NCBI RefSeq assembly: GCF_002975435.1 | Contig: NZ_PCPT01000002.1 | Coordinates: forward strand, 310,001 to 374,000 | DNA length: 64,000 bases | From: Arthrobacter sp. MYb227 | GTDB lineage: Bacteria; Actinomycetota; Actinomycetes; Actinomycetales; Micrococcaceae | Reading direction: 5' to 3' | Shown: positions 1-64,000 of the stretch, one piece after another | How positions within the stretch are numbered: the stretch's first letter is position 1 | Layout: each line of letters begins with the position of its first letter | Position numbers and translations under genes: made by a program | Notes under the pieces: model-generated | Database searches by the model: none | What the model saw: only the letters and a program-made list of their open reading frames with translations | Told to the model about the DNA's origin: nothing

Positions 1-2
1 CC

Positions 3-2384
3 TTTAATAAACGGCAACACAACATTGCCCTGCAAGAGAAGATCAATCGTACTCACGCTTCAATTGAATTTAAGTTTTGCAATCTAAGCGCAGTGCTTTT
101 AGATTTGGAAAGAACTTATATCAATGGATATAAACCTCGAGATCATTACCAGCAAGCGCTTAAAGACCTTATTCTGAGGCGTTTAGATGAATTTCCTAAG
201 GCATCTACTGAGCAGATGAACAAGAGAACTATGCCGGTCGAAGACCCGAATTCTAAAATCATAGATTCTCAGACAGGAGCGTCTTCTAGCAAGTCCGTCA
301 ATGAGGGTTTCCTTCATTCAAAGATTGCTTCAGATTCCATCACTCTAGATGTCAAGCAAGATAAGTTCAGCAAACCGAATGATATCTGGGATGCGTTGAC
401 TGCGCTTTGGGAACGCTCAACGGGAGGCTCCGGTGTTGCTGATAGACCAGAAGACAGTCACACGAGTCGTATGCCGATTGCTCCTCGTCCTGCTGGAGTA
501 GAAGAAGCTTCCGTGTGGTTTGGTCAGAATCTGAAGGATGCGACGATCCCAAGGTTTCTATTTCTTGTAGGTGGGCCTGGAGCAGGTAAATCGCATACTG
601 CAAGCTACTTGGTCAAAGATCTCGAAAAAATTTCGCCGGGTGATGATGGGCTTGCCCACCGGAAATATACGTACAAAGTAGGAAACCATCGCTTAGACCT
701 AATAAATGACGCCACGATTCCGTCCGATGGAAGGAATTTGGGACCATTGGTCCAAGACCTGCAGGAATCCATCGCTGATGAGAACCACGTCATAGCTTGT
801 GTGAATAGAGGAGTGCTCATTGAAGAAACTAATCATTTCGCGGGGAAGGACCTCGCTGAGCTAACGCCAGGCGAAGTGATAACGAAATGGCTTGCCTCAA
901 ACGAGGCAGGATTTCTTCCAGACCAGGAGTGGAAGATATACAGCGATTTGAATCTGGACTATATTCAGTCAGGATTCCTTTCACATGGATCCCGAAAGAT
1001 CGCTGAGATTGTAGCGGTCTTTGTAGATGTTTGTTCGTTATTCGAGACAAAACCGGTTCCACAGCTTGACCACAACAATGAATCAGCGATGACCTCCTAC
1101 CAAAGTACTTATGAAATCGCTGATTTTTTTGCTCGATCAGATATTCCAATTGAAGATTATCCGGCAGGTGTTCTTTTTTCAAAAATAGTTAAACAGTTAT
1201 CAACGCTTGATTTTTGCGATGTAGATGAGAGGTTTAACCCAATCGCTGCGAATATCGCTGCGCTTGGTACTCTGCCCACTCAACGATCACTGTTATCGAT
1301 AGTTAGAGCGTCAGAGATAGTCAGTGGCCAACGATTTACATACCGCGAGGTATGGGGCGTAATTGCACGAATAATTGTTGGCGGTCTTACTGAGACCATC
1401 GAAAGTTCGAACCTTAAAGAACACGTGTATCAAATGAAATCCGATAATCGAACGGAGATCGATCACTTTAAACACATGAGGAAGCTTGCTGCAATTCGTT
1501 ATAATCAGTCGCTCTTTGGAATAGGTGATATTACGAGCTCAGCGAAAGATGATTCAAAGCGAAATCCAGTAACACGATTGACTAGCAGGGTTGACCCTAT
1601 GCGCGATGCAGTGGCCGGCAAACGCTCATCAGGCAAGAACAAGGGCTGGGCTACACCTGTAACCGAAGCTTTCTCAGGCCCGGCGGTGGCCGGTTCCCCC
1701 CTGAAGACCCTCGAAGAAATCCTTGGTCCTGAGGACCTTTTTTCCGAGATAGTTCAACCGTTCGACCGAGAGCTTGACCACGCCTTTGCGACAGTGATGA
1801 GTGTCGATACGTTGCCAGAGTCGCAGAGGTTTGAGTTCATTCATTGGTATGGCGCGTATCTCGGAAGGCTCTATGCAGTTACCCACGGAATACCTGCATT
1901 TGAACGAGAAGTCGCGCTCTGGATCGAGGCTTGGTATTCAAAGCCCAATCTTCCGATGGAGCTCGAAAGCGGGTTACAGACTCTACTTCGACCAAAGAGG
2001 AATCCTCGCAAGGAGAAATCGGCGTCCATGATCCCGCTGTTTGATAGTAGGACTAACCCGATCGTGGGTAACCAGATTGATCCAAAACTTGCGTTGCAAA
2101 CTGTTGAACCGGACATGCGGACGAGGGTCGACGGAGAAGAATTATTTCTCATATTAAGTGAAAAAACTGAAATTATTGCTTTAATGCCATTAGATTTTGC
2201 ATTTGTTAGAGAAGCGACATCATGCAGTCAAGATTATGCCGGTATGACAGAACTTACTGAAACAACTTCTCCAAGACTTGAAAGATTTAGAGCTTCATTA
2301 TTGGTTCCAAAATTTCTTAAACATGAAAATTATCGAATAGTTGATGGTCTTGATGATAGATTCATTACTCTTAACGAAGATTGA
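3..2384 (+). CDS. DptF/DndF-like P-loop ATPase (5' end outside window)
   Basis: First gene of a three-gene operon. A Walker A motif (GGPGAGKS, Lys codon at 588-590) follows a hydrophobic strand, and about 50 residues later come an NDAT segment and a hydrophobic VIACVNRGVL strand, an arrangement I associate with DptF of phosphorothioation-dependent restriction. A GTG at 93 could serve as start, but the same frame stays open without a stop back to base 3 and gives plausible protein, so the gene most likely begins left of the window. Its visible length of about 794 codons is longer than the usual DptF of 500-600 residues. The family assignment rests on the P-loop, the gene order and the partners, not on an alignment. 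The likely role is the NTPase of a restriction complex. Base composition is AT-richer than the catabolic genes to the right, as expected for an acquired island. Confidence 0.6.
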   Translation, partial: FNKRQHNIALQEKINRTHASIEFKFCNLSAVLLDLERTYINGYKPRDHYQQALKDLILRRLDEFPKASTEQMNKRTMPVEDPNSKIIDSQTGASSSKSVNEGFLHSKIASDSITLDVKQDKFSKPNDIWDALTALWERSTGGSGVADRPEDSHTSRMPIAPRPAGVEEASVWFGQNLKDATIPRFLFLVGGPGAGKSHTASYLVKDLEKISPGDDGLAHRKYTYKVGNHRLDLINDATIPSDGRNLGPLVQDLQESIADENHVIACVNRGVLIEETNHFAGKDLAELTPGEVITKWLASNEAGFLPDQEWKIYSDLNLDYIQSGFLSHGSRKIAEIVAVFVDVCSLFETKPVPQLDHNNESAMTSYQSTYEIADFFARSDIPIEDYPAGVLFSKIVKQLSTLDFCDVDERFNPIAANIAALGTLPTQRSLLSIVRASEIVSGQRFTYREVWGVIARIIVGGLTETIESSNLKEHVYQMKSDNRTEIDHFKHMRKLAAIRYNQSLFGIGDITSSAKDDSKRNPVTRLTSRVDPMRDAVAGKRSSGKNKGWATPVTEAFSGPAVAGSPLKTLEEILGPEDLFSEIVQPFDRELDHAFATVMSVDTLPESQRFEFIHWYGAYLGRLYAVTHGIPAFEREVALWIEAWYSKPNLPMELESGLQTLLRPKRNPRKEKSASMIPLFDSRTNPIVGNQIDPKLALQTVEPDMRTRVDGEELFLILSEKTEIIALMPLDFAFVREATSCSQDYAGMTELTETTSPRLERFRASLLVPKFLKHENYRIVDGLDDRFITLNED

Positions 2385-2394
2385 AAGTGATAAA

Positions 2395-3825
2395 ATGACT
2401 TCTGATGCCCGTAGATCATTATTTCTGTCGATGAATAGACCACAATACGTATCGGTTCCTGAAGGTTTTATTTCGTCTTTGGCTTGGAAACTATTTGATT
2501 TCAATGAGCCTCCCACGTTAGGCGCGGGAAAGAAACTTGCTTTGATGTACAAAGTTGAGAAAGATACCAAATCTACTAATCTTTCTGTAACCACGACGGC
2601 TCCAAAAGGACATGACGGACACAGCGCCTTCGGCGAAGTCCTCAAGAACTCGGGAATCGGGCCATACAATTTAGACCCGATACTTATCGCTACTGCAGTT
2701 TCAAATAGCATTACTGGAATTCGCGCTGAGAAAAGCACCATGCAAGCTGCCAGCCCATTAACCCCAGGGATCGCTTTGCTGCAAAACATGAGGGGAGTTC
2801 AAAAGTCTCAGAGCCCACCGGATTTAGCGGGCATCATTGAAACACTCTACCGTTTGGGTGCACCTCACGGATCTCAATCTCAAAGTGGAGTCGCAGAGAG
2901 ATGGTTGGACGCTTCCAATCGAAGACTTGGTGCGGATGCATTACTGGCTGCCATGGATAAATCAGCCAAGGAAAACCTCTTGCTGAGTGGTGTCAAATTG
3001 AAAGTTACTGAGTTGCCTTCCGAATTTATCGGAGGGCTTTTTCCAAATACACCATTTACATGGTTCGCCAGAATATGGGATCGTCTTACCGGGCCTGACT
3101 GGGTAGATGCACTTCCTGCGAGGGTTTGGGTGGATTGGGCCACGACCGTGTTGCGGCTTGCCTATGGAATGGGCTTTCTGTGGGAGGCAGCTTGGTACGA
3201 AACTTTTGCGAGAAGAATCCTAAGAGGTGAACCATTCACCCGTGAGCAACTCCTCAAGGAGATTCCTGCGGCCCTGCCTTGGAAATCTTCACGGTCCACG
3301 CAGTCGGTGCGGGATGTTGCCTCGGTGTTGCTTCGGAGAGTTCATGTCGGCGGCGCCGTAAGGAAGCTTGTCGACAGCTGGCTGTCCACAGCAGAAACTA
3401 AATCAGGCAATTTATTGGCCACAGAAACCGCAATCACACGAATGATGGGTGACGGCGATTTTCGAAAGCAATTGACAGTTGCATTGGGAGGCCAGATGAA
3501 AGCAGCTCCAAATACGTGGGAAGCTGTAAAATACGCATTGCTGACTCGTGATGTTGCGGGGCCCTTTGCCGACTATTACGGGATGCTTCGACAAAATGGT
3601 CGTTTTCTTACAGTTTCCCCTGGAACAGAATGGATTGCCGTAGTGGCTAGTCTTTCCTGCGATCGGCCGGGTGGCGAAGCGAATGTGGGGCGCCTAATGG
3701 GTGATCTTCATGAAATGGGGCTGAACCCCCAGCTGTCAGATGTTATTGAGCTTTTGGAGCGTGCTGGGTTAGCTCGTGGCAGTGCAGACGCCGATCAAGG
3801 CGTCCTAATAAAGAGCGCGTTCTAG
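2395..3825 (+). CDS. DptG-like component of restriction operon
   Basis: Second gene of the operon, 476 residues from the ATG at 2395, which lies 10 bp after the stop of the ATPase gene. An upstream in-frame ATG at 2341 would overlap that gene by 44 bp and is less likely. The protein has no P-loop, nuclease or membrane motif that I can recognise. It is rich in Trp and Leu around residues 215-280 (FTWFARIWDRL, WVDWATTVLRLAYG), which suggests a helical packing domain. Its position between a P-loop ATPase and a giant HerA-type ATPase matches dndG/dptG, whose product is also poorly characterised. I call it DptG-like on position and size only; an unrelated structural subunit is equally compatible. 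Confidence 0.45.
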   Translation: MTSDARRSLFLSMNRPQYVSVPEGFISSLAWKLFDFNEPPTLGAGKKLALMYKVEKDTKSTNLSVTTTAPKGHDGHSAFGEVLKNSGIGPYNLDPILIATAVSNSITGIRAEKSTMQAASPLTPGIALLQNMRGVQKSQSPPDLAGIIETLYRLGAPHGSQSQSGVAERWLDASNRRLGADALLAAMDKSAKENLLLSGVKLKVTELPSEFIGGLFPNTPFTWFARIWDRLTGPDWVDALPARVWVDWATTVLRLAYGMGFLWEAAWYETFARRILRGEPFTREQLLKEIPAALPWKSSRSTQSVRDVASVLLRRVHVGGAVRKLVDSWLSTAETKSGNLLATETAITRMMGDGDFRKQLTVALGGQMKAAPNTWEAVKYALLTRDVAGPFADYYGMLRQNGRFLTVSPGTEWIAVVASLSCDRPGGEANVGRLMGDLHEMGLNPQLSDVIELLERAGLARGSADADQGVLIKSAF

Positions 3826-3838
3826 AAACGAGGAAAAA

Positions 3839-6800
3839 GTGATCGGAACAATACTCGCAAAATGTCTTCTGGGCATTGAAGGGCTGAACGCTGTATACCT
3901 TCCTGAAGGCGTACCAGTTTCTGTAGGCGTGGAGCTAGTGCGACGAGCCAATGAAGAAGAAACTAGAGCAGATAATTACTCTATTTTGGTCGTGCCTGAA
4001 GGAGTTGAAGAAGGAATGTCGTCCGCGCAGGCTTTGCAATATCGTCAAGGAAATCGATTAGCAGTTGTTGTTGGGCGACATCCTGATCTAGGTTCCTTTA
4101 ATCAGTCTTTTCAAGAAGTGCTGGGGTTGAATTATCCAGATCAGGCTAGAAACAGCGTAACGCTTCAGAATCTTTCTAAGATGGCGGTCGAAGAAGTGAT
4201 ATCGACTGCAGGCGTCGAAGCAAGCGAATTTTGGGATCCTAGTTTTTCACGGGAGTTTGTAAACGGATGTCTAGAACGTTCCGCAAAAATCCATGAAAGC
4301 TTGCTTGGGGGAACCGAAAGCTGGAATGCATTGTGGTTCGAACACGTAAATATAGGTTTTGAAAATCTTGCCGAAAAATTATCACAGATGTCATCGTCAG
4401 GAATTATGTTAGATGATTTCTTTAAAAATTACACTTATGCTTCATTTGGATTTTCTAAACCAAATCCTCTATCAAAAACAATTATTTCAGCTGCGGCCTT
4501 CGTGGATGCATACAAGACCTACTGGCTAGATCAGCAAACTATTCTGGAATCTACCCACTATCTTGAGCACCACCCCGAGTGGGGTGGCGTCGGTGCACAC
4601 CCAATGTCCACTGTTAACTGGGACAACTTTGATCAGACGCAAGCATCTGTTGGAAATCTCAGCCTCGCATTCGTAAAATATATGAATTCAGATCCTGTTG
4701 CACTCGATTCTTTGGTGCATTTTACTGATTCCCAGTTCCTTAATCCAGCAAATAGCAATTCAAAGAATCCGAAACTTACTCCATTTGACGAATTATTTAA
4801 TTCTTTAAGTATTGGTAATGACTCAGAGTTAGGTCCTTTTATTGCTCAAGCAACAAGAGCTGACTCTAGCGTTCAGGTCATATCTGAAACTTTAAGAATT
4901 AAGATCCCTGCAATTTTGGACCATTTCGATGGTAAGGATTCAGGTACAAAGGCAGATCTACGTTCAACTACGGCCAAAACTTCGTGGAGAGGCGTGCTCG
5001 AAATCGATGAAAACGGGGAAGTCTGGGCATGCGGCAATATTGAATGGAATATAACTAAATCTACTAATTTAGTTACCCCTAAAAAGATTAAACTTGTGGT
5101 TAGCGTTCCGTTAGATGACCCTCTGCAAGGGAAAATCAACTTGAATGCTTCCATCGAAATTTCTATGGTCGTAATGGAGCAAAGCGGGATATTGGCGGTT
5201 CCTCTGCGCAAAAATGGCTCTATGGGCAAACCTACGCATTGGTTTCTGGATTCGGATAACCAGGAAACAACCGCGATAGAGCTTGATTCCAACATTGAAC
5301 GCTATCGATATGTGGCCTGGACCCCGGATCGTTTTCTTCACCCAACGCTTGAAGCACACCCGATGGAGAAACTTCACAACCGGCCGAATTTTTTTGTCGC
5401 TGAAGAACTCACCACCGAACTGAGCCTACTTATCGTTGGGGCACAAACGTTTGAGTGCCGTTCGGCAGAGAGTAGTAAAGCTAGCCACTCGCCCATAGTT
5501 ACGGCAATTTCTAATGGCCGACCATCACCAGATCCATTGAGTTCCGTCTCGATGAATTCGGTACGGGGTATATATGAAGCTTGTTTTGTTCGTGAACACG
5601 ACAACGTAAAGTTTCTTGATTCCTTGGGGCATCTGGTTGTTGCGCAAGATAGAGAAGTAGATATTTTGCCAGACCTTGAAGCCCATTCTCAGGGACTCCT
5701 TATGTCTGGCAGCTTGCGTGGAGTATGGAATCAAGTCTCAGATTTCTCGGTACCTCAAGAAATTCTGGAATCAGAGGAAGCTCGTGAGTTTCGACGCTGT
5801 TTCTTGGGACTTGGGATAGAAAAAAGGATTGATTCAACAACCGGAACGATGAGCTGGCTGCCATCGAAAGCTTCCTGGCGCGAACTTTGGGAAGATGACC
5901 AGGGCCGAGCTTCATTGGAAAGCTACCTTGAAGCGTACGCTGAATTAGTTTTGGCCGCCCGACGAATCGGTAACGCTGCCGCTTTGTTCTGGGCAACCTA
6001 CCCTTTTTCTATCAGTGTTTGGCAGACTTTGGAAGCAACAAGTGTTGCCGCGGTACTATTAAGCCCGTTGCACCCGATACGGTTGGCATGGCTGGCTGGA
6101 GTCGAATCTACTCTCTGGCATTCAACATTGTCTAAGCATTTAGCTGGGACTGTTGAAGGATGGAATATTCCGTTCATTGGACCGCCAGAATCAGAAGATG
6201 GACGACTGATCGCTGTGCCCCTAGAAGCCGGTGAAGATCAAGTATTTCTTGGGTGGTCAATGCTTGTTCGGACTTCGATCGAGGTACCTAGAATGCTAGT
6301 AGCTCCTGAGCGGGCCGGAAACTTCACTTTGCCTGGTACAGCCGTAAGCGGCCTTAACTCAACGGCAGTTGCCGCAGCGCTGAAAAGTTACCGGCGTATG
6401 AATCCGCATGTCTCAACCATGACTATTGATCTGGCTGCTAATTCAGGAACAGCCAGACTGGGAGAAATCGACGAGGCTGTTCTTAGCGCAGTGCGCGAGT
6501 GGACTTCTAATAAGAATTCGCCGTTGCTTGGGGGAGCCCGAATTTGGGACTCCATTAAGCGTTCTGGCAAACCGCCCCAAGAGATGATGGCACGTTTAGT
6601 GAAGGCGACCAACGACGTTCCCCTCACTTGGTCGCGATATGTGCCGGATAACGCAGACAGAAAGCCATGTAATGTTCGAATTCTCCAAGATTCGGGCGTA
6701 CGCGTAAAAATTAGTTCGAAAATAAATGGATCTCGACTGGGCACGATGGGACTCACACCCTTGCGTCGTTTTGAAGCATCCCTCGAACACTCCGGTGATC

Positions 6801-9430
6801 ATAAGACTTCGATTTCTTCACCTACACTTCGTGAAAACCATGGGTGGGAACCACTGACTAGAGCAATTCGCGAGTTCGAAGGTGGAATTTCAACCACCAC
6901 GCTCATTAACGCAAAGCTATTTCAGGCTAATTTGACTGATGCTTCGGCAGATTGGACGGTTTCTGGCGAATCGCTCATAAGCCCAAGTGCAATGTCTGCG
7001 ATGGTTCAAGAAAATGGGTCCGGCGATCAAATGCTGTGGGAGTGGAGACCTCCATTCTTAGAGCCTTCGGGTGAAGTTCCAGCGTTGGAACGTCGCCCGT
7101 TCATTTCAATTGCGCGAATTCCAGAGGGATTCAAGGCCCAAATACGGAATCTTTTGAGCAAAGCTCAAGGAACTGAAGCGAGCGATTCATTAGTTCGATC
7201 GCTGCTGAGCACTCTCGGTGCTCGTGGCGTGGGCTTATCATCGATGCTTTCGATGGGAGGCACACACGCAGCAGGTGCACTTGGCTTCTATCTCGTATTT
7301 TCATTAATGGAGAAGCTTCAAAGTAACGAAGACTGTACATTGGTGCTTCCTATTGACGCGTGTGATTCTTTCCTTAGAGCATTGGCTAGCGGGGCCGATC
7401 ACGCAGACATTGTGCGTCGTGCTGATCTATTGCTGCTAAGAATCAAGGATAAATCGTTGACACTAGCACCCATCGAAATCAAGTTTTACGGACTTAACGC
7501 AGAAAGTAACGGCGGGGTGCTGCCCGAAGTCTCTGACGCATCTATGAAAGAGCCACTTGAACAGGCAATGACGACAGCCAAGCTATTGGATGGCGTGGCA
7601 GAAACGTGGAAGAACATTAGGGTTTCAAATAATGCGAGCGATATTGCCCTATGGAGCAACGGCATAGCTGCACTCACAGAAGCAGCGATGCGCCTTCAAC
7701 CAGCCAGTGCACATAACCCTGATGCCATGGCCAAAGCACTTTCGTCCCTTGCCGAAGGGAAATCTGATGTTGTTGTTGGCCGCCCGTTAGTTGCCTATTT
7801 CAAATACCAAGCAGTTTCCGCTAACGGTAACAGTTTCCATACCAGAATCAGCGTGCCCGAGTTACAGACGGACAAATCGTTTGGCCTTCTAGCGACAAAT
7901 CCGGAAGCCGCGTTTGCTGCCTTAAGATTGGATGGAAGTAACTTGGTAGAAGAATGGTCGACACTTGTGGAATGGGCACTTGAAGACCGATCTAACCAGC
8001 TTGCCGAAGACAGTACTTCAGACGCCGCTCCGCATTCAGTCTCTGATGGCTCTAACGAGGATTCTACAAGCAGTTCGGGAAGAAACCCAAGGGAACAACG
8101 CAGCATTGCGAACGAGCCGACGTTACCTGAAAAAGTATCCGCTGAAGTACTTCCCAAACCAGAATCAAAGATTGATGAAGAAGGAACGGCTTCCGAGATG
8201 GATATGGAAACGCACGGTGAAGAGCCTCATTCACGTAAAGAAAGGGAGCGCGAAGTAGAATATGTCGATCTAGAAGTACTACCCAACTTCGAAAATGGTA
8301 TTCGAGCTCCTGGAATAAAGTTTCCTGTCGGCCGTGTTATCGGAACAGCGGGTGAACGCTGGGCAGATTTCTGGCCTGGAAACACGGATCTCAATCAAAT
8401 GAATATAGGCGTTGTTGGAGATCTAGGGACTGGAAAGACTCAACTTGTGCAAGCACTCATATACGGTCTTCGAAAAGAGGCTACCGTCGCCCAAGAGACG
8501 CCACTTTCCATGCTGGTATTCGATTATAAGCAAGATTTCCAGGAGCCTGAATTTTTAGAGGCAGTTGGTGGAAAAGTTCTTCGAATTAACCAGATCCCCT
8601 TGAATTTCTTCCAGCTTAGGGAGGGATACACGGCGATGGCTGCTAACCAGCGGACCAATGAGTTTATTGATGTGTTGGACAAAATCTACGGGGGCATGGG
8701 CCCTGTTCAGAAAGACCGACTCTCCACATGCATTATGGATCTATACAGGGAAAATAAGAAAAGCGCTCCGACAATTGGTCGAGTCCTTACGAGATACCTT
8801 GAGCAAGACGAAAAGCCAGATTCAGTAACAGCAATACTCAGGAAATTTGTTAACGCTGAGGTATTCAGTGAAGATCAAGAATCAATCAAATCATTCGAGG
8901 AGTTAATTGACAACAACGTTTTGATAGTTGCACTTAACGACTTCGGTGTCGATGATGAAGGTAAAAATGCGCTAGTAATTATGTTTTTAAATCTATATTA
9001 TGATTACATGTTGAAGTCAAAAAAGTGGCCCTTTGTTGGCGATGAACCACAGTTGCGCCGCCTTAATTCATTTCTGCTTGTTGATGAAGCAGTAAATATT
9101 ATGAAATATAAATTTCCTGTTCTGATGAACCTTTTATTGCAAGGGCGACAGTTTGGGTTTGGTGTGATGCTGGCATCGCAGTACCTGTCGCATTTCAAGA
9201 AAGATCAGGAAAACTATGGAGAACCATTATTGACCTGGTTCCTTCATAAGGTGAAGACTGTAACTGCAAAAGAGCTCCAGCAAGTCGGACTAAGTGAGAA
9301 CTCACAGGAGCTAGCCGTGAAGATGGCGAATCTCGGAAAGCACCAATCCATCTATCGGTCGTTGGGCTCGAATGGAATAATCATCGAAGATATTCCGTTC
9401 TTCCGCATCATGGCCGAAAAGAACAAGTAA
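3839..9430 (+). CDS. DptH-like giant ATPase with nuclease-like motif
   Basis: An 1863-residue protein starting at GTG 3839 behind a good ribosome site (GAGGA). The N-terminal two thirds are of unknown fold. Around residues 1196-1215 a PD-(D/E)XK-like pattern is visible: Asp1196 ahead of a hydrophobic strand, then Glu1213-Ile-Lys1215 (PIEIKFYG). Residues about 1350-1450 are polar and low in complexity (Ser, Glu, Lys rich), probably a linker. The C-terminal 400 residues form a HerA/FtsK/VirB4-type motor: Walker A GDLGTGKTQ near residue 1527, a strand LVFDYKQDF, Walker B FLLVDEA near residue 1744, and a sensor-like LLQGRQFGFGVMLASQ. Length and layout match DndH/DptH, the largest subunit of the phosphorothioation restriction module. 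The motor probably moves or opens DNA, and the nuclease-like segment may cut. It is probably cytoplasmic, as no signal or membrane segment is seen. Confidence 0.6.
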   Translation: MIGTILAKCLLGIEGLNAVYLPEGVPVSVGVELVRRANEEETRADNYSILVVPEGVEEGMSSAQALQYRQGNRLAVVVGRHPDLGSFNQSFQEVLGLNYPDQARNSVTLQNLSKMAVEEVISTAGVEASEFWDPSFSREFVNGCLERSAKIHESLLGGTESWNALWFEHVNIGFENLAEKLSQMSSSGIMLDDFFKNYTYASFGFSKPNPLSKTIISAAAFVDAYKTYWLDQQTILESTHYLEHHPEWGGVGAHPMSTVNWDNFDQTQASVGNLSLAFVKYMNSDPVALDSLVHFTDSQFLNPANSNSKNPKLTPFDELFNSLSIGNDSELGPFIAQATRADSSVQVISETLRIKIPAILDHFDGKDSGTKADLRSTTAKTSWRGVLEIDENGEVWACGNIEWNITKSTNLVTPKKIKLVVSVPLDDPLQGKINLNASIEISMVVMEQSGILAVPLRKNGSMGKPTHWFLDSDNQETTAIELDSNIERYRYVAWTPDRFLHPTLEAHPMEKLHNRPNFFVAEELTTELSLLIVGAQTFECRSAESSKASHSPIVTAISNGRPSPDPLSSVSMNSVRGIYEACFVREHDNVKFLDSLGHLVVAQDREVDILPDLEAHSQGLLMSGSLRGVWNQVSDFSVPQEILESEEAREFRRCFLGLGIEKRIDSTTGTMSWLPSKASWRELWEDDQGRASLESYLEAYAELVLAARRIGNAAALFWATYPFSISVWQTLEATSVAAVLLSPLHPIRLAWLAGVESTLWHSTLSKHLAGTVEGWNIPFIGPPESEDGRLIAVPLEAGEDQVFLGWSMLVRTSIEVPRMLVAPERAGNFTLPGTAVSGLNSTAVAAALKSYRRMNPHVSTMTIDLAANSGTARLGEIDEAVLSAVREWTSNKNSPLLGGARIWDSIKRSGKPPQEMMARLVKATNDVPLTWSRYVPDNADRKPCNVRILQDSGVRVKISSKINGSRLGTMGLTPLRRFEASLEHSGDHKTSISSPTLRENHGWEPLTRAIREFEGGISTTTLINAKLFQANLTDASADWTVSGESLISPSAMSAMVQENGSGDQMLWEWRPPFLEPSGEVPALERRPFISIARIPEGFKAQIRNLLSKAQGTEASDSLVRSLLSTLGARGVGLSSMLSMGGTHAAGALGFYLVFSLMEKLQSNEDCTLVLPIDACDSFLRALASGADHADIVRRADLLLLRIKDKSLTLAPIEIKFYGLNAESNGGVLPEVSDASMKEPLEQAMTTAKLLDGVAETWKNIRVSNNASDIALWSNGIAALTEAAMRLQPASAHNPDAMAKALSSLAEGKSDVVVGRPLVAYFKYQAVSANGNSFHTRISVPELQTDKSFGLLATNPEAAFAALRLDGSNLVEEWSTLVEWALEDRSNQLAEDSTSDAAPHSVSDGSNEDSTSSSGRNPREQRSIANEPTLPEKVSAEVLPKPESKIDEEGTASEMDMETHGEEPHSRKEREREVEYVDLEVLPNFENGIRAPGIKFPVGRVIGTAGERWADFWPGNTDLNQMNIGVVGDLGTGKTQLVQALIYGLRKEATVAQETPLSMLVFDYKQDFQEPEFLEAVGGKVLRINQIPLNFFQLREGYTAMAANQRTNEFIDVLDKIYGGMGPVQKDRLSTCIMDLYRENKKSAPTIGRVLTRYLEQDEKPDSVTAILRKFVNAEVFSEDQESIKSFEELIDNNVLIVALNDFGVDDEGKNALVIMFLNLYYDYMLKSKKWPFVGDEPQLRRLNSFLLVDEAVNIMKYKFPVLMNLLLQGRQFGFGVMLASQYLSHFKKDQENYGEPLLTWFLHKVKTVTAKELQQVGLSENSQELAVKMANLGKHQSIYRSLGSNGIIIEDIPFFRIMAEKNK

Positions 9431-9433
9431 GTA

Positions 9434-9478
9434 CGAGTTGGAAGTGAGGACTGCTATCCAGCGCTCACTTCCAACTCG
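9434..9478. terminator. Bidirectional hairpin between convergent genes
   Basis: A perfect 15-bp inverted repeat (9434-9448 with 9464-9478, loop of 15 nt) lies 3 bp after the stop of the giant ATPase gene and 10 bp from the stop of the convergent methyltransferase gene. The position suits a shared bidirectional terminator, although no long U tract follows on either side. Confidence 0.75.
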
Positions 9479-9488
9479 CTAACAGCAA

Positions 9489-11120
9489 TTATATCTCTAG
9501 AAGTTGGCCACTTATCACGGCTTCTAGTCTTACTGCTTGTTCGGTTGGAGTGGCCAACCGGAGTAATTCTTGAACTACTTCGCCAGCTTGTTTGGCCAGT
9601 AGGGGAGGCACCGCATTTCCTGCTTGAGTATATTGCGGCACTTCAAACTTACGGCTATCACCTCCTGTAGTGACTTTCGAGCGAAATTCGAAAGAGTCAG
9701 GAAAAGATTGAATACGGGCCACTTCCCGGACGCTTAATGTTCGTAAATGATCACTAGAGTAGTGACAGCAGTCATCCGGAATTGAGAGTGCCGCAGGTGA
9801 AGGGCGGTCAGCAATAAGTGCTCGCTGCGAGTGCTTTTTCGTCCTGAGCGAGACTACGAGCGAAACAATTTCATTAACGTCAGCAGGCAACCTCAGTTTT
9901 TGTCCTTCAGCGAAAAGGAATTTGTGATGGAGCAGTGGCGAAGCCAGCTGCGAGAGAGTCACCTGATCTCCATCTTTGAACGCTTTGGCAATTGCTCGGG
10001 AAAGCGATCGATCGCCCAACCCTTCAAGTACCTGATAGAGCCTGAATCGCTGCTGCACGCGTAGGCCATGTTTACGTCGTTCAATATTTTTAATCTTTTG
10101 ACGAGGTACAAACTTACCGAAGGTTTCATTTATTCTATTTACATAGATTGATGGCTGTATGTTTTTATTTGTTATATTTTCAAGATCTGAAATTGCGTCT
10201 TCCGCAGTAGTCCAATTGTTTTTATCTGGCGTGGTTAAAAGATGACGAAAAATGCTGCCATCAAACAGATCTTGATCGGAAGACTGCGCGACATCCCAAT
10301 ATCGCAATAGATTCCAATCGAAGTTCTTGTCGAAGGTGTCGAGTGCTTGCTGAAGTGCACTCCGTTCGCTGGCTGTTATTTGTTGTTCAATAATGCTCTC
10401 AGCGAGGTCCTTCCTGACGGCAAACATCAAGAAACGTGGCCTGTTCTGTGCAACTCCTACATACTTGGCGTTTGCATGGATGCAAATGGGAGCATAGCCG
10501 ACTGCAGTAAATGCTTTGGCGACTTCTCGCCATGCATGAAATTCTTCCCCATCTTGACGGAAAGCTCGTAAAATTCCACTTACGTTTTCTAGCAATGCGA
10601 CTTTGGGACGAACTAACTTTACAAAACTTGCAAACTCCCAAGGAAGCTGGTTCCTATGGTTGTCGCGTTGTCGGAGGCCAGCCATGCTGAAACTCTGGCA
10701 AGGCGGACCACCTGATACAAGATCCACGGAGAATCGATTCCGACGTTGTGGGTGTTGAATAAATTCTTCTTTGAGATGCTTGTTCAACGAAACGATGCTT
10801 CCGACAACAAGTTGCCCCTGTCCTGTCAATCCAGAAGCGGGTATATCTGTGTATCCTCCCGACGCCCAATCAGGGTAATCATATGGATTTTCACGGAGTC
10901 TGTCTTTTAGTCTCGTGCGAGGATATTTCGAGCCAAGCCACAGTACTGATTTTGCTGTGGTAGTTGAACTCGCCTGAAGGTCAACGTTCAGGTGGTTGTA
11001 CGCAAATGTCTCTGCAGCCATAGGGGAAAGCTCGTTGGCCATGGCAAGTTCGAACCCTGATGCATGTAGTCCTAGAGACATACCGCCGCATCCCGCGAAC
11101 AGCTCAATGAAGCGACTCAA
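9489..11120 (-). CDS. C5-cytosine DNA methyltransferase
   Basis: Transfers a methyl group from S-adenosylmethionine to C5 of cytosine in DNA. The ordered Dcm-family motifs are all visible: motif I (FIELFAGCGGMSLG, residues 4-17), motif IV with the catalytic Cys141 (GGPPCQSFS), motif VI (ENV, 178-180), motif VIII (QNRPRF) and motif X (QAGNAVPP near the C terminus). At 543 residues it is longer than minimal members, with an insertion between motifs I and IV and a long variable region that would set specificity. The start is TTG at 11120, supported by a strong GGAGAAGG 4 bases upstream and by motif I beginning at residue 4. It faces the DptFGH-like operon tail to tail. Inference: it may provide the self-protecting mark for that system; a solitary methyltransferase is the alternative. 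Confidence 0.92.
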   Translation of the reverse strand: MSRFIELFAGCGGMSLGLHASGFELAMANELSPMAAETFAYNHLNVDLQASSTTTAKSVLWLGSKYPRTRLKDRLRENPYDYPDWASGGYTDIPASGLTGQGQLVVGSIVSLNKHLKEEFIQHPQRRNRFSVDLVSGGPPCQSFSMAGLRQRDNHRNQLPWEFASFVKLVRPKVALLENVSGILRAFRQDGEEFHAWREVAKAFTAVGYAPICIHANAKYVGVAQNRPRFLMFAVRKDLAESIIEQQITASERSALQQALDTFDKNFDWNLLRYWDVAQSSDQDLFDGSIFRHLLTTPDKNNWTTAEDAISDLENITNKNIQPSIYVNRINETFGKFVPRQKIKNIERRKHGLRVQQRFRLYQVLEGLGDRSLSRAIAKAFKDGDQVTLSQLASPLLHHKFLFAEGQKLRLPADVNEIVSLVVSLRTKKHSQRALIADRPSPAALSIPDDCCHYSSDHLRTLSVREVARIQSFPDSFEFRSKVTTGGDSRKFEVPQYTQAGNAVPPLLAKQAGEVVQELLRLATPTEQAVRLEAVISGQLLEI

Positions 11121-11353
11121 ATTACCTTCTCCGACCTAAAACGATGCATTCTAACGGGTATTCACTATAGCTGGTATGGGAAGCTCTGAAGGTAGTATCT
11201 TCGGAGTACAAGTATCGTGTGCGACACCGCGTGGTGTACCGAATTCCTCGTCACCCACATATATCGAAGTCGCTGAAACTGGTTTTTGGATATGAGCTTA
11301 GTGACCATAAGCCGCCCCTTCACAGATGCCCTCCTGAAAGTGTCAGCTTAATA
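11121..11353 (-). promoter_or_regulatory. Leader between sigma chimera and methyltransferase genes
   Basis: A 233-bp gap between the sigma chimera stop and the methyltransferase start, both on the minus strand. It contains the GGAGAAGG ribosome site (11125-11132), AT-rich -10-like elements read on the minus strand (TATAGT, TAGAAT) 25-55 bases before the start, and a small inverted repeat ACACC-GCGT-GGTGT at 11224-11237 that could be an operator. No clear -35 or terminator was found, so read-through from the sigma gene is also possible. Confidence 0.3.
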
Positions 11354-14300
11354 CTAGTCTTCTAGAATCTGTGTACTAGTGGATTCACGTAAAAATATTA
11401 GAGCGGCTTTTTCAAGCTGCCTTATCCGCTCGCGTGTGACTCCGTAAACCCGACCAATTTCATCGAGCGTTTTTGGTTGGCCGTCAGCTAAACCGAAGCG
11501 CAAAGCGACTATGCCTGCATCTCGTTCCGAGAGGGAGTCGAGGATACTCCGGATCTGTTTGCTGCGTTCTTCGATGAGAAACACTTGCATGATGTCAAAA
11601 TCTTCGGGATCGTAAAGTACGTCACCGATAACGATTGTTTCCTCTTCATCAAATTCGTTCAGTTGGGCGCTCAATGAAATCGGTTCCTGAGCATCGTATG
11701 ACATTACCTCAACAATTTCATCTGGCGGTAGATCGATAAGATTTCTGGAGAGTTCCTCGGGGGTTGGTTCGCGACCAAGATCCTGCAACATCTGACGCTG
11801 CACTCGTGCAATCTTATTAATAACTTCAACCATGTGTACCGGAATACGGATGGTACGGGCCTGATCGGCCATAGCGCGAGTAATTGCCTGACGAATCCAC
11901 CACGTTGCATAGGTGGAGAACTTAAAGCCTTTGGTGCAGTCGAATTTCTCGACCGCACGAATCAAACCAAGGTTGCCTTCCTGAATCAAGTCAAGGAAAA
12001 GCACGCCGCGGCCCGTGTAACGCTTTGCCAGCGATACAACGAGTCGAAGGTTCGCCTCAAGCAGGTGGTTCTTGGCGACCTTTCCATCATGGATGATCTG
12101 CTCATAGTCCCAGCGCAGGCGCTTATCCATCTTGCCATCATCAGCCATGAGCTTCTCGTTGGCGAACAGGCCCGCTTCAATACGAAGTGCAAGGTCAACT
12201 TCCTGCTCAGCATTAAGCAGAGCAACCTTACCGATCTGCTTCAGGTAGACCTTGACCGGGTCGGCCGTGGCACCGGCGACCACGACCTGCTCCTGGACGG
12301 CGTCGTCTTCGTCTGCCGTGAGTACGAAACTTTTGGCGCTCTCCTTGGACTTACCATCTGAAACATTGATGTCATGGTCGTTGACGCCTTCATCGGTCGT
12401 CGGTAGCGGGGTGTAGGGATTCTCGAGCGGATGTCGAATTGGCTTCTTTTTTCCCGATACAGCGTCACTGCGACAAGGACTCGTTGACTTTATTCGTTCG
12501 ACAGGTATACCGTCAGCTTTTATTTCTAGCTCGTTAAAATTGTGAGCTGAAATGTCGTACTGGAAAATACTCGAAATTTCCTCAGGCACTAAAACTTGTT
12601 TTAGTGAATCCATAAGTGTGGAATGGACCAGTCGGGCTAACGTTAGATCGGGAGAGTAGCGTTCTTCAATTGAACCAGCTTGTAACCAGGTAAAAGCCAG
12701 TCCCCATTTTTCCTCTGGGTTTAGCTGAAACTGGGCTGAGCCATTCAAATTTGAGTACACAGTGGCAACGTAGTCAAGCACTACCTGATTAAAAATAGTA
12801 GTGCGGAAATCACCTTCATAATTTCTTAAACTTCTAATATGAAGCTCTGCATTAGGTTTCAGCGTATATTGATAGTGGATCTCGCCCAATTGTACTTCGA
12901 AGAAAACTTCGTGGACGCAATCTGGAGTAATTTCATCGGACCAGGGCCAAAAGCGGCTGAATAGATTGTTTCTGTCTGTATCACCGGGTGTCGGCGTCGA
13001 ACCTCTGACCGGATGAGCCGCCATAAGTGTTGACGAAACTATTTCGTTCCCGGAGGACTGTAGGTCTGATGCTTGATGACAGCTGTCGGGTAATTCATTA
13101 AAAGATTCAATGCGCAATAAGCCTTCAGGACGTTCCTCCTCGCCTAATTCAGCTCTAGTCGATGAATTGAGTCGCCTATCTTCCGCAACGGAAATGTAAT
13201 CGGAACGCTCGCTGCTGATCGTGGCCTGCTTGCAGGTATCTGTCCTCTCTAGCTGCGCGTCCACGATGCTGGGGTAGTCTTTATCGCTGTCTATGAAGGG
13301 TGTCGATTGAGTCCTATTAGAGGTACCGACATCTTTCGAGTGGACACAGACTTGTTGCGGGTGTTGGTGAATCTCGCTTTGATTACTTATCTCACCATTT
13401 GGTGATCTGAAATATGAGTGTGGTGCCAACTGTGGAGCGGGTTTGTGGGCAGGTATGTCTTCACCGGGAGCATCGGAATCAAACCGTAATTTCTCAGAAG
13501 TATTGAACTCAGTACTTCTTGACAACTTCGTGAGTCCAATAGGAGGCACGTGTTCTGAGTCGTTTGTTGGAACGATGTGCCTTTTTGGAGCGCTTGCGTT
13601 TAGACCATCTTCTAAAAGCATGCGCACGTGATTCTCGATAACAGCTCTATTTTGAAAGAATGAATGGTGGGTCTGGCTGTTTGAGTTCGGAGATGAAATC
13701 CCTAGAAAAGCAGTAGTTTCATTGAAAAACTGTTCTTTTGAGAAGCTTGGTGTGTCAACGAGATTTGCTTTCGATCGCGAGATCCATCTGTCCCATTGCT
13801 CCTCCAGATCAATTTCTAGAGTGATTAGCTTTTCCCACGAAGCGAACCAGACGGCAACAGCTTCAGTGTAAGTGGTTGTCGGACACGATTTATCAATCAA
13901 GGAGTCGAAGAGCGAATCTCGAGCATCCGTGTGTAGGGAAATGTGCTTTTGTAAGTGTTTAAAGAATTTTCTTGAAGATGATTGAACTTTTCGACTTGTT
14001 CCGAATCTTGAAGTTCTTATATCATCAAAATTGAGGTAGTTTTTGAATGATGATTTATCTGAGATTATTTCATAATCAAAAATATTTAATCTTAGCGAAA
14101 TTAGAGAATTGTTGGAAACATTACGTAGAATATTTTTTGATTGTTTGGAGTTTTCTAAGATTAATTCTCGTTGAGAACCCCCCTCGAACCTAAGTGCTCC
14201 AACTGACTCAAAAGTATCGGCCGGCGGCCACCACAAATGGTTGCTTGGCACAGGAAGATCCCAAGGTGGCATCCATAGGTGATCTGGGGCGGCGGCTAGG

Positions 14301-14356
14301 GGGGTAGCATGCCAAGCCTCGGGCGCTACCCATTCCCAATTGCGAGAAGACAGCAA
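11354..14356 (-). CDS. SigA-like sigma factor fused to large novel N-terminal region
   Basis: The C-terminal 300 residues (from about 699, [17 protein letters not shown]) are a primary-type sigma-70 factor very like actinobacterial SigA. Region 1.2, the region 2 core ([30 protein letters not shown]), region 3.0 and the region 4.2 helix-turn-helix ([20 protein letters not shown]) are all present. Region 3.2 is diverged (Asp/Glu rich) and the C-terminal tail differs from housekeeping SigA. The first 690 residues are unlike any sigma N terminus I know. They begin with a Trp-rich stretch (residues 6-45, with two HLW-x-PP-type repeats), continue through polar segments, and contain a possible beta domain around residues 475-610. 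The coding DNA of the N-terminal part is much richer in AT than the sigma part, so the gene looks like a chimera. TTG 14356 is the only near-start codon after the in-frame upstream stop; its ribosome site is weak. The role is inferred: recruiting RNA polymerase under control of the N-terminal domain. Confidence 0.85.
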
Positions 14357-14670
14357 ATTACTTTCAGTCCGATCGTAGTTTTGGTTTGCCCAATTGTCGT
14401 TGATCTATAGAGAGCTTACGCGGTGTGTTGCATTTCATTGGATCTGTTGCCTCAATTTGGTATTGACTGTATTGCATCATTAGAAGCTCCAGAAAGTTCG
14501 TTAGATACAAATGCTGGTGAAACTATCCACAGCTTTCATTGGAATGAGTGTCTTATTTCAACAAGCCTCACTCATAACTCATGGTTAGACGACTCTCGGG
14601 TACCAAACAGTCAATGATTGCCATTACTACTGCAGCTTCCGCAGGGGAACGAGCCGTCTATCAAAACTTG
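14357..14670. other. Island/chromosome junction region, no gene seen
   Basis: A stretch of 314 bases between the start of the sigma chimera and the end of the Lrp-type gene. A 64-codon plus-strand frame (14423-14617) has no ribosome site and no recognisable product. No tRNA, direct repeat or integrase remnant was visible here, although base composition changes across this stretch. Confidence 0.4.
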
Positions 14671-15174
14671 CTACTCCTGCTCTGCCTGAACCCCGTTGGG
14701 CTGCGGCTTGAATGCGGTCTGAGGACCAACACCCCAGCCATAGGCAAGCTTGTGTGCCTCGAGGACGAAGAACGTCTCAGTGGAGGCAACGCCCTCAATC
14801 AGCTGCAGGCGGTCGTAGAGCAGTTCGGTGTAGTGCTCGAGGTCGCGGCAGACAACTTCAACCATGACGTCGTAGCTGCCGGTGGTTAGCACCACGTAGC
14901 TGGACTCGGTGAGTTCGGCCATTTCCTTGCATACCTTTTTGGCCATGCCCGGAGTGCAGCGAACCCCAATCAAGGCAAGGCGATCAAAGCCAATGGATAG
15001 TGGGTTGGCAATGCCAACAATTTGCAAGGTTCCCGATTCTTCAAGGCGTTGTACGCGATAACGCACGGAAGAGGCGGGGATGCCTGTCTCCTCGGCTATT
15101 TCCTTGAAGGATTTGCGCCCGTTGAGTTGCAGGGCGGCAATAAGCTGACGGTCAATATCATCAAGTTCAGTCAT
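14671..15174 (-). CDS. Lrp/AsnC-family transcriptional regulator
   Basis: A 167-residue regulator with an N-terminal winged helix-turn-helix (DDIDRQLIAALQLNGRKSFK, then IAEETGIPASSVRYRVQRLE, residues 4-45) and a C-terminal RAM ligand-binding domain (LTTGSYDVMVEVVCRDLEHY region). Members form octamers or hexadecamers and sense amino acids or related metabolites. The start ATG at 15174 has GAAGGAA 6 bases upstream. It lies beside, and in the same direction as, the aldehyde dehydrogenase gene, and a strong hairpin separates the two, so it is probably its own transcript. Context suggests that it controls the adjoining polyamine-type catabolic genes. Confidence 0.9.
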   Translation of the reverse strand: MTELDDIDRQLIAALQLNGRKSFKEIAEETGIPASSVRYRVQRLEESGTLQIVGIANPLSIGFDRLALIGVRCTPGMAKKVCKEMAELTESSYVVLTTGSYDVMVEVVCRDLEHYTELLYDRLQLIEGVASTETFFVLEAHKLAYGWGVGPQTAFKPQPNGVQAEQE

Positions 15175-15280
15175 CGGGTTCCTTCGCTGTAATGTCCAAT
15201 GGTGCTGCTCACCATTGATTTATAGCAGGGATCCCCGATTGATGGGTTCACCCAGTGAATTGGTACGAGTGCTTAAAGAG

Positions 15281-15320
15281 GTACGGCTGTGGCGATACTT
15301 CCGTATCGCCACAGCCGTAC
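15281..15320 (-). terminator. Strong 17-bp hairpin terminator
   Basis: A perfect 17-bp inverted repeat (15281-15297 with 15304-15320) with a 6-nt CTTCCG loop sits 16 bp after the stop of the minus-strand aldehyde dehydrogenase gene. It should end that transcript before the Lrp-type gene. Confidence 0.8.
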
Positions 15321-15336
15321 CCTTTATAGGTTTAGC

Positions 15337-16794
15337 TTAGCCGAGGTGCAGAACACCGGTGCGGAGGTCGGTCATGTCGAGCAGCGTGTGTACGCCACCG
15401 ATACGGCCCCAGCCGGTGCCCTTGCCGCCGGCGCCGCCGAACGGCATGTTGATGTCCCACCAGCCGTTGGAGTCGTTGACGACAACCTGGCCAACTTCCA
15501 TCTCTTCGATGAAGCGGAAGGCGGATGCCATGTTCTGGGTGAATACTGCACCCTGCAGGCCCAGTGCGTCATCGTTGGCGATGCGCAGCAGGTCATCATC
15601 GTCCTGACCGACGATGATTGGCAGAACCGGGCCGAAGGTCTCTTCGCGGCTCAGCAGGCTGTCTTCGGTGACGTTGTCTACAACGGTGAATTCGTAGTAG
15701 AGGTTGGTCGGGAACTCGGTGCTGCGGTTGCCACCCATGAGGATGTCCAGGCCGCGCTCGCGTGCATCTGCCATGTGGGCATCCATCTTCTGCGCAACGA
15801 GTTCGTTGTTCAGTGGGCCCAAGTTGGTGTCCGCATCAAACGGGTTGCCCAGCTTGACGGTTGCCTTGGCGTATTCGAGGACTTCCTTGACGAATGCCTC
15901 GTGGATGTCCTTGTGGACGATGACGCGCTCGGTGGCGCAGCAAACCTGGCCGGCGCAGAAGAATGCACCGTCAACGGCCTTCTTGGCTGCGCGCTTGAGA
16001 TCTGCATCTGCAAGAACAACGATCGGGCCGTTGCCCGAGGCTTCCATGATGGAGCGCTTGAAGCCGGCAGTCGCCTGGATCTTGCCAGCGGTTGCGGAGG
16101 AACCGATGAAGCCAATGGCGTCAATGCCCTTGTGCGAGGTCAGCTTGGCGCCGAAGTCGCCTTCGCCCGGAAGAACCGAGACGAGGCCCGCTGGGACGCC
16201 TGCTTCGATGAGGCATTCCATGGCTGCAAGAACGGTCAGCGCGGTGTTGGCCGGCGGCTTGACCACGTGGGCGTTGCCGGTGGCAAGGCCCGGTGCAATG
16301 AACTCTGCGAACATCAGCAGTGGGAAGTTCCATGGGGTGATGATTCCCCAGACGCCTACCGCTGCGCGGAAGGTGAACATGCGCTTCTGGGTATCGGTGG
16401 ACTGGATGGTCTCACCGTTGAGGCGGATTGCGTCTTCTGCGTGAAGGTGGAAGAGCTGTGCGGCTTCTTCGATATCGGCAATTGATTCTGCCAGTGGCTT
16501 GCCCTGTTCGAGGGACTGCAGACGAGCGAGTTCATCTACGCGAGCGGTGAGTGCATCACCGATCTTGTGGCAGATTTCTGCGCGCTTGAAGACGCCGAGC
16601 TTCTGCCAGGCACCCTTGGCTTCGTGTGCCTTGGCTACTGCCTTGTCCAGGTCTGCCTCGGTTGGCAACGGGATTGAGGCAATGAATTCTCCGGTGGCCG
16701 GGCTGGTGACGTCGTAGCGCTCCTGGCCGGTTCCGTCGGAGTATTCTCCGGCGATAAAGAGCTGTGTGCGAGTCGGAACGGATACAGCGGTCAT
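15337..16794 (-). CDS. NAD(P)-dependent aldehyde dehydrogenase
   Basis: A 485-residue ALDH-superfamily enzyme that oxidises an aldehyde to its acid. Visible landmarks are the PWNFP motif at residues 154-158, the catalytic general base Glu251 (in MEASGNGP, where most relatives have ELGG) and the nucleophile Cys285 (GQVCCATER). The EASG variant is shared with benzaldehyde-/lactaldehyde-type and some succinate-semialdehyde-type branches, so the exact substrate is uncertain. It is transcribed divergently from the APC permease gene and lies within a putrescine-type cluster, which suggests a role in oxidising a polyamine-derived or similar aldehyde. It ends at a strong hairpin. Confidence 0.9.
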   Translation of the reverse strand: MTAVSVPTRTQLFIAGEYSDGTGQERYDVTSPATGEFIASIPLPTEADLDKAVAKAHEAKGAWQKLGVFKRAEICHKIGDALTARVDELARLQSLEQGKPLAESIADIEEAAQLFHLHAEDAIRLNGETIQSTDTQKRMFTFRAAVGVWGIITPWNFPLLMFAEFIAPGLATGNAHVVKPPANTALTVLAAMECLIEAGVPAGLVSVLPGEGDFGAKLTSHKGIDAIGFIGSSATAGKIQATAGFKRSIMEASGNGPIVVLADADLKRAAKKAVDGAFFCAGQVCCATERVIVHKDIHEAFVKEVLEYAKATVKLGNPFDADTNLGPLNNELVAQKMDAHMADARERGLDILMGGNRSTEFPTNLYYEFTVVDNVTEDSLLSREETFGPVLPIIVGQDDDDLLRIANDDALGLQGAVFTQNMASAFRFIEEMEVGQVVVNDSNGWWDINMPFGGAGGKGTGWGRIGGVHTLLDMTDLRTGVLHLG

Positions 16795-16992
16795 GGAATC
16801 AAAATCCCTTTCAAGAGGATGGTCTGATGTGGATGATGTAGATCACTATAGCCGGAATTTGATGCTCGTCAACAAAATATTTCTTTAAATCTTGCTCTAA
16901 AAACAAGGTAGTCTGAATCTATTGACTTTTTCAGCAACTTTGGCAGGCTATGACGTGACTCACTAAAGATCACTCGACGGAGAGAAGCACGA

Positions 16993-18414
16993 ATGTCAGA
17001 GCAATTAGCTCCAGAACAAAGCGCGGAGCAGTTACCCAAGAAGATGCGATGGTGGGATGGCTTTGCCATGTCCATGACCATGCCGGCGGCGCTCATCGCC
17101 ACCCTCGGCGCCTCCATTGCCGACCTTGGCGGTTGGGGAGCCGCTGTTCTCTGGGCTATTTCCATGCTCATTGCCATGGGCGTGAACTGGATTTACACCG
17201 AACTTGCCACAATGTTCCCGGAATCCTCCGGCGGTATCACGCACTACGCCGCTGAGGCCTGGAAGAAGCGCGCACCATGGGTGGCCCCACTTGCCAGCGT
17301 CGGGTACTGGTTCCCGTGGGGAACCAACTTGGCAACCTACGGAGCCATCACCGGTGCACTGATTCAGGCACAGTGGTTCCCGGATTCGGCCTGGGTTGTT
17401 AACATTGGCCCCATTGAACTGAGCCTGCCAATTGTCATTGGCATTGGCGTCATCCTCTTCATGTACCTGATCAACATTGTTGGCGTGCGCATGACCATGG
17501 CATTCGTCTACATCACCGCCGGAATCCTGATGATTCCGCTCTTCTCCTTCATCGTGCTGCCGCTCTTCAGCGGTGACTGGACCCCTGCAGAATTGACCTG
17601 GAATCTGCACGGAATGGAAGGCTTGCGCAAGGCATTGGTCTGGCTCTACATCATGGCCTGGACCACCTTTGGCATTGAAGTTTGCGCAACCTTCGCACCC
17701 GAATACAAAGACTCGGTCAAGGACACCACCCGTGCTATCAAGGCAGCAGTGCTCTTCTGCATGGGCGTCTTCTTCCTGATCCCGATCACCCTGGGTGGAT
17801 ACGCCGGAGAAGCCGCGATCAAGGACGATCCTGCAACCTTCTTCGTCGCTTCCTTCGGCTCGCTGGTTGGCGGCGCCTCGGACATCATGGTGCTGTGCCT
17901 GATCGCCTCACTGCTGCTGATCATGACCACCTCGGTGGCCGACGCATCCCGCGTGCTGTTCAATATGGGCAAGACAGGAATCACCGTCCGCGCGGTAGGA
18001 AAACTGAACAAGCGCGGAGTACCGGTACGTGCACTAAACGTCATGCTGGTACTGAACATTGTTGTCCTGGTAGTCCTACAATCGCCACTGGCAATTATTG
18101 TCACGGGCAACCTCGGCTACATCCTCACCCACATCTTTGCCGTCTCGGGCTTCTTCATTCTTCGCAAGGATCGCCCGGATGCAAAGCGTCCAATCCGCCT
18201 TCCAAACTTCTTCGTTCCACTGTCCATCGGACTTACCGCATTCATGGTGCTGATCTTGGTTGTCGGAGCCACCGGCTTCTCAATTACCGGGTACGGCGGA
18301 GTGAAGGAACTGGCCATCGCGCTAGGTGTGCTGGCAACGGGAATCGTGATTTGGATATTCGTGAAAAAGAACGATGCCAAACGAGGCATTGACCGCGAAT
18401 CCATTGACGCCTAG
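16993..18414 (+). CDS. APC-superfamily amino acid/polyamine permease
   Basis: A 473-residue integral membrane protein with about 12 hydrophobic segments and the N-terminal APC signature (GFAMSMTMPAALIATLGASI, residues 23-42). The ribosome site CGGAGAGAAG precedes ATG 16993. It is the first gene of a plus-strand operon with an SMR exporter, an amine oxidase-type flavoprotein, a cupin and an aldehyde dehydrogenase, and is divergent from another aldehyde dehydrogenase. The context points to uptake of putrescine or a related amine; an amino acid substrate is also possible. A relic of its C terminus is found upstream of the second SMR gene (22600-22686). Confidence 0.9.
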   Translation: MSEQLAPEQSAEQLPKKMRWWDGFAMSMTMPAALIATLGASIADLGGWGAAVLWAISMLIAMGVNWIYTELATMFPESSGGITHYAAEAWKKRAPWVAPLASVGYWFPWGTNLATYGAITGALIQAQWFPDSAWVVNIGPIELSLPIVIGIGVILFMYLINIVGVRMTMAFVYITAGILMIPLFSFIVLPLFSGDWTPAELTWNLHGMEGLRKALVWLYIMAWTTFGIEVCATFAPEYKDSVKDTTRAIKAAVLFCMGVFFLIPITLGGYAGEAAIKDDPATFFVASFGSLVGGASDIMVLCLIASLLLIMTTSVADASRVLFNMGKTGITVRAVGKLNKRGVPVRALNVMLVLNIVVLVVLQSPLAIIVTGNLGYILTHIFAVSGFFILRKDRPDAKRPIRLPNFFVPLSIGLTAFMVLILVVGATGFSITGYGGVKELAIALGVLATGIVIWIFVKKNDAKRGIDRESIDA

Positions 18415-18437
18415 CGACTGAAAGACAGAGTAAAAAC

Positions 18438-18809
18438 ATGCATTGGCTCCTGCTTGCCGCCGCAATCGTGGCAGAAATTATCGCAACAACACTGCTGAAG
18501 GTATCTGCCGGTTTTACCAAACCGCTACCCAGCATCGGAACTGTACTTGGCTACGTGCTCTCCTTCTATTTACTGAGCCTGGTACTCAAATATGTCCCGC
18601 TCAGTGTTGCGTATGCGATTTGGGCGGCAGCAGGAACCGTGGCAATAGCCGTTGTTGGGGTGGTTCTCTTTTCGGAAAAACTCACCATCTTCCAAATCTC
18701 AGGAATCCTACTCACCGCGGTAGGCGTGGCAATGATCAATCTTGGTGCGGGGTCGACTGCACCCGCACCCACCGAGATCAGCTCCCTGGAACACCAGAAC
18801 AATCACTGA
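18438..18809 (+). CDS. SMR-family cation efflux protein, copy 1
   Basis: A 123-residue protein with four transmembrane segments. The TM1 motif AEIIATTLLKVSAGFT contains Glu13, equivalent to the proton/substrate-coupling Glu14 of EmrE. It lies 23 bp after the permease gene and in the same operon. Unlike most SMR genes it is not next to a heterodimer partner, but a close paralogue (about 85-90 percent identical by eye) sits 4 kb downstream. It may export toxic cationic amines or quaternary ammonium compounds; the natural substrate cannot be told from sequence. Confidence 0.92.
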   Translation: MHWLLLAAAIVAEIIATTLLKVSAGFTKPLPSIGTVLGYVLSFYLLSLVLKYVPLSVAYAIWAAAGTVAIAVVGVVLFSEKLTIFQISGILLTAVGVAMINLGAGSTAPAPTEISSLEHQNNH

Positions 18810-18884
18810 TTTCGTACACAGGCGTTGCGGATTACCAAACACACGGCAATCCGCAACGCGAGCTCCAAAAAATGAAAGAAAAAC

Positions 18885-20318
18885 ATGAGTATCTATGAAA
18901 ATGTGGCAGGAACCTTTGCACCATCAGTGATTGATGCGGCACTGGACTCGGTCAGCCACGTCCCCTATTGGTTGGATGATCCCGAACGTCCATCGGCACT
19001 GCCGGCGCTCGAAGGAGCAACCGAAACCGACCTTTTGGTCGTGGGTGGTGGATACTCGGGGCTCTGGACCGCGCTGATGGCCAAGGAGCGTGACCCCAAC
19101 CGCGATGTTGTTCTCATCGAAGGTGAAACAGTTGGTTGGGCAGCCTCGGGACGCAACGGTGGTTTCTGTGAAGCCTCACTAGTTCACGGCGATTCCAACG
19201 GACGCCAGCACCTACCCAACGAAAACGATCTACTGCGTCAGCTGGGGCTAGAAAACCTACACGAACTGGCCGAAACCATTGAACGATACAACATTGACTG
19301 TGAATTCACCTTCTCCGGTGTGCTGAAACTTGCCACCGAAGAGCACCAGGTTCAGTGGCTCAAGGATGAGGCCAAACAATATCCTGAGCTAAAGTTCATG
19401 GATCAAGAAACCGTTAGGGGCAGCGTTCACTCACCCGTCTACAAGGCTGGACTCTGGGACAAAGACGGAACCGCAATGATCAACCCGGCCAAGTTGGCCT
19501 GGGGACTGCGCCGCGTCTGCCTTGAAAAGGGTGTGCGTATCTATGAAAACACCTGGGCCAAGGACCTTACCGACACCCCCATTGATATCACCGTAACTAC
19601 CACTGCCGGTTCGGTGACTGCACAGCGCGTAGCGTTGGCGACAAACGTCTTCCCTTCCTTGCTCAAGCGTCACCGCCTATACACCATTCCCGTGTATGAC
19701 TACGCGATCATGACCGAACCGCTCACCGAGGAACAAGTTGAATCTCTGGGCTGGAAGGATCAGCAGGGTCTTGCAGATCTGAACAATCGCTTCCACTACT
19801 ACCGGATGACCCGTGATGCCAATGGAGCTGCACGAATCCTCTTTGGCGGTTTTGATGCCGAGTACTACTTCGGTGGCAAGGTGCGCCCGGAGTACGACCA
19901 GAAGGAAGAAACCTTCCGCAAGCTGGTTGAACACTTCTACTTCACCTTCCCCCAGCTTGAAGGCACCAAATTCACCCACGCCTGGGGTGGTGCCATTGAC
20001 TCCTGCAGCCGCTTCTTCTCATTCTTTGATAAGTCCCATGGCGGCCGAGTTGCTTACGTTGCCGGTTTCACCGGACTCGGTGTTGGAGCAACCCGATTTG
20101 CTGCAAACGTCCTACTCGACCTGCTTTCGGGCAAAAAGACCCAGCGCACCGAACTGGAAATGGTCAAGAAGAAGCCAATTCCGTTCCCGCCGGAGCCGGT
20201 TGCTTATGTTGGCGTCAAGATGATGACCAGCGAATTGGCGCGCGCCGATAGGAATCAGGGCAAGCGCGGAGTTTTCCTCAAAACAATGGACGCACTAGGA
20301 ATGGGATTCGACTCATGA
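18885..20318 (+). CDS. FAD-dependent amine oxidoreductase (PuuB-like, DAO family)
   Basis: A 477-residue DAO-superfamily flavoprotein. The dinucleotide-binding motif DLLVVGGGYSGLWTAL lies at residues 47-62, followed by the flavin-contacting GWAASGRNGGF. The C-terminal FAD motif (VAGFTGLGVGATRFAANVL) is present. The domain order and RNGGF signature resemble gamma-glutamylputrescine oxidase (PuuB), which oxidises the amine and releases an aldehyde and ammonia. The neighbouring cupin (4-bp ATGA overlap) and gamma-aminobutyraldehyde-type dehydrogenase fit this. The substrate is inferred from context; other primary or secondary amines cannot be excluded. Confidence 0.85.
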   Translation: MSIYENVAGTFAPSVIDAALDSVSHVPYWLDDPERPSALPALEGATETDLLVVGGGYSGLWTALMAKERDPNRDVVLIEGETVGWAASGRNGGFCEASLVHGDSNGRQHLPNENDLLRQLGLENLHELAETIERYNIDCEFTFSGVLKLATEEHQVQWLKDEAKQYPELKFMDQETVRGSVHSPVYKAGLWDKDGTAMINPAKLAWGLRRVCLEKGVRIYENTWAKDLTDTPIDITVTTTAGSVTAQRVALATNVFPSLLKRHRLYTIPVYDYAIMTEPLTEEQVESLGWKDQQGLADLNNRFHYYRMTRDANGAARILFGGFDAEYYFGGKVRPEYDQKEETFRKLVEHFYFTFPQLEGTKFTHAWGGAIDSCSRFFSFFDKSHGGRVAYVAGFTGLGVGATRFAANVLLDLLSGKKTQRTELEMVKKKPIPFPPEPVAYVGVKMMTSELARADRNQGKRGVFLKTMDALGMGFDS

Positions 20319-20725
20319 GTAACTCAGCAGAACAGGCAACCATCATTGATGGAGCCTTGAACGGTGGTGTCCGGGTGGACGTTGCAGCGTTGGAGCTGGA
20401 ACACCAAGCAGTTGCCGTGGACCAAAACGGGGGAGATAACCCGACCACTGGTTCGCAGGCTTTCGGAACCCTTGGGGGCGCCGACTTTGGTGTCTGGGAA
20501 ATGAGCGCCGGCACCATGTACGACGTTGAAGCGGAGGAAATCTTCGTCATCACCGCAGGCCGCGGGACCGTGGTTATTGATGCGTTTGCGGGTCAGACAG
20601 AAGTTAGCGTTGAGCTATTCCCGGGTGCCTTGATGCGTTTGAGCGAAGGCATGAAAACCACCTGGACGGTCACCGAAACCTTGCGCAAGGTGTACGTGAC
20701 TCCTGCATCGGGTGAGGAGAGCTAG
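20315..20725 (+). CDS. Cupin-domain protein
   Basis: A 136-residue single-cupin protein of the EutQ/COG3450 type. Residues 55-115 carry the beta-barrel pattern (GVWEMSAGTMYDVEAEEIFV, then a PGALMRL turn and WTV). The usual metal His residues are largely missing in the first motif, so it may bind a ligand rather than catalyse. It overlaps the oxidase gene by ATGA and is followed 2 bp later by the dehydrogenase. Cupins of this type often accompany PuuB-like genes and may bind an intermediate or have a regulatory role. Confidence 0.8.
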   Translation: MSNSAEQATIIDGALNGGVRVDVAALELEHQAVAVDQNGGDNPTTGSQAFGTLGGADFGVWEMSAGTMYDVEAEEIFVITAGRGTVVIDAFAGQTEVSVELFPGALMRLSEGMKTTWTVTETLRKVYVTPASGEES

Positions 20726-20727
20726 CC

Positions 20728-22212
20728 TTGACGACTTTTACTGATGGTTACCAATTCATCAACGGTGCCTACCGTGTAGGTTCGGGCGGAACCCACATTC
20801 GGGTAAACCCGGCAACCGGAGCCGAGGCCGAAACCATTGATTACGCGAGCCCGCAGGATGTAGAAGACGCGGTACAAGCCGCGGCCGCAGCGTTCCCGGC
20901 GTGGTCAAAGTTGACCCCGGGGGAGCGTTCGGAACACCTGTTGAATCTTGCTACAGCGTTGGCCACTCACGCCGATTCACTTGCCGAGCTTGAAACAGAA
21001 CAAACAGGCAAGACAGTACGCATGTCCCACGAATTCGATGTGCCCGGAACCATCGATAACGTGAACTTCTTTGCCGGTGCTGCCCGCAACCTGCAAGGCC
21101 AGGCGGCAGGGGACTACGCGGGTAATTCAACCTCAATGATTCGCCGCGAGGCCATTGGTGTTATTGGTTCAATCGCTCCGTGGAACTACCCACTGCAGAT
21201 GGCAGCATGGAAGGTACTTCCGGCAATTGCCGCGGGAAACACCATTGTCCTCAAACCCAGCGAAATGACACCGGGCACCACACTACGCTTTGCACAGATC
21301 GCCGTCGAAGCCGGTATTCCAGCAGGAGTCATCAACGTGGTTGTTGGATCTGGCCGTGACGTTGGTGAAGCAATAGTCAAGCACCCGCTGGTGAAAATGA
21401 GTTCATTCACCGGATCCACGGCGGTGGGGCGCCGCATCATGGAGATGGCTTCGGAGAGTGGTAAACGAGTTCACCTTGAACTCGGTGGCAAGGCCCCGCT
21501 GGTTGTCTTCAAGGACGCGGACGTTGAAGCAGCCGCACATGCGGCAGTTGCCGGTTCCACTATTAATGCAGGACAAGACTGCACCGCGGCGACTCGTGCC
21601 TACGTACAATCCTCACTCTTTGAAACCTTCACTCATCAGGTGGCCGAGTTGATGAATGCAATGGTTGTGGGGGATCCCACCGTTGAAGACACGGATATGG
21701 GATCGCTGATTTCCGAGGCCCACCGCAGCAAGGTTGCGTCAATGGTACAAAGTGCCGTTGACGCCGGTGCAACCATCAAGGCCGGCGGTTTTGCGCCCGA
21801 TCTTCCCGGCGCCTTCTACCGCCCAACACTCATTGTTGGTGCCGCGCAGGATTCGGAGATCGTCCAAGACGAGGTCTTTGGCCCGGTGCTTGTTGCCTTG
21901 CCGTTCGAGACCGAAGATGAGGGCTTGGCTCTTGCCAACGATTCCCAGTTTGGCCTCGCGGCTTCTGCCTGGACCAAGGATGTAAACCTTGCCATGCGCG
22001 CCGCAGCGGAAATTCAGGCTGGCTGCGTATGGATCAATGAACACATTCCCATGGTTTCGGAAATGCCACACGGTGGCTACAAGTCCTCCGGTATTGGCAA
22101 GGATATGAGCGCCTACTCCTTTGAGGAATACACGAACATCAAACACGTGCTGATTTCACACGACACGGATGTTCACAAGGAATGGCAGGACACTGTCTTT
22201 AGGCAGCGATAG
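20728..22212 (+). CDS. Gamma-aminobutyraldehyde-type dehydrogenase
   Basis: A 494-residue NAD-dependent ALDH. Visible are PWNYP (151-155), the catalytic Glu251 in HLELGGKAP and the nucleophile Cys285 in NAGQDCTAATR. These signatures are typical of the gamma-aminobutyraldehyde/betaine-aldehyde branch (PatD, PuuC and BetB relatives). The start is TTG 20728 with GGTGAGGAGAG upstream, and the gene follows the cupin by 2 bp. In context it would oxidise the aldehyde made by the PuuB-like oxidase to GABA or a related acid, completing putrescine breakdown. It ends the operon at a strong hairpin. Confidence 0.9.
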   Translation: MTTFTDGYQFINGAYRVGSGGTHIRVNPATGAEAETIDYASPQDVEDAVQAAAAAFPAWSKLTPGERSEHLLNLATALATHADSLAELETEQTGKTVRMSHEFDVPGTIDNVNFFAGAARNLQGQAAGDYAGNSTSMIRREAIGVIGSIAPWNYPLQMAAWKVLPAIAAGNTIVLKPSEMTPGTTLRFAQIAVEAGIPAGVINVVVGSGRDVGEAIVKHPLVKMSSFTGSTAVGRRIMEMASESGKRVHLELGGKAPLVVFKDADVEAAAHAAVAGSTINAGQDCTAATRAYVQSSLFETFTHQVAELMNAMVVGDPTVEDTDMGSLISEAHRSKVASMVQSAVDAGATIKAGGFAPDLPGAFYRPTLIVGAAQDSEIVQDEVFGPVLVALPFETEDEGLALANDSQFGLAASAWTKDVNLAMRAAAEIQAGCVWINEHIPMVSEMPHGGYKSSGIGKDMSAYSFEEYTNIKHVLISHDTDVHKEWQDTVFRQR

Positions 22213-22245
22213 ATTTCCTAGAGCTTCCCTGTCTCTAGGAATAGG

Positions 22246-22285
22246 AAGGTTCGGTTGGCTCCCAAGGCCAACCGAACCTTTTCTA
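22246..22285 (+). terminator. Rho-independent terminator
   Basis: A perfect 14-bp stem (22246-22259 with 22267-22280) and a 7-nt loop are followed by a T-rich run (TTCTATTTTGG), about 30 bp after the dehydrogenase stop. Confidence 0.85.
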
Positions 22286-22599
22286 TTTTGGTGGCCAAGG
22301 CGTCAAGGTCGTCTGGGCGTTGTGTGCAGACCATATGTGGGCTCAGCGTTCTTCAATTCCCCTTAGTAGCCCTGCCGGTTTCTTGAGGCCAAGTAAATCT
22401 CTCAAGTTCTGCGCGCTGATGTACCTAGGCTCGTATTTGTCGAAAGGCAAGCGCAGGAAAGCCAAAATATAGGGACCCCCCTGTCTCAATTTCCAGGAAC
22501 CCCGTGCAGCCGAGGGGCAGACAGTTTTCCAGTTAGTGATGCTGTGGGTTGCTCAATGACCGAGGATGCAGCTTCCAAAAACTTGCTAGCGCGTGAGTG
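22286..22599. other. Intergenic stretch without a confident gene
   Basis: About 310 bases between the terminator and the permease relic. On the minus strand a frame of about 65 codons is open from around 22545 to its stop at 22343 (containing GGPYILAFLRLPFDKYEPRY). It has no ATG or GTG start and no ribosome site, so it is either chance or a gene remnant. No repeat, tRNA or promoter was recognised. Confidence 0.3.
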
Positions 22600-22686
22600 G
22601 CGCTGATATCAGGAATCGTGATTTTCGGGTTTGTGCAGAATGATGATGCTACGTAGCGACTCGAGAGTGAGTCTCTGGACGCCTAA
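22600..22686 (+). pseudogene. Relic of APC permease C terminus (duplicated)
   Basis: The bases upstream of the second SMR gene translate as ALISGIVIFGFVQNDDAT, a stop, then RLESESLDA and a stop. This parallels the end of the intact permease at 18414 (GIVIWIFVKKNDAK, then RGIDRESIDA and a stop). The spacing to the following SMR gene is also conserved, as is a shared GACGCCTA...ACTGAA stretch. It therefore looks like a duplicated permease-SMR pair whose permease has been lost except for about 28 codons, with an internal stop. Confidence 0.7.
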
Positions 22687-22714
22687 GTACTGAAGGTCAT
22701 CGAGGAATAAGAAT

Positions 22715-23068
22715 ATGCATTGGTTCCTGCTCATCGCCGCAATTGTGGCAGAAGTAATCGCAACCACACTGCTGAAAGTGTCTGCGGGATTTACCAAGCC
22801 GCTACCGAGCATAGGAACTGTCCTTGGCTACGCGGTTTCGTTCTATTTGTTGAGTCTAGTGCTCAGATATGTTCCGCTGAGTATGGCCTATGCGATTTGG
22901 GCGGCAGCCGGAACCGTTGCTATCGCCGTTGTCGGGGTGGTGTTCTTTGCCGAAAAGCTCTCGGTTGTTCAGATCGCCGGAATCCTGCTGACCGCAGTTG
23001 GCGTGGCAATGATCAACCTTGGCGCGGGATCGGCGGCAGCGGGGTCCACCGAAATTAGTTCCCTCTGA
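22715..23068 (+). CDS. SMR-family cation efflux protein, copy 2
   Basis: A 117-residue four-TM SMR protein, a near-twin of the one at 18438. It has the same length through TM4, the same AEVIATTLLKVSAGFT motif with Glu13, and a slightly shorter tail. The DNA is also clearly homologous (roughly 80-85 percent by eye), which points to a duplication in this lineage. It is preceded by the permease relic and followed by a MarR-MFS operon, so it may now belong to an efflux group. The two copies could form a heterodimer, as in other paired SMR systems, but that is only inference. Confidence 0.92.
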   Translation: MHWFLLIAAIVAEVIATTLLKVSAGFTKPLPSIGTVLGYAVSFYLLSLVLRYVPLSMAYAIWAAAGTVAIAVVGVVFFAEKLSVVQIAGILLTAVGVAMINLGAGSAAAGSTEISSL

Positions 23069-23087
23069 AAATTCATCTCAAGAAATA

Positions 23088-23110
23088 TGATCAAGTAACT
23101 TGATCAAGTT
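23088..23110. promoter_or_regulatory. Probable MarR operator
   Basis: A perfect 14-bp palindrome AACTTGATCAAGTT (23097-23110), with TGATCAAGT also repeated directly at 23088 and 23101, lies 18 bp before the MarR start. A TATGAT box at 23115-23120, only 7 bp before ATG 23128, suggests a very short or leaderless transcript covered by the repressor. Confidence 0.7.
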
Positions 23111-23127
23111 GGCTGTATGATTTTTGG

Positions 23128-23568
23128 ATGGCCAACGAAAACGCACCCAACACCGACTTTGCCAGAGAATTTCTTGAGGTTTTGCGCCCATTGCTGCGCA
23201 GGATCCGTTCCGAACGCAGCCTTTCACCGGGCAAGATGGGGATCCTGTACCAGCTCTCGCAACAAGAAAGTGCGACGGGTGCCGAACTCGCGGCCGCAGT
23301 GCGGATCAGTCCGCAAGCGATATCGCTGGCCACGGGTGAACTTGTGGACTTGGGCTGGATTCGGAGTGTCCCGGATGCTGTCGATCGGCGTAAGAAACGT
23401 TTTGAACTAACCGAGGTCGGTAAGGAAAAGCTGACCCAAGAGATACATGCGGGAGAAGGGTGGATTTCCCAGGCTATTGCCGAGAAGCTAAGTCTTCAAG
23501 ATCGCGAAGTCCTTGCCATGGCCCTGCCGGTCTTGGAAAAGATTGGCAGGGAAAAACTACATGGCTGA
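23128..23568 (+). CDS. MarR-family transcriptional regulator
   Basis: A 146-residue regulator with the MarR winged helix: GAELAAAVRISPQAISLATG (residues about 51-70) as helix-turn-helix and DAVDRRKKRFELTE as the DNA-contacting wing. The gene overlaps the following MFS gene by 8 bp, so the two are co-expressed. A palindrome just upstream is the likely autoregulatory site. The expected role is repression of the exporter, relieved by a small lipophilic or aromatic ligand. Confidence 0.9.
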   Translation: MANENAPNTDFAREFLEVLRPLLRRIRSERSLSPGKMGILYQLSQQESATGAELAAAVRISPQAISLATGELVDLGWIRSVPDAVDRRKKRFELTEVGKEKLTQEIHAGEGWISQAIAEKLSLQDREVLAMALPVLEKIGREKLHG

Positions 23569-24949
23569 AACTAGATCTGCAATGGTTCCAGCGCTAGTCT
23601 ATGCGGCATTGTCCACCGCGATTGTCAGCTCGCTAGGCATGCTGTTGGTTCCCTCAATTTCCCAAGAAATGGGAGTCTCCGTCAGTGCCGCACAGTGGAT
23701 GCTCACGCTGAATCTGCTCGCCGGAGCCATCGCCACCCCGGTCATGGGGCGATTGAGCGACGGCCCGCACAAGAAAATGCTGTTGCTGGTTTCCTTGGGG
23801 ATCATTCTTGCCGGATCCATTATCGCGGCGCTGGCCCCGAACTTCACGATCTTCCTCATTGGACGCACCCTGCAGGGCCTCACCTACGGAATTGTTGCAG
23901 TGACCATCTCGCTGGCACGACGTTACGTGGCTGCCGACAAGGTGCAGGGATCTATTTCGAGCCTTTCGGTCACTGTGGCCACGGGCATCGGGATCGGTTA
24001 TCCACTGACAGGGATTATTGCCGGGCTGACCGGTTTCAGGTGGGCCTTCTGGTTCGCCGCGGTCTTTGTACTCAGTGCAATCATTGTGGTCCTGCGGGTA
24101 ATCCCTAATGGTCCAGATGAACAAGCACAATCTGCTCCATTTGATTATCCTGGCGCAACTCTGCTTGCCCTCGGGCTGGGTTCACTGCTCTTGGGTATCA
24201 GCGAGGGACCGCGCTGGGGCTGGGCAGCACCGCTGACCGTGGCCGTTATTGTATTCTCCTTGGTGATGTTGGGACTTTGGATCCGTACCGAGTTACGCAG
24301 CGATCATCCGCTGATCAACCTGCGGGTATTTACCCAGGGTGAGGTATTGCTTGCAAACCTCACGGCCATTGGGCTGGGAGCGGCAATGTACATTGGGCTT
24401 TCCGTGGCAAGCTTAGTGGCTCAGGCCCCTGCTTCCACCGAATACGGGCTGGCACTACCGGTATTCTGGGCAGGTTTTGTCATGTTCCCCCTGTCTGTAG
24501 GAAGTTTTACTGCCAACCGATTAGTTCGAAAATTTGGGCATAAGTTTTCGCTGGCAACTCTATTGCCCATCGGTGCCGCGGTCATGGCCATTGCCGGTGC
24601 GCTGCTCTGGCTTGCCCATGACGAGCTATGGGAAATTCTTGTGGGGATGCTACTTTTTGGACTGGGAATGGGCGCTGCCTATGCTGCAATGCCGGCGCTG
24701 ATTGCACGCTCGGTGGCGACCGAAGAACTCGGCAGCTCGGTCAGCTTCAACCAAGTCCTGCGCACCATTGGCAGTTCCTTTGGAACCGCAATTTCCGGAG
24801 CGGTGATTGCTGCGCATTCTTCGGCAGATCAGCATGCAACTGCCACGGCAATCAATATTACGTTCGAGATCGGGGCAATACTCTGTGCGGTGGTATTTGC
24901 TGCCTTACTGATCAATGCGGCAGCCGTACGGTTCCGTTCAGTTACCTGA
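23561..24949 (+). CDS. MFS drug efflux transporter (DHA2/EmrB-QacA type)
   Basis: A 462-residue transporter from ATG 23561 (MAETRSAMVPAL). A longer frame opens at 23513 but lies inside the MarR gene and lacks a membrane-type start. About 14 hydrophobic segments, motif A-like GRLSDGPHKKMLL and motif C-like GIGIGYPLTGII place it with the 14-TM proton-driven drug exporters. It overlaps the MarR gene by 8 bp. The substrate is unknown; antibiotic, dye or plant phenolic export is typical for MarR-linked members. Confidence 0.9.
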   Translation: MAETRSAMVPALVYAALSTAIVSSLGMLLVPSISQEMGVSVSAAQWMLTLNLLAGAIATPVMGRLSDGPHKKMLLLVSLGIILAGSIIAALAPNFTIFLIGRTLQGLTYGIVAVTISLARRYVAADKVQGSISSLSVTVATGIGIGYPLTGIIAGLTGFRWAFWFAAVFVLSAIIVVLRVIPNGPDEQAQSAPFDYPGATLLALGLGSLLLGISEGPRWGWAAPLTVAVIVFSLVMLGLWIRTELRSDHPLINLRVFTQGEVLLANLTAIGLGAAMYIGLSVASLVAQAPASTEYGLALPVFWAGFVMFPLSVGSFTANRLVRKFGHKFSLATLLPIGAAVMAIAGALLWLAHDELWEILVGMLLFGLGMGAAYAAMPALIARSVATEELGSSVSFNQVLRTIGSSFGTAISGAVIAAHSSADQHATATAINITFEIGAILCAVVFAALLINAAAVRFRSVT

Positions 24950-24963
24950 TTACAGATTAAAAT

Positions 24964-25008
24964 GTTCTTCCCGTGTCGCGTATTTTGTATCCGGGACACG
25001 GGAAGAAC
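24964..25008. terminator. Bidirectional terminator
   Basis: A perfect 14-bp inverted repeat (24964-24977 with 24995-25008) separates the convergent MFS and M20 genes, 14 bp and 21 bp from their stops. Confidence 0.8.
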
Positions 25009-25029
25009 GCTGATGGCTAGCGAATATTT

Positions 25030-26262
25030 CTACTTCTTGCCCACCTTGGAATACAAGGCACGTACAGCTGCCCGAACCCCCGTGGGAAGACTTGGGTCCA
25101 TGACCGGGGCAAAGAATGGTGAGTGGTTGGCCGGGGGCGCACCTGCCTGCAGGGTTTCAGCGTCGTTTCCTCCGAAGAACCAATACACCGAGGGAACCCC
25201 AATGGCCGCGCCTAAGGCCCCAAAGTCTTCACTGCCCATCAGCTGGGAACCCGGCAAGACTTGCTCGTTGCCAAACTCAAGGCGGAACTGCTCGGCAAGC
25301 TGCGCTGTCTCGTGCGGATCGTTGTAGAGCGGCGGGAAATGTGAAAGATCTTCGATCAGCGGCTCCGGGGCACCGGAAGCCTGCGCCTCCGCAGATATAA
25401 TGCGACGGATCGACGAGAGCACCACATCCCGAACCTCAGGTTCAAAGGTACGCACATTCAGGGTAAAGACGGCGCGGTCGGAAATGATATTTTCTTTCAG
25501 GCCGGCATGGAACGACCCGATGGTCACCACGGCTGCTGATTGTGGAGCCACCTGGCGGGAAACAATAGTTTGTAAACGCATCACCATCGAAGCACCCAAA
25601 ACGATGGGGTCAATTGAGTGCTCGGGCATTGAACCATGTGAACCCTTCCCGTAGACGGTAACCCTGAACGAGTCAGCGGTGCTCATGGCGGCCCCGGACA
25701 TGAGCGTCACGGTTCCGGCGAGTCCCGGCATCACATGCTGGCCATACATGATCTCTGGCTTGGGCGCCTTATCCCATAAACCGTCTTCAACCATGGCATT
25801 GGCACCGGCACCAATTTCTTCACCGGGCTGCAGGACAAATACCAGCGTTCCGGCCCAAGCGTCCTTGGCTCCGGCATAGAGTTCGGCAGTCTTCAGTGTG
25901 GTTGCCATGTGGGTGTCGTGGCCGCAGGCATGCATAGTTGGAACTTCGGTACCGTCGTCGAGATTTCCCACGGCGCTACTTGCGTAGTCGAGCCCGGTGT
26001 CTTCGAGAACCGGCAGACCATCGGTATCGGCGCGCATACCAACAACGGGTCCTGCTCCATTGCGCAGCACTCCAACGACACCGGTGCCACCGCAGCGGGC
26101 CACTTCAAGGCCCAAGTCGTTCAGGCGCTTGGCTAGATAATCGGCGGTCTGGTGTTCCTGCATGGAGAGCTCGGGATTGGCGTGCAGATACTTATAAGTT
26201 TCAAAGAGTTCCGCGGTGCTCTCATCAGTTAGTTTCAAAGCCTGAGGGATGGTGTTCGGCAT
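25030..26262 (-). CDS. M20-family amidohydrolase
   Basis: A 410-residue zinc-dependent amidohydrolase of the M20D branch (hippurate/N-acyl-amino-acid/IAA-conjugate hydrolase type). Metal and catalytic landmarks are HACGHDTH (residues 111-118, with Cys113), QPGEE (Glu148-Glu149) and a C-terminal SEDFG motif. A lid domain spans about residues 180-300. It is the last gene of a three-gene minus-strand operon behind two membrane proteins, which suggests that these import or export the N-acylated or conjugated amino acid that it cleaves. The substrate is not determined by sequence. Confidence 0.9.
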   Translation of the reverse strand: MPNTIPQALKLTDESTAELFETYKYLHANPELSMQEHQTADYLAKRLNDLGLEVARCGGTGVVGVLRNGAGPVVGMRADTDGLPVLEDTGLDYASSAVGNLDDGTEVPTMHACGHDTHMATTLKTAELYAGAKDAWAGTLVFVLQPGEEIGAGANAMVEDGLWDKAPKPEIMYGQHVMPGLAGTVTLMSGAAMSTADSFRVTVYGKGSHGSMPEHSIDPIVLGASMVMRLQTIVSRQVAPQSAAVVTIGSFHAGLKENIISDRAVFTLNVRTFEPEVRDVVLSSIRRIISAEAQASGAPEPLIEDLSHFPPLYNDPHETAQLAEQFRLEFGNEQVLPGSQLMGSEDFGALGAAIGVPSVYWFFGGNDAETLQAGAPPANHSPFFAPVMDPSLPTGVRAAVRALYSKVGKK

Positions 26263-26393
26263 CGTCGTGTGTTTCCTAACCTTGGGTGGACGTTCTTGGC
26301 AGTCTTATTGCTTCGAACCAATTACATCGAAAAAGTGAGTTTCTGCCACATATTCAAGTAACAATCGAAGGCGGGAGCCGGGGTAATAACTTT

Positions 26394-27137
26394 CTAGTAC
26401 ACCGGCCCTTCCGGTAGTTCCTCATTGGTGGTGTCTTCCGGGGTACCCAAGGTCTTCTTATCCCGCAAGAACCAGGCAAGCGTGGCCGTAGCGATGACTG
26501 CGACAGCAGTGGAGAATAAACCAAAGGGCGTGTAGAGCTTGGCAATAAGAACCACGATGATTGAGACCGCCAAGGCAATTATTGCCGCGCGCGGCGCCTT
26601 CTGGCTCACGATTGCCTGAACCACCACGGCACCCATGACTGTAGGCAAAATATACAGCTGAACGGTCTGGATAATGTCGGCAGGAATGACACTGACCAAC
26701 CAGGTTCCCAGCAAACCCACGAAAATAAACAGTGAAATCAAATGGACGGTTGCCGCACCACAGATTGCCGCAACCGAAGACAGTTCGCCCTTTCGGGTTC
26801 CTGGCTTCACTCCAATCGTTGCTTGGGCGATCATTGCCGCTGGCAGTAGCTTGTTGGAGATATTACCGATCATGAATGCTTGATACATGGATGAAGCCCC
26901 AAGGATCGGGAAATAGGTCAACGGCTCAACAATCCAAATCACCCCAAAGACCGCGGCCAGCGCACCGAAAGCAGCAAAGATTCCGGCAATTTCTATATCC
27001 AGGCCGGCAAAGAAGACAAGGTAGGCGGGTGCGGATAAGGAAAAGATCAATCCAATAATCATGGTGATCCGGCCCCAACGGGATGTGGTCTTGTCGAAAG
27101 CCCCAAGAGCCTGGTGCATCTCTGTTGCTTGTATCAT
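26394..27137 (-). CDS. Membrane protein partnered with DUF5058-like protein
   Basis: A 247-residue protein with about six to seven hydrophobic segments and a short soluble C-terminal tail. I recognise no transporter signature. It lies 28 bp downstream of another membrane protein of equal size and 131 bp upstream of the M20 hydrolase gene, so the two probably form a two-subunit membrane complex. Transport of the hydrolase substrate is an inference from this conserved-looking arrangement. Confidence 0.75.
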   Translation of the reverse strand: MIQATEMHQALGAFDKTTSRWGRITMIIGLIFSLSAPAYLVFFAGLDIEIAGIFAAFGALAAVFGVIWIVEPLTYFPILGASSMYQAFMIGNISNKLLPAAMIAQATIGVKPGTRKGELSSVAAICGAATVHLISLFIFVGLLGTWLVSVIPADIIQTVQLYILPTVMGAVVVQAIVSQKAPRAAIIALAVSIIVVLIAKLYTPFGLFSTAVAVIATATLAWFLRDKKTLGTPEDTTNEELPEGPVY

Positions 27138-27165
27138 GACGTGCTCCTAAGTATCTTGGCCGTGC

Positions 27166-27915
27166 TTAGAGACGGGTAGCGAAATAGGTGATGGCGAGGG
27201 ACAAGATAATGGCTATGCCCAGCGCCCATTCTTTGATCCATGGCCGCTTGACCTTATTGGCTATGACCATCAGGATTGCCATGATTCCGGCAGAGGATAA
27301 GAACGCAACAACATGGATCCAAGACTTGGGAAGTTCGCCAATTCCAAGAACCATGAAGGCTGCAACCATTGCAGCACCCGGCACAACCATCATGATGGCG
27401 GGGTTCACCTTGCGAAGTGCGGAATCACCCTTCTTCAGTAAAGGGGTCAGCACCAGTGTTGCGATCATCCACATGGCTCCGCCCAGGCTCATCGCGGCAA
27501 GTGCCAGTCCAAAGACCGCTTGGGTGTAGGTGGGCCCGCCCAGTTCGGCACCGGCTGTCTTTGCTGCAATGGCGGCAGCTGCTGTTTCATAGGACACCGA
27601 GCCGATCAACCCGATACGCACCAGGACCGCGGGTGTACCAAAGATGGTCAGCAGCGCCACCGCGACCATGACTACCGCCAAGGACGGGCCAATGGCGGAG
27701 ATAGCCCCAGCCCGGAAACTGGTTTTGAGTTCCTGCGGTGTCATTCCAATATGTGGAGCTGCCTTGCTCGCTGCCTTCATATAGATGACGCTCTGGACGA
27801 CGATGACAAGAAAAACACCTATGGCACAAACCCAGAGGAACGGTGAGTTAGCAATGGCGAGGATATCGGTTGAGTTGCTATCCGCTGCCATCGGCAACTG
27901 GTAGGAGATATTCAT
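27166..27915 (-). CDS. DUF5058-like membrane protein
   Basis: A 249-residue polytopic membrane protein with a short periplasm-side start, a first segment FLWVCAIGVFLVIVVQSVIY (residues 27-46) and about six further segments. It resembles DUF5058 proteins, which lack a known function. It is the first gene of the operon with the second membrane protein and the M20 amidohydrolase. Its ribosome site is weak, and a hairpin (ACCGTTC paired with GAACGGT) immediately upstream holds CCTCC in its loop. Together with the structured leader further upstream this suggests post-initiation control. Confidence 0.7.
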   Translation of the reverse strand: MNISYQLPMAADSNSTDILAIANSPFLWVCAIGVFLVIVVQSVIYMKAASKAAPHIGMTPQELKTSFRAGAISAIGPSLAVVMVAVALLTIFGTPAVLVRIGLIGSVSYETAAAAIAAKTAGAELGGPTYTQAVFGLALAAMSLGGAMWMIATLVLTPLLKKGDSALRKVNPAIMMVVPGAAMVAAFMVLGIGELPKSWIHVVAFLSSAGIMAILMVIANKVKRPWIKEWALGIAIILSLAITYFATRL

Positions 27916-28006
27916 GTGGCTGTCTACCGTTCGTCAAAGGAGGTTCGGAACGGTAAGAGCTGGCCCATGGGTGCGGCTGTTTTTTAGCGGGCCTGCTCTG
28001 TTCTGA

Positions 28007-28164
28007 AACTCACGCTAGGCCACCGCCTAGCGCGGTGGCGTACTCGGTAGGTGAGTTGGCGGTCCCGGTAGCTACTCTCCAGGGTTTCCTTACATGGCTG
28101 CTCTTGGTACCTGTAGAGACCCTGGATGTAGGTCCCTGTGGGGTATCCGAATAGTGTCCGGGAC
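28007..28164 (-). ncRNA. Candidate structured leader RNA of the DUF5058-M20 operon
   Basis: Between the LuxR-type gene and the DUF5058-like operon lies a dense set of perfect nested inverted repeats. Stem 1 pairs 28158-28164 with 28062-28068. Inside it an 8-bp hairpin pairs 28078-28085 with 28119-28126. Stem 2 pairs 28007-28013 with 28051-28057 and encloses the 8-bp hairpin 28013-28020/28025-28032. Read on the minus strand it would be a leader RNA ending about 90 bases before the first start codon. I compared it by eye with guanidine (ykkC), TPP and glycine riboswitch signatures and found no match. A 63-codon frame runs through it but looks like chance. Confidence 0.4.
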
Positions 28165-28189
28165 GCTCCAGCCACATGTGATCGGAAGA

Positions 28190-28438
28190 TTATTCAGTTT
28201 TTTGCGGCCGAGATGTCGCGTGAATATCACAATACTTGAGGTTGCCCGCAGAACCCATGGCTAAGAGATGGAGTGCGTGCCTCATCTTAGAAATGCTCTC
28301 GGCTACGTCATCTAAGACGCCCAGCTCAGCTCGCTTGATGAAGTGATCGAAGCTAACAAGCCCAAGGAATCTATGTTTGCAGCATGGGCTTCGTGAATAG
28401 CCGTCGAGCATGAGTCTTCCACGAGCACAAACCAACAT
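28190..28438 (-). CDS. Possible small protein, unrecognised
   Basis: An 82-codon frame on the minus strand starting at ATG 28438, with GGAGGG only 2-3 bases before the start, which is closer than ideal. The product is not recognised; its middle (FDHFIKRAELGVLDDVAES) looks helical. It sits between the LuxR-type gene and the structured leader in a 570-bp region with no other gene. It could be a real small gene, a remnant or chance. Confidence 0.25.
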   Translation of the reverse strand: MLVCARGRLMLDGYSRSPCCKHRFLGLVSFDHFIKRAELGVLDDVAESISKMRHALHLLAMGSAGNLKYCDIHATSRPQKTE

Positions 28439-28488
28439 TTCCCTCCGCTAGGCATGAAACGTAGCCCACGAGCCTGACTAACGCGGTT

Positions 28489-29232
28489 CTATGCAGCGGT
28501 CATTGCCCCGAGCTGGAACCTACTGATCGCCCCAATCCTGCGTTGAATCTGCTGTACCTTCCGCTGAATGGTGCGATGACTGACACCAAACGACCGGGCA
28601 ATAGACTCATCGGTTAGACCACCATTGAGCAGCCGCAGGATTTCTTGCTCCTCGTTGCTAAATAAGTGTTCCTCATCCTTTGGCTCCTTGGCACAAGGAG
28701 CCGCTGCATTCCATGTAGTTTCGAAGATTTCATACAAGAACGCCGCAATCCATTTGCTCTTAATATGGACGCCCGCGGGAAGCCCCTGAGCGTCCAAAGG
28801 GCCAAGAAGTAGTGCCTCTTCCTGATCTCGAATCACCAATGTTGCAGGGATTCTAGAAGCAACACGTAGCTCGAAGCTCTCCGCACTCATGCCAAAAGCA
28901 ATTTCTGGTGGGGATTTCTGGCAGCAAGCTTCTTCGGCAAAAACTATGCGATGCTTCTCGAACCCTGCAGACAACGGAAGCCCTCTGCCAAATGTTGCAG
29001 GAGCTACCAAGCCCAAAAGCCCTGAATCAAGTATTGCTACTTCGCTATTAGGGCTTGAGCATAAATTCTCGAGGATCTCTTGGATGCTTTTCTTCCCCAC
29101 GACGTGGCTTTCTGAGGCAGTCGGAAGCGCAGCAAAAAGCCCGGATCGGGCATCAGAGTTCGGGCCGATTGGCTCGATCATCCTTAGCCCGGCGGTGAGA
29201 TCGCCTAACCCAAGGACGGACATGGAAATCAT
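28489..29232 (-). CDS. LuxR-type helix-turn-helix regulator
   Basis: A 247-residue protein whose C-terminal 60 residues form a LuxR/FixJ-type DNA-binding domain (FSNEEQEILRLLNGGLTDES, then IARSFGVSHRTIQRKVQQIQ). The N-terminal 180 residues have no receiver phosphorylation site and probably form a sensory domain that I do not recognise. It lies 42 bp downstream of, and in the same direction as, the hydroxyproline-epimerase-type gene, so it is probably co-transcribed and tied to imino acid metabolism. Confidence 0.8.
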   Translation of the reverse strand: MISMSVLGLGDLTAGLRMIEPIGPNSDARSGLFAALPTASESHVVGKKSIQEILENLCSSPNSEVAILDSGLLGLVAPATFGRGLPLSAGFEKHRIVFAEEACCQKSPPEIAFGMSAESFELRVASRIPATLVIRDQEEALLLGPLDAQGLPAGVHIKSKWIAAFLYEIFETTWNAAAPCAKEPKDEEHLFSNEEQEILRLLNGGLTDESIARSFGVSHRTIQRKVQQIQRRIGAISRFQLGAMTAA

Positions 29233-29274
29233 TTCCTTTCAAAAGTAATGGGGAACAATGCTGATGGGTGAGCT

Positions 29275-30294
29275 TTAGAAGAGGATGAAGCCAGTCCCCA
29301 ATTCGTCTGCCGGATTCAGATCGAACTGGTGGCGCCCGGTACGGTATGCCATACCGGTAACAACCGGGATGACCGCGGGGAACTCGGTAACCGAAGGTTC
29401 ATGCGGTCGCACGGTTCCCAGGAACGTTGAGCCAACAATAGAATCGTGCGTCAACGTATTTGTGGTGATTTCGCCGGTGGCCGCAAGACATGCAAGACGT
29501 GCCGAAGTTCCCGAACCACAGGGGGAGCGGTCAACTTCACCGTCCGCAAAAACCGTCATATTGATCTGGTGGGGACCTTCCGGGAGATCCGCAAGCTTCT
29601 GAAAAAGAATGGTCCCATAAACACCGCTGAGGCGTGAATCGGAGTGCTGTGCCTCCGGCAATTCGTTGCAGGCCCACTTGACCGCACGGCCTATTGCACG
29701 CAGCTCGGAGTAGTTTTCCTTGGTGATATCCAGCCCCAACTGGGCGACATCGAGGCAAGCGTAAATCGCTCCGCCGTAGGACAAATCGACGATATATTCG
29801 TGCCCGTCAACATCAACCTTGAGGTTCTGACCGGTGACATAGGAAGGGACATTCTCAAATGTCACACGCTGAACTGCACCACCAATGGATTCAACGTGTG
29901 CAGCAACGCGCCCCGACGGGACATCGATGGTGACAACAGTGGTTCCATCGGGATTCGACTCAACAATTTTTTCTTCGACAGCCCATACGCCCAGTGCCAT
30001 GGTTCCGTGCCCACATGCTGTTGAGTACCCGTCCTTATGCCAGAACACAGCACCAAAATCGGCCCCAGAGTCGTCGGGTTCAGTAATGAAGCAACCATAC
30101 ATATCGGTGTGCCCACGCGGTTCCTGCACCAACATCTGCCGGATCTGGTCAACGGCCTCACTGTTCTGCGCAGAGACGCGGCGCTCGCCGACGGTTGCGC
30201 CGGCAAGGGTTCCGTAGCCTTCGGTGACAATGCGGAATGGCTCTCCACCGGTGTGGTAATCGATGGTGTTGACCGAAATTGGTGCTGTTGGCAT
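29275..30294 (-). CDS. Proline racemase/4-hydroxyproline 2-epimerase family enzyme, copy 1
   Basis: A 339-residue cofactor-independent epimerase. Both catalytic cysteines are present: Cys94 in STACGHGTMALG and Cys259 in DRSPCGSGTSAR. This favours an epimerase or racemase over trans-3-hydroxyproline dehydratase, which lacks the second Cys. It would interconvert trans-4-hydroxy-L-proline and cis-4-hydroxy-D-proline, or D/L-proline. A promoter lies about 130 bp upstream, with a copy of the operator motif shared by the downstream hydroxyproline genes overlapping its -10. It differs clearly from the second epimerase at 49500, so this is not a recent duplication. Confidence 0.9.
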   Translation of the reverse strand: MPTAPISVNTIDYHTGGEPFRIVTEGYGTLAGATVGERRVSAQNSEAVDQIRQMLVQEPRGHTDMYGCFITEPDDSGADFGAVFWHKDGYSTACGHGTMALGVWAVEEKIVESNPDGTTVVTIDVPSGRVAAHVESIGGAVQRVTFENVPSYVTGQNLKVDVDGHEYIVDLSYGGAIYACLDVAQLGLDITKENYSELRAIGRAVKWACNELPEAQHSDSRLSGVYGTILFQKLADLPEGPHQINMTVFADGEVDRSPCGSGTSARLACLAATGEITTNTLTHDSIVGSTFLGTVRPHEPSVTEFPAVIPVVTGMAYRTGRHQFDLNPADELGTGFILF

Positions 30295-30413
30295 CTTTTA
30301 GGGGGTTCCGTTCTGATACATCTTAAAAGTGGTGGCCCAATGGCCCAGTAAGGTGGCTGACGCGATGAATCGGATGCTCTTGCACTAAGAGTGGTGAGCG
30401 CCCGGAGCAGATC

Positions 30414-30450
30414 TATGCAATAGTACATTGTACAAAAGTGTGATTGTCAA
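30414..30450 (-). promoter_or_regulatory. Promoter and operator site A of epimerase copy 1
   Basis: On the minus strand TTGACA (30445-30450) and TGTACT (30422-30427) are spaced by 17 bp, a good sigma-70 promoter. The 21-bp site A (30414-30434, core GCAATAGTACATTGTACA) overlaps the -10 and matches sites at four other promoters of the hydroxyproline/arabinose region, which suggests repression by the local GntR/FCD regulator. Confidence 0.65.
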
Positions 30451-30494
30451 TACTTGGTACGGATTTCCCCTTGGGTCTGAAGCCGTGCTTGTAC

Positions 30495-31409
30495 TCAGTC
30501 CTTGGTGTTTTCGGACCTGACGCCAAAGACCAGCGAATGGGAGTCTGCGGGCTCGAGAACAATGAGCCCCGCTCCCGAGTTGAAGGCATTCGGGGCGCAT
30601 GTCATCGGCTCCAGTGCTACTGCGCGGCGCCCGCGGAGCTCGCCCGAGTAAAGCTGTAGCCAGTTTGCTCCGCCTGGTCCACCGCGGGCAGCCATGATGG
30701 TTGAGTTCCCAGTAGCGGGGTTCGTCAGTGATACCTCCCATTGTTCTTGAGGCAGACCGGTAAATGCGTGGTCGAAGGCCTCGGAACCGAACGGCCGTGG
30801 AGAATTGAAATCAAAACGAGTGCCAGAAACCTGCATGAGATTCGTGGGAAGCAACCTGTCATCGACATTAAGCACCTGCTGGGCAGGAATTGAAAGTTCC
30901 CATTCGTCGATCTCAGTAGTGCCGCAAACCAGAAACGGGTGCGAGGAAACCCCGTAGGGGGCGGCGGAGACCCCGGTGTTTAGGGCGGTTAGGGTGACAG
31001 TAAGTCCGTTCTCGGGATCGAGCTGGTATCGAGCGGTGAGCTCCAATTGGAACGGGTAACCAGGCGCGCCCATGCATCTGTGCCCAAGGACCACGTGGTT
31101 TTTGCCCGATTCCACAAGGACCCATTCGTCCCAGAGAACTAAACCGTGCAATGCGCTATTGGTCGATAATTCATTGACGGGAAGCTGATAGGAACGTCCC
31201 TCGAAAAGATAGGTTCCGTTGGTGACGCGATTTGGCCACGGCATGAGGGTCTTGCCCGAGTACGCCGGCGGGATCTGCTGAATGTCAAACGGGAGAACGA
31301 GATCCCGGCCCTCGAAGGCGAGCTTCTGAAGCGTTGCTCCTACCGTCAGAACCGTTGCCGAGTAGCCGCCGGCCTGCAGCTCGATGGCTGTGCCGTTTGG
31401 AGTGCTCAT
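30495..31409 (-). CDS. galM: Aldose 1-epimerase (mutarotase)
   Basis: A 304-residue member of the aldose 1-epimerase/galactose mutarotase superfamily, which interconverts sugar anomers. The catalytic His region (SSHPFLVCG, residues about 166-174), the earlier PWPNRVTNGTY motif and the C-terminal VALEPMTCAPNAFNSG segment are typical. It begins right at the araA stop and is the last gene of the araBDA operon. Its probable job is conversion of beta-L-arabinose released by hydrolysis into the anomer accepted by arabinose isomerase. Confidence 0.88.
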   Translation of the reverse strand: MSTPNGTAIELQAGGYSATVLTVGATLQKLAFEGRDLVLPFDIQQIPPAYSGKTLMPWPNRVTNGTYLFEGRSYQLPVNELSTNSALHGLVLWDEWVLVESGKNHVVLGHRCMGAPGYPFQLELTARYQLDPENGLTVTLTALNTGVSAAPYGVSSHPFLVCGTTEIDEWELSIPAQQVLNVDDRLLPTNLMQVSGTRFDFNSPRPFGSEAFDHAFTGLPQEQWEVSLTNPATGNSTIMAARGGPGGANWLQLYSGELRGRRAVALEPMTCAPNAFNSGAGLIVLEPADSHSLVFGVRSENTKD

Positions 31410-32921
31410 TTAGATTCCCTGCGCCAACCGGTAGTAGGCCTGGTTCAACTTAAGCTCGTTGACAAAGGAAGAAGTTGTAGACCCCTCGTCAATCATTGCA
31501 AGTTCCACTCCTGCGATACTTGCAAAGTCTTCCCAAACTTCCTTGGCCAAAGCCGTGGACATTACGGTGTGGTGGGCGCCGCCGGCAGACAGCCAGCACT
31601 CGGCACTGGTTTCCAGATCCGGCATTGGTTTCCATACGGCCCGGGCAACGGGAAGAAGCGGTAGTTCCTGTTCAGGAACCACGTTGGTTACTACATTGGC
31701 AGTAAGCCGAAACCGTTCGCGCATGTCAACGAGGGAAACGAGGACTGCGGGTCCAGGGTCTGCGGTAAACACCAGCCGCACCGGGTCTTCTCGATCGCCG
31801 ATACCCAGGGGATGAATTTCCAGTGACGGGCGACTTTTAGTCAGCGTGGGACAGATTTCGAGCATGTGCGCTCCGAGAATTACCTCTTTTCCGGGGACCA
31901 GATTGTAGGTGTAATCCTCCATCAAGGATGCTCCGCCGGGTAGCCCTTCGGCCATCACCTTCGCACCGCGGACGAGCACCGCGGTTTTCCAGTCTCCTTC
32001 GGCCCCGAATCCGTAGCCGTCGGCCATGAGACGCTGCACGGCTAACCCGGGAAGCTGGCGCAACTCGCCAAGATCTTCAAAATTGGTTGTAAATGCACCG
32101 AAACCTTCGCTTTCAAGGAAGCCTCGTAGGCCGATTTCCAACCGGGCCCCGTAGCGAAGCGAATCGTGTCGAGCGCCGGCGATGCGTAATTCGGGCGCTA
32201 CGTCGTAGAGCCGCTCGTACTCTGCGACGAGCGAATCGATGTGCGACTCTTCAACCAAGTCAACGGCCTGGGCGAGCTCGTTGACCGACCACGTATTCAC
32301 CGACACGCCAAACTTCGCTTCGGCTTCGGTTTTGTCGCCCTCTGTGACGGCAACGTTGCGCATATTGTCGCCGAAACGAGCAAGCTTGAGGCTGCGGATC
32401 TCGTGCCAGCCTGCGGCGGCACGGGCCCACGAGTCGATCTTGGCGAGCACGCGTGGATTGCTGACATGACCGACAACGGTTTTTCTGCTTATGCCGAGCC
32501 GAGACTGGATGTAGGCGAACTCCCGGTCACCGTGTGCGGCCTGGTTGAGGTTCATGAAATCCATGTCGATTTGGGCCCATGGAAGTTCAACGTTGTGCTG
32601 GGTATGTAGATGAAGCAACGGGCGTTGCAACTTGGTGAGGCCACGGATCCACATTTTGGCCGGCGAGAAGGTATGCATCCAGGCAATGAGGCCGATGCAT
32701 TCCGCGGACGAGTTCGCCGCGAGAATGCTTTCCTGGATTGACTCGGAGTCCTTCAACACAGGTTTAAAGACAATCTTGAACGGGATTTCCGGGGCGTGAT
32801 CAAGCTGATCTGAAATTTCACGTGCCTGGGTCTCAACCTGAGCTAGGGTTTCTTCACCGTAAAGCCCTTGGCTGCCGGTGAGGAACCAAATTTCGCGAGG
32901 TTTTGGGGCTGTCTTGATCAT
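31410..32921 (-). CDS. araA: L-arabinose isomerase
   Basis: Converts L-arabinose to L-ribulose. At 503 residues it has the normal family length. The N terminus [17 protein letters not shown] and the segments [12 protein letters not shown] and GAHMLEICP (metal and substrate region) are characteristic, with catalytic Glu and His residues in the expected conserved blocks. It overlaps araD by ATGA and is followed by galM. The operon order is araB-araD-araA-galM. Confidence 0.97.
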
Positions 32922-33610
32922 TGAAGTTCCTTTGTTTTTTGTCCGTAGACATTTTGGTAGCGGTCAAACAGCCGATCGATGTCTGCTTGGGGAATTGCTT
33001 GGGGAATGCCGAGGAGGCGGCTCTCATGGACGGTGCGTGCAACTTCTTCGCAGAGAACTGCCGACTTGACTGCCGCGCGAGCATTTTTTCCGATGGTAAA
33101 CACCCCGTGGTTTTTCATGAGTACGGCGGTGGACCGATGTCCCTCGAGGACTTCTACAATGCCTCGTCCAATCGAATCGTCGCCGATCAATGCAAATGGT
33201 CCGACGGGAATTTCACCACCGAATTCATCTGCCATCATGGTCAGCACGCAAGGAATCGCTTCACCACGGGCTGCCCATGCCGTGGCGTAGGTGGAGTGGG
33301 TATGCACGACCCCACCGATATGCGGCAAATGGCGATAAACGTAGGCATGGGCATCGGCGTCGGAAGACGGTGTTCCGCCACCGTCGACGGGCGTACCGAA
33401 GAGATCGGTGAGCACCATGTTTTCCGGTGTCAGGTCGTCGTAGCTTACGCCCGAGGGTTTGATAAGCATCAGATCCCGGTCCGGGAGGCGGGCAGAGATA
33501 TTCCCGGCCGTCCACGCTACAAGTTGGTTGCGCGTCAGCTCTGTGTGGAGCTCGCTGAGCTGACGGCGCAACGCCTCGACCGCGTTCTCAAAAATGCGTG
33601 GGGCGCTCAT
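32918..33610 (-). CDS. araD: L-ribulose-5-phosphate 4-epimerase
   Basis: A 230-residue class II aldolase-fold enzyme that converts L-ribulose 5-phosphate to D-xylulose 5-phosphate for the pentose phosphate pathway. Zinc ligands are visible in [11 protein letters not shown], with a further His in KNHGVFTIG. Asp and substrate-binding residues lie in [20 protein letters not shown]. It overlaps both neighbours by 4 bp (araB upstream, araA downstream). Confidence 0.96.
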
Positions 33611-35346
33611 GATGCTGGCTCCAAGACGCTGGTTTCGTCGGGGGTTCCTGGCCGCATCGACGGCGGGGCCACTGCATGGGCTTTGCGCTGAATATTCTTC
33701 AGCCGTCTCATAACGTCGTTTGTGCCGCGCCCAAAGTAGTCATGCAATTCGCAGTATTCGGCGAACAGCTCCTGGTATGCGGCAACGTTGGCTTGGATTG
33801 GTCGGTAGGCGCCAACCGTCACTTTTCCCATCGCCGAGGCAGCCGCATTGATATCCGGGTATGCGCCCGCGGCCACCGCGGCATGGATTGCCGACCCCAG
33901 TGCGGGGCCTTGCTCGGAACCAATGACCGATAATGGCAACCCCGTGACGTCGGAGTAGATTTGCATCAGCAACGGGTTTTTCACAAGTCCACCTGCAACT
34001 ATGAATTCAGTGACGGGTATGCCGTTTTCCTCAAAGGCATTGATGATCTTCTTGGTTCCGAAGGCCGTTGCTTCCAGCAACGCGCGATACAAATCTTCGG
34101 GTCGGGTGGCTAGCGTTTGCCCGATGAACAAACCAGAGAGGTCGTGGTCAACCAGCACGGACCGGTTCCCGCTGTGCCAGTCTAGGGCGATCAGACCGTG
34201 CGCGCCGATCGCTTGCGCTCTGGCGAGTTCGGTTAGATACTCGTGTATTCCCAGCCCCGCTTCGTGGGCTTGTTCCGTGTAACGGCCGGGAACGCAGTTA
34301 TTCACAAACCAGCCAAAAATATCTCCGACTCCGCTTTGGCCGGCTTCGTATCCCCATAGGCCCTCGACGATTCCACCATCCACTGCACCGCACATTCCCG
34401 GAACTTCACGCAGGACTTCGGCGTTTAGAACGTGACAGGTGGAGGTGCCCATAATGGCGACCATCTGCCCCGGGTTTACTGCTTTTGCCGCGGGCGCTGT
34501 GACATGGGCATCGACATTTCCCACGGCAACCGTGATGCCCTGAGGCAGGCCGGTCCACAGCGCGGCTTGGGCGGTGAGTTTTCCTGCCGCGGCGCCGAGC
34601 CGGGAGACCTTGCGTTCAAGTTTGGTGCTGACGAAGTCTGCAAAGAGCGGATTGAGTGCTGCCAGGTATTCCTGGGAAGGGTATTTTCCGTCTTGGAGAA
34701 TGCCCTTGTACCCGGCGGTGCAGGCATTCCGGGCGTAGGTTCCGGTGAGCTGCCAAACGATCCAATCGGCGGCCTCGACCCAATGATCGATTGCCTGGTA
34801 GATTTCCGGGTCTTCTTCCAGGACTTGCAAGGCTTTTGCAAATTCCCATTCGGACGAAATCAGGCCTCCGTATCGCGGCAGCCATGCCTCGTTGCGTTGG
34901 GCGGCAACGAGGTTGATCCTGTCTGCCTGTGGCTGGGCGGCATGGTGGCGCCACAACTTGACGTAGGCGTGAGGGCGATCGGCAAATTGGGGGAGTTCGT
35001 TCAGCGGCGTCCCGTCTTCCACCGTGGGAATCATGGTGCAGGCCGTGAAATCGGTGCCTAGGCCTATGACATGGCGTGGACTGATTCCTGCGTTGTAGAG
35101 GGCTTGCGGAACCGCATTTTGTAGTACCCCGATGTAATCTGCCGGAACTTGGAGAGCCCATTCCGGGGGCAGCGCGACACCCGCGGGCAGTGCCTGGGTC
35201 AGCACCCCATGCGGGTATTCGTAGACTGCACTGCCTATTTCGGTGCCATCCGAAACCCGAACCACTACCGCCCGTCCCGACAAGGTGCCGTAATCGATAC
35301 CAACTACGTAATTTTCTTGGTGCTGATCGTCTGGCAAGTCGCTCAT
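33607..35346 (-). CDS. araB: L-ribulokinase
   Basis: A 579-residue FGGY-family sugar kinase that phosphorylates L-ribulose with ATP. The N-terminal phosphate motif VGIDYGTLSGRAVVV, the substrate block GLGTDFTACTM and the C-terminal ATP motif FIVAGGLVKNPLLMQIYSDV are present. It is the first gene of the arabinose operon and lies about 90 bp downstream of a perfect LacI-type operator. No dedicated arabinose transporter gene is in the operon, which fits arabinose arriving as part of an imported glycoside. Confidence 0.96.
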   Translation of the reverse strand: MSDLPDDQHQENYVVGIDYGTLSGRAVVVRVSDGTEIGSAVYEYPHGVLTQALPAGVALPPEWALQVPADYIGVLQNAVPQALYNAGISPRHVIGLGTDFTACTMIPTVEDGTPLNELPQFADRPHAYVKLWRHHAAQPQADRINLVAAQRNEAWLPRYGGLISSEWEFAKALQVLEEDPEIYQAIDHWVEAADWIVWQLTGTYARNACTAGYKGILQDGKYPSQEYLAALNPLFADFVSTKLERKVSRLGAAAGKLTAQAALWTGLPQGITVAVGNVDAHVTAPAAKAVNPGQMVAIMGTSTCHVLNAEVLREVPGMCGAVDGGIVEGLWGYEAGQSGVGDIFGWFVNNCVPGRYTEQAHEAGLGIHEYLTELARAQAIGAHGLIALDWHSGNRSVLVDHDLSGLFIGQTLATRPEDLYRALLEATAFGTKKIINAFEENGIPVTEFIVAGGLVKNPLLMQIYSDVTGLPLSVIGSEQGPALGSAIHAAVAAGAYPDINAAASAMGKVTVGAYRPIQANVAAYQELFAEYCELHDYFGRGTNDVMRRLKNIQRKAHAVAPPSMRPGTPDETSVLEPAS

Positions 35347-35435
35347 AAATCTCTCCTTGGTGGATCTGGGCAGGGTGTTTGTCGGGGGAAGGCGAGACCA
35401 TTGTGGCTACTTCTCCGAGTGGCGTGGGTAACATC

Positions 35436-35449
35436 TGTTAGCGCTAACA
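35436..35449. promoter_or_regulatory. LacI-type operator upstream of araB
   Basis: A perfect 14-bp palindrome TGTTAGCGCTAACA centred on GCGC, typical of LacI-family sites, 90 bp before the araB start. A related site precedes the GH127 gene (36751-36766), so the adjoining LacI regulator probably controls both. Confidence 0.85.
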
Positions 35450-35524
35450 ATTATTGCCTGAGAAGAACACTCCTTGTCAATAGTCCGTTTTTGAGGGGCA
35501 AATGAAGCGCGGTGGGGAGAGCGG

Positions 35525-36553
35525 CTACTTTTGCGGCCTCGGGCCGGTACTGTCTCGAATGACGAGAGCCGGGGCGACGAGGGTTGAGCCGGTGAACTCC
35601 TGGCCTTCAATTTTTGAAACTAGAAGGTCAAGGCTGAGGCGACCGAGTCCGTGGAAATCTTGTCGGACGGTGGTGAGCGGTGGATAGAAGTAGCTGGATT
35701 CCGGCTGGTCGTCGAACCCGACAACGCTGATGTCTCCCGGCACGTTCAGTCCGCGTTCATGGAGTGCGCGCATGAGCCCCAGTGCCATTTGGTCATTGGC
35801 GACGAATATGGCGCTGGTGCTGCTGACATCTATCTCCAAGCCGCGTTGGTATCCGGATTCGGAACTCCAATCGCCTTCGAGCAGCTGGCCGGGGGCGCTT
35901 TGGAGTGCCGCCAGCTCCCTAGCCCAGCCGTCTCGTCGTTGGCGAGCATCGATCCAGTCTGGAGGGCCGGACAGGTGGGCGATCGTTTCGTGTCCCTCCT
36001 TGATCAGGTGCCTAACAGCGAGGCGCGCTCCGAGTGATTGATCTACTGAAACGGTGTTTGGTTCCTGCGTAGAACCGGATGCGATAATGACCAGCGGAAC
36101 GGGGAGCTTGAGGTCTTTGAGCGTATCCAAGGCGGAATCCACGGGTGCCACGACGATGATTCCGTCGAGGGGGTGGCCCAGTAGGTGGTCCAAGGATTCA
36201 CGTACGGCAGTGCTTCCGGGGCTCGTCAGCCCCACGACATTGACGATATAGTCGTCCTCGAGCGCGGCCTGCTGGAGGCCAAGCAGCGTGTTGGAAGGGC
36301 CATATTGACCGAGTTCCACGATAACGGCACCGATAATCCTTGATGATCTGGTTGCCAGTGAACGCGCAGATGCATTCCGGCGATAGCCCAATTTGTCGAT
36401 CGCGGCAATTACGCTTTTCTTGGTTCGCTCGCTCACATGGGGATGGTTGTTGAGGACCCGCGAAACCGTCTGGTGGGAGACTCCTGCGGCCAAGGCGACA
36501 TCCTCCATGGTGGGAGGGGTTGTCATGTTTCTCTCGGGCATTTTGAGTGACAT
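35525..36553 (-). CDS. LacI-family regulator of arabinose genes
   Basis: A 342-residue repressor with an N-terminal helix-turn-helix (MEDVALAAGVSHQTVSRVLN, residues 16-35), a hinge helix and a periplasmic-binding-protein-like sugar domain ending in the VVGFDDQPESSYFYPPLTTV signature. Several starts are possible (ATG 36553, 36541 or 36526); the last has the best-spaced ribosome site. It sits between the ara operon and the GH127 gene, each of which has a GCGC-centred palindrome. The inferred ligand is L-arabinose or an arabinoside. Confidence 0.9.
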   Translation of the reverse strand: MSLKMPERNMTTPPTMEDVALAAGVSHQTVSRVLNNHPHVSERTKKSVIAAIDKLGYRRNASARSLATRSSRIIGAVIVELGQYGPSNTLLGLQQAALEDDYIVNVVGLTSPGSTAVRESLDHLLGHPLDGIIVVAPVDSALDTLKDLKLPVPLVIIASGSTQEPNTVSVDQSLGARLAVRHLIKEGHETIAHLSGPPDWIDARQRRDGWARELAALQSAPGQLLEGDWSSESGYQRGLEIDVSSTSAIFVANDQMALGLMRALHERGLNVPGDISVVGFDDQPESSYFYPPLTTVRQDFHGLGRLSLDLLVSKIEGQEFTGSTLVAPALVIRDSTGPRPQK

Positions 36554-36689
36554 CCTTCATTTTTGAGTTCCGCTTCGGCTGTACGTACAGTACCGGCTTT
36601 GGCCCACCGATGGCGGATGGACATGGTGTATGGAGGTGCTCTTGTGGTGAAAATCCACTTGCATGAGAACATCTCGAGTTTTATTGGAA

Positions 36690-36766
36690 TGTTACTTGCG
36701 TCATAATCATTCATCGGGTTAGGCTTCTGTGCAATGTCACATAATCAAGATTGTGAGCGCTAACAA
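36690..36766 (+). promoter_or_regulatory. GH127 control region: GntR-type site E next to LacI operator
   Basis: Site E (36728-36748, core GCAATGTCACATAA) belongs to the five-member motif set. Only 2 bp further lies TTGTGAGCGCTAACAA (36751-36766), a LacI-type operator with the same GCGCTAACA half as the araB site. An upstream block TGTTACTTGCG (36690-36700) recurs at 40788, at almost the same distance from site B. The LacI site overlaps the ATG at 36766, which argues that translation starts at 36805. Confidence 0.7.
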
Positions 36767-36804
36767 TGATTTCCTCGGAACTGCTCCTCGATGGAGTTCC
36801 AACC

Positions 36805-38718
36805 ATGTTTGAACCCCGCGGGACCACGGCCACGCGAAACACCGCATCCACCCAGCTGGGAGCGGGAGCCGTCCGGCTTTCGGATGGTGAACTCTTTCGG
36901 TGGCAACACCGCAATCGTGAACAGACCATCGGTCACGCAATCCATCAGCTCCGACTGTCCGGAAACCTGGAGAACTTCAGAACGCTTTCAGCGGAGCAGC
37001 CTTCCGCGTACCTAGGGCGTTACCCTTTCCTGGACACCGACATCTATAAGACCCTCGAGGGACTAGCCTACGAGATCGCGCGCGAAAATGACGATGCATC
37101 CGAGGGCGCGAAGTTTTTTGAAGAGGCGGTGGGGCTCATCCAGGGGGCGCAGGCCGAAGACGGCTACCTCAACACCTTTTACCAGAATCCAAACGTCGAA
37201 GGCGAGCCATGGAGCGATCTCGCCTGGGGACATGAAATGTACAACCTTGGACATCTGATCCAAGCCGCGGTAGCCGCGAAGCGTCAGCTGGGAGATTCGC
37301 GGCTTCTCGGAGTTGCCACAAGATTCGCAGATCTCGTCGTCAGCAAATACGGCGAAAACGGTGAGCCGGTGGTTTGCGGACACCCCGAGGTGGAGATGGC
37401 CCTGGTGGAGCTCTATCGCGAAACCGGAAACGCTGACTACCTGCGCCAAGCCCAGCTATTTGTCGATCGCCGCGGCCACGGAACCGTCGAACTCAAGACG
37501 TTCACATCCGAATACTTCCAAGACAATCATCCTTTGCGCGATCTGCCATCGGTCACCGGACATGCGGTGCGGATGACCTACCTCGCCGCCGGTGCCACCG
37601 ACGTTGCAGTGGAAACCGGCGACACTGAACTGCTCGCCCAATTGGAACGGCTATGGGACGACATGGTCGCGACAAAGCTCTATATCACCGGGGGACTCGG
37701 CAGTCGCCACTCCGACGAGGCAATTGGTGACCGCTTTGAGCTGCCTTCGGAGCGGGCATACAGCGAAACATGTGCGGCAATTGCCACCATGCAATGGGCC
37801 TGGCGCATGTACATGGCGCAGGGCAAGGCCAAATACATGGATGTTTTCGAAACGGTACTTTACAACGCCTATGCAGTGGGCCTTTCCACCGATGGCAAAG
37901 CATTCTTCTACGACAATCCGCTACAGCGGCGAGCCGATCACGAACAGCGCAGTGGTTACGAAAACGGAGGCGAAGAACTTCGACGTGCGTGGTTCGGTTG
38001 TCCATGTTGTCCACCAAATGTCATTCGTTGGGTTGCCGAATTGCAGGACCATATTGCAACAAGTTCAACGAGAGGATTACAGCTCTCCACGTACACCGGA
38101 AGCTCATTGAAAGCCGGCGGTCTTGAACTCGAAATCGCTACGGAATATCCGTGGAAAGGGCTCATCAATATTTCGGTGACCTCGGCGGAACCCGGAACCA
38201 GGGAACTGTCGCTCCGCATTCCTGGATGGTGCAAGAACCATGTCCTGAGCATCAACGGAGCGGTTTGCGATGCGGTGGCAAAGGACGGATGGCTGGCCGT
38301 CTCACGAGAGTTTGTAGCGGGGGACTCGTTGAAGCTGTCGCTCGACATGCCGATTCAGGCACGAGCCTCTCATCCGTATTTGGACGCGACCCGCGGATCT
38401 GCCGCAGTGGTTCGCGGACCAATTGTTTTTTGCCTCGAGGAACAAGACGTCGAAGCCGATATTGACGATCTTGTGATCACCACTGGCGCACTGGCCGGAG
38501 CGGCTATCCAGGATATGCAGATGCCGTTTTTGGATGGCGCCATCGGCATCGAGCTCGACCTGCTCAAATCCCCGCCGGCCAGCAACGAGCTTTACCCCGT
38601 TTTGGAGCAGCCCCTCCCCAAGGCAGCCGGCGCCGGGGTCGGGGCAAAAATGGTTCCCTACATGCTCTGGGGCAATCGCGAGGTCAGCCCCATGCGCGTG
38701 TGGCTCAGATTGTTCTGA
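36805..38718 (+). CDS. GH127 beta-L-arabinofuranosidase
   Basis: A 637-residue glycoside hydrolase that removes beta-L-arabinofuranose, as found on hydroxyproline in plant extensins. Compared with HypBA1 of Bifidobacterium longum, the zinc set is visible as Glu321 and Cys323 (SETCAAIA), Cys401 and Cys402 (CPCCPPN), with Cys401 at the nucleophile position, and Glu305 (DEAIG) at the acid/base position. An (alpha/alpha)6 barrel is expected before residue 400 and beta domains after. There is no signal peptide, so it acts in the cytoplasm on imported arabinosides. I start at ATG 36805 (GGAG 8 bp upstream) because the earlier ATG 36766 lies inside the LacI operator and has no ribosome site. A binding lipoprotein gene follows by 92 bp. 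Confidence 0.93.
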   Translation: MFEPRGTTATRNTASTQLGAGAVRLSDGELFRWQHRNREQTIGHAIHQLRLSGNLENFRTLSAEQPSAYLGRYPFLDTDIYKTLEGLAYEIARENDDASEGAKFFEEAVGLIQGAQAEDGYLNTFYQNPNVEGEPWSDLAWGHEMYNLGHLIQAAVAAKRQLGDSRLLGVATRFADLVVSKYGENGEPVVCGHPEVEMALVELYRETGNADYLRQAQLFVDRRGHGTVELKTFTSEYFQDNHPLRDLPSVTGHAVRMTYLAAGATDVAVETGDTELLAQLERLWDDMVATKLYITGGLGSRHSDEAIGDRFELPSERAYSETCAAIATMQWAWRMYMAQGKAKYMDVFETVLYNAYAVGLSTDGKAFFYDNPLQRRADHEQRSGYENGGEELRRAWFGCPCCPPNVIRWVAELQDHIATSSTRGLQLSTYTGSSLKAGGLELEIATEYPWKGLINISVTSAEPGTRELSLRIPGWCKNHVLSINGAVCDAVAKDGWLAVSREFVAGDSLKLSLDMPIQARASHPYLDATRGSAAVVRGPIVFCLEEQDVEADIDDLVITTGALAGAAIQDMQMPFLDGAIGIELDLLKSPPASNELYPVLEQPLPKAAGAGVGAKMVPYMLWGNREVSPMRVWLRLF

Positions 38719-38810
38719 CTCCGAAATAAAGAATGCATCAACTCCGAAGGACGAGCCCGAAACACACCTGATCCAGTAGCTATCTGCTGGCCGAATAGAT
38801 TGGACACACC

Positions 38811-40511
38811 TTGAAGAAACACAATTTTGCTCTGAGTCTGGCGCTCGCAGGTGCCCTCGCCTTGACCGCGTGCGGTGGATCATCCACCGCTGCCCCCGGG
38901 GATCCCGCGACCACGAGCGAATCGGCCGGTGCCGTCAAGGGCGGAACCGTGCGAGTGCTTCTCAACGCGGATTACTCGCATCTGGACCCCGCCATGGGGT
39001 TTGACGGCGGCGTCAACAACTTTTATCGGCTTGTCTACAGGACACTTACGACAAACTCTACGGAAGCCGGAAAAACAAGTGAAATGGTTCCGGACCTGGC
39101 AACCGACCTGGGAACGCCAAGCGACGGGGGAAAGACCTGGACCTTCACACTGAAGGACGATGTCTTCTTCGAGAACGGCGATCCCATCACGAGTGCCGAG
39201 GTGAAATTCGGCGTCCTACGGTCGTGGGATCCGGCAACCGGCATTGGTTCGCCGTGGGCCAAGCAGCTGCTCGATGACGGATCCGGTTACAAAGGGCCGT
39301 ACGAGCAGCCCGATGTGGATTACAAGGCCATTGAAACCCCTGATGCCAAGACGATTGTGTTCCACCTGAACCAGCCGTTCGCCGACTTCAGCAGCGTTGT
39401 AGGCCAAAACTCCTTCGTTCCGTTCCCCGTGGGCAGCGGTGCCGGATCCGCGTTTGACAGCAAACCGATTGCTTCCGGCCCCTACAAGGTTGACAGCTAC
39501 CAGCGCGGCGCCAAGCTAAACCTCTCGCGCAATGACAAATGGAGTTCGGCCACTGACCCGGTACGGCCTTCTCTTCCCGACAACTATGAATTCCTGTTCG
39601 GCCTCGACGGGGCAACGATTGACGAACGGATGCTTGCGGTTCAGGGAGACGATGCAAACGCAATCTCTGGTGGAGCATTGCAGGCGGCAAATATCTCACG
39701 AGTCCAAGACCCGAAGACCAGGGAACGTGCGGTAGTCGCCGACGCAACGTGCACCACGTACATGTCATTGAACACCACCAAGGCACCATTTGATGATGTG
39801 AAGGTGCGGCAGGCCATCAACTATGCAATTGACAAGTCGAGTCTGCTCACGGCAGCGGGCGGCAGCCTGCTTGCGACTCCCGCCAATACCGTGATGGTTC
39901 CGACGCTTCTGGGCTGGAATGATTTTAATATCTACCCAAGCACCGACAACAAGGGCGACATTGAAAAGGCCAAGGCCCTCCTTGCGGAAGCCGGCCAGAG
40001 CGATGGGTTCGAGCTTGTCTTGGACACCCGCGCACAGCCCAAGATGCAGGCGTTTTCCCAATCGGTGCAGCAGTCCCTCGCCAAAGTTGGCATCGACGTG
40101 AAACTGAACGTCATTGACACATCGTCCTACTACGAAGTGATCGGTACCCGTTCCCAACAGAACGATGCAGCAATCACCGGCTGGTGCCCGGACTGGGCCT
40201 CGGGGCAGACCTTCTTGCCGCCGCTGTTCGACGGGAAGAACATCTTTGACAAGGGCAATAGCAACTTGGCCCAGCTCAACGACGCAGGTGTCAATAAGCG
40301 GATTGCCGAGATCGCGGCAATGGAAGACGCCACGGAAGCCAACAAGGCTTATGGCGAGCTCGATGAGCAGATCATGGAATTGGCACCGGTCGTCCCGATG
40401 CTTTATGAAAACGGACTGCAGCTCACCGGGCCAAACATTGGCAGCAGTCAGGTCGGTTTCAACGGCGGTATCGATCTCATTACGCTGGGGCTCACCGATC
40501 CGGCGAAATAA
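38811..40511 (+). CDS. Peptide-type ABC substrate-binding lipoprotein, copy 1
   Basis: A 566-residue family 5 extracellular solute-binding protein (DppA/OppA type). The signal peptide ends in a lipobox (LALTACGG, Cys21), so it is anchored on the outer face of the membrane. The family 5 start GGTVRVLLNADYSHLDPAMG and the pattern DLATDLGTPSDGGKTWTFTL are present. The start is TTG 38811 with a weak ribosome site. It follows the GH127 gene directly but is separated from the rest of its transporter by a terminator-like hairpin and a new promoter region. A close paralogue lies at 41095. The likely ligand is a hydroxyproline-containing (glyco)peptide or arabinosyl-hydroxyproline. Confidence 0.9.
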   Translation: MKKHNFALSLALAGALALTACGGSSTAAPGDPATTSESAGAVKGGTVRVLLNADYSHLDPAMGFDGGVNNFYRLVYRTLTTNSTEAGKTSEMVPDLATDLGTPSDGGKTWTFTLKDDVFFENGDPITSAEVKFGVLRSWDPATGIGSPWAKQLLDDGSGYKGPYEQPDVDYKAIETPDAKTIVFHLNQPFADFSSVVGQNSFVPFPVGSGAGSAFDSKPIASGPYKVDSYQRGAKLNLSRNDKWSSATDPVRPSLPDNYEFLFGLDGATIDERMLAVQGDDANAISGGALQAANISRVQDPKTRERAVVADATCTTYMSLNTTKAPFDDVKVRQAINYAIDKSSLLTAAGGSLLATPANTVMVPTLLGWNDFNIYPSTDNKGDIEKAKALLAEAGQSDGFELVLDTRAQPKMQAFSQSVQQSLAKVGIDVKLNVIDTSSYYEVIGTRSQQNDAAITGWCPDWASGQTFLPPLFDGKNIFDKGNSNLAQLNDAGVNKRIAEIAAMEDATEANKAYGELDEQIMELAPVVPMLYENGLQLTGPNIGSSQVGFNGGIDLITLGLTDPAK

Positions 40512-40570
40512 TTCCCGAATGTTGCGTAACTCCACTCCCGGCTGAAAACAAGGATCGGCCGAAATGAACC

Positions 40571-40622
40571 GTTGGGCACCGATTTTGATCTCCCGGAGAA
40601 GAGACAAAAGTCGGTGCCCAAC
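40571..40622 (+). terminator. Hairpin after binding protein copy 1
   Basis: A perfect 12-bp stem (40571-40582 with 40611-40622), extended inward by TTTTG/CAAAA with one bulged base, lies 60 bp after the stop of the first binding protein gene. Confidence 0.65.
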
Positions 40623-41094
40623 TGTGCTTGGGCGAGGAGAAAGCTGTGCGGATGCAGCAGGTGAAATCGCATGAGGGAAGCAGCTCAGGAAGATTCCCGT
40701 ACGGGTGCCGGGCTTCATGCGCGGGCCGAGAGCGGAAGTCAAACACCTCGGAAACGGTGTTGGGAAAACGGCGATACCTGGCCAAATTGTTACTTGCGCC
40801 ACTGTGACCGAGCGTTTAGTATTTTATGCAATATCACATTACACAAAGGTGGATTTGGTGCCCGCGGCAAGTTTTTTGCGAAAGCTCACGTGATTGACGC
40901 CGTTCCCAACGGCGTGAACCGGGTATCAAGCCATGGATTTTGCTTGGCCCTGTTTGCGTCAAGGAAATCCCCCCCAAAGTGGTTCCGTGGCGCTGAGTCG
41001 GTCAGAATTTCCGCGCAGCACTCAAAGAGGCCTTCTGCGACTCTGCAAGTGGCACAACTTCGCCAGCATATATCTCCTAATTGAAGGAAACGTC
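40623..41094 (+). promoter_or_regulatory. Long leader with operator site B before the ABC operon
   Basis: No gene is seen in this 470-base stretch; an in-frame extension of the following gene up to 40933 lacks a signal-peptide character. It holds the block TGTTACTTGCG (40788-40798) and site B (40825-40845, core GCAATATCACATTACACA), with the same order and spacing as at the GH127 promoter. A transcript starting here would have a leader of roughly 230-260 nt. Confidence 0.6.
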
Positions 41095-42792
41095 ATGAAA
41101 AGTAAGAAATTTGTTCTGGGGCTGGCTCTGACATCAGCACTGCTACTAACCGCTTGCAGCGGCGGTAGCAACGCTCAGGCTCCGGGCAGTTCGGCCGGTG
41201 CCGGAGCCGAAGGCACCACCGGCGGTACGATGCGAGTCATGGCTACCGAGTACTCGCACCTGGACCCGGCGATGGGCTTCGATACCAGCGTCATGAACTT
41301 CTACCGTCTGATGTATCGCACGCTCACCACCAACTCCTCGGAGGAAGGCAAGGTCGGCGAAATGAAGCCGGACCTCGCCACCGACCTAGGCACTTCAACG
41401 GATGGGGGCAAGACCTGGAAATTCACGCTCAAGGACGGTATCTTCTTCGAGGACGGGACCCCGATCACCAGCGCCGAGGTCAAATTCGGTGTTTCCCGTT
41501 CCTTCGACCCGGAGATCGGCATCGGCTCGCCATGGGCCAAACAGCTTCTCGATGACGGATCCGGCTACCAAGGCCCGTACATCGACAAGGACAAAGACTT
41601 CAAGGCTATCGAAACCCCGGATGCCAAGACCATCATCTTCCACCTGAACAAGCCGTTCGCGGACTTCGGGTCGGTTGTTGGGCAGAGCACCTTCGTTCCC
41701 TTCCCGTTGGGCACCGGCGCCGGCAAGTCCTTTGATGCCAAGCCCATCGCCTCAGGCCCCTACAAGCTCGATTCCTACACCCGTGGCGGCGATCTGAAAC
41801 TCGTGCGCAACGACAAATGGGATGCCAAGACAGATACCGTGCGCCCGGCCAAGCCGGACAGCTTCGAATTCCTCTTCGGCCTTGACGGTGCCACGGTCGA
41901 CGAGCGCATGCTTGCCGGCCAGGGTGATGACAAGAACGCCTTCTCGGTCACCGCGCTCCAGCCTGCAAACGTCTCACGACTGCAGGACCCAAGCGTCAAG
42001 GACCGTGCCGTGCGCGCGGAACCCGCTTGCACCACCTACCTGGCGATGAACACCACCAAAAAGCCGTTGGACAATCTCAAGGTCCGCCAGGCCATCAACT
42101 ATGCAATTGACAAGTCGAGCCTGCAGACCGGCGGCGGCGGTTCGCAGCTGGCAACCGTCGCAAACACCATGATGGTGTCCTCGCTACTTGGCTGGAACGA
42201 TTTCAATGCTTACCCGACCCCGGACAACAAGGGTGACATCGAGAAAGCCAAGTCCCTGTTGGCCGAGGCCGGCTACCCCGATGGCCTAGAGCTGACCCTC
42301 GACACCCGCACCACGACGAAGGTCAAGGCATACTCCGAGTCGATCCAGCAGTCGCTGGCCAAGGCCGGCATCAAGGTGAACCTGAACGTCATTGACGTTT
42401 CCTCCTTCTACGAGGTCATCGGTACCACCAGCCAGCAGAACGACATGGCCATCACCGGATACTGCCCGGACTGGGCTTCGGGCCAGACCTTCCTTCCGCC
42501 GATCCTGCACGGTGACAGCATCGTTCCCAAGGGCAACCAGAACGTCGCACAGCTCAACGATCCGATCATCAACAAGCGCATGGACGAGATCGCTGCAATG
42601 ACTGACGTCGCAGCCGCAAATAAGGCATGGGGTGAACTTGACGAACAGATCATGAAGGCCCAAGCTCCGATGGTTCCAATGGTCTACGAAAACGTCCTCC
42701 AGCTGCATGGCAGCAACGTCGACCCGGGAGTCATCGGCTTCAACGCAAGCGCCGACCTTGTGACCCTCAGCCTTATTGACCCAACTAAGTAA
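41095..42792 (+). CDS. Peptide-type ABC substrate-binding lipoprotein, copy 2
   Basis: A 565-residue family 5 solute-binding lipoprotein with lipobox LLLTACSG (Cys21). ATG 41095 is chosen because it starts a typical signal peptide and has GAAGGAAA 5 bp upstream. It is strongly similar to copy 1 along its whole length (shared DGGKTWKFTLKDGIFFEDGT-type block and SPWAKQLLDDGSGY), which indicates tandem duplication. It heads the operon of two permeases and two ATPases. Two receptors feeding one importer would widen the range of peptides accepted. Confidence 0.92.
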   Translation: MKSKKFVLGLALTSALLLTACSGGSNAQAPGSSAGAGAEGTTGGTMRVMATEYSHLDPAMGFDTSVMNFYRLMYRTLTTNSSEEGKVGEMKPDLATDLGTSTDGGKTWKFTLKDGIFFEDGTPITSAEVKFGVSRSFDPEIGIGSPWAKQLLDDGSGYQGPYIDKDKDFKAIETPDAKTIIFHLNKPFADFGSVVGQSTFVPFPLGTGAGKSFDAKPIASGPYKLDSYTRGGDLKLVRNDKWDAKTDTVRPAKPDSFEFLFGLDGATVDERMLAGQGDDKNAFSVTALQPANVSRLQDPSVKDRAVRAEPACTTYLAMNTTKKPLDNLKVRQAINYAIDKSSLQTGGGGSQLATVANTMMVSSLLGWNDFNAYPTPDNKGDIEKAKSLLAEAGYPDGLELTLDTRTTTKVKAYSESIQQSLAKAGIKVNLNVIDVSSFYEVIGTTSQQNDMAITGYCPDWASGQTFLPPILHGDSIVPKGNQNVAQLNDPIINKRMDEIAAMTDVAAANKAWGELDEQIMKAQAPMVPMVYENVLQLHGSNVDPGVIGFNASADLVTLSLIDPTK

Positions 42793-42803
42793 AAGGTTTC
42801 GCC

Positions 42804-43784
42804 ATGTCAATGCTTCCCGTCGGCCTGATGGCCGAGACCGGTGAAGTGACTGCCGAGGAAGGTGGAGGGACGGGCCCAAATAGAGGCCGTTCCACCACAC
42901 TTCGGCGGGTCACCACCGCGATGCTTGCTTCCCCCGCTGCAATGCTCAGCGCCCTTTTTATCGTTCTGATTGTCCTCGTGGCAATCGCAGCACCCCTGCT
43001 CGTCAAGCTGAGCGGTTGGGATCCGTTCCAGTACGACGACACCGCAATCAACGCAGATCTCGGTGGTTTGCCGAACCTGCCTTGGGGCGGTGTCAGCGCG
43101 GAGCATTGGTTTGGTGTCGAACCACAGAGCGGACGAGACGTCTTTGCCCGTATTGTCTACGGTGCCAGGGTCTCCCTCTCCATAGCATTTTCGGCCGCGG
43201 CAATCACCACGGTTGTTGGCGTCGTCCTCGGCATGCTCGCTGGATTCCTTGGCGGGTGGGTGGACCAGGTTATTTCACGCATCATGGATTTCTTGATGGC
43301 CTTCCCGTCACTCATTTTCATGATTGCACTGCTCTCGGCGCTTCCCGCCGGCAACCGTCCGGTCCTGCTGGTGGTGGTCCTCTGCATCTTTGGCTGGCCA
43401 TACACGGCCCGCGTTATTCGGGGACAGACCATGTCGCTGGCTCAGCGTGAGTTTGTGGAAGCCGCCCAAGCCTCCGGTGCCAGCAAGTCGGCAATTGTCT
43501 TCAAGGAAATTCTTCCCAACCTCACCGGAACCATCATTGTGTTGGTGACCCTTGCGGTGCCTTCATACATTGGTACCGAAGCCGCGTTGTCCTTCCTGGG
43601 CGTCGGCGTTGTGCCGCCTACCCCGTCGTGGGGCCAGATGATTGCCACTGCAGTTCCCTGGTACGCAACCGACCCCATGTTCTTCTTTGTCCCTGGTTTG
43701 TTCCTCTTCCTGACGGTTCTCTCCTTCACCGTATTTGGGGATCACCTCAGCCGTGCTATTGATACCGGGGAGACTTCCAAGTGA
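42804..43784 (+). CDS. DppC/OppC-type peptide ABC permease
   Basis: A 326-residue inner membrane subunit with an N-terminal soluble extension of about 40 residues, a DppC-type first segment (PAAMLSALFIVLIVLVAIAA) and the EAA loop (EAAQASGASKSAIVFKEILP). The family C-terminal TPSWGQMI segment is also present. It is 11 bp after the binding protein gene and overlaps the next permease gene. The gene order is C before B, the reverse of the common dppBC order. Confidence 0.92.
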   Translation: MSMLPVGLMAETGEVTAEEGGGTGPNRGRSTTLRRVTTAMLASPAAMLSALFIVLIVLVAIAAPLLVKLSGWDPFQYDDTAINADLGGLPNLPWGGVSAEHWFGVEPQSGRDVFARIVYGARVSLSIAFSAAAITTVVGVVLGMLAGFLGGWVDQVISRIMDFLMAFPSLIFMIALLSALPAGNRPVLLVVVLCIFGWPYTARVIRGQTMSLAQREFVEAAQASGASKSAIVFKEILPNLTGTIIVLVTLAVPSYIGTEAALSFLGVGVVPPTPSWGQMIATAVPWYATDPMFFFVPGLFLFLTVLSFTVFGDHLSRAIDTGETSK

Positions 43785-44776
43785 TTACGTATCTAGTTAG
43801 ACGACTTTTGGCCGCGGCGGGTGTTCTTGTACTCGTTGCGCTGCTGACATATTGGATCTTCTTTGCCTTGTCGCCGGATCCCGCAGTCATGATTTGTGGC
43901 AAGACTTGCACCCCCGATCGCATCGACCAGATCCGGGCAACGCTCGGAGTTGATCAACCGTTCATGACCCAGTTCTTTACGTTCTTGGGTGGTATTTTCA
44001 TGGGTCGCACCTACGGAAGCGGCGAAGGCGCAATCGAGTGCGCGGCACCGTGCCTTGGCTTCAGCTTCCAGACGAACCAATCCGTATTGGACATGATCGC
44101 CGAGCGTATGCCGGTATCCATCACCATTGCAGTTGGTGCAGCAATCCTCTGGCTCCTCATTGGCGTCAGCGCAGGGGTCATTAGTGCGGTCAAGCAAGGA
44201 AGCTGGTGGGACAAGGCCGCAATGATGGTTGCGTTGAGTGGCATCAGCCTTCCGAACTACTTCATTGCACTGGTTCTCCAATACGTTCTCGTGGTTGAGC
44301 TGCAGATTTTGCCGTTCCCATCCACTCCTGCCTTTGGCGAAGATCCGCTGTTTTGGTTCCAGTCATACATCATGCCGTGGAGCATTCTGGCGTTCGGCTA
44401 CGCGTCCCTCTACGCACGTCTAACGCGAGCGAACATGATCGACACGTTAGGGGAGAACTTTGTCAGGACTGCGCGGGCAAAGGGGCTAAGCTCCATGCTC
44501 GTTCTGCGCAGACATGCGCTACGCCCATCACTGACCCCGATTGTCACAATGTTCGGCATGGATTTTGCCGGATTGCTGGGTGGGGCGCTCATCACCGAAA
44601 CGGTATTCGGACTCAACGGTGTGGGAAAAATGACCTCGGATGCCATCAGCAAAAATGATCAGCCCGTCATTATGGGTGTGACGTTGATGGCCGCGCTATT
44701 TGTCATCGTCGGCAACATCATCGTCGATGTACTGTACACAACGCTGGATCCACGCGTGAGGACAAAGGTCGCATGA
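43781..44776 (+). CDS. DppB/OppB-type peptide ABC permease
   Basis: A 331-residue permease beginning at GTG 43781, overlapping the previous stop. The start MITYLVRRLLAAAGVLVLVA and the EAA-type loop (RTARAKGLSSMLVLRRHALR) are typical for DppB. It contains two cysteines near residue 47 in a predicted external loop (CGKTCTPDRI), close to where family members have a PGDP-type insert. It forms the translocation channel with the preceding permease. Confidence 0.92.
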   Translation: MITYLVRRLLAAAGVLVLVALLTYWIFFALSPDPAVMICGKTCTPDRIDQIRATLGVDQPFMTQFFTFLGGIFMGRTYGSGEGAIECAAPCLGFSFQTNQSVLDMIAERMPVSITIAVGAAILWLLIGVSAGVISAVKQGSWWDKAAMMVALSGISLPNYFIALVLQYVLVVELQILPFPSTPAFGEDPLFWFQSYIMPWSILAFGYASLYARLTRANMIDTLGENFVRTARAKGLSSMLVLRRHALRPSLTPIVTMFGMDFAGLLGGALITETVFGLNGVGKMTSDAISKNDQPVIMGVTLMAALFVIVGNIIVDVLYTTLDPRVRTKVA

Positions 44777-45633
44777 AAAATCTAGACGCGGCAGGAAGCA
44801 ATTCGCTGCTGGAAGTAGCCGACTTGGAGGTTTCCTTTGCCTCAAGTGCTGGAATAGCAACGGTGGTGCAGGGGATCAGTTTCACTGTTGCCCGCAATGA
44901 AACAGTGGGCATCGTTGGTGAGTCGGGTTCCGGAAAGTCCATGACAAGCCTGGCCATCATGGGGCTGCTGCCACCCAAAGCCAAAACCACCGGCAGCATC
45001 AAATTGCACGGAGAAGAGATTCTCGGGGCATCGGAGCGGCACATGCGTAAACTGCGTGGCAACCGCATGGCCATGGTTTTCCAGGACCCGTTGTCTTCGC
45101 TGAACCCGTACTACACGGTGGGCATGCAAATTGCGGAAGCGTACAAGGCCCACCGCGGGGGCTCGATGCGGGCCGCGAAACTCGTTGCAGTGGACGCCAT
45201 GGGAAGGGTCGGTATTTCCGATCCCCAGCGAAGGGTTGACAGCTATCCGCATCAGTTCTCCGGAGGCATGCGCCAGCGCATCATGATTGCGATGGCAATG
45301 TGTTGCGAGCCGGATCTTCTGATCGCGGACGAGCCAACCACAGCATTGGACGTCACGGTCCAGGCCCAGATCCTGGAACTCATGTCGCAGCTCCAGAACG
45401 AATCCGGGACCGGGATGCTGTTTATTACCCATGACCTTGCTGTGGTTTCGCAAGTCTCCCAACGGGTGTTGGTCATGAACAAGGGCAAGGTAGTGGAGAG
45501 CGGGACCACCGAGGATGTCTTCTCAACGCCCCAAGATCCCTACACACAGGCGTTGCTTGATGCTATTCCTCGGATTGATGACCCAATTCGGGCTCTTAAG
45601 AAAGTTGAAATGGGAATGGTGAGTGAGGCATGA
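44773..45633 (+). CDS. DppD/OppD-type ABC ATPase
   Basis: A 286-residue ATPase with Walker A GESGSGKS (residues about 51-58), Q-loop [13 protein letters not shown] signature FSGGMRQR, Walker B LLIADEPT and the switch His in FITHDLAV. The C-terminal extension found in oligopeptide ATPases is short. It overlaps both flanking genes by ATGA, so expression is tightly coupled. Confidence 0.94.
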
Positions 45634-46487
45634 GCAGCGTAACCGAAGCGGTGTCGAGCCAGGCACTTCTGGAAGCCAGGAACCTGGTTCGAGAATTTCA
45701 GGTGAGTAAGGGAGGCGCCTTTGCCGGAACGGAAACTTTTCGGGCCGTTGACCAGGTTTCCCTGGCGCTTCACGCTGGCCGGACCACGGCGCTGGTCGGA
45801 GAATCCGGTTCGGGCAAGTCGACAACCGCACGCATGATTGCCAAACTCCTGGACGTCACCTCCGGAACCATGCACTTTGAGGGCGAGGACGTAACCCGGG
45901 CCAGCGATGCGACCTTGCGGAGATTTCGGGCCAATGTGCAGGTTGTTTTCCAGGATCCTTTCTCCTCACTGAATCCAAAACACACGGTTGACCGAATCAT
46001 CGCTGCACCTCTTGATTACCAAGGGATCAGGGGAGTAGACCGCCGGGTGCTGGTCAAGACGCTATTGGAACGTGTTGGCCTGAACCCGGATCACAGCAGC
46101 CGCTATCCCAGTCAGTTCTCCGGCGGACAGGCCCAGCGTATCGGCATTGCTCGAGCGTTGGCCGTTGAGCCCAAACTCGTGATCTGTGACGAAGCGGTAT
46201 CGGCGTTGGACGTTTCTGTTCAGGCCCAAGTCATCAATCTGCTACGTGATTTGCAGCAGGAATCTGGTTATTCCTACCTCTTTATCGCCCACGATCTAGC
46301 CGTGGTTCGTCAGATCGCTGATGATGTGGCAGTCATGAGCTCCGGGAAGATTGTTGAGCAGGGAACCACAGCCCAGGTTTTTGACAACCCAACGGAAGAA
46401 TATACGCAGGCGTTGCTCAGCGCGGTGCCTGTTATTAATCCGGAATGGGAAGTGCGCCGGCAGCAAACCATGGGGCGTATCGCCTAG
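45630..46487 (+). CDS. DppF/OppF-type ABC ATPase
   Basis: A 285-residue ATPase with Walker [11 protein letters not shown]-loop FQDPFSSLNP, signature FSGGQAQRIG, Walker B LVICDEAVSALD (Ala-Val in place of the usual Pro-Thr, common in DppF) and the switch His in IAHDLAV. It pairs with the preceding ATPase to drive peptide import. It is the last gene of the operon, which ends at an 18-bp hairpin. Confidence 0.94.
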   Translation: MSSVTEAVSSQALLEARNLVREFQVSKGGAFAGTETFRAVDQVSLALHAGRTTALVGESGSGKSTTARMIAKLLDVTSGTMHFEGEDVTRASDATLRRFRANVQVVFQDPFSSLNPKHTVDRIIAAPLDYQGIRGVDRRVLVKTLLERVGLNPDHSSRYPSQFSGGQAQRIGIARALAVEPKLVICDEAVSALDVSVQAQVINLLRDLQQESGYSYLFIAHDLAVVRQIADDVAVMSSGKIVEQGTTAQVFDNPTEEYTQALLSAVPVINPEWEVRRQQTMGRIA

Positions 46488-46504
46488 CTGAACCTAGGGT
46501 AATT

Positions 46505-46551
46505 AAGGGAGTAGTGGATGTACGGATTTTCCATACATCCACTACTCCCTT
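46505..46551 (+). terminator. 18-bp hairpin terminator of ABC operon
   Basis: A perfect 18-bp inverted repeat (46505-46522 with 46534-46551) and an 11-nt loop lie 18 bp after the last ATPase gene, marking the end of the transporter transcript. Confidence 0.8.
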
Positions 46552-46593
46552 TGCGTAGAAAAAGACCTCGTGGAAACCCTTGCCACTCAAATA

Positions 46594-46614
46594 TGTGACA
46601 TGTACCATTGTATA
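46594..46614 (-). promoter_or_regulatory. Operator site C upstream of AGCS symporter
   Basis: Read on the minus strand this is TATACAATGGTACATGTCAC plus A, matching the other four sites. It lies 248 bp before the symporter start and just after the ABC terminator. The rest of the 374-base gap up to 46861 shows no gene or further repeat. Confidence 0.55.
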
Positions 46615-46861
46615 GAATCGTGACGGGCGACATAGCTTTGCGTTCCGGAGGTGCCTGCGCGAGGCGTTTTCCGGAATCGCGGCAGTAGGGTGCTAGGTCT
46701 GAAAAGCTCGTGATTTTCGGTGGCACGGACCTCGGGATGGATCAAAGCCGATCCGGCTTCCGGGTACATGAAAATGCGCTTCCACTTGCAGTCGAATTCG
46801 CAATGGGTGCCGAGGCTGACTCGGCTCTCCGCAACTGTTTGAAAAGACTTAAGGAAAATCT

Positions 46862-48340
46862 ATGGACATGTTGACCACTATCAACGATGCAATCTGGAAC
46901 CCCATGGCGTACTTTGCCCTGGCCGTTGGATTGTTCTTCACGGTCATGACCGGACTCGTGCAATTTAGACGCTTCCCGGACATGATTCGCCAGATCCTGA
47001 GCAAAAAGAACTGCCCCGATGGAATTTCTCCCGCGCAGGCACTGCTCCTGACGCTTGCAAGCCGCGTGGGTGTGGGAAATATTGCCGGCGTTGCCACGGC
47101 AATTGCCGCAGGTGGTCCCGGTGCCCTGCTGTGGATGGTTATCTGCGCGCTACTTGGCTCGGCAAGCTCGTATGCCGAGACCGTGCTGGCCCAGGTCTTC
47201 AAGCGCCGCATCAATGGCGAGCACCGCGGCGGCATGCCGTTCTACATTGAGCACGGGCTCAAACTGAAGTGGCTGGCGGTAGTGGTTTCGGCAATTGCCA
47301 TGCTTGGGTACGGATTTGTCTTCCCCGGCGTGCAGTCAAATAACATCGCCTCAAGCGTTGAAACTGCCTTCAATATTCCGCCGCTGGTTAGCGCCATCGC
47401 CATTACCGCACTGATGGCATTCGTGATTGTTGGTGGCACCAAGCGCATTGTCGGCGCCGCACAGATCATGGTTCCGGTCATGGCGGTTGGCTACATTCTT
47501 GCGGCACTGATCATCGTCATCGCGAACTACGAGCAGATTATTCCAACCATCAACCTGATCATTTCTTCGGCCTTCGGCACCCATCAGGTCTTTGGTGGCA
47601 TCGTCGGTGCAGCGGTGGCCTGGGGTGTGCGCCGCGCTGTTTTCTCCAACGTTGCGGGCGTGGGGGAGGGGACCTATGGAGCGGCAGCGGCCTCGGTTTC
47701 ACACCCATCCAAGCAGGGTTTGGTCCAGGCTTTCTCCATCTACATCGATACCGTTGTTGTTTGCTTCGCCACCGGTCTGATGATCATCATGACGGGTTCT
47801 TACAACGTGTTTGCGGCAGATGGCACGGCACTTGTGCAGGGAGTTCCCGGGATTACCGCCGGAGCCGCCTACACGCAGACGGCAATCAGCACGGTGCTGC
47901 CGGGTGTTGGCCCGGGCTTTGTCGCCATTGCACTGTTCTTCTTTGCCTTCACCACCCTTGTCGCTTTCTTCTACATTGCCAAAACCAACCTTGTCTACCT
48001 CAGTGGGCGAGACGATAATCCCGTCTTGGACTGGGCCTTAAAGCTTGGCATGCTCGGCATTACCTTCTACGGCGGCATTGTCAGTGCCGATGTCATGTGG
48101 GCGGTTGGCGATATTGGTTACGGAACCCTGGGCTGGATCAATATGCTCTGTCTGCTCGCGCTTTCTGCGGTCGTCTTCAAGGTCACCCGTGACTACGACA
48201 AGCAGTGCAAGGCGGGACTCGATCCAATCTTTGATCCGCTGAAACTTGGCATTACCGGTGCTGATTACTGGGTTGAAGAGGCCGAGAATATTGCTAAAAA
48301 CCAAGCGGGGACGCCGGTAAACGCTGCTCTTTCAGAATAG
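46862..48340 (+). CDS. AGCS-family amino acid:cation symporter
   Basis: A 492-residue membrane protein of the alanine/glycine:cation symporter family, with about 11 hydrophobic segments. The family signatures LASRVGVGNIAGVATAIAAG and GPGALLWMVICALLGSASSY are clear. Members usually carry alanine, glycine or proline-like amino acids with sodium. Its place directly before the hydroxyproline degradation genes, together with site C upstream, suggests uptake of free hydroxyproline or proline. Confidence 0.9.
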   Translation: MDMLTTINDAIWNPMAYFALAVGLFFTVMTGLVQFRRFPDMIRQILSKKNCPDGISPAQALLLTLASRVGVGNIAGVATAIAAGGPGALLWMVICALLGSASSYAETVLAQVFKRRINGEHRGGMPFYIEHGLKLKWLAVVVSAIAMLGYGFVFPGVQSNNIASSVETAFNIPPLVSAIAITALMAFVIVGGTKRIVGAAQIMVPVMAVGYILAALIIVIANYEQIIPTINLIISSAFGTHQVFGGIVGAAVAWGVRRAVFSNVAGVGEGTYGAAAASVSHPSKQGLVQAFSIYIDTVVVCFATGLMIIMTGSYNVFAADGTALVQGVPGITAGAAYTQTAISTVLPGVGPGFVAIALFFFAFTTLVAFFYIAKTNLVYLSGRDDNPVLDWALKLGMLGITFYGGIVSADVMWAVGDIGYGTLGWINMLCLLALSAVVFKVTRDYDKQCKAGLDPIFDPLKLGITGADYWVEEAENIAKNQAGTPVNAALSE

Positions 48341-48360
48341 TTCGGCCAACCTCTTCCCTC

Positions 48361-48381
48361 TGTACAATGTCACATGCTACT
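48361..48381 (+). promoter_or_regulatory. Operator site D upstream of the hydroxyproline operon
   Basis: TGTACAATGTCACATGCTAC lies 100 bp before the deaminase gene and belongs to the five-member motif set. A partly inverted copy (ATGTGATGTAC) follows at 48388-48398, as expected for a dimeric GntR site. Confidence 0.65.
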
Positions 48382-48479
48382 ATTGAAATGTGATGTACGG
48401 CATGGAGCTGCAAGCGTCACCCACAAGTTTGAAATTCAGTGAAGTACCAACACTTTAATCCTCTTGAAAGGAACACAAC

Positions 48480-49385
48480 ATGAGCACCACCAAGAAGCCA
48501 TGGCACGGAGTTATCGTCGCATCGGCACTGCAGTTCAAGGACGACTTCTCGGTTGACTACGAGGCATTCGCAGACCACGTACGCTTCCTTGCAAGCAGCG
48601 GTTGCGACGGCATCGCACCTAACGGATCACTGGGTGAATACCAGACCCTTTCCGATGAAGAACGTGCAAAGGTCATCGAGGTCGCTGTAGAAGCGGCTCC
48701 GGAAGGCTTCGTAGTCATGGCAGGCGTTGGCGCCTACGGCGGACTGCAGACCCAGAAGTGGGCGCAGCAGGCCAAGGATGCCGGCGCACACGCCATCATG
48801 TGCCTGCCACCAAACACCTACCGCGCATCGGAAGAGGAAGTAGTCGAGCACTTCCGCCTCGCCGCTTCGGCAGGCCTGCCGGTTGTTGCTTACAACAACC
48901 CATTCGATACAAAGGTTGATTTGACCCCGGCACTTGTTGCCCGACTATTCCACGAGGGTCTCATCGTAGGCATCAAGGAATTCACCGGTGACCCACGCCG
49001 TGCCTACGAAATCAAGGAATTGGCACCGGGCATGGATATCCTCATCGGCACCGATGATACGGTCCTGGAAATGGGCCTTGCAGGTGCCGTTGGTTGGGTA
49101 GCCGGCTACCCGAACGCCATCCCACACGCAACCGTGGAACTTTACCGTCTTGCCACCTCCGGCGATCTGACCGACATGGTTCGCGCTCGCGAAATCTACC
49201 GCGACCTGCACTCGCTGCTGCGCTGGGACACCAAGACCGAATTCGTTCAGTCCATCAAGCTTTCCATGGACGTTGTGGGACTCAACGGTGGCGTCTGCCG
49301 CCCGCCGCGTAACCCGCTCACCCCGGAGATCCACGCAGCGGTTATCGCCGACACCGAGGCTGCAGTAGCCAAGGGTTACAAGTAA
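48480..49385 (+). CDS. DapA-family deaminase of hydroxyproline pathway
   Basis: A 301-residue class I aldolase-fold protein of the dihydrodipicolinate synthase family. The Schiff-base Lys166 (GIKEFTGD) and Tyr138 (VVAYNNP) are present, as is the GSLGEYQTLSDEER segment in place of the DapA GTTGE loop. In hydroxyproline pathways such proteins are 1-pyrroline-4-hydroxy-2-carboxylate deaminases, giving 2-oxoglutarate semialdehyde. Its neighbours supply the previous and next steps. GAAAGGAAC precedes ATG 48480. Confidence 0.88.
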   Translation: MSTTKKPWHGVIVASALQFKDDFSVDYEAFADHVRFLASSGCDGIAPNGSLGEYQTLSDEERAKVIEVAVEAAPEGFVVMAGVGAYGGLQTQKWAQQAKDAGAHAIMCLPPNTYRASEEEVVEHFRLAASAGLPVVAYNNPFDTKVDLTPALVARLFHEGLIVGIKEFTGDPRRAYEIKELAPGMDILIGTDDTVLEMGLAGAVGWVAGYPNAIPHATVELYRLATSGDLTDMVRAREIYRDLHSLLRWDTKTEFVQSIKLSMDVVGLNGGVCRPPRNPLTPEIHAAVIADTEAAVAKGYK

Positions 49386-49405
49386 CCTGAAAAATACTCG
49401 TAGTC

Positions 49406-49444
49406 GGGGGTGGGGGTTTGTTCTAGACGCAAACCCTCGCCCCC
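49406..49444 (+). terminator. G-rich hairpin between deaminase and epimerase genes
   Basis: Stem arms at 49406-49420 and 49430-49444 pair with two mismatches around a 9-nt loop. It probably attenuates rather than stops transcription into the next gene, giving more deaminase transcript. Confidence 0.55.
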
Positions 49445-49499
49445 ACTATGACCCGCCCTTTAGACACAACACCTGATCGTTAGAGAGCCTGCATCCCTC

Positions 49500-50501
49500 A
49501 TGCGCACTAGCCGGATCTTCCACGCAGTGGATTCACACACCGAAGGCATGCCAACCCGCGTTATCACCGGCGGCGTTGGAACTTTCCCCGGAGCCACGAT
49601 GGCCGAACGTCGCCTCTGGTTTATGGAGAACAGCGACGGGATCCGTAACCTGCTGATGCGCGAACCACGAGGACACGCCTCCATGAGCGGGGCCATCCTG
49701 CAACCCTCAACACGCCCAGATGCAGACTTTGGAGTCCTCTACATTGAGGTCTCCGGACTCCTACCCATGTGTGGACATGGAACCATCGGCGTGGCCACCG
49801 TGCTTGTTGAAACCGGCATGGTTGAAGTCCACGAACCAGTCACCACCGTCCGACTTGATACCCCCGCCGGATTGGTCATCGCCGAGGTAGCAGTCAAGGA
49901 TGGACAGGCGGAATCTGTCACCATCCGCAACGTGCCGTCCTATAGTGATCGTTTGGGAGCCAGCGTTGAGGTACCGGGCTACGGCACGGTGAACTATGAC
50001 CTGGCCTTTGGTGGAAACTTCTACGCCATCGTCGAACTCGAAGAGTTGGGCTTGCCCTTCGAACGCGAACGCAAGAATGATTTGCTCGCCGCCGGCCTAG
50101 CCATCATGGATGCCATCAACGAAACTGACGAACCTGTACACCGCGAACGTGATGATATTCGCGGCTGCCACCACGTCTACCTCAAGGCCCCGGGTTCAAA
50201 TGCCGAGTACTCACGCCACGCAATGGCCATTTACCCGGGTTGGTTTGACCGTTCCCCATGTGGAACGGGCACCAGCGCACGTATGGCTCAGCTACATGCC
50301 AAGGGCGAGCTGGAACTGAACACAGACTTCATCAATGAATCGTATATTGGCTCACAATTCACCGGACGGCTTGTCGAAGAAACCACCGTGGGCGGGTTGC
50401 CCGCGGTTATCCCAACCGTGACCGGACGCGCCTGGCTCACCGGAACGGCCCAATATTTCCTTGATCCAACTGATCCGTTCCCGGAAGGATTTTCGCTGTG
50501 A
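49500..50501 (+). CDS. 4-hydroxyproline 2-epimerase
   Basis: A 333-residue proline-racemase-family enzyme with both catalytic Cys residues, Cys91 (PMCGHGT) and Cys254 (DRSPCGTGTSAR). In this setting it converts trans-4-hydroxy-L-proline to cis-4-hydroxy-D-proline, the substrate of the dehydrogenase encoded downstream. It overlaps the following gene by 4 bp. It is only moderately similar to the enzyme at 29275, so the two may differ in substrate (proline versus hydroxyproline, or free versus released residues). Confidence 0.92.
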   Translation: MRTSRIFHAVDSHTEGMPTRVITGGVGTFPGATMAERRLWFMENSDGIRNLLMREPRGHASMSGAILQPSTRPDADFGVLYIEVSGLLPMCGHGTIGVATVLVETGMVEVHEPVTTVRLDTPAGLVIAEVAVKDGQAESVTIRNVPSYSDRLGASVEVPGYGTVNYDLAFGGNFYAIVELEELGLPFERERKNDLLAAGLAIMDAINETDEPVHRERDDIRGCHHVYLKAPGSNAEYSRHAMAIYPGWFDRSPCGTGTSARMAQLHAKGELELNTDFINESYIGSQFTGRLVEETTVGGLPAVIPTVTGRAWLTGTAQYFLDPTDPFPEGFSL

Positions 50502-51451
50502 CCCTGCCATATTTTGATGCAACCGAGGTTCGCGCCTCGCTTCCCTTTAACCGTGCCATTGCCGCCATCGAGACGGCACTGCGCACGGATACCGATCCCG
50601 AAATAGACGGGCCACGCCTCTTTGCACCGGCACCCGATGGAGAATTCCTCCTCATGCCAGCGGTAGGGGATGGATACTCGGGGCTCAAGGTAGCAACAAT
50701 TGCTCCCTTGAACCCGGCCAAGGGCGAAGAAAAAATTCAGGGCGTATATCTGCTCTTTAATTCTTCAAATCTTTCTCCCATCGCCGCCATGGATGGTGCC
50801 GAACTCACCGCCATCCGCACCCCGGCAGCAACACTGACGGCAGTGAAAAACATTGCAGAGGCTCCCGGGGAAACCGAGTTCACCAAGACCCCCAAGGTCT
50901 TGGTCTTCGGCGCGGGAATCCAAGCGGTCAACCACATCCGCGCCGCTAAGGCAGTCTTCCCCGATGGAACCTTCAGCGTTGTGGGTCGGCGCGTCGAACG
51001 CATTGCAGCCCTGATTGAACAGCTGGCAGCAGAAGGTATCGCGGTGACTCGCGGTAGCCACGATGACATTGGGCAGGCGGATGTCATCCTGTGCGTCACG
51101 TCCTCACCAACACCGCTCTTCGATGGTTCATTGCCTGCAGATCATGCAATTATTGCCTCGGTCGGTCAGCACGGACTCGACGCCCGCGAAGTTGATGAGA
51201 CGCTTGTGAAACGCTCGCAGGTCATCGTTGAGGGGCGCGCATCCTCCTGGCGTGAAAGCGGAGATTTGATCCCCGCACGCAGCGTCGAGGAATGGAAAGA
51301 AATCAATCCACCAAACCTCAAAGACCTCGTTGACGGCAAATTTAAGCGCGTAGCCGGTAAGCCAAGCCTGTACACAGGAGTGGGTATGGCGTGGGAAGAC
51401 TTGGTATCTGCGGTAGTGGTGTATGAAGATCACAGGAGTAGAAACGCGTAA
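50498..51451 (+). CDS. Ornithine cyclodeaminase/mu-crystallin family protein
   Basis: A 317-residue protein with the family's Rossmann segment (VLVFGAGIQAVNHIRAAKAV) and N-terminal dimer domain (GLKVATIAPLNP, ELTAIRTPAATLTAV). Members include ornithine cyclodeaminase, Delta1-pyrroline-2-carboxylate reductase (LhpI) and alanine dehydrogenase. Next to hydroxyproline genes a pyrroline-carboxylate reductase is most likely, perhaps acting on Delta1-pyrroline-2-carboxylate or its 4-hydroxy form. The start is GTG 50498, overlapping the epimerase stop. Confidence 0.85.
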   Translation: MTLPYFDATEVRASLPFNRAIAAIETALRTDTDPEIDGPRLFAPAPDGEFLLMPAVGDGYSGLKVATIAPLNPAKGEEKIQGVYLLFNSSNLSPIAAMDGAELTAIRTPAATLTAVKNIAEAPGETEFTKTPKVLVFGAGIQAVNHIRAAKAVFPDGTFSVVGRRVERIAALIEQLAAEGIAVTRGSHDDIGQADVILCVTSSPTPLFDGSLPADHAIIASVGQHGLDAREVDETLVKRSQVIVEGRASSWRESGDLIPARSVEEWKEINPPNLKDLVDGKFKRVAGKPSLYTGVGMAWEDLVSAVVVYEDHRSRNA

Positions 51452-51479
51452 GCGTACCTGTGGAAATCGGAGAGAAATC

Positions 51480-52181
51480 ATGCCTGGCACATCAAAGTTC
51501 GTAATCGAAAAGCTCGACCGTCAAATGAGTCTGCGGGAAACCGTCACCGAAAAACTGCGGACCTCAATCATTTCTGGTGACCTGGTGGAGGGTGAATTAT
51601 ATTCGGCCCCTAGTCTGGGCGCTGCCTTCGGCGTCTCGGCAACACCGGTACGTGAAGCAATGATGGACCTTGTTCGTGAGGGTCTGGTGGAGACCGTCAA
51701 AAACAAGGGCTTCAGGATCACCGGCATGACAGACGCCGAACTCGAAGAAATTTCGGAGATCCGATTGCTCATTGAACCGGAAGCAACAAAGCGTGCCTTG
51801 CCGCTCATCCCGAGCGAAAGCATAGGAGAACTGCGCGGCCTTGCCGATGAAATTGTCCGTACGGCAAAGAACAAGGATCCGGAAGCTTACCTAGCCGCCG
51901 ACCGGGCCTTCCACTCCCGGTTGCTCTCCTTCGCGGGTAACAAGCAGCTTGTTGAACTTGCCACGGATCTACGTTTGCGCACCCGCATGTATGGGCTCAA
52001 AACACTGATGGATAACCACCAGCTTGATGGCTCCGCACAGGAACACCACGAAATGATCGATTGTGTTGAACGAGGTGATGGGGATGGAATCTATCAGCTG
52101 ATGATCCACCACATCTCTCACGCACGAGGTCTGTGGAATACCGGGGCCCCAGAACACGCCGAATTAGTTTCAGAAAAGTAA
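51480..52181 (+). CDS. GntR/FCD-family regulator of hydroxyproline genes
   Basis: A 233-residue regulator with an N-terminal winged helix (SLRETVTEKLRTSIISGDL, then PSLGAAFGVSATPVREAMMD) and a C-terminal all-helical FCD ligand domain (metal-type residues in DRAFHSRLLS and EHHEMIDCV). ATG 51480 is preferred over an upstream in-frame ATG at 51423, because it has GGAGAGA 6 bp upstream and the earlier start lies in the previous gene. It is embedded in the hydroxyproline operon and is the best candidate to bind the shared 21-bp motif at five nearby promoters. Confidence 0.9.
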   Translation: MPGTSKFVIEKLDRQMSLRETVTEKLRTSIISGDLVEGELYSAPSLGAAFGVSATPVREAMMDLVREGLVETVKNKGFRITGMTDAELEEISEIRLLIEPEATKRALPLIPSESIGELRGLADEIVRTAKNKDPEAYLAADRAFHSRLLSFAGNKQLVELATDLRLRTRMYGLKTLMDNHQLDGSAQEHHEMIDCVERGDGDGIYQLMIHHISHARGLWNTGAPEHAELVSEK

Positions 52182-52198
52182 TCACAGTAGGAGTACGC

Positions 52199-53380
52199 AT
52201 GAATGCGCCCAGCGACGTCATAGTCATTGGTGCCGGAGTTATTGGTTCGGCGATAGCTTTTTTCGCCAGCCAACAAGGACTCTCGGTCACCGTGCTGGAG
52301 CGCGGACTACCCGCCAGCGGAACCAGCTCCGCCTGCGAGGGAAACATTCTGGTCTCAGACAAGGAACTGGGAGCAGAACTCGAACTGACAAAGTTCTCCC
52401 TTGATACCTGGCGGGGCGACCTGGCCGAGCACGCGGGGCACTGGGAATTCGAATCCAAGGGAGGCATCATTGTTGCCTCCAAGGAATCCTCCCTTGCCTC
52501 CCTTGACCGTCTAACCCGTGCCCAAGGCGAGTACGGAATTGACGTTGAACGCGTTGATATTCCACGGCTGCGCGAATTTGAACCACACATTTCTCCCGAT
52601 GCTCTGGGCGCCGCCTGGTACCCGGATGACTGTCAGGTGCAGCCCATGCTGGTTGCCGGACACCTGCTCAACCTTGCCCGCAAAAACGGTGCCAAGGTAC
52701 AGGTCAACACGCGGGTGACCGGATTTGTGCGTCATGGAGAAACCGTCACCGGCGTCACAACAGACCGCGGCGAGTTCCATGCCCCGGCAGTAGTGAATGC
52801 GGCGGGCAGCTGGTCCGAACATATTGCAGCGCTTGCCGGGGTAAACGTCCCTGTAAAGCCACGCAAGGGATTTGTCATGGTCACCGAACCATTGCCACCC
52901 ATGGTTCACCACAAGGTTTATGCTGCCGAATACGTAGATAATGTTGGCAGCTCGGATGCCGGCCTACAATCATCCCCGGTGGTTGAGGGAACACCCGCGG
53001 GATCTATCTTGATTGGGTCCTCGCGCGAGCGCGTTGGCTTTGATAGGTCAGTGAACACCGAGGCACTACGCCAAATGGCAACCAACGCCATTGCCCTATT
53101 CCCCTTCCTGGAAAAAACACGCATTATCCGTCACTATCATGGTTTCCGCCCCTACTGCCCCGATCACTTACCAGTGATCGGCCATGACCCACGCGCCCCC
53201 GGGCTCTGGCATGCAAGCGGCTATGAAGGTGCCGGAATCGGCCTCTCGGCTGGAACCGGCAAACTGATGGGTCAAGCATTGGCTGGGCTAGCTACCGATA
53301 TGTCACTTGCCCCCTTTGCGCCCGAACGCTTTGGCGAATTTACCCCGAACACCATGATTTCCCAGGAGTCGGCAGCATGA
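52199..53380 (+). CDS. D-hydroxyproline dehydrogenase, FAD (DAO-type) subunit
   Basis: A 393-residue DAO-superfamily flavoprotein with the FAD motif DVIVIGAGVIGSAIAFFASQ at residues 6-25 and a C-terminal YEGAGIGLSAGTGKLMGQ block. The ATG at 52199 has AGGAG 5 bp upstream. With the two following genes it forms the beta-gamma-alpha set of a heterotrimeric D-hydroxyproline dehydrogenase (related to opine and HCN-synthase-type enzymes) that oxidises cis-4-hydroxy-D-proline to a hydroxypyrroline carboxylate. It overlaps the next gene by ATGA. Confidence 0.9.
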   Translation: MNAPSDVIVIGAGVIGSAIAFFASQQGLSVTVLERGLPASGTSSACEGNILVSDKELGAELELTKFSLDTWRGDLAEHAGHWEFESKGGIIVASKESSLASLDRLTRAQGEYGIDVERVDIPRLREFEPHISPDALGAAWYPDDCQVQPMLVAGHLLNLARKNGAKVQVNTRVTGFVRHGETVTGVTTDRGEFHAPAVVNAAGSWSEHIAALAGVNVPVKPRKGFVMVTEPLPPMVHHKVYAAEYVDNVGSSDAGLQSSPVVEGTPAGSILIGSSRERVGFDRSVNTEALRQMATNAIALFPFLEKTRIIRHYHGFRPYCPDHLPVIGHDPRAPGLWHASGYEGAGIGLSAGTGKLMGQALAGLATDMSLAPFAPERFGEFTPNTMISQESAA

Positions 53381-53643
53381 GTAACCCACCGCAACGGATC
53401 ACGGTAAATCTGAATGCAACCCCGGTTCAGGCAGAAGCCGGGCAAAGTGTTGGAGCCGTGCTGATGGGCCAAGGCATCAAGGCCTGGCGCACCACCCGCA
53501 ATGAGGGAAAACCCCGTGGGCTTTTCTGCGGAATTGGTGCCTGCTATGACTGCCTGATCACCATTGACGGTGAACCCAACCAACGTGCCTGCATGGTCCA
53601 GGCCAGCGACTCAATGAACATTGAAGGGGACTTCAGCGCATGA
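53377..53643 (+). CDS. D-hydroxyproline dehydrogenase, [2Fe-2S] subunit
   Basis: An 88-residue ferredoxin-like subunit with four cluster ligands in plant-type order: Cys51, Cys56, Cys59 (CGIGACYDC) and Cys72. It should pass electrons between the DAO-type subunit and the larger FAD subunit. It overlaps both neighbours by 4 bp, as expected for subunits made in fixed ratio. Confidence 0.92.
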   Translation: MSNPPQRITVNLNATPVQAEAGQSVGAVLMGQGIKAWRTTRNEGKPRGLFCGIGACYDCLITIDGEPNQRACMVQASDSMNIEGDFSA

Positions 53644-55091
53644 GCAAGGAATCTACCTCACCCTTTGATGTTGCGGTCATCGGGGCCGGGCCGGCAGGTT
53701 TAGCGGCGGCAGTTGCCGCGGCCGAGCGCGGCGCACGCGTGGTGGTTCTTGACGCTGCTACCCAACCCGGTGGCCAGTTCTGGCGGCACCGTCCCGAATC
53801 CGTGGAACCAGACCCCGAGGGGCACGGCCACCACGGTTGGAAGACCTACCTAGACTTACGTTCACGCTTTGATGCAGCAATCTCCACGGGCGTCTTGCAC
53901 TATCTGCCCAATACCCAGGTCTGGATGATCGAGCGAGAAGACGCGGGGCGCTTTGTCCTACGCCTGACCCCTGCAACCGGAACCACTATTGAGGTTCCAA
54001 CGGTGCGTGCAGACAAGCTTGTTTCATGTGCAGGCGGCTATGACCGCCAGCTGCCACTTCCCGGATGGGAACTTCCAGGGGTTATGGCAGCCGGTGGCAT
54101 CCAAGCCTTTATCAAGGCCAACGGAACGCTGCCGGGCAAACGCTTTGTAGTCGCCGGAACCGGACCATTCCTGCTTCCAGTTGCGGCAAACATTGCTGCG
54201 GCCGGTGGCAAGGTTGTTGCAGTCTGCGAATCTTCCTCCCTGACCAATTGGTTACCGCATATGGGAGCGGCAAGCGGAGTTCCGGGTAAGGCACTCGAAG
54301 GGGCCGAATACGCGGCAATCTTTGCCAAACACCGTATTCGGTACCGCACCCGGACCGTTGTGACAAAGGTTGTCGGCGATTCCAGTGCCACCGCCGTACA
54401 AATCGCCAAGGTAGATGCTTCCGGTGCCATCATCCCCGGCAGCGAACGGTTGCTCGAGGACGTGGACATTGTTGGTTTTGGTTGGGGGTTCACCCCACAA
54501 ATAGAACTTGCAGTTTCCTTGGGTGCCGAAACTCGCATCGACGCCGATGGCTCCTTGGTGTGCGTAGCGGATGAGAAACAATCAAGCACCGTTCCGGGGC
54601 TATTTCTTGCAGGTGAAGTCACCGGGGTGGGCGGAGCAGTGCTAGCCGTTGCCGAAGGATACGTCGCTGGTGCCTCGGCAGCAAACGGCGAACAGCCCAA
54701 GACCAGCACGGCACGGCAAATTCAGCGACACCGACGCTTTGCCTCAGCCATGCATCAGGCGCATCCGGTACCCGAAAAGTGGGACGAGCTACTGACCGAC
54801 GACACCTTGATCTGCAGATGTGAAGAAGTCAGCCACGCACAGGTAACCGAGGCACGCGATGTCCTTGGCGCCACCGATGCACGCACCATGAAGTCGTTTA
54901 CCCGCACCGGGATGGGCTGGTGCCAGGGCAAGGTCTGCGGCTATGCGGTTTCCTGCCTCTCGGCAAAGGGAACAACTGATGAAAACGCCCAACACGCATC
55001 CCTGACATCGGTTGCCAAACGCCCCGTGGCAACACCACTCACCCTTGGCGAAATCAGCACCCTAGATTCACGAGAACCACACAACCTCTAA
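53640..55091 (+). CDS. D-hydroxyproline dehydrogenase, large FAD/NAD(P)-fold subunit
   Basis: A 483-residue pyridine-nucleotide-disulfide-oxidoreductase-fold protein. An FAD motif lies at the N terminus (DVAVIGAGPAGLAAAVAAAE) and a second dinucleotide fold is at about residues 160-190 (RFVVAGTGPFLLPVAANIAA). The C-terminal BFD-type [2Fe-2S] domain has Cys392, Cys394 (CRCEEV), Cys428 and Cys433 (CQGKVC). The layout matches the alpha subunit of hydroxyproline, opine and hydrogen-cyanide-synthase-type dehydrogenases. It probably hands electrons to the respiratory chain. Confidence 0.9.
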   Translation: MSKESTSPFDVAVIGAGPAGLAAAVAAAERGARVVVLDAATQPGGQFWRHRPESVEPDPEGHGHHGWKTYLDLRSRFDAAISTGVLHYLPNTQVWMIEREDAGRFVLRLTPATGTTIEVPTVRADKLVSCAGGYDRQLPLPGWELPGVMAAGGIQAFIKANGTLPGKRFVVAGTGPFLLPVAANIAAAGGKVVAVCESSSLTNWLPHMGAASGVPGKALEGAEYAAIFAKHRIRYRTRTVVTKVVGDSSATAVQIAKVDASGAIIPGSERLLEDVDIVGFGWGFTPQIELAVSLGAETRIDADGSLVCVADEKQSSTVPGLFLAGEVTGVGGAVLAVAEGYVAGASAANGEQPKTSTARQIQRHRRFASAMHQAHPVPEKWDELLTDDTLICRCEEVSHAQVTEARDVLGATDARTMKSFTRTGMGWCQGKVCGYAVSCLSAKGTTDENAQHASLTSVAKRPVATPLTLGEISTLDSREPHNL

Positions 55092-55158
55092 AGACTGACC
55101 GACTTAGTGACCCCGCTTCACGGGGTTACCCGCAAAAGCGTGAAAGGACCAAAACATC

Positions 55159-56622
55159 ATGAGCACCACAACAGCAACAACCCCCACCACCGCCACCGAG
55201 CTCGAGGCAATTCTTGCCTCCGCCCACCAAGCGGCAGCACCCTGGGCGGCACTACGCCCAGCGGCACGCGCAGACATCCTTGACGCAGTGGCAGATGCCC
55301 TTGATGCGGCGGGCGAAACCCTCATCCCGATCGCCATGGCGGAAACCAACCTGCCGCAAGCACGCCTGAGTGGAGAGCTCAAGCGCACCACCTTCCAGCT
55401 GCGCCTCTTCGGTGAGGTACTACGCGATGGTGCCTACCTGGATGCCCGCATTGACCACGCTGATGCTCAGTGGCCCATGGGTGCACCGCGCCCGGATTTG
55501 CGCCGAGTCCTTGAACCACTGGGCCCGGTAGTAATCTTCGCGGCAAGTAACTTCCCCTTCGCCTTCTCCGTTGCCGGTGGAGACACCGCTTCCGCCTGGG
55601 CAGCAGGAAACCCCGTGATCCTCAAGGCACACTCGGGCCACCCGGAACTCTCACGTGCCACAGCCAGCACCATCACCGTCGCTCTTGCAGCAGCGGGTGT
55701 ACCGGCAGGCGTATTTGCCCTGGTGCTGGGTACCGAAGCAGGCGCAACTGCGCTGAAGGACCCCCGCGTCAAGGCAGGTGGCTTCACCGGTTCCATCCCC
55801 GGGGGACGTGCACTCTTTGACATGGCAAACGCACGCCCAGAACCCATCCCGTTCTTCGGTGAACTCGGCTCCAACAACCCGGTCTTCGTCACCGCTGCGG
55901 CAGCAACCCAGCGCGGTGCACAGATTGCATCAGAATTCGTTGGCTCCTTCACCATGGGTGCCGGACAATTCTGCACCAAGCCGGGAACCATCTTTGTCCC
56001 ACGCGGATCCGAAATTATCGAATCCCTCCGTGCCACCGAGCTCCCGGCACCCGCAGTATTGCTCAACAAGCGCATCCAGTCCGGCTACGTTGAGGTCCTC
56101 GAGGCACTTAGCTCCCACAACAAGGTTTCGGTTCTTGCCCAGGGATCTGACCCGCTTGCCGACCCACCAAGCCCAACGCTGCTGCTCACCACGGCGGCGG
56201 ACCTACTGGCACACCCAGAGTCCTTACAGACCGAATGCTTTGGCCCCACGGCACTTGTTGTTGAATACACCAACGAATCGGACCTCGTAGCACTCGCCGA
56301 AAGCTTTGAAGGTCAGCTGACAGCAACCATTATTGGCACCGAAGGTTGCGAAGCTGGCGATTTGATTGAGGTGCTTGCTCGCAAGGCAGGACGCGTGTTG
56401 TGGAACCAGTGGCCAACCGGTGTCTCGGTGACCTACGCGCAGCAGCACGGTGGCCCGTACCCGGCAACCACATCGGTTGGTTCCACCTCGGTAGGTACTG
56501 CAGCAATCTCCCGCTTCCTGCGCCCGGTTGCCTACCAGGGCTTCCCACAGGGCCTGCTTCCCGAGGCATTGCAGGATGCCAACCCGTTGAACGTGCCACA
56601 GATGATCAACGGTAAGCGCTAA
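55159..56622 (+). CDS. Alpha-ketoglutarate-semialdehyde dehydrogenase
   Basis: A 487-residue aldehyde dehydrogenase of the NADP-preferring KGSADH branch. The catalytic Glu lies in FFGELGSNNP and the nucleophile Cys in GAGQFCTKPG; SNFPFAFSVAGGDTASAWAA is typical of this branch. It oxidises 2-oxoglutarate semialdehyde to 2-oxoglutarate, the last step of hydroxyproline breakdown. It lies 67 bp after the dehydrogenase genes with a small GC hairpin between, and ends the operon at a terminator. Confidence 0.9.
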   Translation: MSTTTATTPTTATELEAILASAHQAAAPWAALRPAARADILDAVADALDAAGETLIPIAMAETNLPQARLSGELKRTTFQLRLFGEVLRDGAYLDARIDHADAQWPMGAPRPDLRRVLEPLGPVVIFAASNFPFAFSVAGGDTASAWAAGNPVILKAHSGHPELSRATASTITVALAAAGVPAGVFALVLGTEAGATALKDPRVKAGGFTGSIPGGRALFDMANARPEPIPFFGELGSNNPVFVTAAAATQRGAQIASEFVGSFTMGAGQFCTKPGTIFVPRGSEIIESLRATELPAPAVLLNKRIQSGYVEVLEALSSHNKVSVLAQGSDPLADPPSPTLLLTTAADLLAHPESLQTECFGPTALVVEYTNESDLVALAESFEGQLTATIIGTEGCEAGDLIEVLARKAGRVLWNQWPTGVSVTYAQQHGGPYPATTSVGSTSVGTAAISRFLRPVAYQGFPQGLLPEALQDANPLNVPQMINGKR

Positions 56623-56646
56623 TTTTTCGAACGTTCCAGTAGTAAT

Positions 56647-56690
56647 GCCGAAGGCCTGATTCTCATGCAGAGTCGGGCCTTCGGCCTTTA
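56647..56690 (+). terminator. Terminator of hydroxyproline operon
   Basis: A perfect 10-bp GC-rich stem (56647-56656 with 56676-56685), followed by CTTTAAAAG, 25 bp after the semialdehyde dehydrogenase stop. Confidence 0.75.
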
Positions 56691-56863
56691 AAAGGCTTCA
56701 GCCAGGATACTTACCAGCAAGTGCAGGGACACCGGATAGTTTTTTATTCTGAACAGTCACTAAGCCGAAATACACCACTAGATAGCAGCCAATGCTTATG
56801 GGCATAATGCAATGAGACGAGGGCTGGCGGGTAGCGCCGAGCATCTAGCAGTGGGGAATTAAG

Positions 56864-58069
56864 ATGATCGAACGCATAGGGATTATTGGTGGGGGAATCG
56901 TTGGCATCGCGATCGCTCGTGCCTTGAGCAAAACAGGTGACTTTGAGGTCACGGTTCTGGAAAAGGAATCCAGGCTTGCCGCTCACCAGACCGGCAATAA
57001 TTCCGGAGTAGTTCATGCCGGGCTCTACTATCAGCCGGGCTCCTTGAAAGCAGAGCTTTGCGCCCGCGGACGAGCCCTGACTCGGGACTACTGCCAAGAG
57101 CATGGCCTTCCCTACAACGAAGTTGGAAAGCTCGTTGTTGCGCTGGATCATGATGAGATCGATCGGCTCAACGATATTCAGCGCCGATCCGAAACAAACC
57201 AGGTGCCGGGCTTACGTAGATTATCGGGTTCCGAAATGCGCGAGATTGAACCGCACGTTGCAGGGATTGCTGCAGTGCATTCACCACACACAGCGGTTGT
57301 TGATTATTCGGCAATTACCGAATGCATGGCTTCGGAAATCCGTGCCCAGGGTGGCAAAATATTGCTACACCAGAACGTGAAGGCCATTTCCCAGTTGGGT
57401 GGAGTCACCACGGTGTCAACAGATACAGGCTCCCATACTTTTGACCGGTTGATCGTCTGCGCGGGATTACAGTCCGACATTGTGGCACGCATGGTTGGTG
57501 CCAATCCTTCACCTAAAATCCTTCCTTTCCGCGGCGAATACTGGTCCCTGAGTGCCGCATCTACCTCCTTGGTCAAGGGCATGATCTACCCGGTACCAGA
57601 TCCACGCTTTCCCTTCCTGGGAGTCCACTTCACCCGTGGGGTTTACGGCGATGTTCATGTGGGGCCCAATGCTGTTCCGGCGCTGGCTCGTGAGGGATAC
57701 TCCTGGGTCAAGATTTCTCCTCGCGACACTTTGGAATCTCTGAAGTGGCCCGGAGCCGGTGCCTTGGCCAAGAAGCATTGGCGCATGGGGGTGCGTGAGA
57801 TTGGTGCGTCGCTGATTAAACCCCTGTACTTCAAACAAGCACAAGCGTTCATACCCGAATTGAGGTCTTCGGATCTTGAGAGCAAAACGGCAGCTGGTGT
57901 GCGTGCACAGGCCTGGGATCAAGACGGATCGCTGCTGGACGATTTTGCGGTGGACCAGGTAGGCACCGTGACCTTGCTACGTAATGCTCCATCACCTGCG
58001 GCAACATCGGCCATGGCCATTGCCGACTTTGTGCTGGAGAAGTATTTGAAGATCGTGAAAGCAAGATAG
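56864..58069 (+). CDS. lhgO: L-2-hydroxyglutarate oxidase
   Basis: A 401-residue FAD-dependent DAO-family enzyme that oxidises L-2-hydroxyglutarate to 2-oxoglutarate. The FAD motif IGIIGGGIVGIAIARAL is at residues 5-21, and the LhgO signature HQTGNNSGVVHAGLYYQPGS follows at 45-64. The C-terminal RAQAWDQDGSLLDDF block also matches. It has its own upstream region after the hydroxyproline terminator. Functionally it joins the same 2-oxoglutarate pool. Confidence 0.9.
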   Translation: MIERIGIIGGGIVGIAIARALSKTGDFEVTVLEKESRLAAHQTGNNSGVVHAGLYYQPGSLKAELCARGRALTRDYCQEHGLPYNEVGKLVVALDHDEIDRLNDIQRRSETNQVPGLRRLSGSEMREIEPHVAGIAAVHSPHTAVVDYSAITECMASEIRAQGGKILLHQNVKAISQLGGVTTVSTDTGSHTFDRLIVCAGLQSDIVARMVGANPSPKILPFRGEYWSLSAASTSLVKGMIYPVPDPRFPFLGVHFTRGVYGDVHVGPNAVPALAREGYSWVKISPRDTLESLKWPGAGALAKKHWRMGVREIGASLIKPLYFKQAQAFIPELRSSDLESKTAAGVRAQAWDQDGSLLDDFAVDQVGTVTLLRNAPSPAATSAMAIADFVLEKYLKIVKAR

Positions 58070-58229
58070 AGCACTTTAACGAGGCCGTGCAACGGGTGTG
58101 CACATCGCTTAGCCGAGCTAGAAATGCGGCCAAAAATTCCTCGCTGAGGCTCTACTAGCAATCTGTCTAAACCGGCGTATGGTGAAAATACAAGGCATAT
58201 AAGACTTAGCGTCGAGGAGATGGTTAGCC

Positions 58230-58691
58230 ATGACTGCTCAGGTGCAGCCGTATAAAAAGTTCAAGATGCCGTTCAACTACGTTCAGGTTCTCATTGCGGC
58301 CTTTGGAGCCATAGTCACGAGCATCTTTGTGTATTTTGTCAGTGAAACTGCCGGTGCTTCAATGTTTTTCAGCGGCGGTCTCTTCCCGCATCTGACCATT
58401 CAAGAAATCGCAGGGTTTATCTTTCCAACCTTCGTGATTCTGGGGTTCCTGACGTTCCTCATTGGCCGGGCAAGCCCTAGGTTCTGCAAGGTTGCGCAGT
58501 GGCTCGGTGTGGCAATTGCAGTGATTTCTATGATCAACCCGATCTTGTTTGCCCAAGATTTGGCTAGTGGTATCGGTCTTGCTGTGATTCATTTGGTCGT
58601 CGGTGCGTCTTGGTACCTTGCTGTGAACTATTCCAACAAGAAGTACAACGATGAAGCCGCAAGAAACGCCGAGGCATTGGCTCGCGCATAA
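58230..58691 (+). CDS. Four-TM membrane protein (DUF6069-like)
   Basis: A 153-residue protein with four hydrophobic segments (about residues 15-38, 57-77, 88-107 and 112-131) and a charged, Lys/Ala-rich C-terminal tail. It resembles the small DUF6069 proteins common in actinobacteria, whose function is unknown. The start ATG 58230 has GAGGAG 9 bp upstream. Nothing in its neighbours indicates a role. Confidence 0.7.
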   Translation: MTAQVQPYKKFKMPFNYVQVLIAAFGAIVTSIFVYFVSETAGASMFFSGGLFPHLTIQEIAGFIFPTFVILGFLTFLIGRASPRFCKVAQWLGVAIAVISMINPILFAQDLASGIGLAVIHLVVGASWYLAVNYSNKKYNDEAARNAEALARA

Positions 58692-58819
58692 CAGCAAAAG
58701 TCTCAAAGTGGGCTCGGTGCCAGTCTATTCAGGACGGTACCGACCCATTTTTGATGTTGAAAACGGTTCCGTAGAAGCCATCTAGGCGTCCACGATGATT
58801 GAAGTGGGTTAAATGAGTT

Positions 58820-58868
58820 AGCACCGGCCGGAAAAATGCGGGGGAGCATTTGGAATCTGGCCGGTGCT
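58820..58868. terminator. Two-step hairpin between convergent genes
   Basis: An outer perfect 10-bp stem (58820-58829 with 58859-58868) encloses an inner 6-bp stem (58834-58839 with 58846-58851). It sits between the convergent DUF6069-like and HAD genes. The rest of the 285-base gap shows no gene. Confidence 0.65.
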
Positions 58869-58976
58869 TGTCATCACTCGCACCTTCATGAGGTACTTAC
58901 AACACTAAAGCCCCAAGCTATGAATTTCTTAAGCGTGAGCATCAGGTTGCGTGTGAACGAACAATATTTGAACCGG

Positions 58977-59678
58977 TTAGTTCAACTCGAGAGCCAGACA
59001 GGCGGTGCTGATCTCGGGAACAATGATGCTCGCATGCTGCCGTAGCACCTCTATCGGGTGGGTTCCCGCAACGCAAATAGCGATCATTCCGGCAGCCGCG
59101 ACAGCCCCAAGCCCAGGGACGGAATCTTCGAAGGCAGCCACGAGGTCCGGATTTTCTAGTCCAAGTTCCTTGGCCGCTCGTTGAAAACCTTCGGGGTCTG
59201 GCTTGCCAATCGCAACGTCCTCATCGGTAACTACGATCCCGAATAGATCCAGTAGTCCGGCGCGGTCAAGCGCCGGGATTACCTGTAAACGGCTGGCTCC
59301 GGTGACAACTCCAAGCTTGAGTCCCGCCGCGTGTAGCTCGTGGACCAAGTCTCTGGTTGCTTGGCTAATGGTGCTTGTTTGCTCGATCCTGGCCTTGTAT
59401 TCCCGATCGATGAGGGGCAAATACTTTTCTACGGTTCCTGCATCAACGCCAGCAGGAACCATCTCGAGAATATCGGCCATGATTTCACGGTCACTGCGGC
59501 CCGCGAGTATCTCTTGATACTGAAGAGCGGTAATCTTCACGCCACAATGGGTCGCGGCTAATTCGATAAAAAGGTCGCGTAGGATTCCTTCGTCATCCGA
59601 AAGGGTCCCATTGAAATCGAAGAGCACACCCTCAAGATTTTCTAACGTCAAGGTGGTTGGAGGGAGTGTGGTCTGCAT
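58977..59678 (-). CDS. HAD-family hydrolase (beta-phosphoglucomutase/phosphatase type)
   Basis: A 233-residue HAD subfamily IA protein. Motif I is DFNGTLSD (nucleophile Asp, with Asn at the second variable position), motif II VVTGAS, motif III Lys in GKPDPEGF and motif IV FEDSVPGLGAV. A helical cap lies between motifs I and II. It hydrolyses a small phosphorylated compound. It is divergent from a GntR/UTRA regulator with a shared operator, and the ABC importer beyond that gene may bring in the phosphorylated substrate or its precursor. Confidence 0.85.
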   Translation of the reverse strand: MQTTLPPTTLTLENLEGVLFDFNGTLSDDEGILRDLFIELAATHCGVKITALQYQEILAGRSDREIMADILEMVPAGVDAGTVEKYLPLIDREYKARIEQTSTISQATRDLVHELHAAGLKLGVVTGASRLQVIPALDRAGLLDLFGIVVTDEDVAIGKPDPEGFQRAAKELGLENPDLVAAFEDSVPGLGAVAAAGMIAICVAGTHPIEVLRQHASIIVPEISTACLALELN

Positions 59679-59718
59679 AGTTTATGTCCGATCTTGTAGT
59701 CTGAAGACGAAAACCTAA

Positions 59719-59730
59719 AGGTCTAGACCT
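59719..59730. promoter_or_regulatory. TCTAGA-centred operator (divergent HAD/GntR promoters)
   Basis: A perfect 12-bp palindrome AGGTCTAGACCT in the intergenic region between the HAD and GntR genes. It resembles the TGGTCTAGACCA sites of HutC-type GntR regulators such as DasR. A second copy precedes the ABC importer. Confidence 0.75.
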
Positions 59731-59875
59731 ATTTGGAGTTCAGGCTTCAAACTAACTGGCCGAGGTAACGGGTTTCCCTTGCTTGGGTGTACCGGAGTTG
59801 GGCTCTGCCTTAACGGAATATGAACCACTGAGTGTTGAAGAAAGTGAGTGCAACATCAATACGGAAGACCTGCTG

Positions 59876-60622
59876 ATGCACGCTAGCGGACTGGCCCACG
59901 AGCCGAACCTGCCGGCGCACCAAATGATTGCTCAATGGCTGACAGGTTTGATTGTTGGAGGTGCGCTTTCCGTGGGGACCAAGCTTCCCGCCGAACGACA
60001 ATTTGCTCAGGCCTTAGGCGTCAGCCGAATGACCTTGCGACAAGCTTTGGATGCATTGCAACAAGAGGGTCGTATTGAACGTGCGGTTGGCAGCCGTGGC
60101 GGCTCTTTTGTTGCCCAGTTGCGAGTGCCGGTTGATATTTCAAACCTGATGGGACTGAGCGCACAGCTACTCAAAAGCGTTCATAGCGCATCTTCCCGCG
60201 TGGTGTCGGCACAAACCGTGCCGGCAGATCGTACGGTCGCAGAAGCGTTACACATGCCGATCGGTAGTCCGGTGCACCGAATTCATCGACTACGTTTTGC
60301 CGCAACCGCGCCGGTGGTTTTGGAGGAATCATTTTTCCCGGCAGAGCTTTTTCCTGGCCTGCCAGAGCACGATCTCACGGGTTCAATTTATGCGGTGATG
60401 GGTGCCGAGTATGATTTGGCACCGTTCTCTTCGGTCGAGGAATTGAACCCATTAATTGTGGGGGCCGAGAGCGCCGCATTCTTGGAAATTGGCATCGCTG
60501 CCGCTGTCTTGGGGGTCAAGCGCACGGGGTTGGCTCGCGATGGGCGACCGGTTGAGTATTCCGAGGATCTGATACGCACCGACAGGCTCAAGATCGTGGT
60601 TTCGGGGCGTTTAGAAGAGTAG
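59876..60622 (+). CDS. GntR-family regulator, HutC/UTRA type
   Basis: A 248-residue regulator with a winged helix (LPAERQFAQALGVSRMTLRQ, then ALDALQQEGRIERAVGSRGG) and a C-terminal UTRA ligand domain (RIHRLRFAATAPVVLEESFF, ending VEYSEDLIRTDRLKIVV). I place the start at ATG 59876, because GntR proteins begin close to the helix-turn-helix; a TTG at 59783 would add 31 residues with no family support. TCTAGA-centred palindromes upstream of it and of the ABC operon are its probable sites. Confidence 0.88.
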   Translation: MHASGLAHEPNLPAHQMIAQWLTGLIVGGALSVGTKLPAERQFAQALGVSRMTLRQALDALQQEGRIERAVGSRGGSFVAQLRVPVDISNLMGLSAQLLKSVHSASSRVVSAQTVPADRTVAEALHMPIGSPVHRIHRLRFAATAPVVLEESFFPAELFPGLPEHDLTGSIYAVMGAEYDLAPFSSVEELNPLIVGAESAAFLEIGIAAAVLGVKRTGLARDGRPVEYSEDLIRTDRLKIVVSGRLEE

Positions 60623-60657
60623 AAGCGCAAAAGATGGATGCTCACATCGTGCACAAT

Positions 60658-60669
60658 AGGTCTAGACCA
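60658..60669. promoter_or_regulatory. TCTAGA-centred operator before ABC importer
   Basis: AGGTCTAGACCA, nearly identical to the palindrome at 59719-59730, lies about 120 bp before the binding-protein gene. It probably puts the importer under the adjacent GntR regulator. Confidence 0.75.
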
Positions 60670-60789
60670 ATGTTCATCTTTTGGACATCTTCGAGTCGCC
60701 GTTAGTCAACATGGCGTCGTTAGGTTGGGTTTGCAAGCAGGTCTTCACCAGGAGACCGACTCACTCACACGGAGAGCACCCAACTCGTC

Positions 60790-61950
60790 ATGACTAACCC
60801 ATTCGTTCCGGCAGCACGACGCTTGACCACCACTCGACGCACAGTACTCCGTTCGGTTGCCGGAGTTGCAGTTCTCGCAGCATTGGGCGGTTCACTGGCT
60901 TCCTGTAGCCAGACCCCAAGCGAAGCCGCAACCATTGGTACCAGCCTCGAGGAACTGACCACCTTAGCCAAGAGCGAAGGAACCGTTCAGCTCATTGCGG
61001 TTCCCGCTGACTGGGCTAACTACGGAAGCCAGTTCTCCACTTTCACCGAAAAATATGGCATTGCCACACCTGTGGCAACACCCGACGCGTCAAGCGCCGA
61101 TGAACTCACCGCGGTCAAAAACCTCAAAGGTCAGAAGACCCAACCGGATGTCATCGACATTGGATATTCCTTCACCGGCAAGGCCGCATCCGACAAACTC
61201 ATCGCACCATACAAGCCAAGCAACTTCGAAGCCATCCCCGATGATCTCAAAGACCCGGAAGGCCTCTGGGTTGGCGCCTACTACGGCGTGGTCCAGGTAG
61301 GCACCAACACCAATGTCGTTGAAGCCCCGCAAACTTGGAATGACCTTCTTGACCCCAAATACAAGGGAAAGATCGCACTTCCCGGAGATCCACGCAAGGG
61401 CGCTTCCTCCATCGCCGCCGTCTTCGCCGCGGCCCTAGCCAATGGCGGCAGCGTAGATAATATTCAGCCGGGTATCGACTTCTTTGAGAAGCTCGCCAAA
61501 TCCGGAAACCTGGTCTCCATTACCTCGCCGGTCTCCGCGCTAAGCACCGGACAAGCTGCTGTGGTCTTTGACTGGAACTACAACTTCCTAGGCATGGAAG
61601 ACGAACTGAAGAAGTCAGATATCAAGCTTGAAACCAAGACCTTTGAAGAAGGCGTCTTCGGCAACTACTACGCTCAGCCGGTCGTCGCCGACTCTCCGCA
61701 TCCGAACAGCGCGCGACTCTGGGTTGACTGGCTCACCAGTGATGAAGGCTCAGAACTCTTTGCCCTCGGCGGCGGCATCCCGGCCCGCTACCTTGAACTC
61801 AAGGAAGCAGGAAAGCTCTCGGATGAAGCTCTGGCACAGCTGCCGGACGCGGAGGTCATTTCCAAGATCAAGTTCCCCACCGTTGAACAGGGTGAAACCG
61901 CCGGCAAGCTGATTGTTGACCAATGGGCCTCCAAGGTAGCTTCCCAGTGA
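60790..61950 (+). CDS. ABC substrate-binding lipoprotein (Fe/polyamine/phosphonate-type fold)
   Basis: A 386-residue binding protein with a twin-arginine-like signal (TTRRTVLR) and lipobox LASC (Cys39). The fold class is that of iron, spermidine and 2-aminoethylphosphonate binders (family 1/6; motifs TWNDLLDPKYKGKIALPGDP and AQPVVADSPHPNSARLWVDW). Those classes cannot be told apart by eye. With the HAD hydrolase and UTRA regulator, an organophosphonate or phosphate ester is plausible but unproven. It overlaps the first permease gene. Confidence 0.85.
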   Translation: MTNPFVPAARRLTTTRRTVLRSVAGVAVLAALGGSLASCSQTPSEAATIGTSLEELTTLAKSEGTVQLIAVPADWANYGSQFSTFTEKYGIATPVATPDASSADELTAVKNLKGQKTQPDVIDIGYSFTGKAASDKLIAPYKPSNFEAIPDDLKDPEGLWVGAYYGVVQVGTNTNVVEAPQTWNDLLDPKYKGKIALPGDPRKGASSIAAVFAAALANGGSVDNIQPGIDFFEKLAKSGNLVSITSPVSALSTGQAAVVFDWNYNFLGMEDELKKSDIKLETKTFEEGVFGNYYAQPVVADSPHPNSARLWVDWLTSDEGSELFALGGGIPARYLELKEAGKLSDEALAQLPDAEVISKIKFPTVEQGETAGKLIVDQWASKVASQ

Positions 61951-62861
61951 CCTTGCAACTCGAACGTCAGCCCGAAACGGATGCTGCCCCGGCCCGGCAG
62001 GAAGCTAATCGATCCCGCATCCGGGGCAACATCGCAGGATGGTTAGGTGCTGCTCCACTGCTGGTCTTCCTTGCGGTGTTCCTGATCATCCCGATTGCCG
62101 CAAATATCGTAACCAGCTTCATCGTTGACGGGAAATTCTCGTTCGCATCCATGGCTCAACTGCTAGAGCCACAATATCTAGATGCCTTTATCCAAACCAT
62201 TAACCTTTCCTTGCTGACCGCAGGAGTGGGTGGCGCTTTCGGATTTGTTTTGGCCTGGGCCTTGGCTACCGGAAGCAAGCCAACATGGTTACAAAATTTG
62301 GTACTTTCTTTCTCCGCGGTGGCCTCGCAAATGGGTGGTGTGGCTCTTGCCTTTGCCTTCATTGCAACACTTGGTGTGCAGGGCCTGGCAACCAAATTCA
62401 TCGTGGCCATGACGGGCTGGGACTTGAGCGAGGATATCCAACTCGCCTCATTTTGGGGACTGGGGCTGGTCTACCTGTATTTCCAGATTCCACTTATGGC
62501 AATCTTGCTACTTCCCGCATTCGGATCACTCAAGGCACAGTGGCCGGAGGCCGCCTACTCGTTGGGCGCCACCCGCGGCCGTTACCTCAAAGATATTGCC
62601 TTCCCCATCATGTGGCCACCGCTCGTGGGAGCGCTATTGCTACTTTTCGCTAACTCATTCGGTGCCTACGCAACCGCCTACGCACTGGCCGGAGGACGAG
62701 TAAACCTCGTACCAATTCTGATCGGCTTCTTCATCTCCGGGGACGTAATGAGTGATGAAAGCTTCGCTGCAGCATTGGTAACAGGCATGATCATCATCGT
62801 GGTCACAGCCATGGGTCTGCGTACCCTGCTGGAAAGAAGGACAAACAAATGGCTACGCTAA
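61947..62861 (+). CDS. ABC importer permease 1
   Basis: A 304-residue permease starting at GTG 61947, which overlaps the binding-protein stop. It has six predicted membrane segments, the first LLVFLAVFLIIPIAANIVTS, and an EAA loop (EAAYSLGATRGRYLKDIAFP). The type is that of PotB/AepP1-like permeases. It overlaps the next permease gene by 13 bp. Confidence 0.87.
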   Translation: MTLQLERQPETDAAPARQEANRSRIRGNIAGWLGAAPLLVFLAVFLIIPIAANIVTSFIVDGKFSFASMAQLLEPQYLDAFIQTINLSLLTAGVGGAFGFVLAWALATGSKPTWLQNLVLSFSAVASQMGGVALAFAFIATLGVQGLATKFIVAMTGWDLSEDIQLASFWGLGLVYLYFQIPLMAILLLPAFGSLKAQWPEAAYSLGATRGRYLKDIAFPIMWPPLVGALLLLFANSFGAYATAYALAGGRVNLVPILIGFFISGDVMSDESFAAALVTGMIIIVVTAMGLRTLLERRTNKWLR

Positions 62862-63706
62862 CCACCGCTGCCCCGCAGCGCGCTCCGCACACTAACAAAC
62901 CGCGCAAACCTTCACTGCCGACACCAGCTAATGCCTTGCGCACCACCATCGTTACCGTTGCTTTGCTTCTATTCTTCTTTCCCTTGGTTGCTTCCGCGGC
63001 CTTCGGCTTCACGCTACCGGGAGAAGGGTTTACGCTCGATCCGCTACGCGATGCCTTAGTGGGCAGTGATGTCACCACGCAATTGCTCACGACCGGAAAG
63101 CTAGCGCTGCTCAGCACCCTAGGATCTTTGCTGCTATTGGTTCCAACATTGCTTTTCTTGCATCTCAAGGCACCAAAACTACTGCGCTTCACCGAATGGC
63201 TATCGGTTGTTCCTTATGTTGTTCCGGCGATTGCGTTGGTGGGCGGTGCCAACCTATTCTTCCGCCAGGTAGCCCCAAGCTTCTTGGTGAGCACCTACTC
63301 GTTAGTTCCCTTCTATATGGTGCTAACCCTGCCATTGGTTTATCGGAGCCTGGATGCGGGAATTCGCGCCATGGATCTGCGCACGCTGTGGACCGCCAGC
63401 GAATCCTTAGGGGCCGGACCGGTACAAACTCTGCTGCGCGTGGTGGTTCCCAATATGCGCACGGCACTGTTGGGTTCCTCATTACTCTCCTGCGCCATGG
63501 TGCTTGGTGAATATGCGTTGGCCTCCCTGCTACTGCACTCCACATTCCCTGTCTTCATGGTGCAGATAGGCATGAATCAACCACGCGCCGCGGCGGCACT
63601 TTCCTTCCTCACTATTCTTGCCACTTGGCTCCTGCTTGCCTCGCTGACCGGAGCCAGTTCAAAACGCGGCAGTAAAAAATCCACCACGAAAGGGGAATCC
63701 CGATGA
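62849..63706 (+). CDS. ABC importer permease 2
   Basis: A 285-residue permease with six membrane segments and a degenerate EAA loop (TASESLGAGPVQTLLRVVVP). AGAAGG lies about 9 bp before ATG 62849. It pairs with the preceding permease and overlaps the ATPase gene by ATGA. Confidence 0.87.
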   Translation: MATLTTAAPQRAPHTNKPRKPSLPTPANALRTTIVTVALLLFFFPLVASAAFGFTLPGEGFTLDPLRDALVGSDVTTQLLTTGKLALLSTLGSLLLLVPTLLFLHLKAPKLLRFTEWLSVVPYVVPAIALVGGANLFFRQVAPSFLVSTYSLVPFYMVLTLPLVYRSLDAGIRAMDLRTLWTASESLGAGPVQTLLRVVVPNMRTALLGSSLLSCAMVLGEYALASLLLHSTFPVFMVQIGMNQPRAAAALSFLTILATWLLLASLTGASSKRGSKKSTTKGESR

Positions 63707-64000
63707 ACCGGGAATCAGCCGAAGTAACCCTCACCGGAATCACCAAGTCCTATGGGGAACGTACGGTCCTTGACGGTTTAGACCTGAGCATGGCTGGCGG
63801 CGAGTTGCTTGCCTTGCTGGGCCCTTCGGGTTGCGGTAAAACCACGACCTTGCGTGTCTTAGCCGGTCTAGAAATCCCGGAAGCCGGAAACGTGCGGATC
63901 GGGAACCGTGATGTCACAAACACTCCGGTGCGAAGCCGCGGTATTGGCATTGTCTTTCAGGCTTACAGCCTCTTCCCACATCTTTCCGCGCTTGACAATG
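63703..64000 (+). CDS. ABC importer ATPase (3' end outside window)
   Basis: The first 99 codons of an ATPase start at ATG 63703, overlapping the permease stop. Walker A GPSGCGKTTT and the Q-loop FQAYSLFPH are visible, typical of the spermidine/iron/phosphonate importer class. The signature and Walker B motifs lie beyond the window. It completes a binding protein-permease-permease-ATPase importer. Confidence 0.9.
   Translation, partial: MNRESAEVTLTGITKSYGERTVLDGLDLSMAGGELLALLGPSGCGKTTTLRVLAGLEIPEAGNVRIGNRDVTNTPVRSRGIGIVFQAYSLFPHLSALDN

What the first reader, a model, noticed from the sequence alone, without database searches (positions are those of the whole stretch)
11354..14356. Chimeric sigma factor: SigA domain fused to about 690 unknown residues inside a defence-type island
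The C-terminal part keeps every core element of a housekeeping sigma factor, but the N-terminal two thirds are not a sigma region 1 and are encoded by clearly AT-richer DNA. A junction lies near residue 650-690. A second SigA-like factor with a large added domain, next to a methyltransferase and a restriction-like operon, suggests control of transcription as part of immunity, for example redirecting RNA polymerase on infection or switching on the island. I know of no described defence system built this way.
Basis: partly seen in the sequence, partly recalled or inferred. Interest (0 to 1): 0.85.

Follow-up and report, generated by a model that had tools for sequence, protein, structure and literature searches.

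The report
Mosaic SigA fusion in restriction island
An Arthrobacter-family bacterium carries, beside a restriction-type gene cluster, a second copy of its main transcription-start factor fused to a large unknown protein, and part of that copy closely matches the cell's own housekeeping gene, which hints that the fusion works by riding on the host's RNA polymerase.

Summary
The ORF is real (11354-14356, minus strand, 1000 aa). Residues 699-990 hold sigma regions 1.2, 2, 3 and 4; the first ~650-670 match nothing in the libraries and genomes searched. Residues ~672-868 are 94% identical to the host's own SigA and (from 699) its sister in a DNA tree (100/99), with host-like GC3; the 132-residue tail is only 54% identical and AT-rich like the N-terminus. 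The gene is a three-part mosaic whose polymerase-binding core matches host sigA.

Next to it lie a cytosine-5 methyltransferase and a three-gene operon with a DndH-like HerA/FtsK translocase. Of 16 other such loci, one has a sigma gene in the fetched flanks (Arthrobacter zhaoxinii); its N-terminus is an SF2 helicase, a weak KOW hit follows, and its core is sister to that host's SigA. Helicase-sigma fusions also sit on two plasmids with no evident defence genes nearby.

'No described defence system built this way' is partly wrong: MZA has a sigma factor (MzaA). This is a new variant. Best guess: an RNA-polymerase-docking adaptor with an exchangeable module. Function is inferred, not shown.

The parts
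11354..14356 (-). fusion sigma factor, 1000 aa, TTG start
12347..14356 (-). orphan N-terminal part, residues 1-670; AT-rich (the split into domains and a linker ~260-470 is by eye)
   Evidence: no family or homologue found; composition; fold prediction failed
11753..12343 (-). host-like SigA core, residues 672-868 (from just before region 1.2 into region 3), 93.9% aa / 87.6% nt identical to the host's SigA
11357..11752 (-). divergent tail, residues 869-1000 (rest of region 3 to region 4), 54% identical to SigA; stretch GVTRERIRQ kept
9489..11120 (-). DNA cytosine-5 methyltransferase, 543 aa, downstream of the sigma gene in the same direction
   Evidence: Pfam PF00145 E 1e-51
1..2384 (+). gene 1 of the restriction-type operon, weak P-loop hits; the frame starts ~99 nt upstream of the window (~830 aa)
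   Evidence: homologues
2341..3825 (+). gene 2 of the operon, 494 aa as listed, no family; homologues align from residue ~25, so the true start is probably further in
3839..9430 (+). gene 3, 1863 aa, DndH-like with C-terminal HerA/FtsK translocase
   Evidence: PADLOC DndH E 1.8e-62; solved DptH 7es4 E 3.5e-60
14671..15174 (-). Lrp/AsnC regulator: first gene of the right flank shared with one sibling genome, outside the island

Best explanation
Shown: an orphan N-terminal part and a divergent sigma tail flank a core that is the sister of the host's own SigA. Most likely this is a mosaic made by recombination with host sigA. Inferred: the protein is a functional sigma that docks on host RNA polymerase and carries its N-terminal module to transcription complexes. 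The exchangeable module (unknown here, an SF2 helicase in the sister locus) would act there as sensor or effector beside the cytosine-methylation/DndH-like restriction genes, for example spotting or stalling transcription of invading DNA. Conversion by host sigA would keep the docking surface matched to the host polymerase after transfer.
For: Core 672-868: 185 of 197 residues identical to own SigA; 120 of 177 shared-residue codons identical against 52-56% for 11 SigAs of other genomes; tail 21 of 67 codons. Core DNA tree (699-868): sister to own SigA 100/99, among SigAs of its genus. The core-minus-tail difference in identical synonymous codons (0.36) exceeds all 528 pairs of the 33 SigA rows (max 0.258; pairs not independent). 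GC3 0.42 / 0.62 / 0.43 along the gene. A. zhaoxinii fusion: core sister to its own SigA (99/95), difference 0.25 reached by 0 of 528 pairs: a second case in another host. Core dN 0.018 against dS 0.67, close to a SigA-SigA pair of the genus (0.019, 0.875). The stretch from EKFD to VEV (about regions 2.3-2.4, recalled) matches SigA but for one Y to C, and GVTRERIRQ in region 4 is identical. In the sister locus the N-terminus is an SF2 helicase and a KOW motif (E 0.002, below Pfam's cut-off) follows the sigma part.
Against: No expression, binding or phage data. The AU test on the tail does not reject fusion tail + own SigA as one clade (p 0.229; A. zhaoxinii 0.153), so fast divergence of the tail after one duplication is not excluded by the tree alone; one of the 528 control pairs has a tail as low in identical codons as the fusion, though none of the 386 with a like core. 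Sigma neighbours only 2 of 17 such loci, within the fetched flanks. Two plasmid helicase-sigma fusions have no evident defence genes within 14 kb. The G023 helicase-sigma fusion shows no core/tail contrast (51/94 against 33/59, p 0.87). The KOW hit is weak. The N-terminus has no known fold.
Confidence: 0.42

Rival explanations
1. A dedicated regulator of the island: the sigma switches on the methyltransferase and/or the restriction genes, with the N-terminal part as signal receiver or built-in inhibitor.
For: Adjacent to the methyltransferase in both loci that have it, and upstream of it in the same direction here, with a 233-bp gap. mzaA, a sigma factor, belongs to a published defence system.
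Against: Promoter-contacting stretches are nearly those of SigA, so no separate specificity is visible. A promoter scan of 11000-14800 found 2 sites against a mean of 4.6 in shuffles; the region upstream of gene 1 was not scanned. 15 of 17 such loci lack a sigma gene in the fetched flanks.
Confidence: 0.3
2. A mobile-element sigma (plasmid or phage origin) that serves its element, and lies beside the restriction genes as a passenger in a variable region.
For: Helicase-sigma fusions on two ~430-kb Arthrobacter-group plasmids near replication genes. The gene lies just outside the stretch shared with a sibling genome.
Against: Two sigma fusions with unrelated N-termini next to the same operon type. 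No integrase or phage family was hit by the 13 window ORFs (within 93-23568) and six upstream ORFs scanned with Pfam; other ORFs there were not scanned.
Confidence: 0.18
3. A decaying gene: a duplicated sigA fused by chance to other coding sequence, with the tail drifting.
For: Tail dN 0.455 with saturated dS against own SigA; changed finger region and C-terminus; no homologue of the N-terminus found.
Against: 1000 codons without a stop; core dN/dS about 0.03; GVTRERIRQ intact.
Confidence: 0.1

Closest known systems
MzaA, sigma factor of the MZA (mzaABCDE) defence system
   Same: Model with ~430-460 positions before a SigA-type sigma domain, in a defence system (NCBIfam NF041931 length 726, PADLOC PDLC02203 length 683)
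Helicase-SigA fusions of Arthrobacter relatives (A. zhaoxinii L071; pACHL01; pYJN5-1; G023)
   Same: SigA-type domain behind a large non-sigma N-terminus; the A. zhaoxinii one beside the same methyltransferase/DndH-like operon
   Different: N-terminus is an SF2 helicase; extra C-terminal KOW (A. zhaoxinii, weak) or HA domain (the two plasmids), none found in G023; BLAST finds no similarity of the A. zhaoxinii N-terminus to the window's
DndFGH restriction module
   Same: Gene 3 C-terminal HerA/FtsK domain and a three-gene order ending in a DndH-like giant
   Different: No PADLOC DndF/DndG hit for genes 1-2; no DndC in the genome; a cytosine-5 methyltransferase beside it
Housekeeping SigA/HrdB of actinobacteria
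   Same: Core 672-868 nearly identical to the host's SigA
   Different: ~650-residue orphan N-terminus instead of the host SigA's short lysine/alanine-rich one; divergent tail

Membership tests
Sigma-70 group 1/2 factor | regions 1.2, 2, 3 and 4 present | tested here: met
   all four over Pfam cut-offs
Sigma-70 group 1/2 factor | binds core RNA polymerase and initiates transcription | not testable with these tools
   sequence only
MZA system | MzaA over its curated cut-off, N-terminal part included | tested here: not met
   311.5 bits against 800; residues 1-690 alone match no model
[not shown]
   no such Pfam hit in the three operon genes or the methyltransferase
DndFGH | DndH-like HerA/FtsK giant | tested here: met
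DndFGH | recognisable DndF and DndG | tested here: not met
   no PADLOC DndF/DndG match for genes 1 and 2 (gene 1 without its first ~64 residues); distant homology not excluded
Dnd phosphorothioation system | DndC in the genome | tested here: not met
   TIGR03183: 0 matches in the own genome
Helicase-sigma fusion | SF2 helicase domain N-terminal to the sigma domain | tested here: not met
   no helicase hit before residue 699; BLAST aligns only the sigma part with A. zhaoxinii significantly

The most novel reading that the evidence does not exclude
A class of immunity-linked proteins uses a SigA domain purely as a docking plug for host RNA polymerase: the attached module is exchanged freely (unknown domain here, helicase plus KOW in A. 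zhaoxinii) while the plug is repeatedly re-tailored to each new host by gene conversion with its sigA.
Probability: 0.25. Interest if true: 0.85.

Novelty: new variant of a known kind. Interest (0 to 1): 0.6.

Why it matters
If right, it links restriction-type immunity to the transcription machinery in a directly testable way, and suggests that a horizontally acquired sigma can be fitted to its host by recombination with the essential sigA gene, seen in two species. It also gives clean constructs (core, tail and module can be exchanged) for asking what defence-associated sigma factors such as MzaA do.

Tried and rejected
Looked for N-terminal homologues in order (0 of 395 others), class (0 of 393 others; the two samples overlap), genome contigs (26 pattern stretches, none a relative), plasmids, phages and viral contigs: none. 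The pattern scans reach close relatives only. The hits in other genomes (21 of 58) all lie in residues 610-702, mostly the SigA part. AlphaFold2 without an alignment failed for residues 1-700 (pLDDT 32.8) and 471-625 (34.4); no fold search was run on them. PHROGs, Pfam, NCBIfam, PADLOC and PDB sequence searches of the N-terminus gave nothing credible (best PDB E 0.057; one PADLOC hit, E 0.062, not repeated). Long sigma frames in G443, G430 and G587 were dropped as ordinary SigA in GC-rich DNA, judged by eye. The viral hit L090 is a 513-aa frame with an ordinary-looking SigA part. A scan of viral contigs with gene 3 found none. A clean empty site was not obtained: of 14 genus genomes only G002 has a close Lrp (86-87%; next best 37%), its right flank matches the window from ~14.7 kb, and the left does not match. 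The tail profile A3 was built from the three known fusions, so their top rank is by construction; other fusions with SigA-like tails may have been missed.

Papers: the MZA statement rests on passages of PMC9523054; the original MZA paper is not held and what I say of it beyond that passage is recalled. PMC10853773: passages and one section. PMC12839542: passages. Searches for print on sigma-defence or sigma-helicase fusions and sigA conversion, seen as listings, partly capped: 8 of 8; 10 of 74; 4 of 4; 8 of 347; 12 of 94; 10 of 30; 5 of 5. No title or abstract start that I saw describes this case; the rest of those papers was not read. One search (term MzaA) listed unrelated papers (10 of 906).

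Full report
ORF 11354-14356 (minus strand) is a single open frame of 1000 codons from a TTG. Pfam finds sigma regions 1.2, 2, 3 and 4 between residues 699 and 990 and nothing before them; residues 1-690 alone hit no NCBIfam or PADLOC model. The genome has 15 sigma-70 region 2 matches; the two best are an ordinary SigA (399 aa, another contig) and this fusion. Codon statistics favour the frame in 8 of 10 blocks.

The gene has two junctions, not one. Against the host's own SigA, residues 672-868 are 93.9% identical in protein and 87.6% in DNA, with 120 of 177 shared-residue codons identical; 11 SigAs of other genomes give 52-56% of codons. The tail, 869-1000, is 54% identical with 21 of 67 codons. 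GC3 is 0.42 for residues 1-650, 0.623 for 651-870 and 0.431 for 871-1000; the four other island genes lie at 0.41-0.46 and six chromosomal genes of the window at 0.59-0.74. In a DNA tree of residues 699-868 (38 rows) the fusion is the sister of the host's SigA (100/99), among SigAs of its genus. As control I measured the 528 pairs of 33 ordinary SigA rows at the same codon positions: none has as large a drop from core to tail (0.36 here, maximum 0.258), and none of the 386 with a comparable core has so low a tail, though one of all 528 has. The tail tree, with very long branches, does not join fusion and SigA, but the AU test does not reject joining them (p 0.229). The host-like block is therefore firm; that the tail has a separate, older origin is likely but not proven. 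Core dN is 0.018 against dS 0.67, so the core is under the constraint expected of a working sigma and is not a very recent copy.

Neighbourhood. On the plus strand run gene 1 (weak P-loop hits, starting ~99 nt before the window), gene 2 and gene 3 (1863 aa), whose C-terminus is a DndH-type HerA/FtsK translocase (PADLOC E 1.8e-62; DptH structure 7es4 E 3.5e-60). A cytosine-5 methyltransferase lies between gene 3 and the sigma gene. The genome has no DndC by TIGR03183. The right flank matches one sibling genome (G002) from about 14.7 kb; the island side does not.

Related loci. Of these 16, one has a sigma gene in the fetched flanks (up to 10 kb either side of gene 3, less in four; somewhat more for G052): Arthrobacter zhaoxinii, 977 aa, beside the methyltransferase. 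It is an SF2 helicase, then SigA regions 1.2-4, then a weak KOW hit (E 0.002). BLAST aligns it significantly with the window protein only over the sigma part (57%). Its core, too, is the sister of its own host's SigA (99/95), and its core-tail difference (0.25) is reached by 0 of 528 control pairs. Two host-matched cores in two hosts are the most unexpected result. A third helicase-sigma fusion (G023, same family) shows no such contrast (51/94 against 33/59), and two more sit on ~430-kb plasmids of Pseudarthrobacter and Paenarthrobacter with a helicase-associated domain near the end; dnaE and ssb are nearby, and the annotation shows no evident defence genes within 14 kb. So fusion to SigA seems not confined to defence.

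The N-terminal part stays unexplained. It has no relative in 395 other genomes of the order or 393 of the class, nor in plasmids, phages, viral contigs or genome contigs as far as these searches reach. Single-sequence fold predictions are too poor to use.

Mechanism. The stretches that, from general knowledge, bind polymerase and read promoters are nearly those of SigA, which argues against a private promoter set and for a protein that goes where SigA goes. Together with exchangeable N-termini and host-matched cores I favour a docking role (0.42), ahead of an island regulator (0.3), a mobile-element passenger (0.18) and decay (0.1). None of these has been tested.

Against the known: MZA already has a sigma factor (mzaA), so the general idea of a sigma in a defence system is in print (PMC9523054 passages); this protein fails the MzaA test (311.5 bits against 800; sigma part only) and shows no MZA partners. 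The DndFGH-like operon belongs near the HerA/FtsK capture systems of PMC10853773 (passages and one section), which also reports a sigma-like HTH inserted in some gammaproteobacterial DndH proteins.

Noticed in passing
L071:1337-4270 (-): A. zhaoxinii SF2 helicase-SigA fusion with a weak C-terminal KOW hit beside the same operon type; its core is the sister of its own host SigA.
   Followed up: partly
L091:13980-16952; L092:13980-16949: Helicase-SigA fusions with an HA domain near the C-terminus on ~430-kb plasmids that also carry dnaE, ssb and CHAP-domain genes.
   Followed up: partly
L066:17084-17500, L069:17157-17567, L072:17156-17566, L075:17208-17618: Genes of about 137 aa follow the methyltransferase in several related loci; the L069 one is Vsr by Pfam (E 1.8e-32) and the other three look alike by eye.
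   Followed up: partly
L025:8064-13607: 1847-aa helicase of Druantia DruE look (by eye, recalled) directly upstream of the homologous operon in G215.
   Followed up: no
L051:7260-17075: In G023 the helicase-SigA fusion lies next to UvrD and PD-(D/E)XK nuclease genes resembling AddAB (name recalled).
   Followed up: no
L009:17122-19521: UvrD-like SF1 helicase (799 aa) just left of the island; A. zhaoxinii has a NERD protein with helicase hits near its operon (L071:15915-17588).
   Followed up: no
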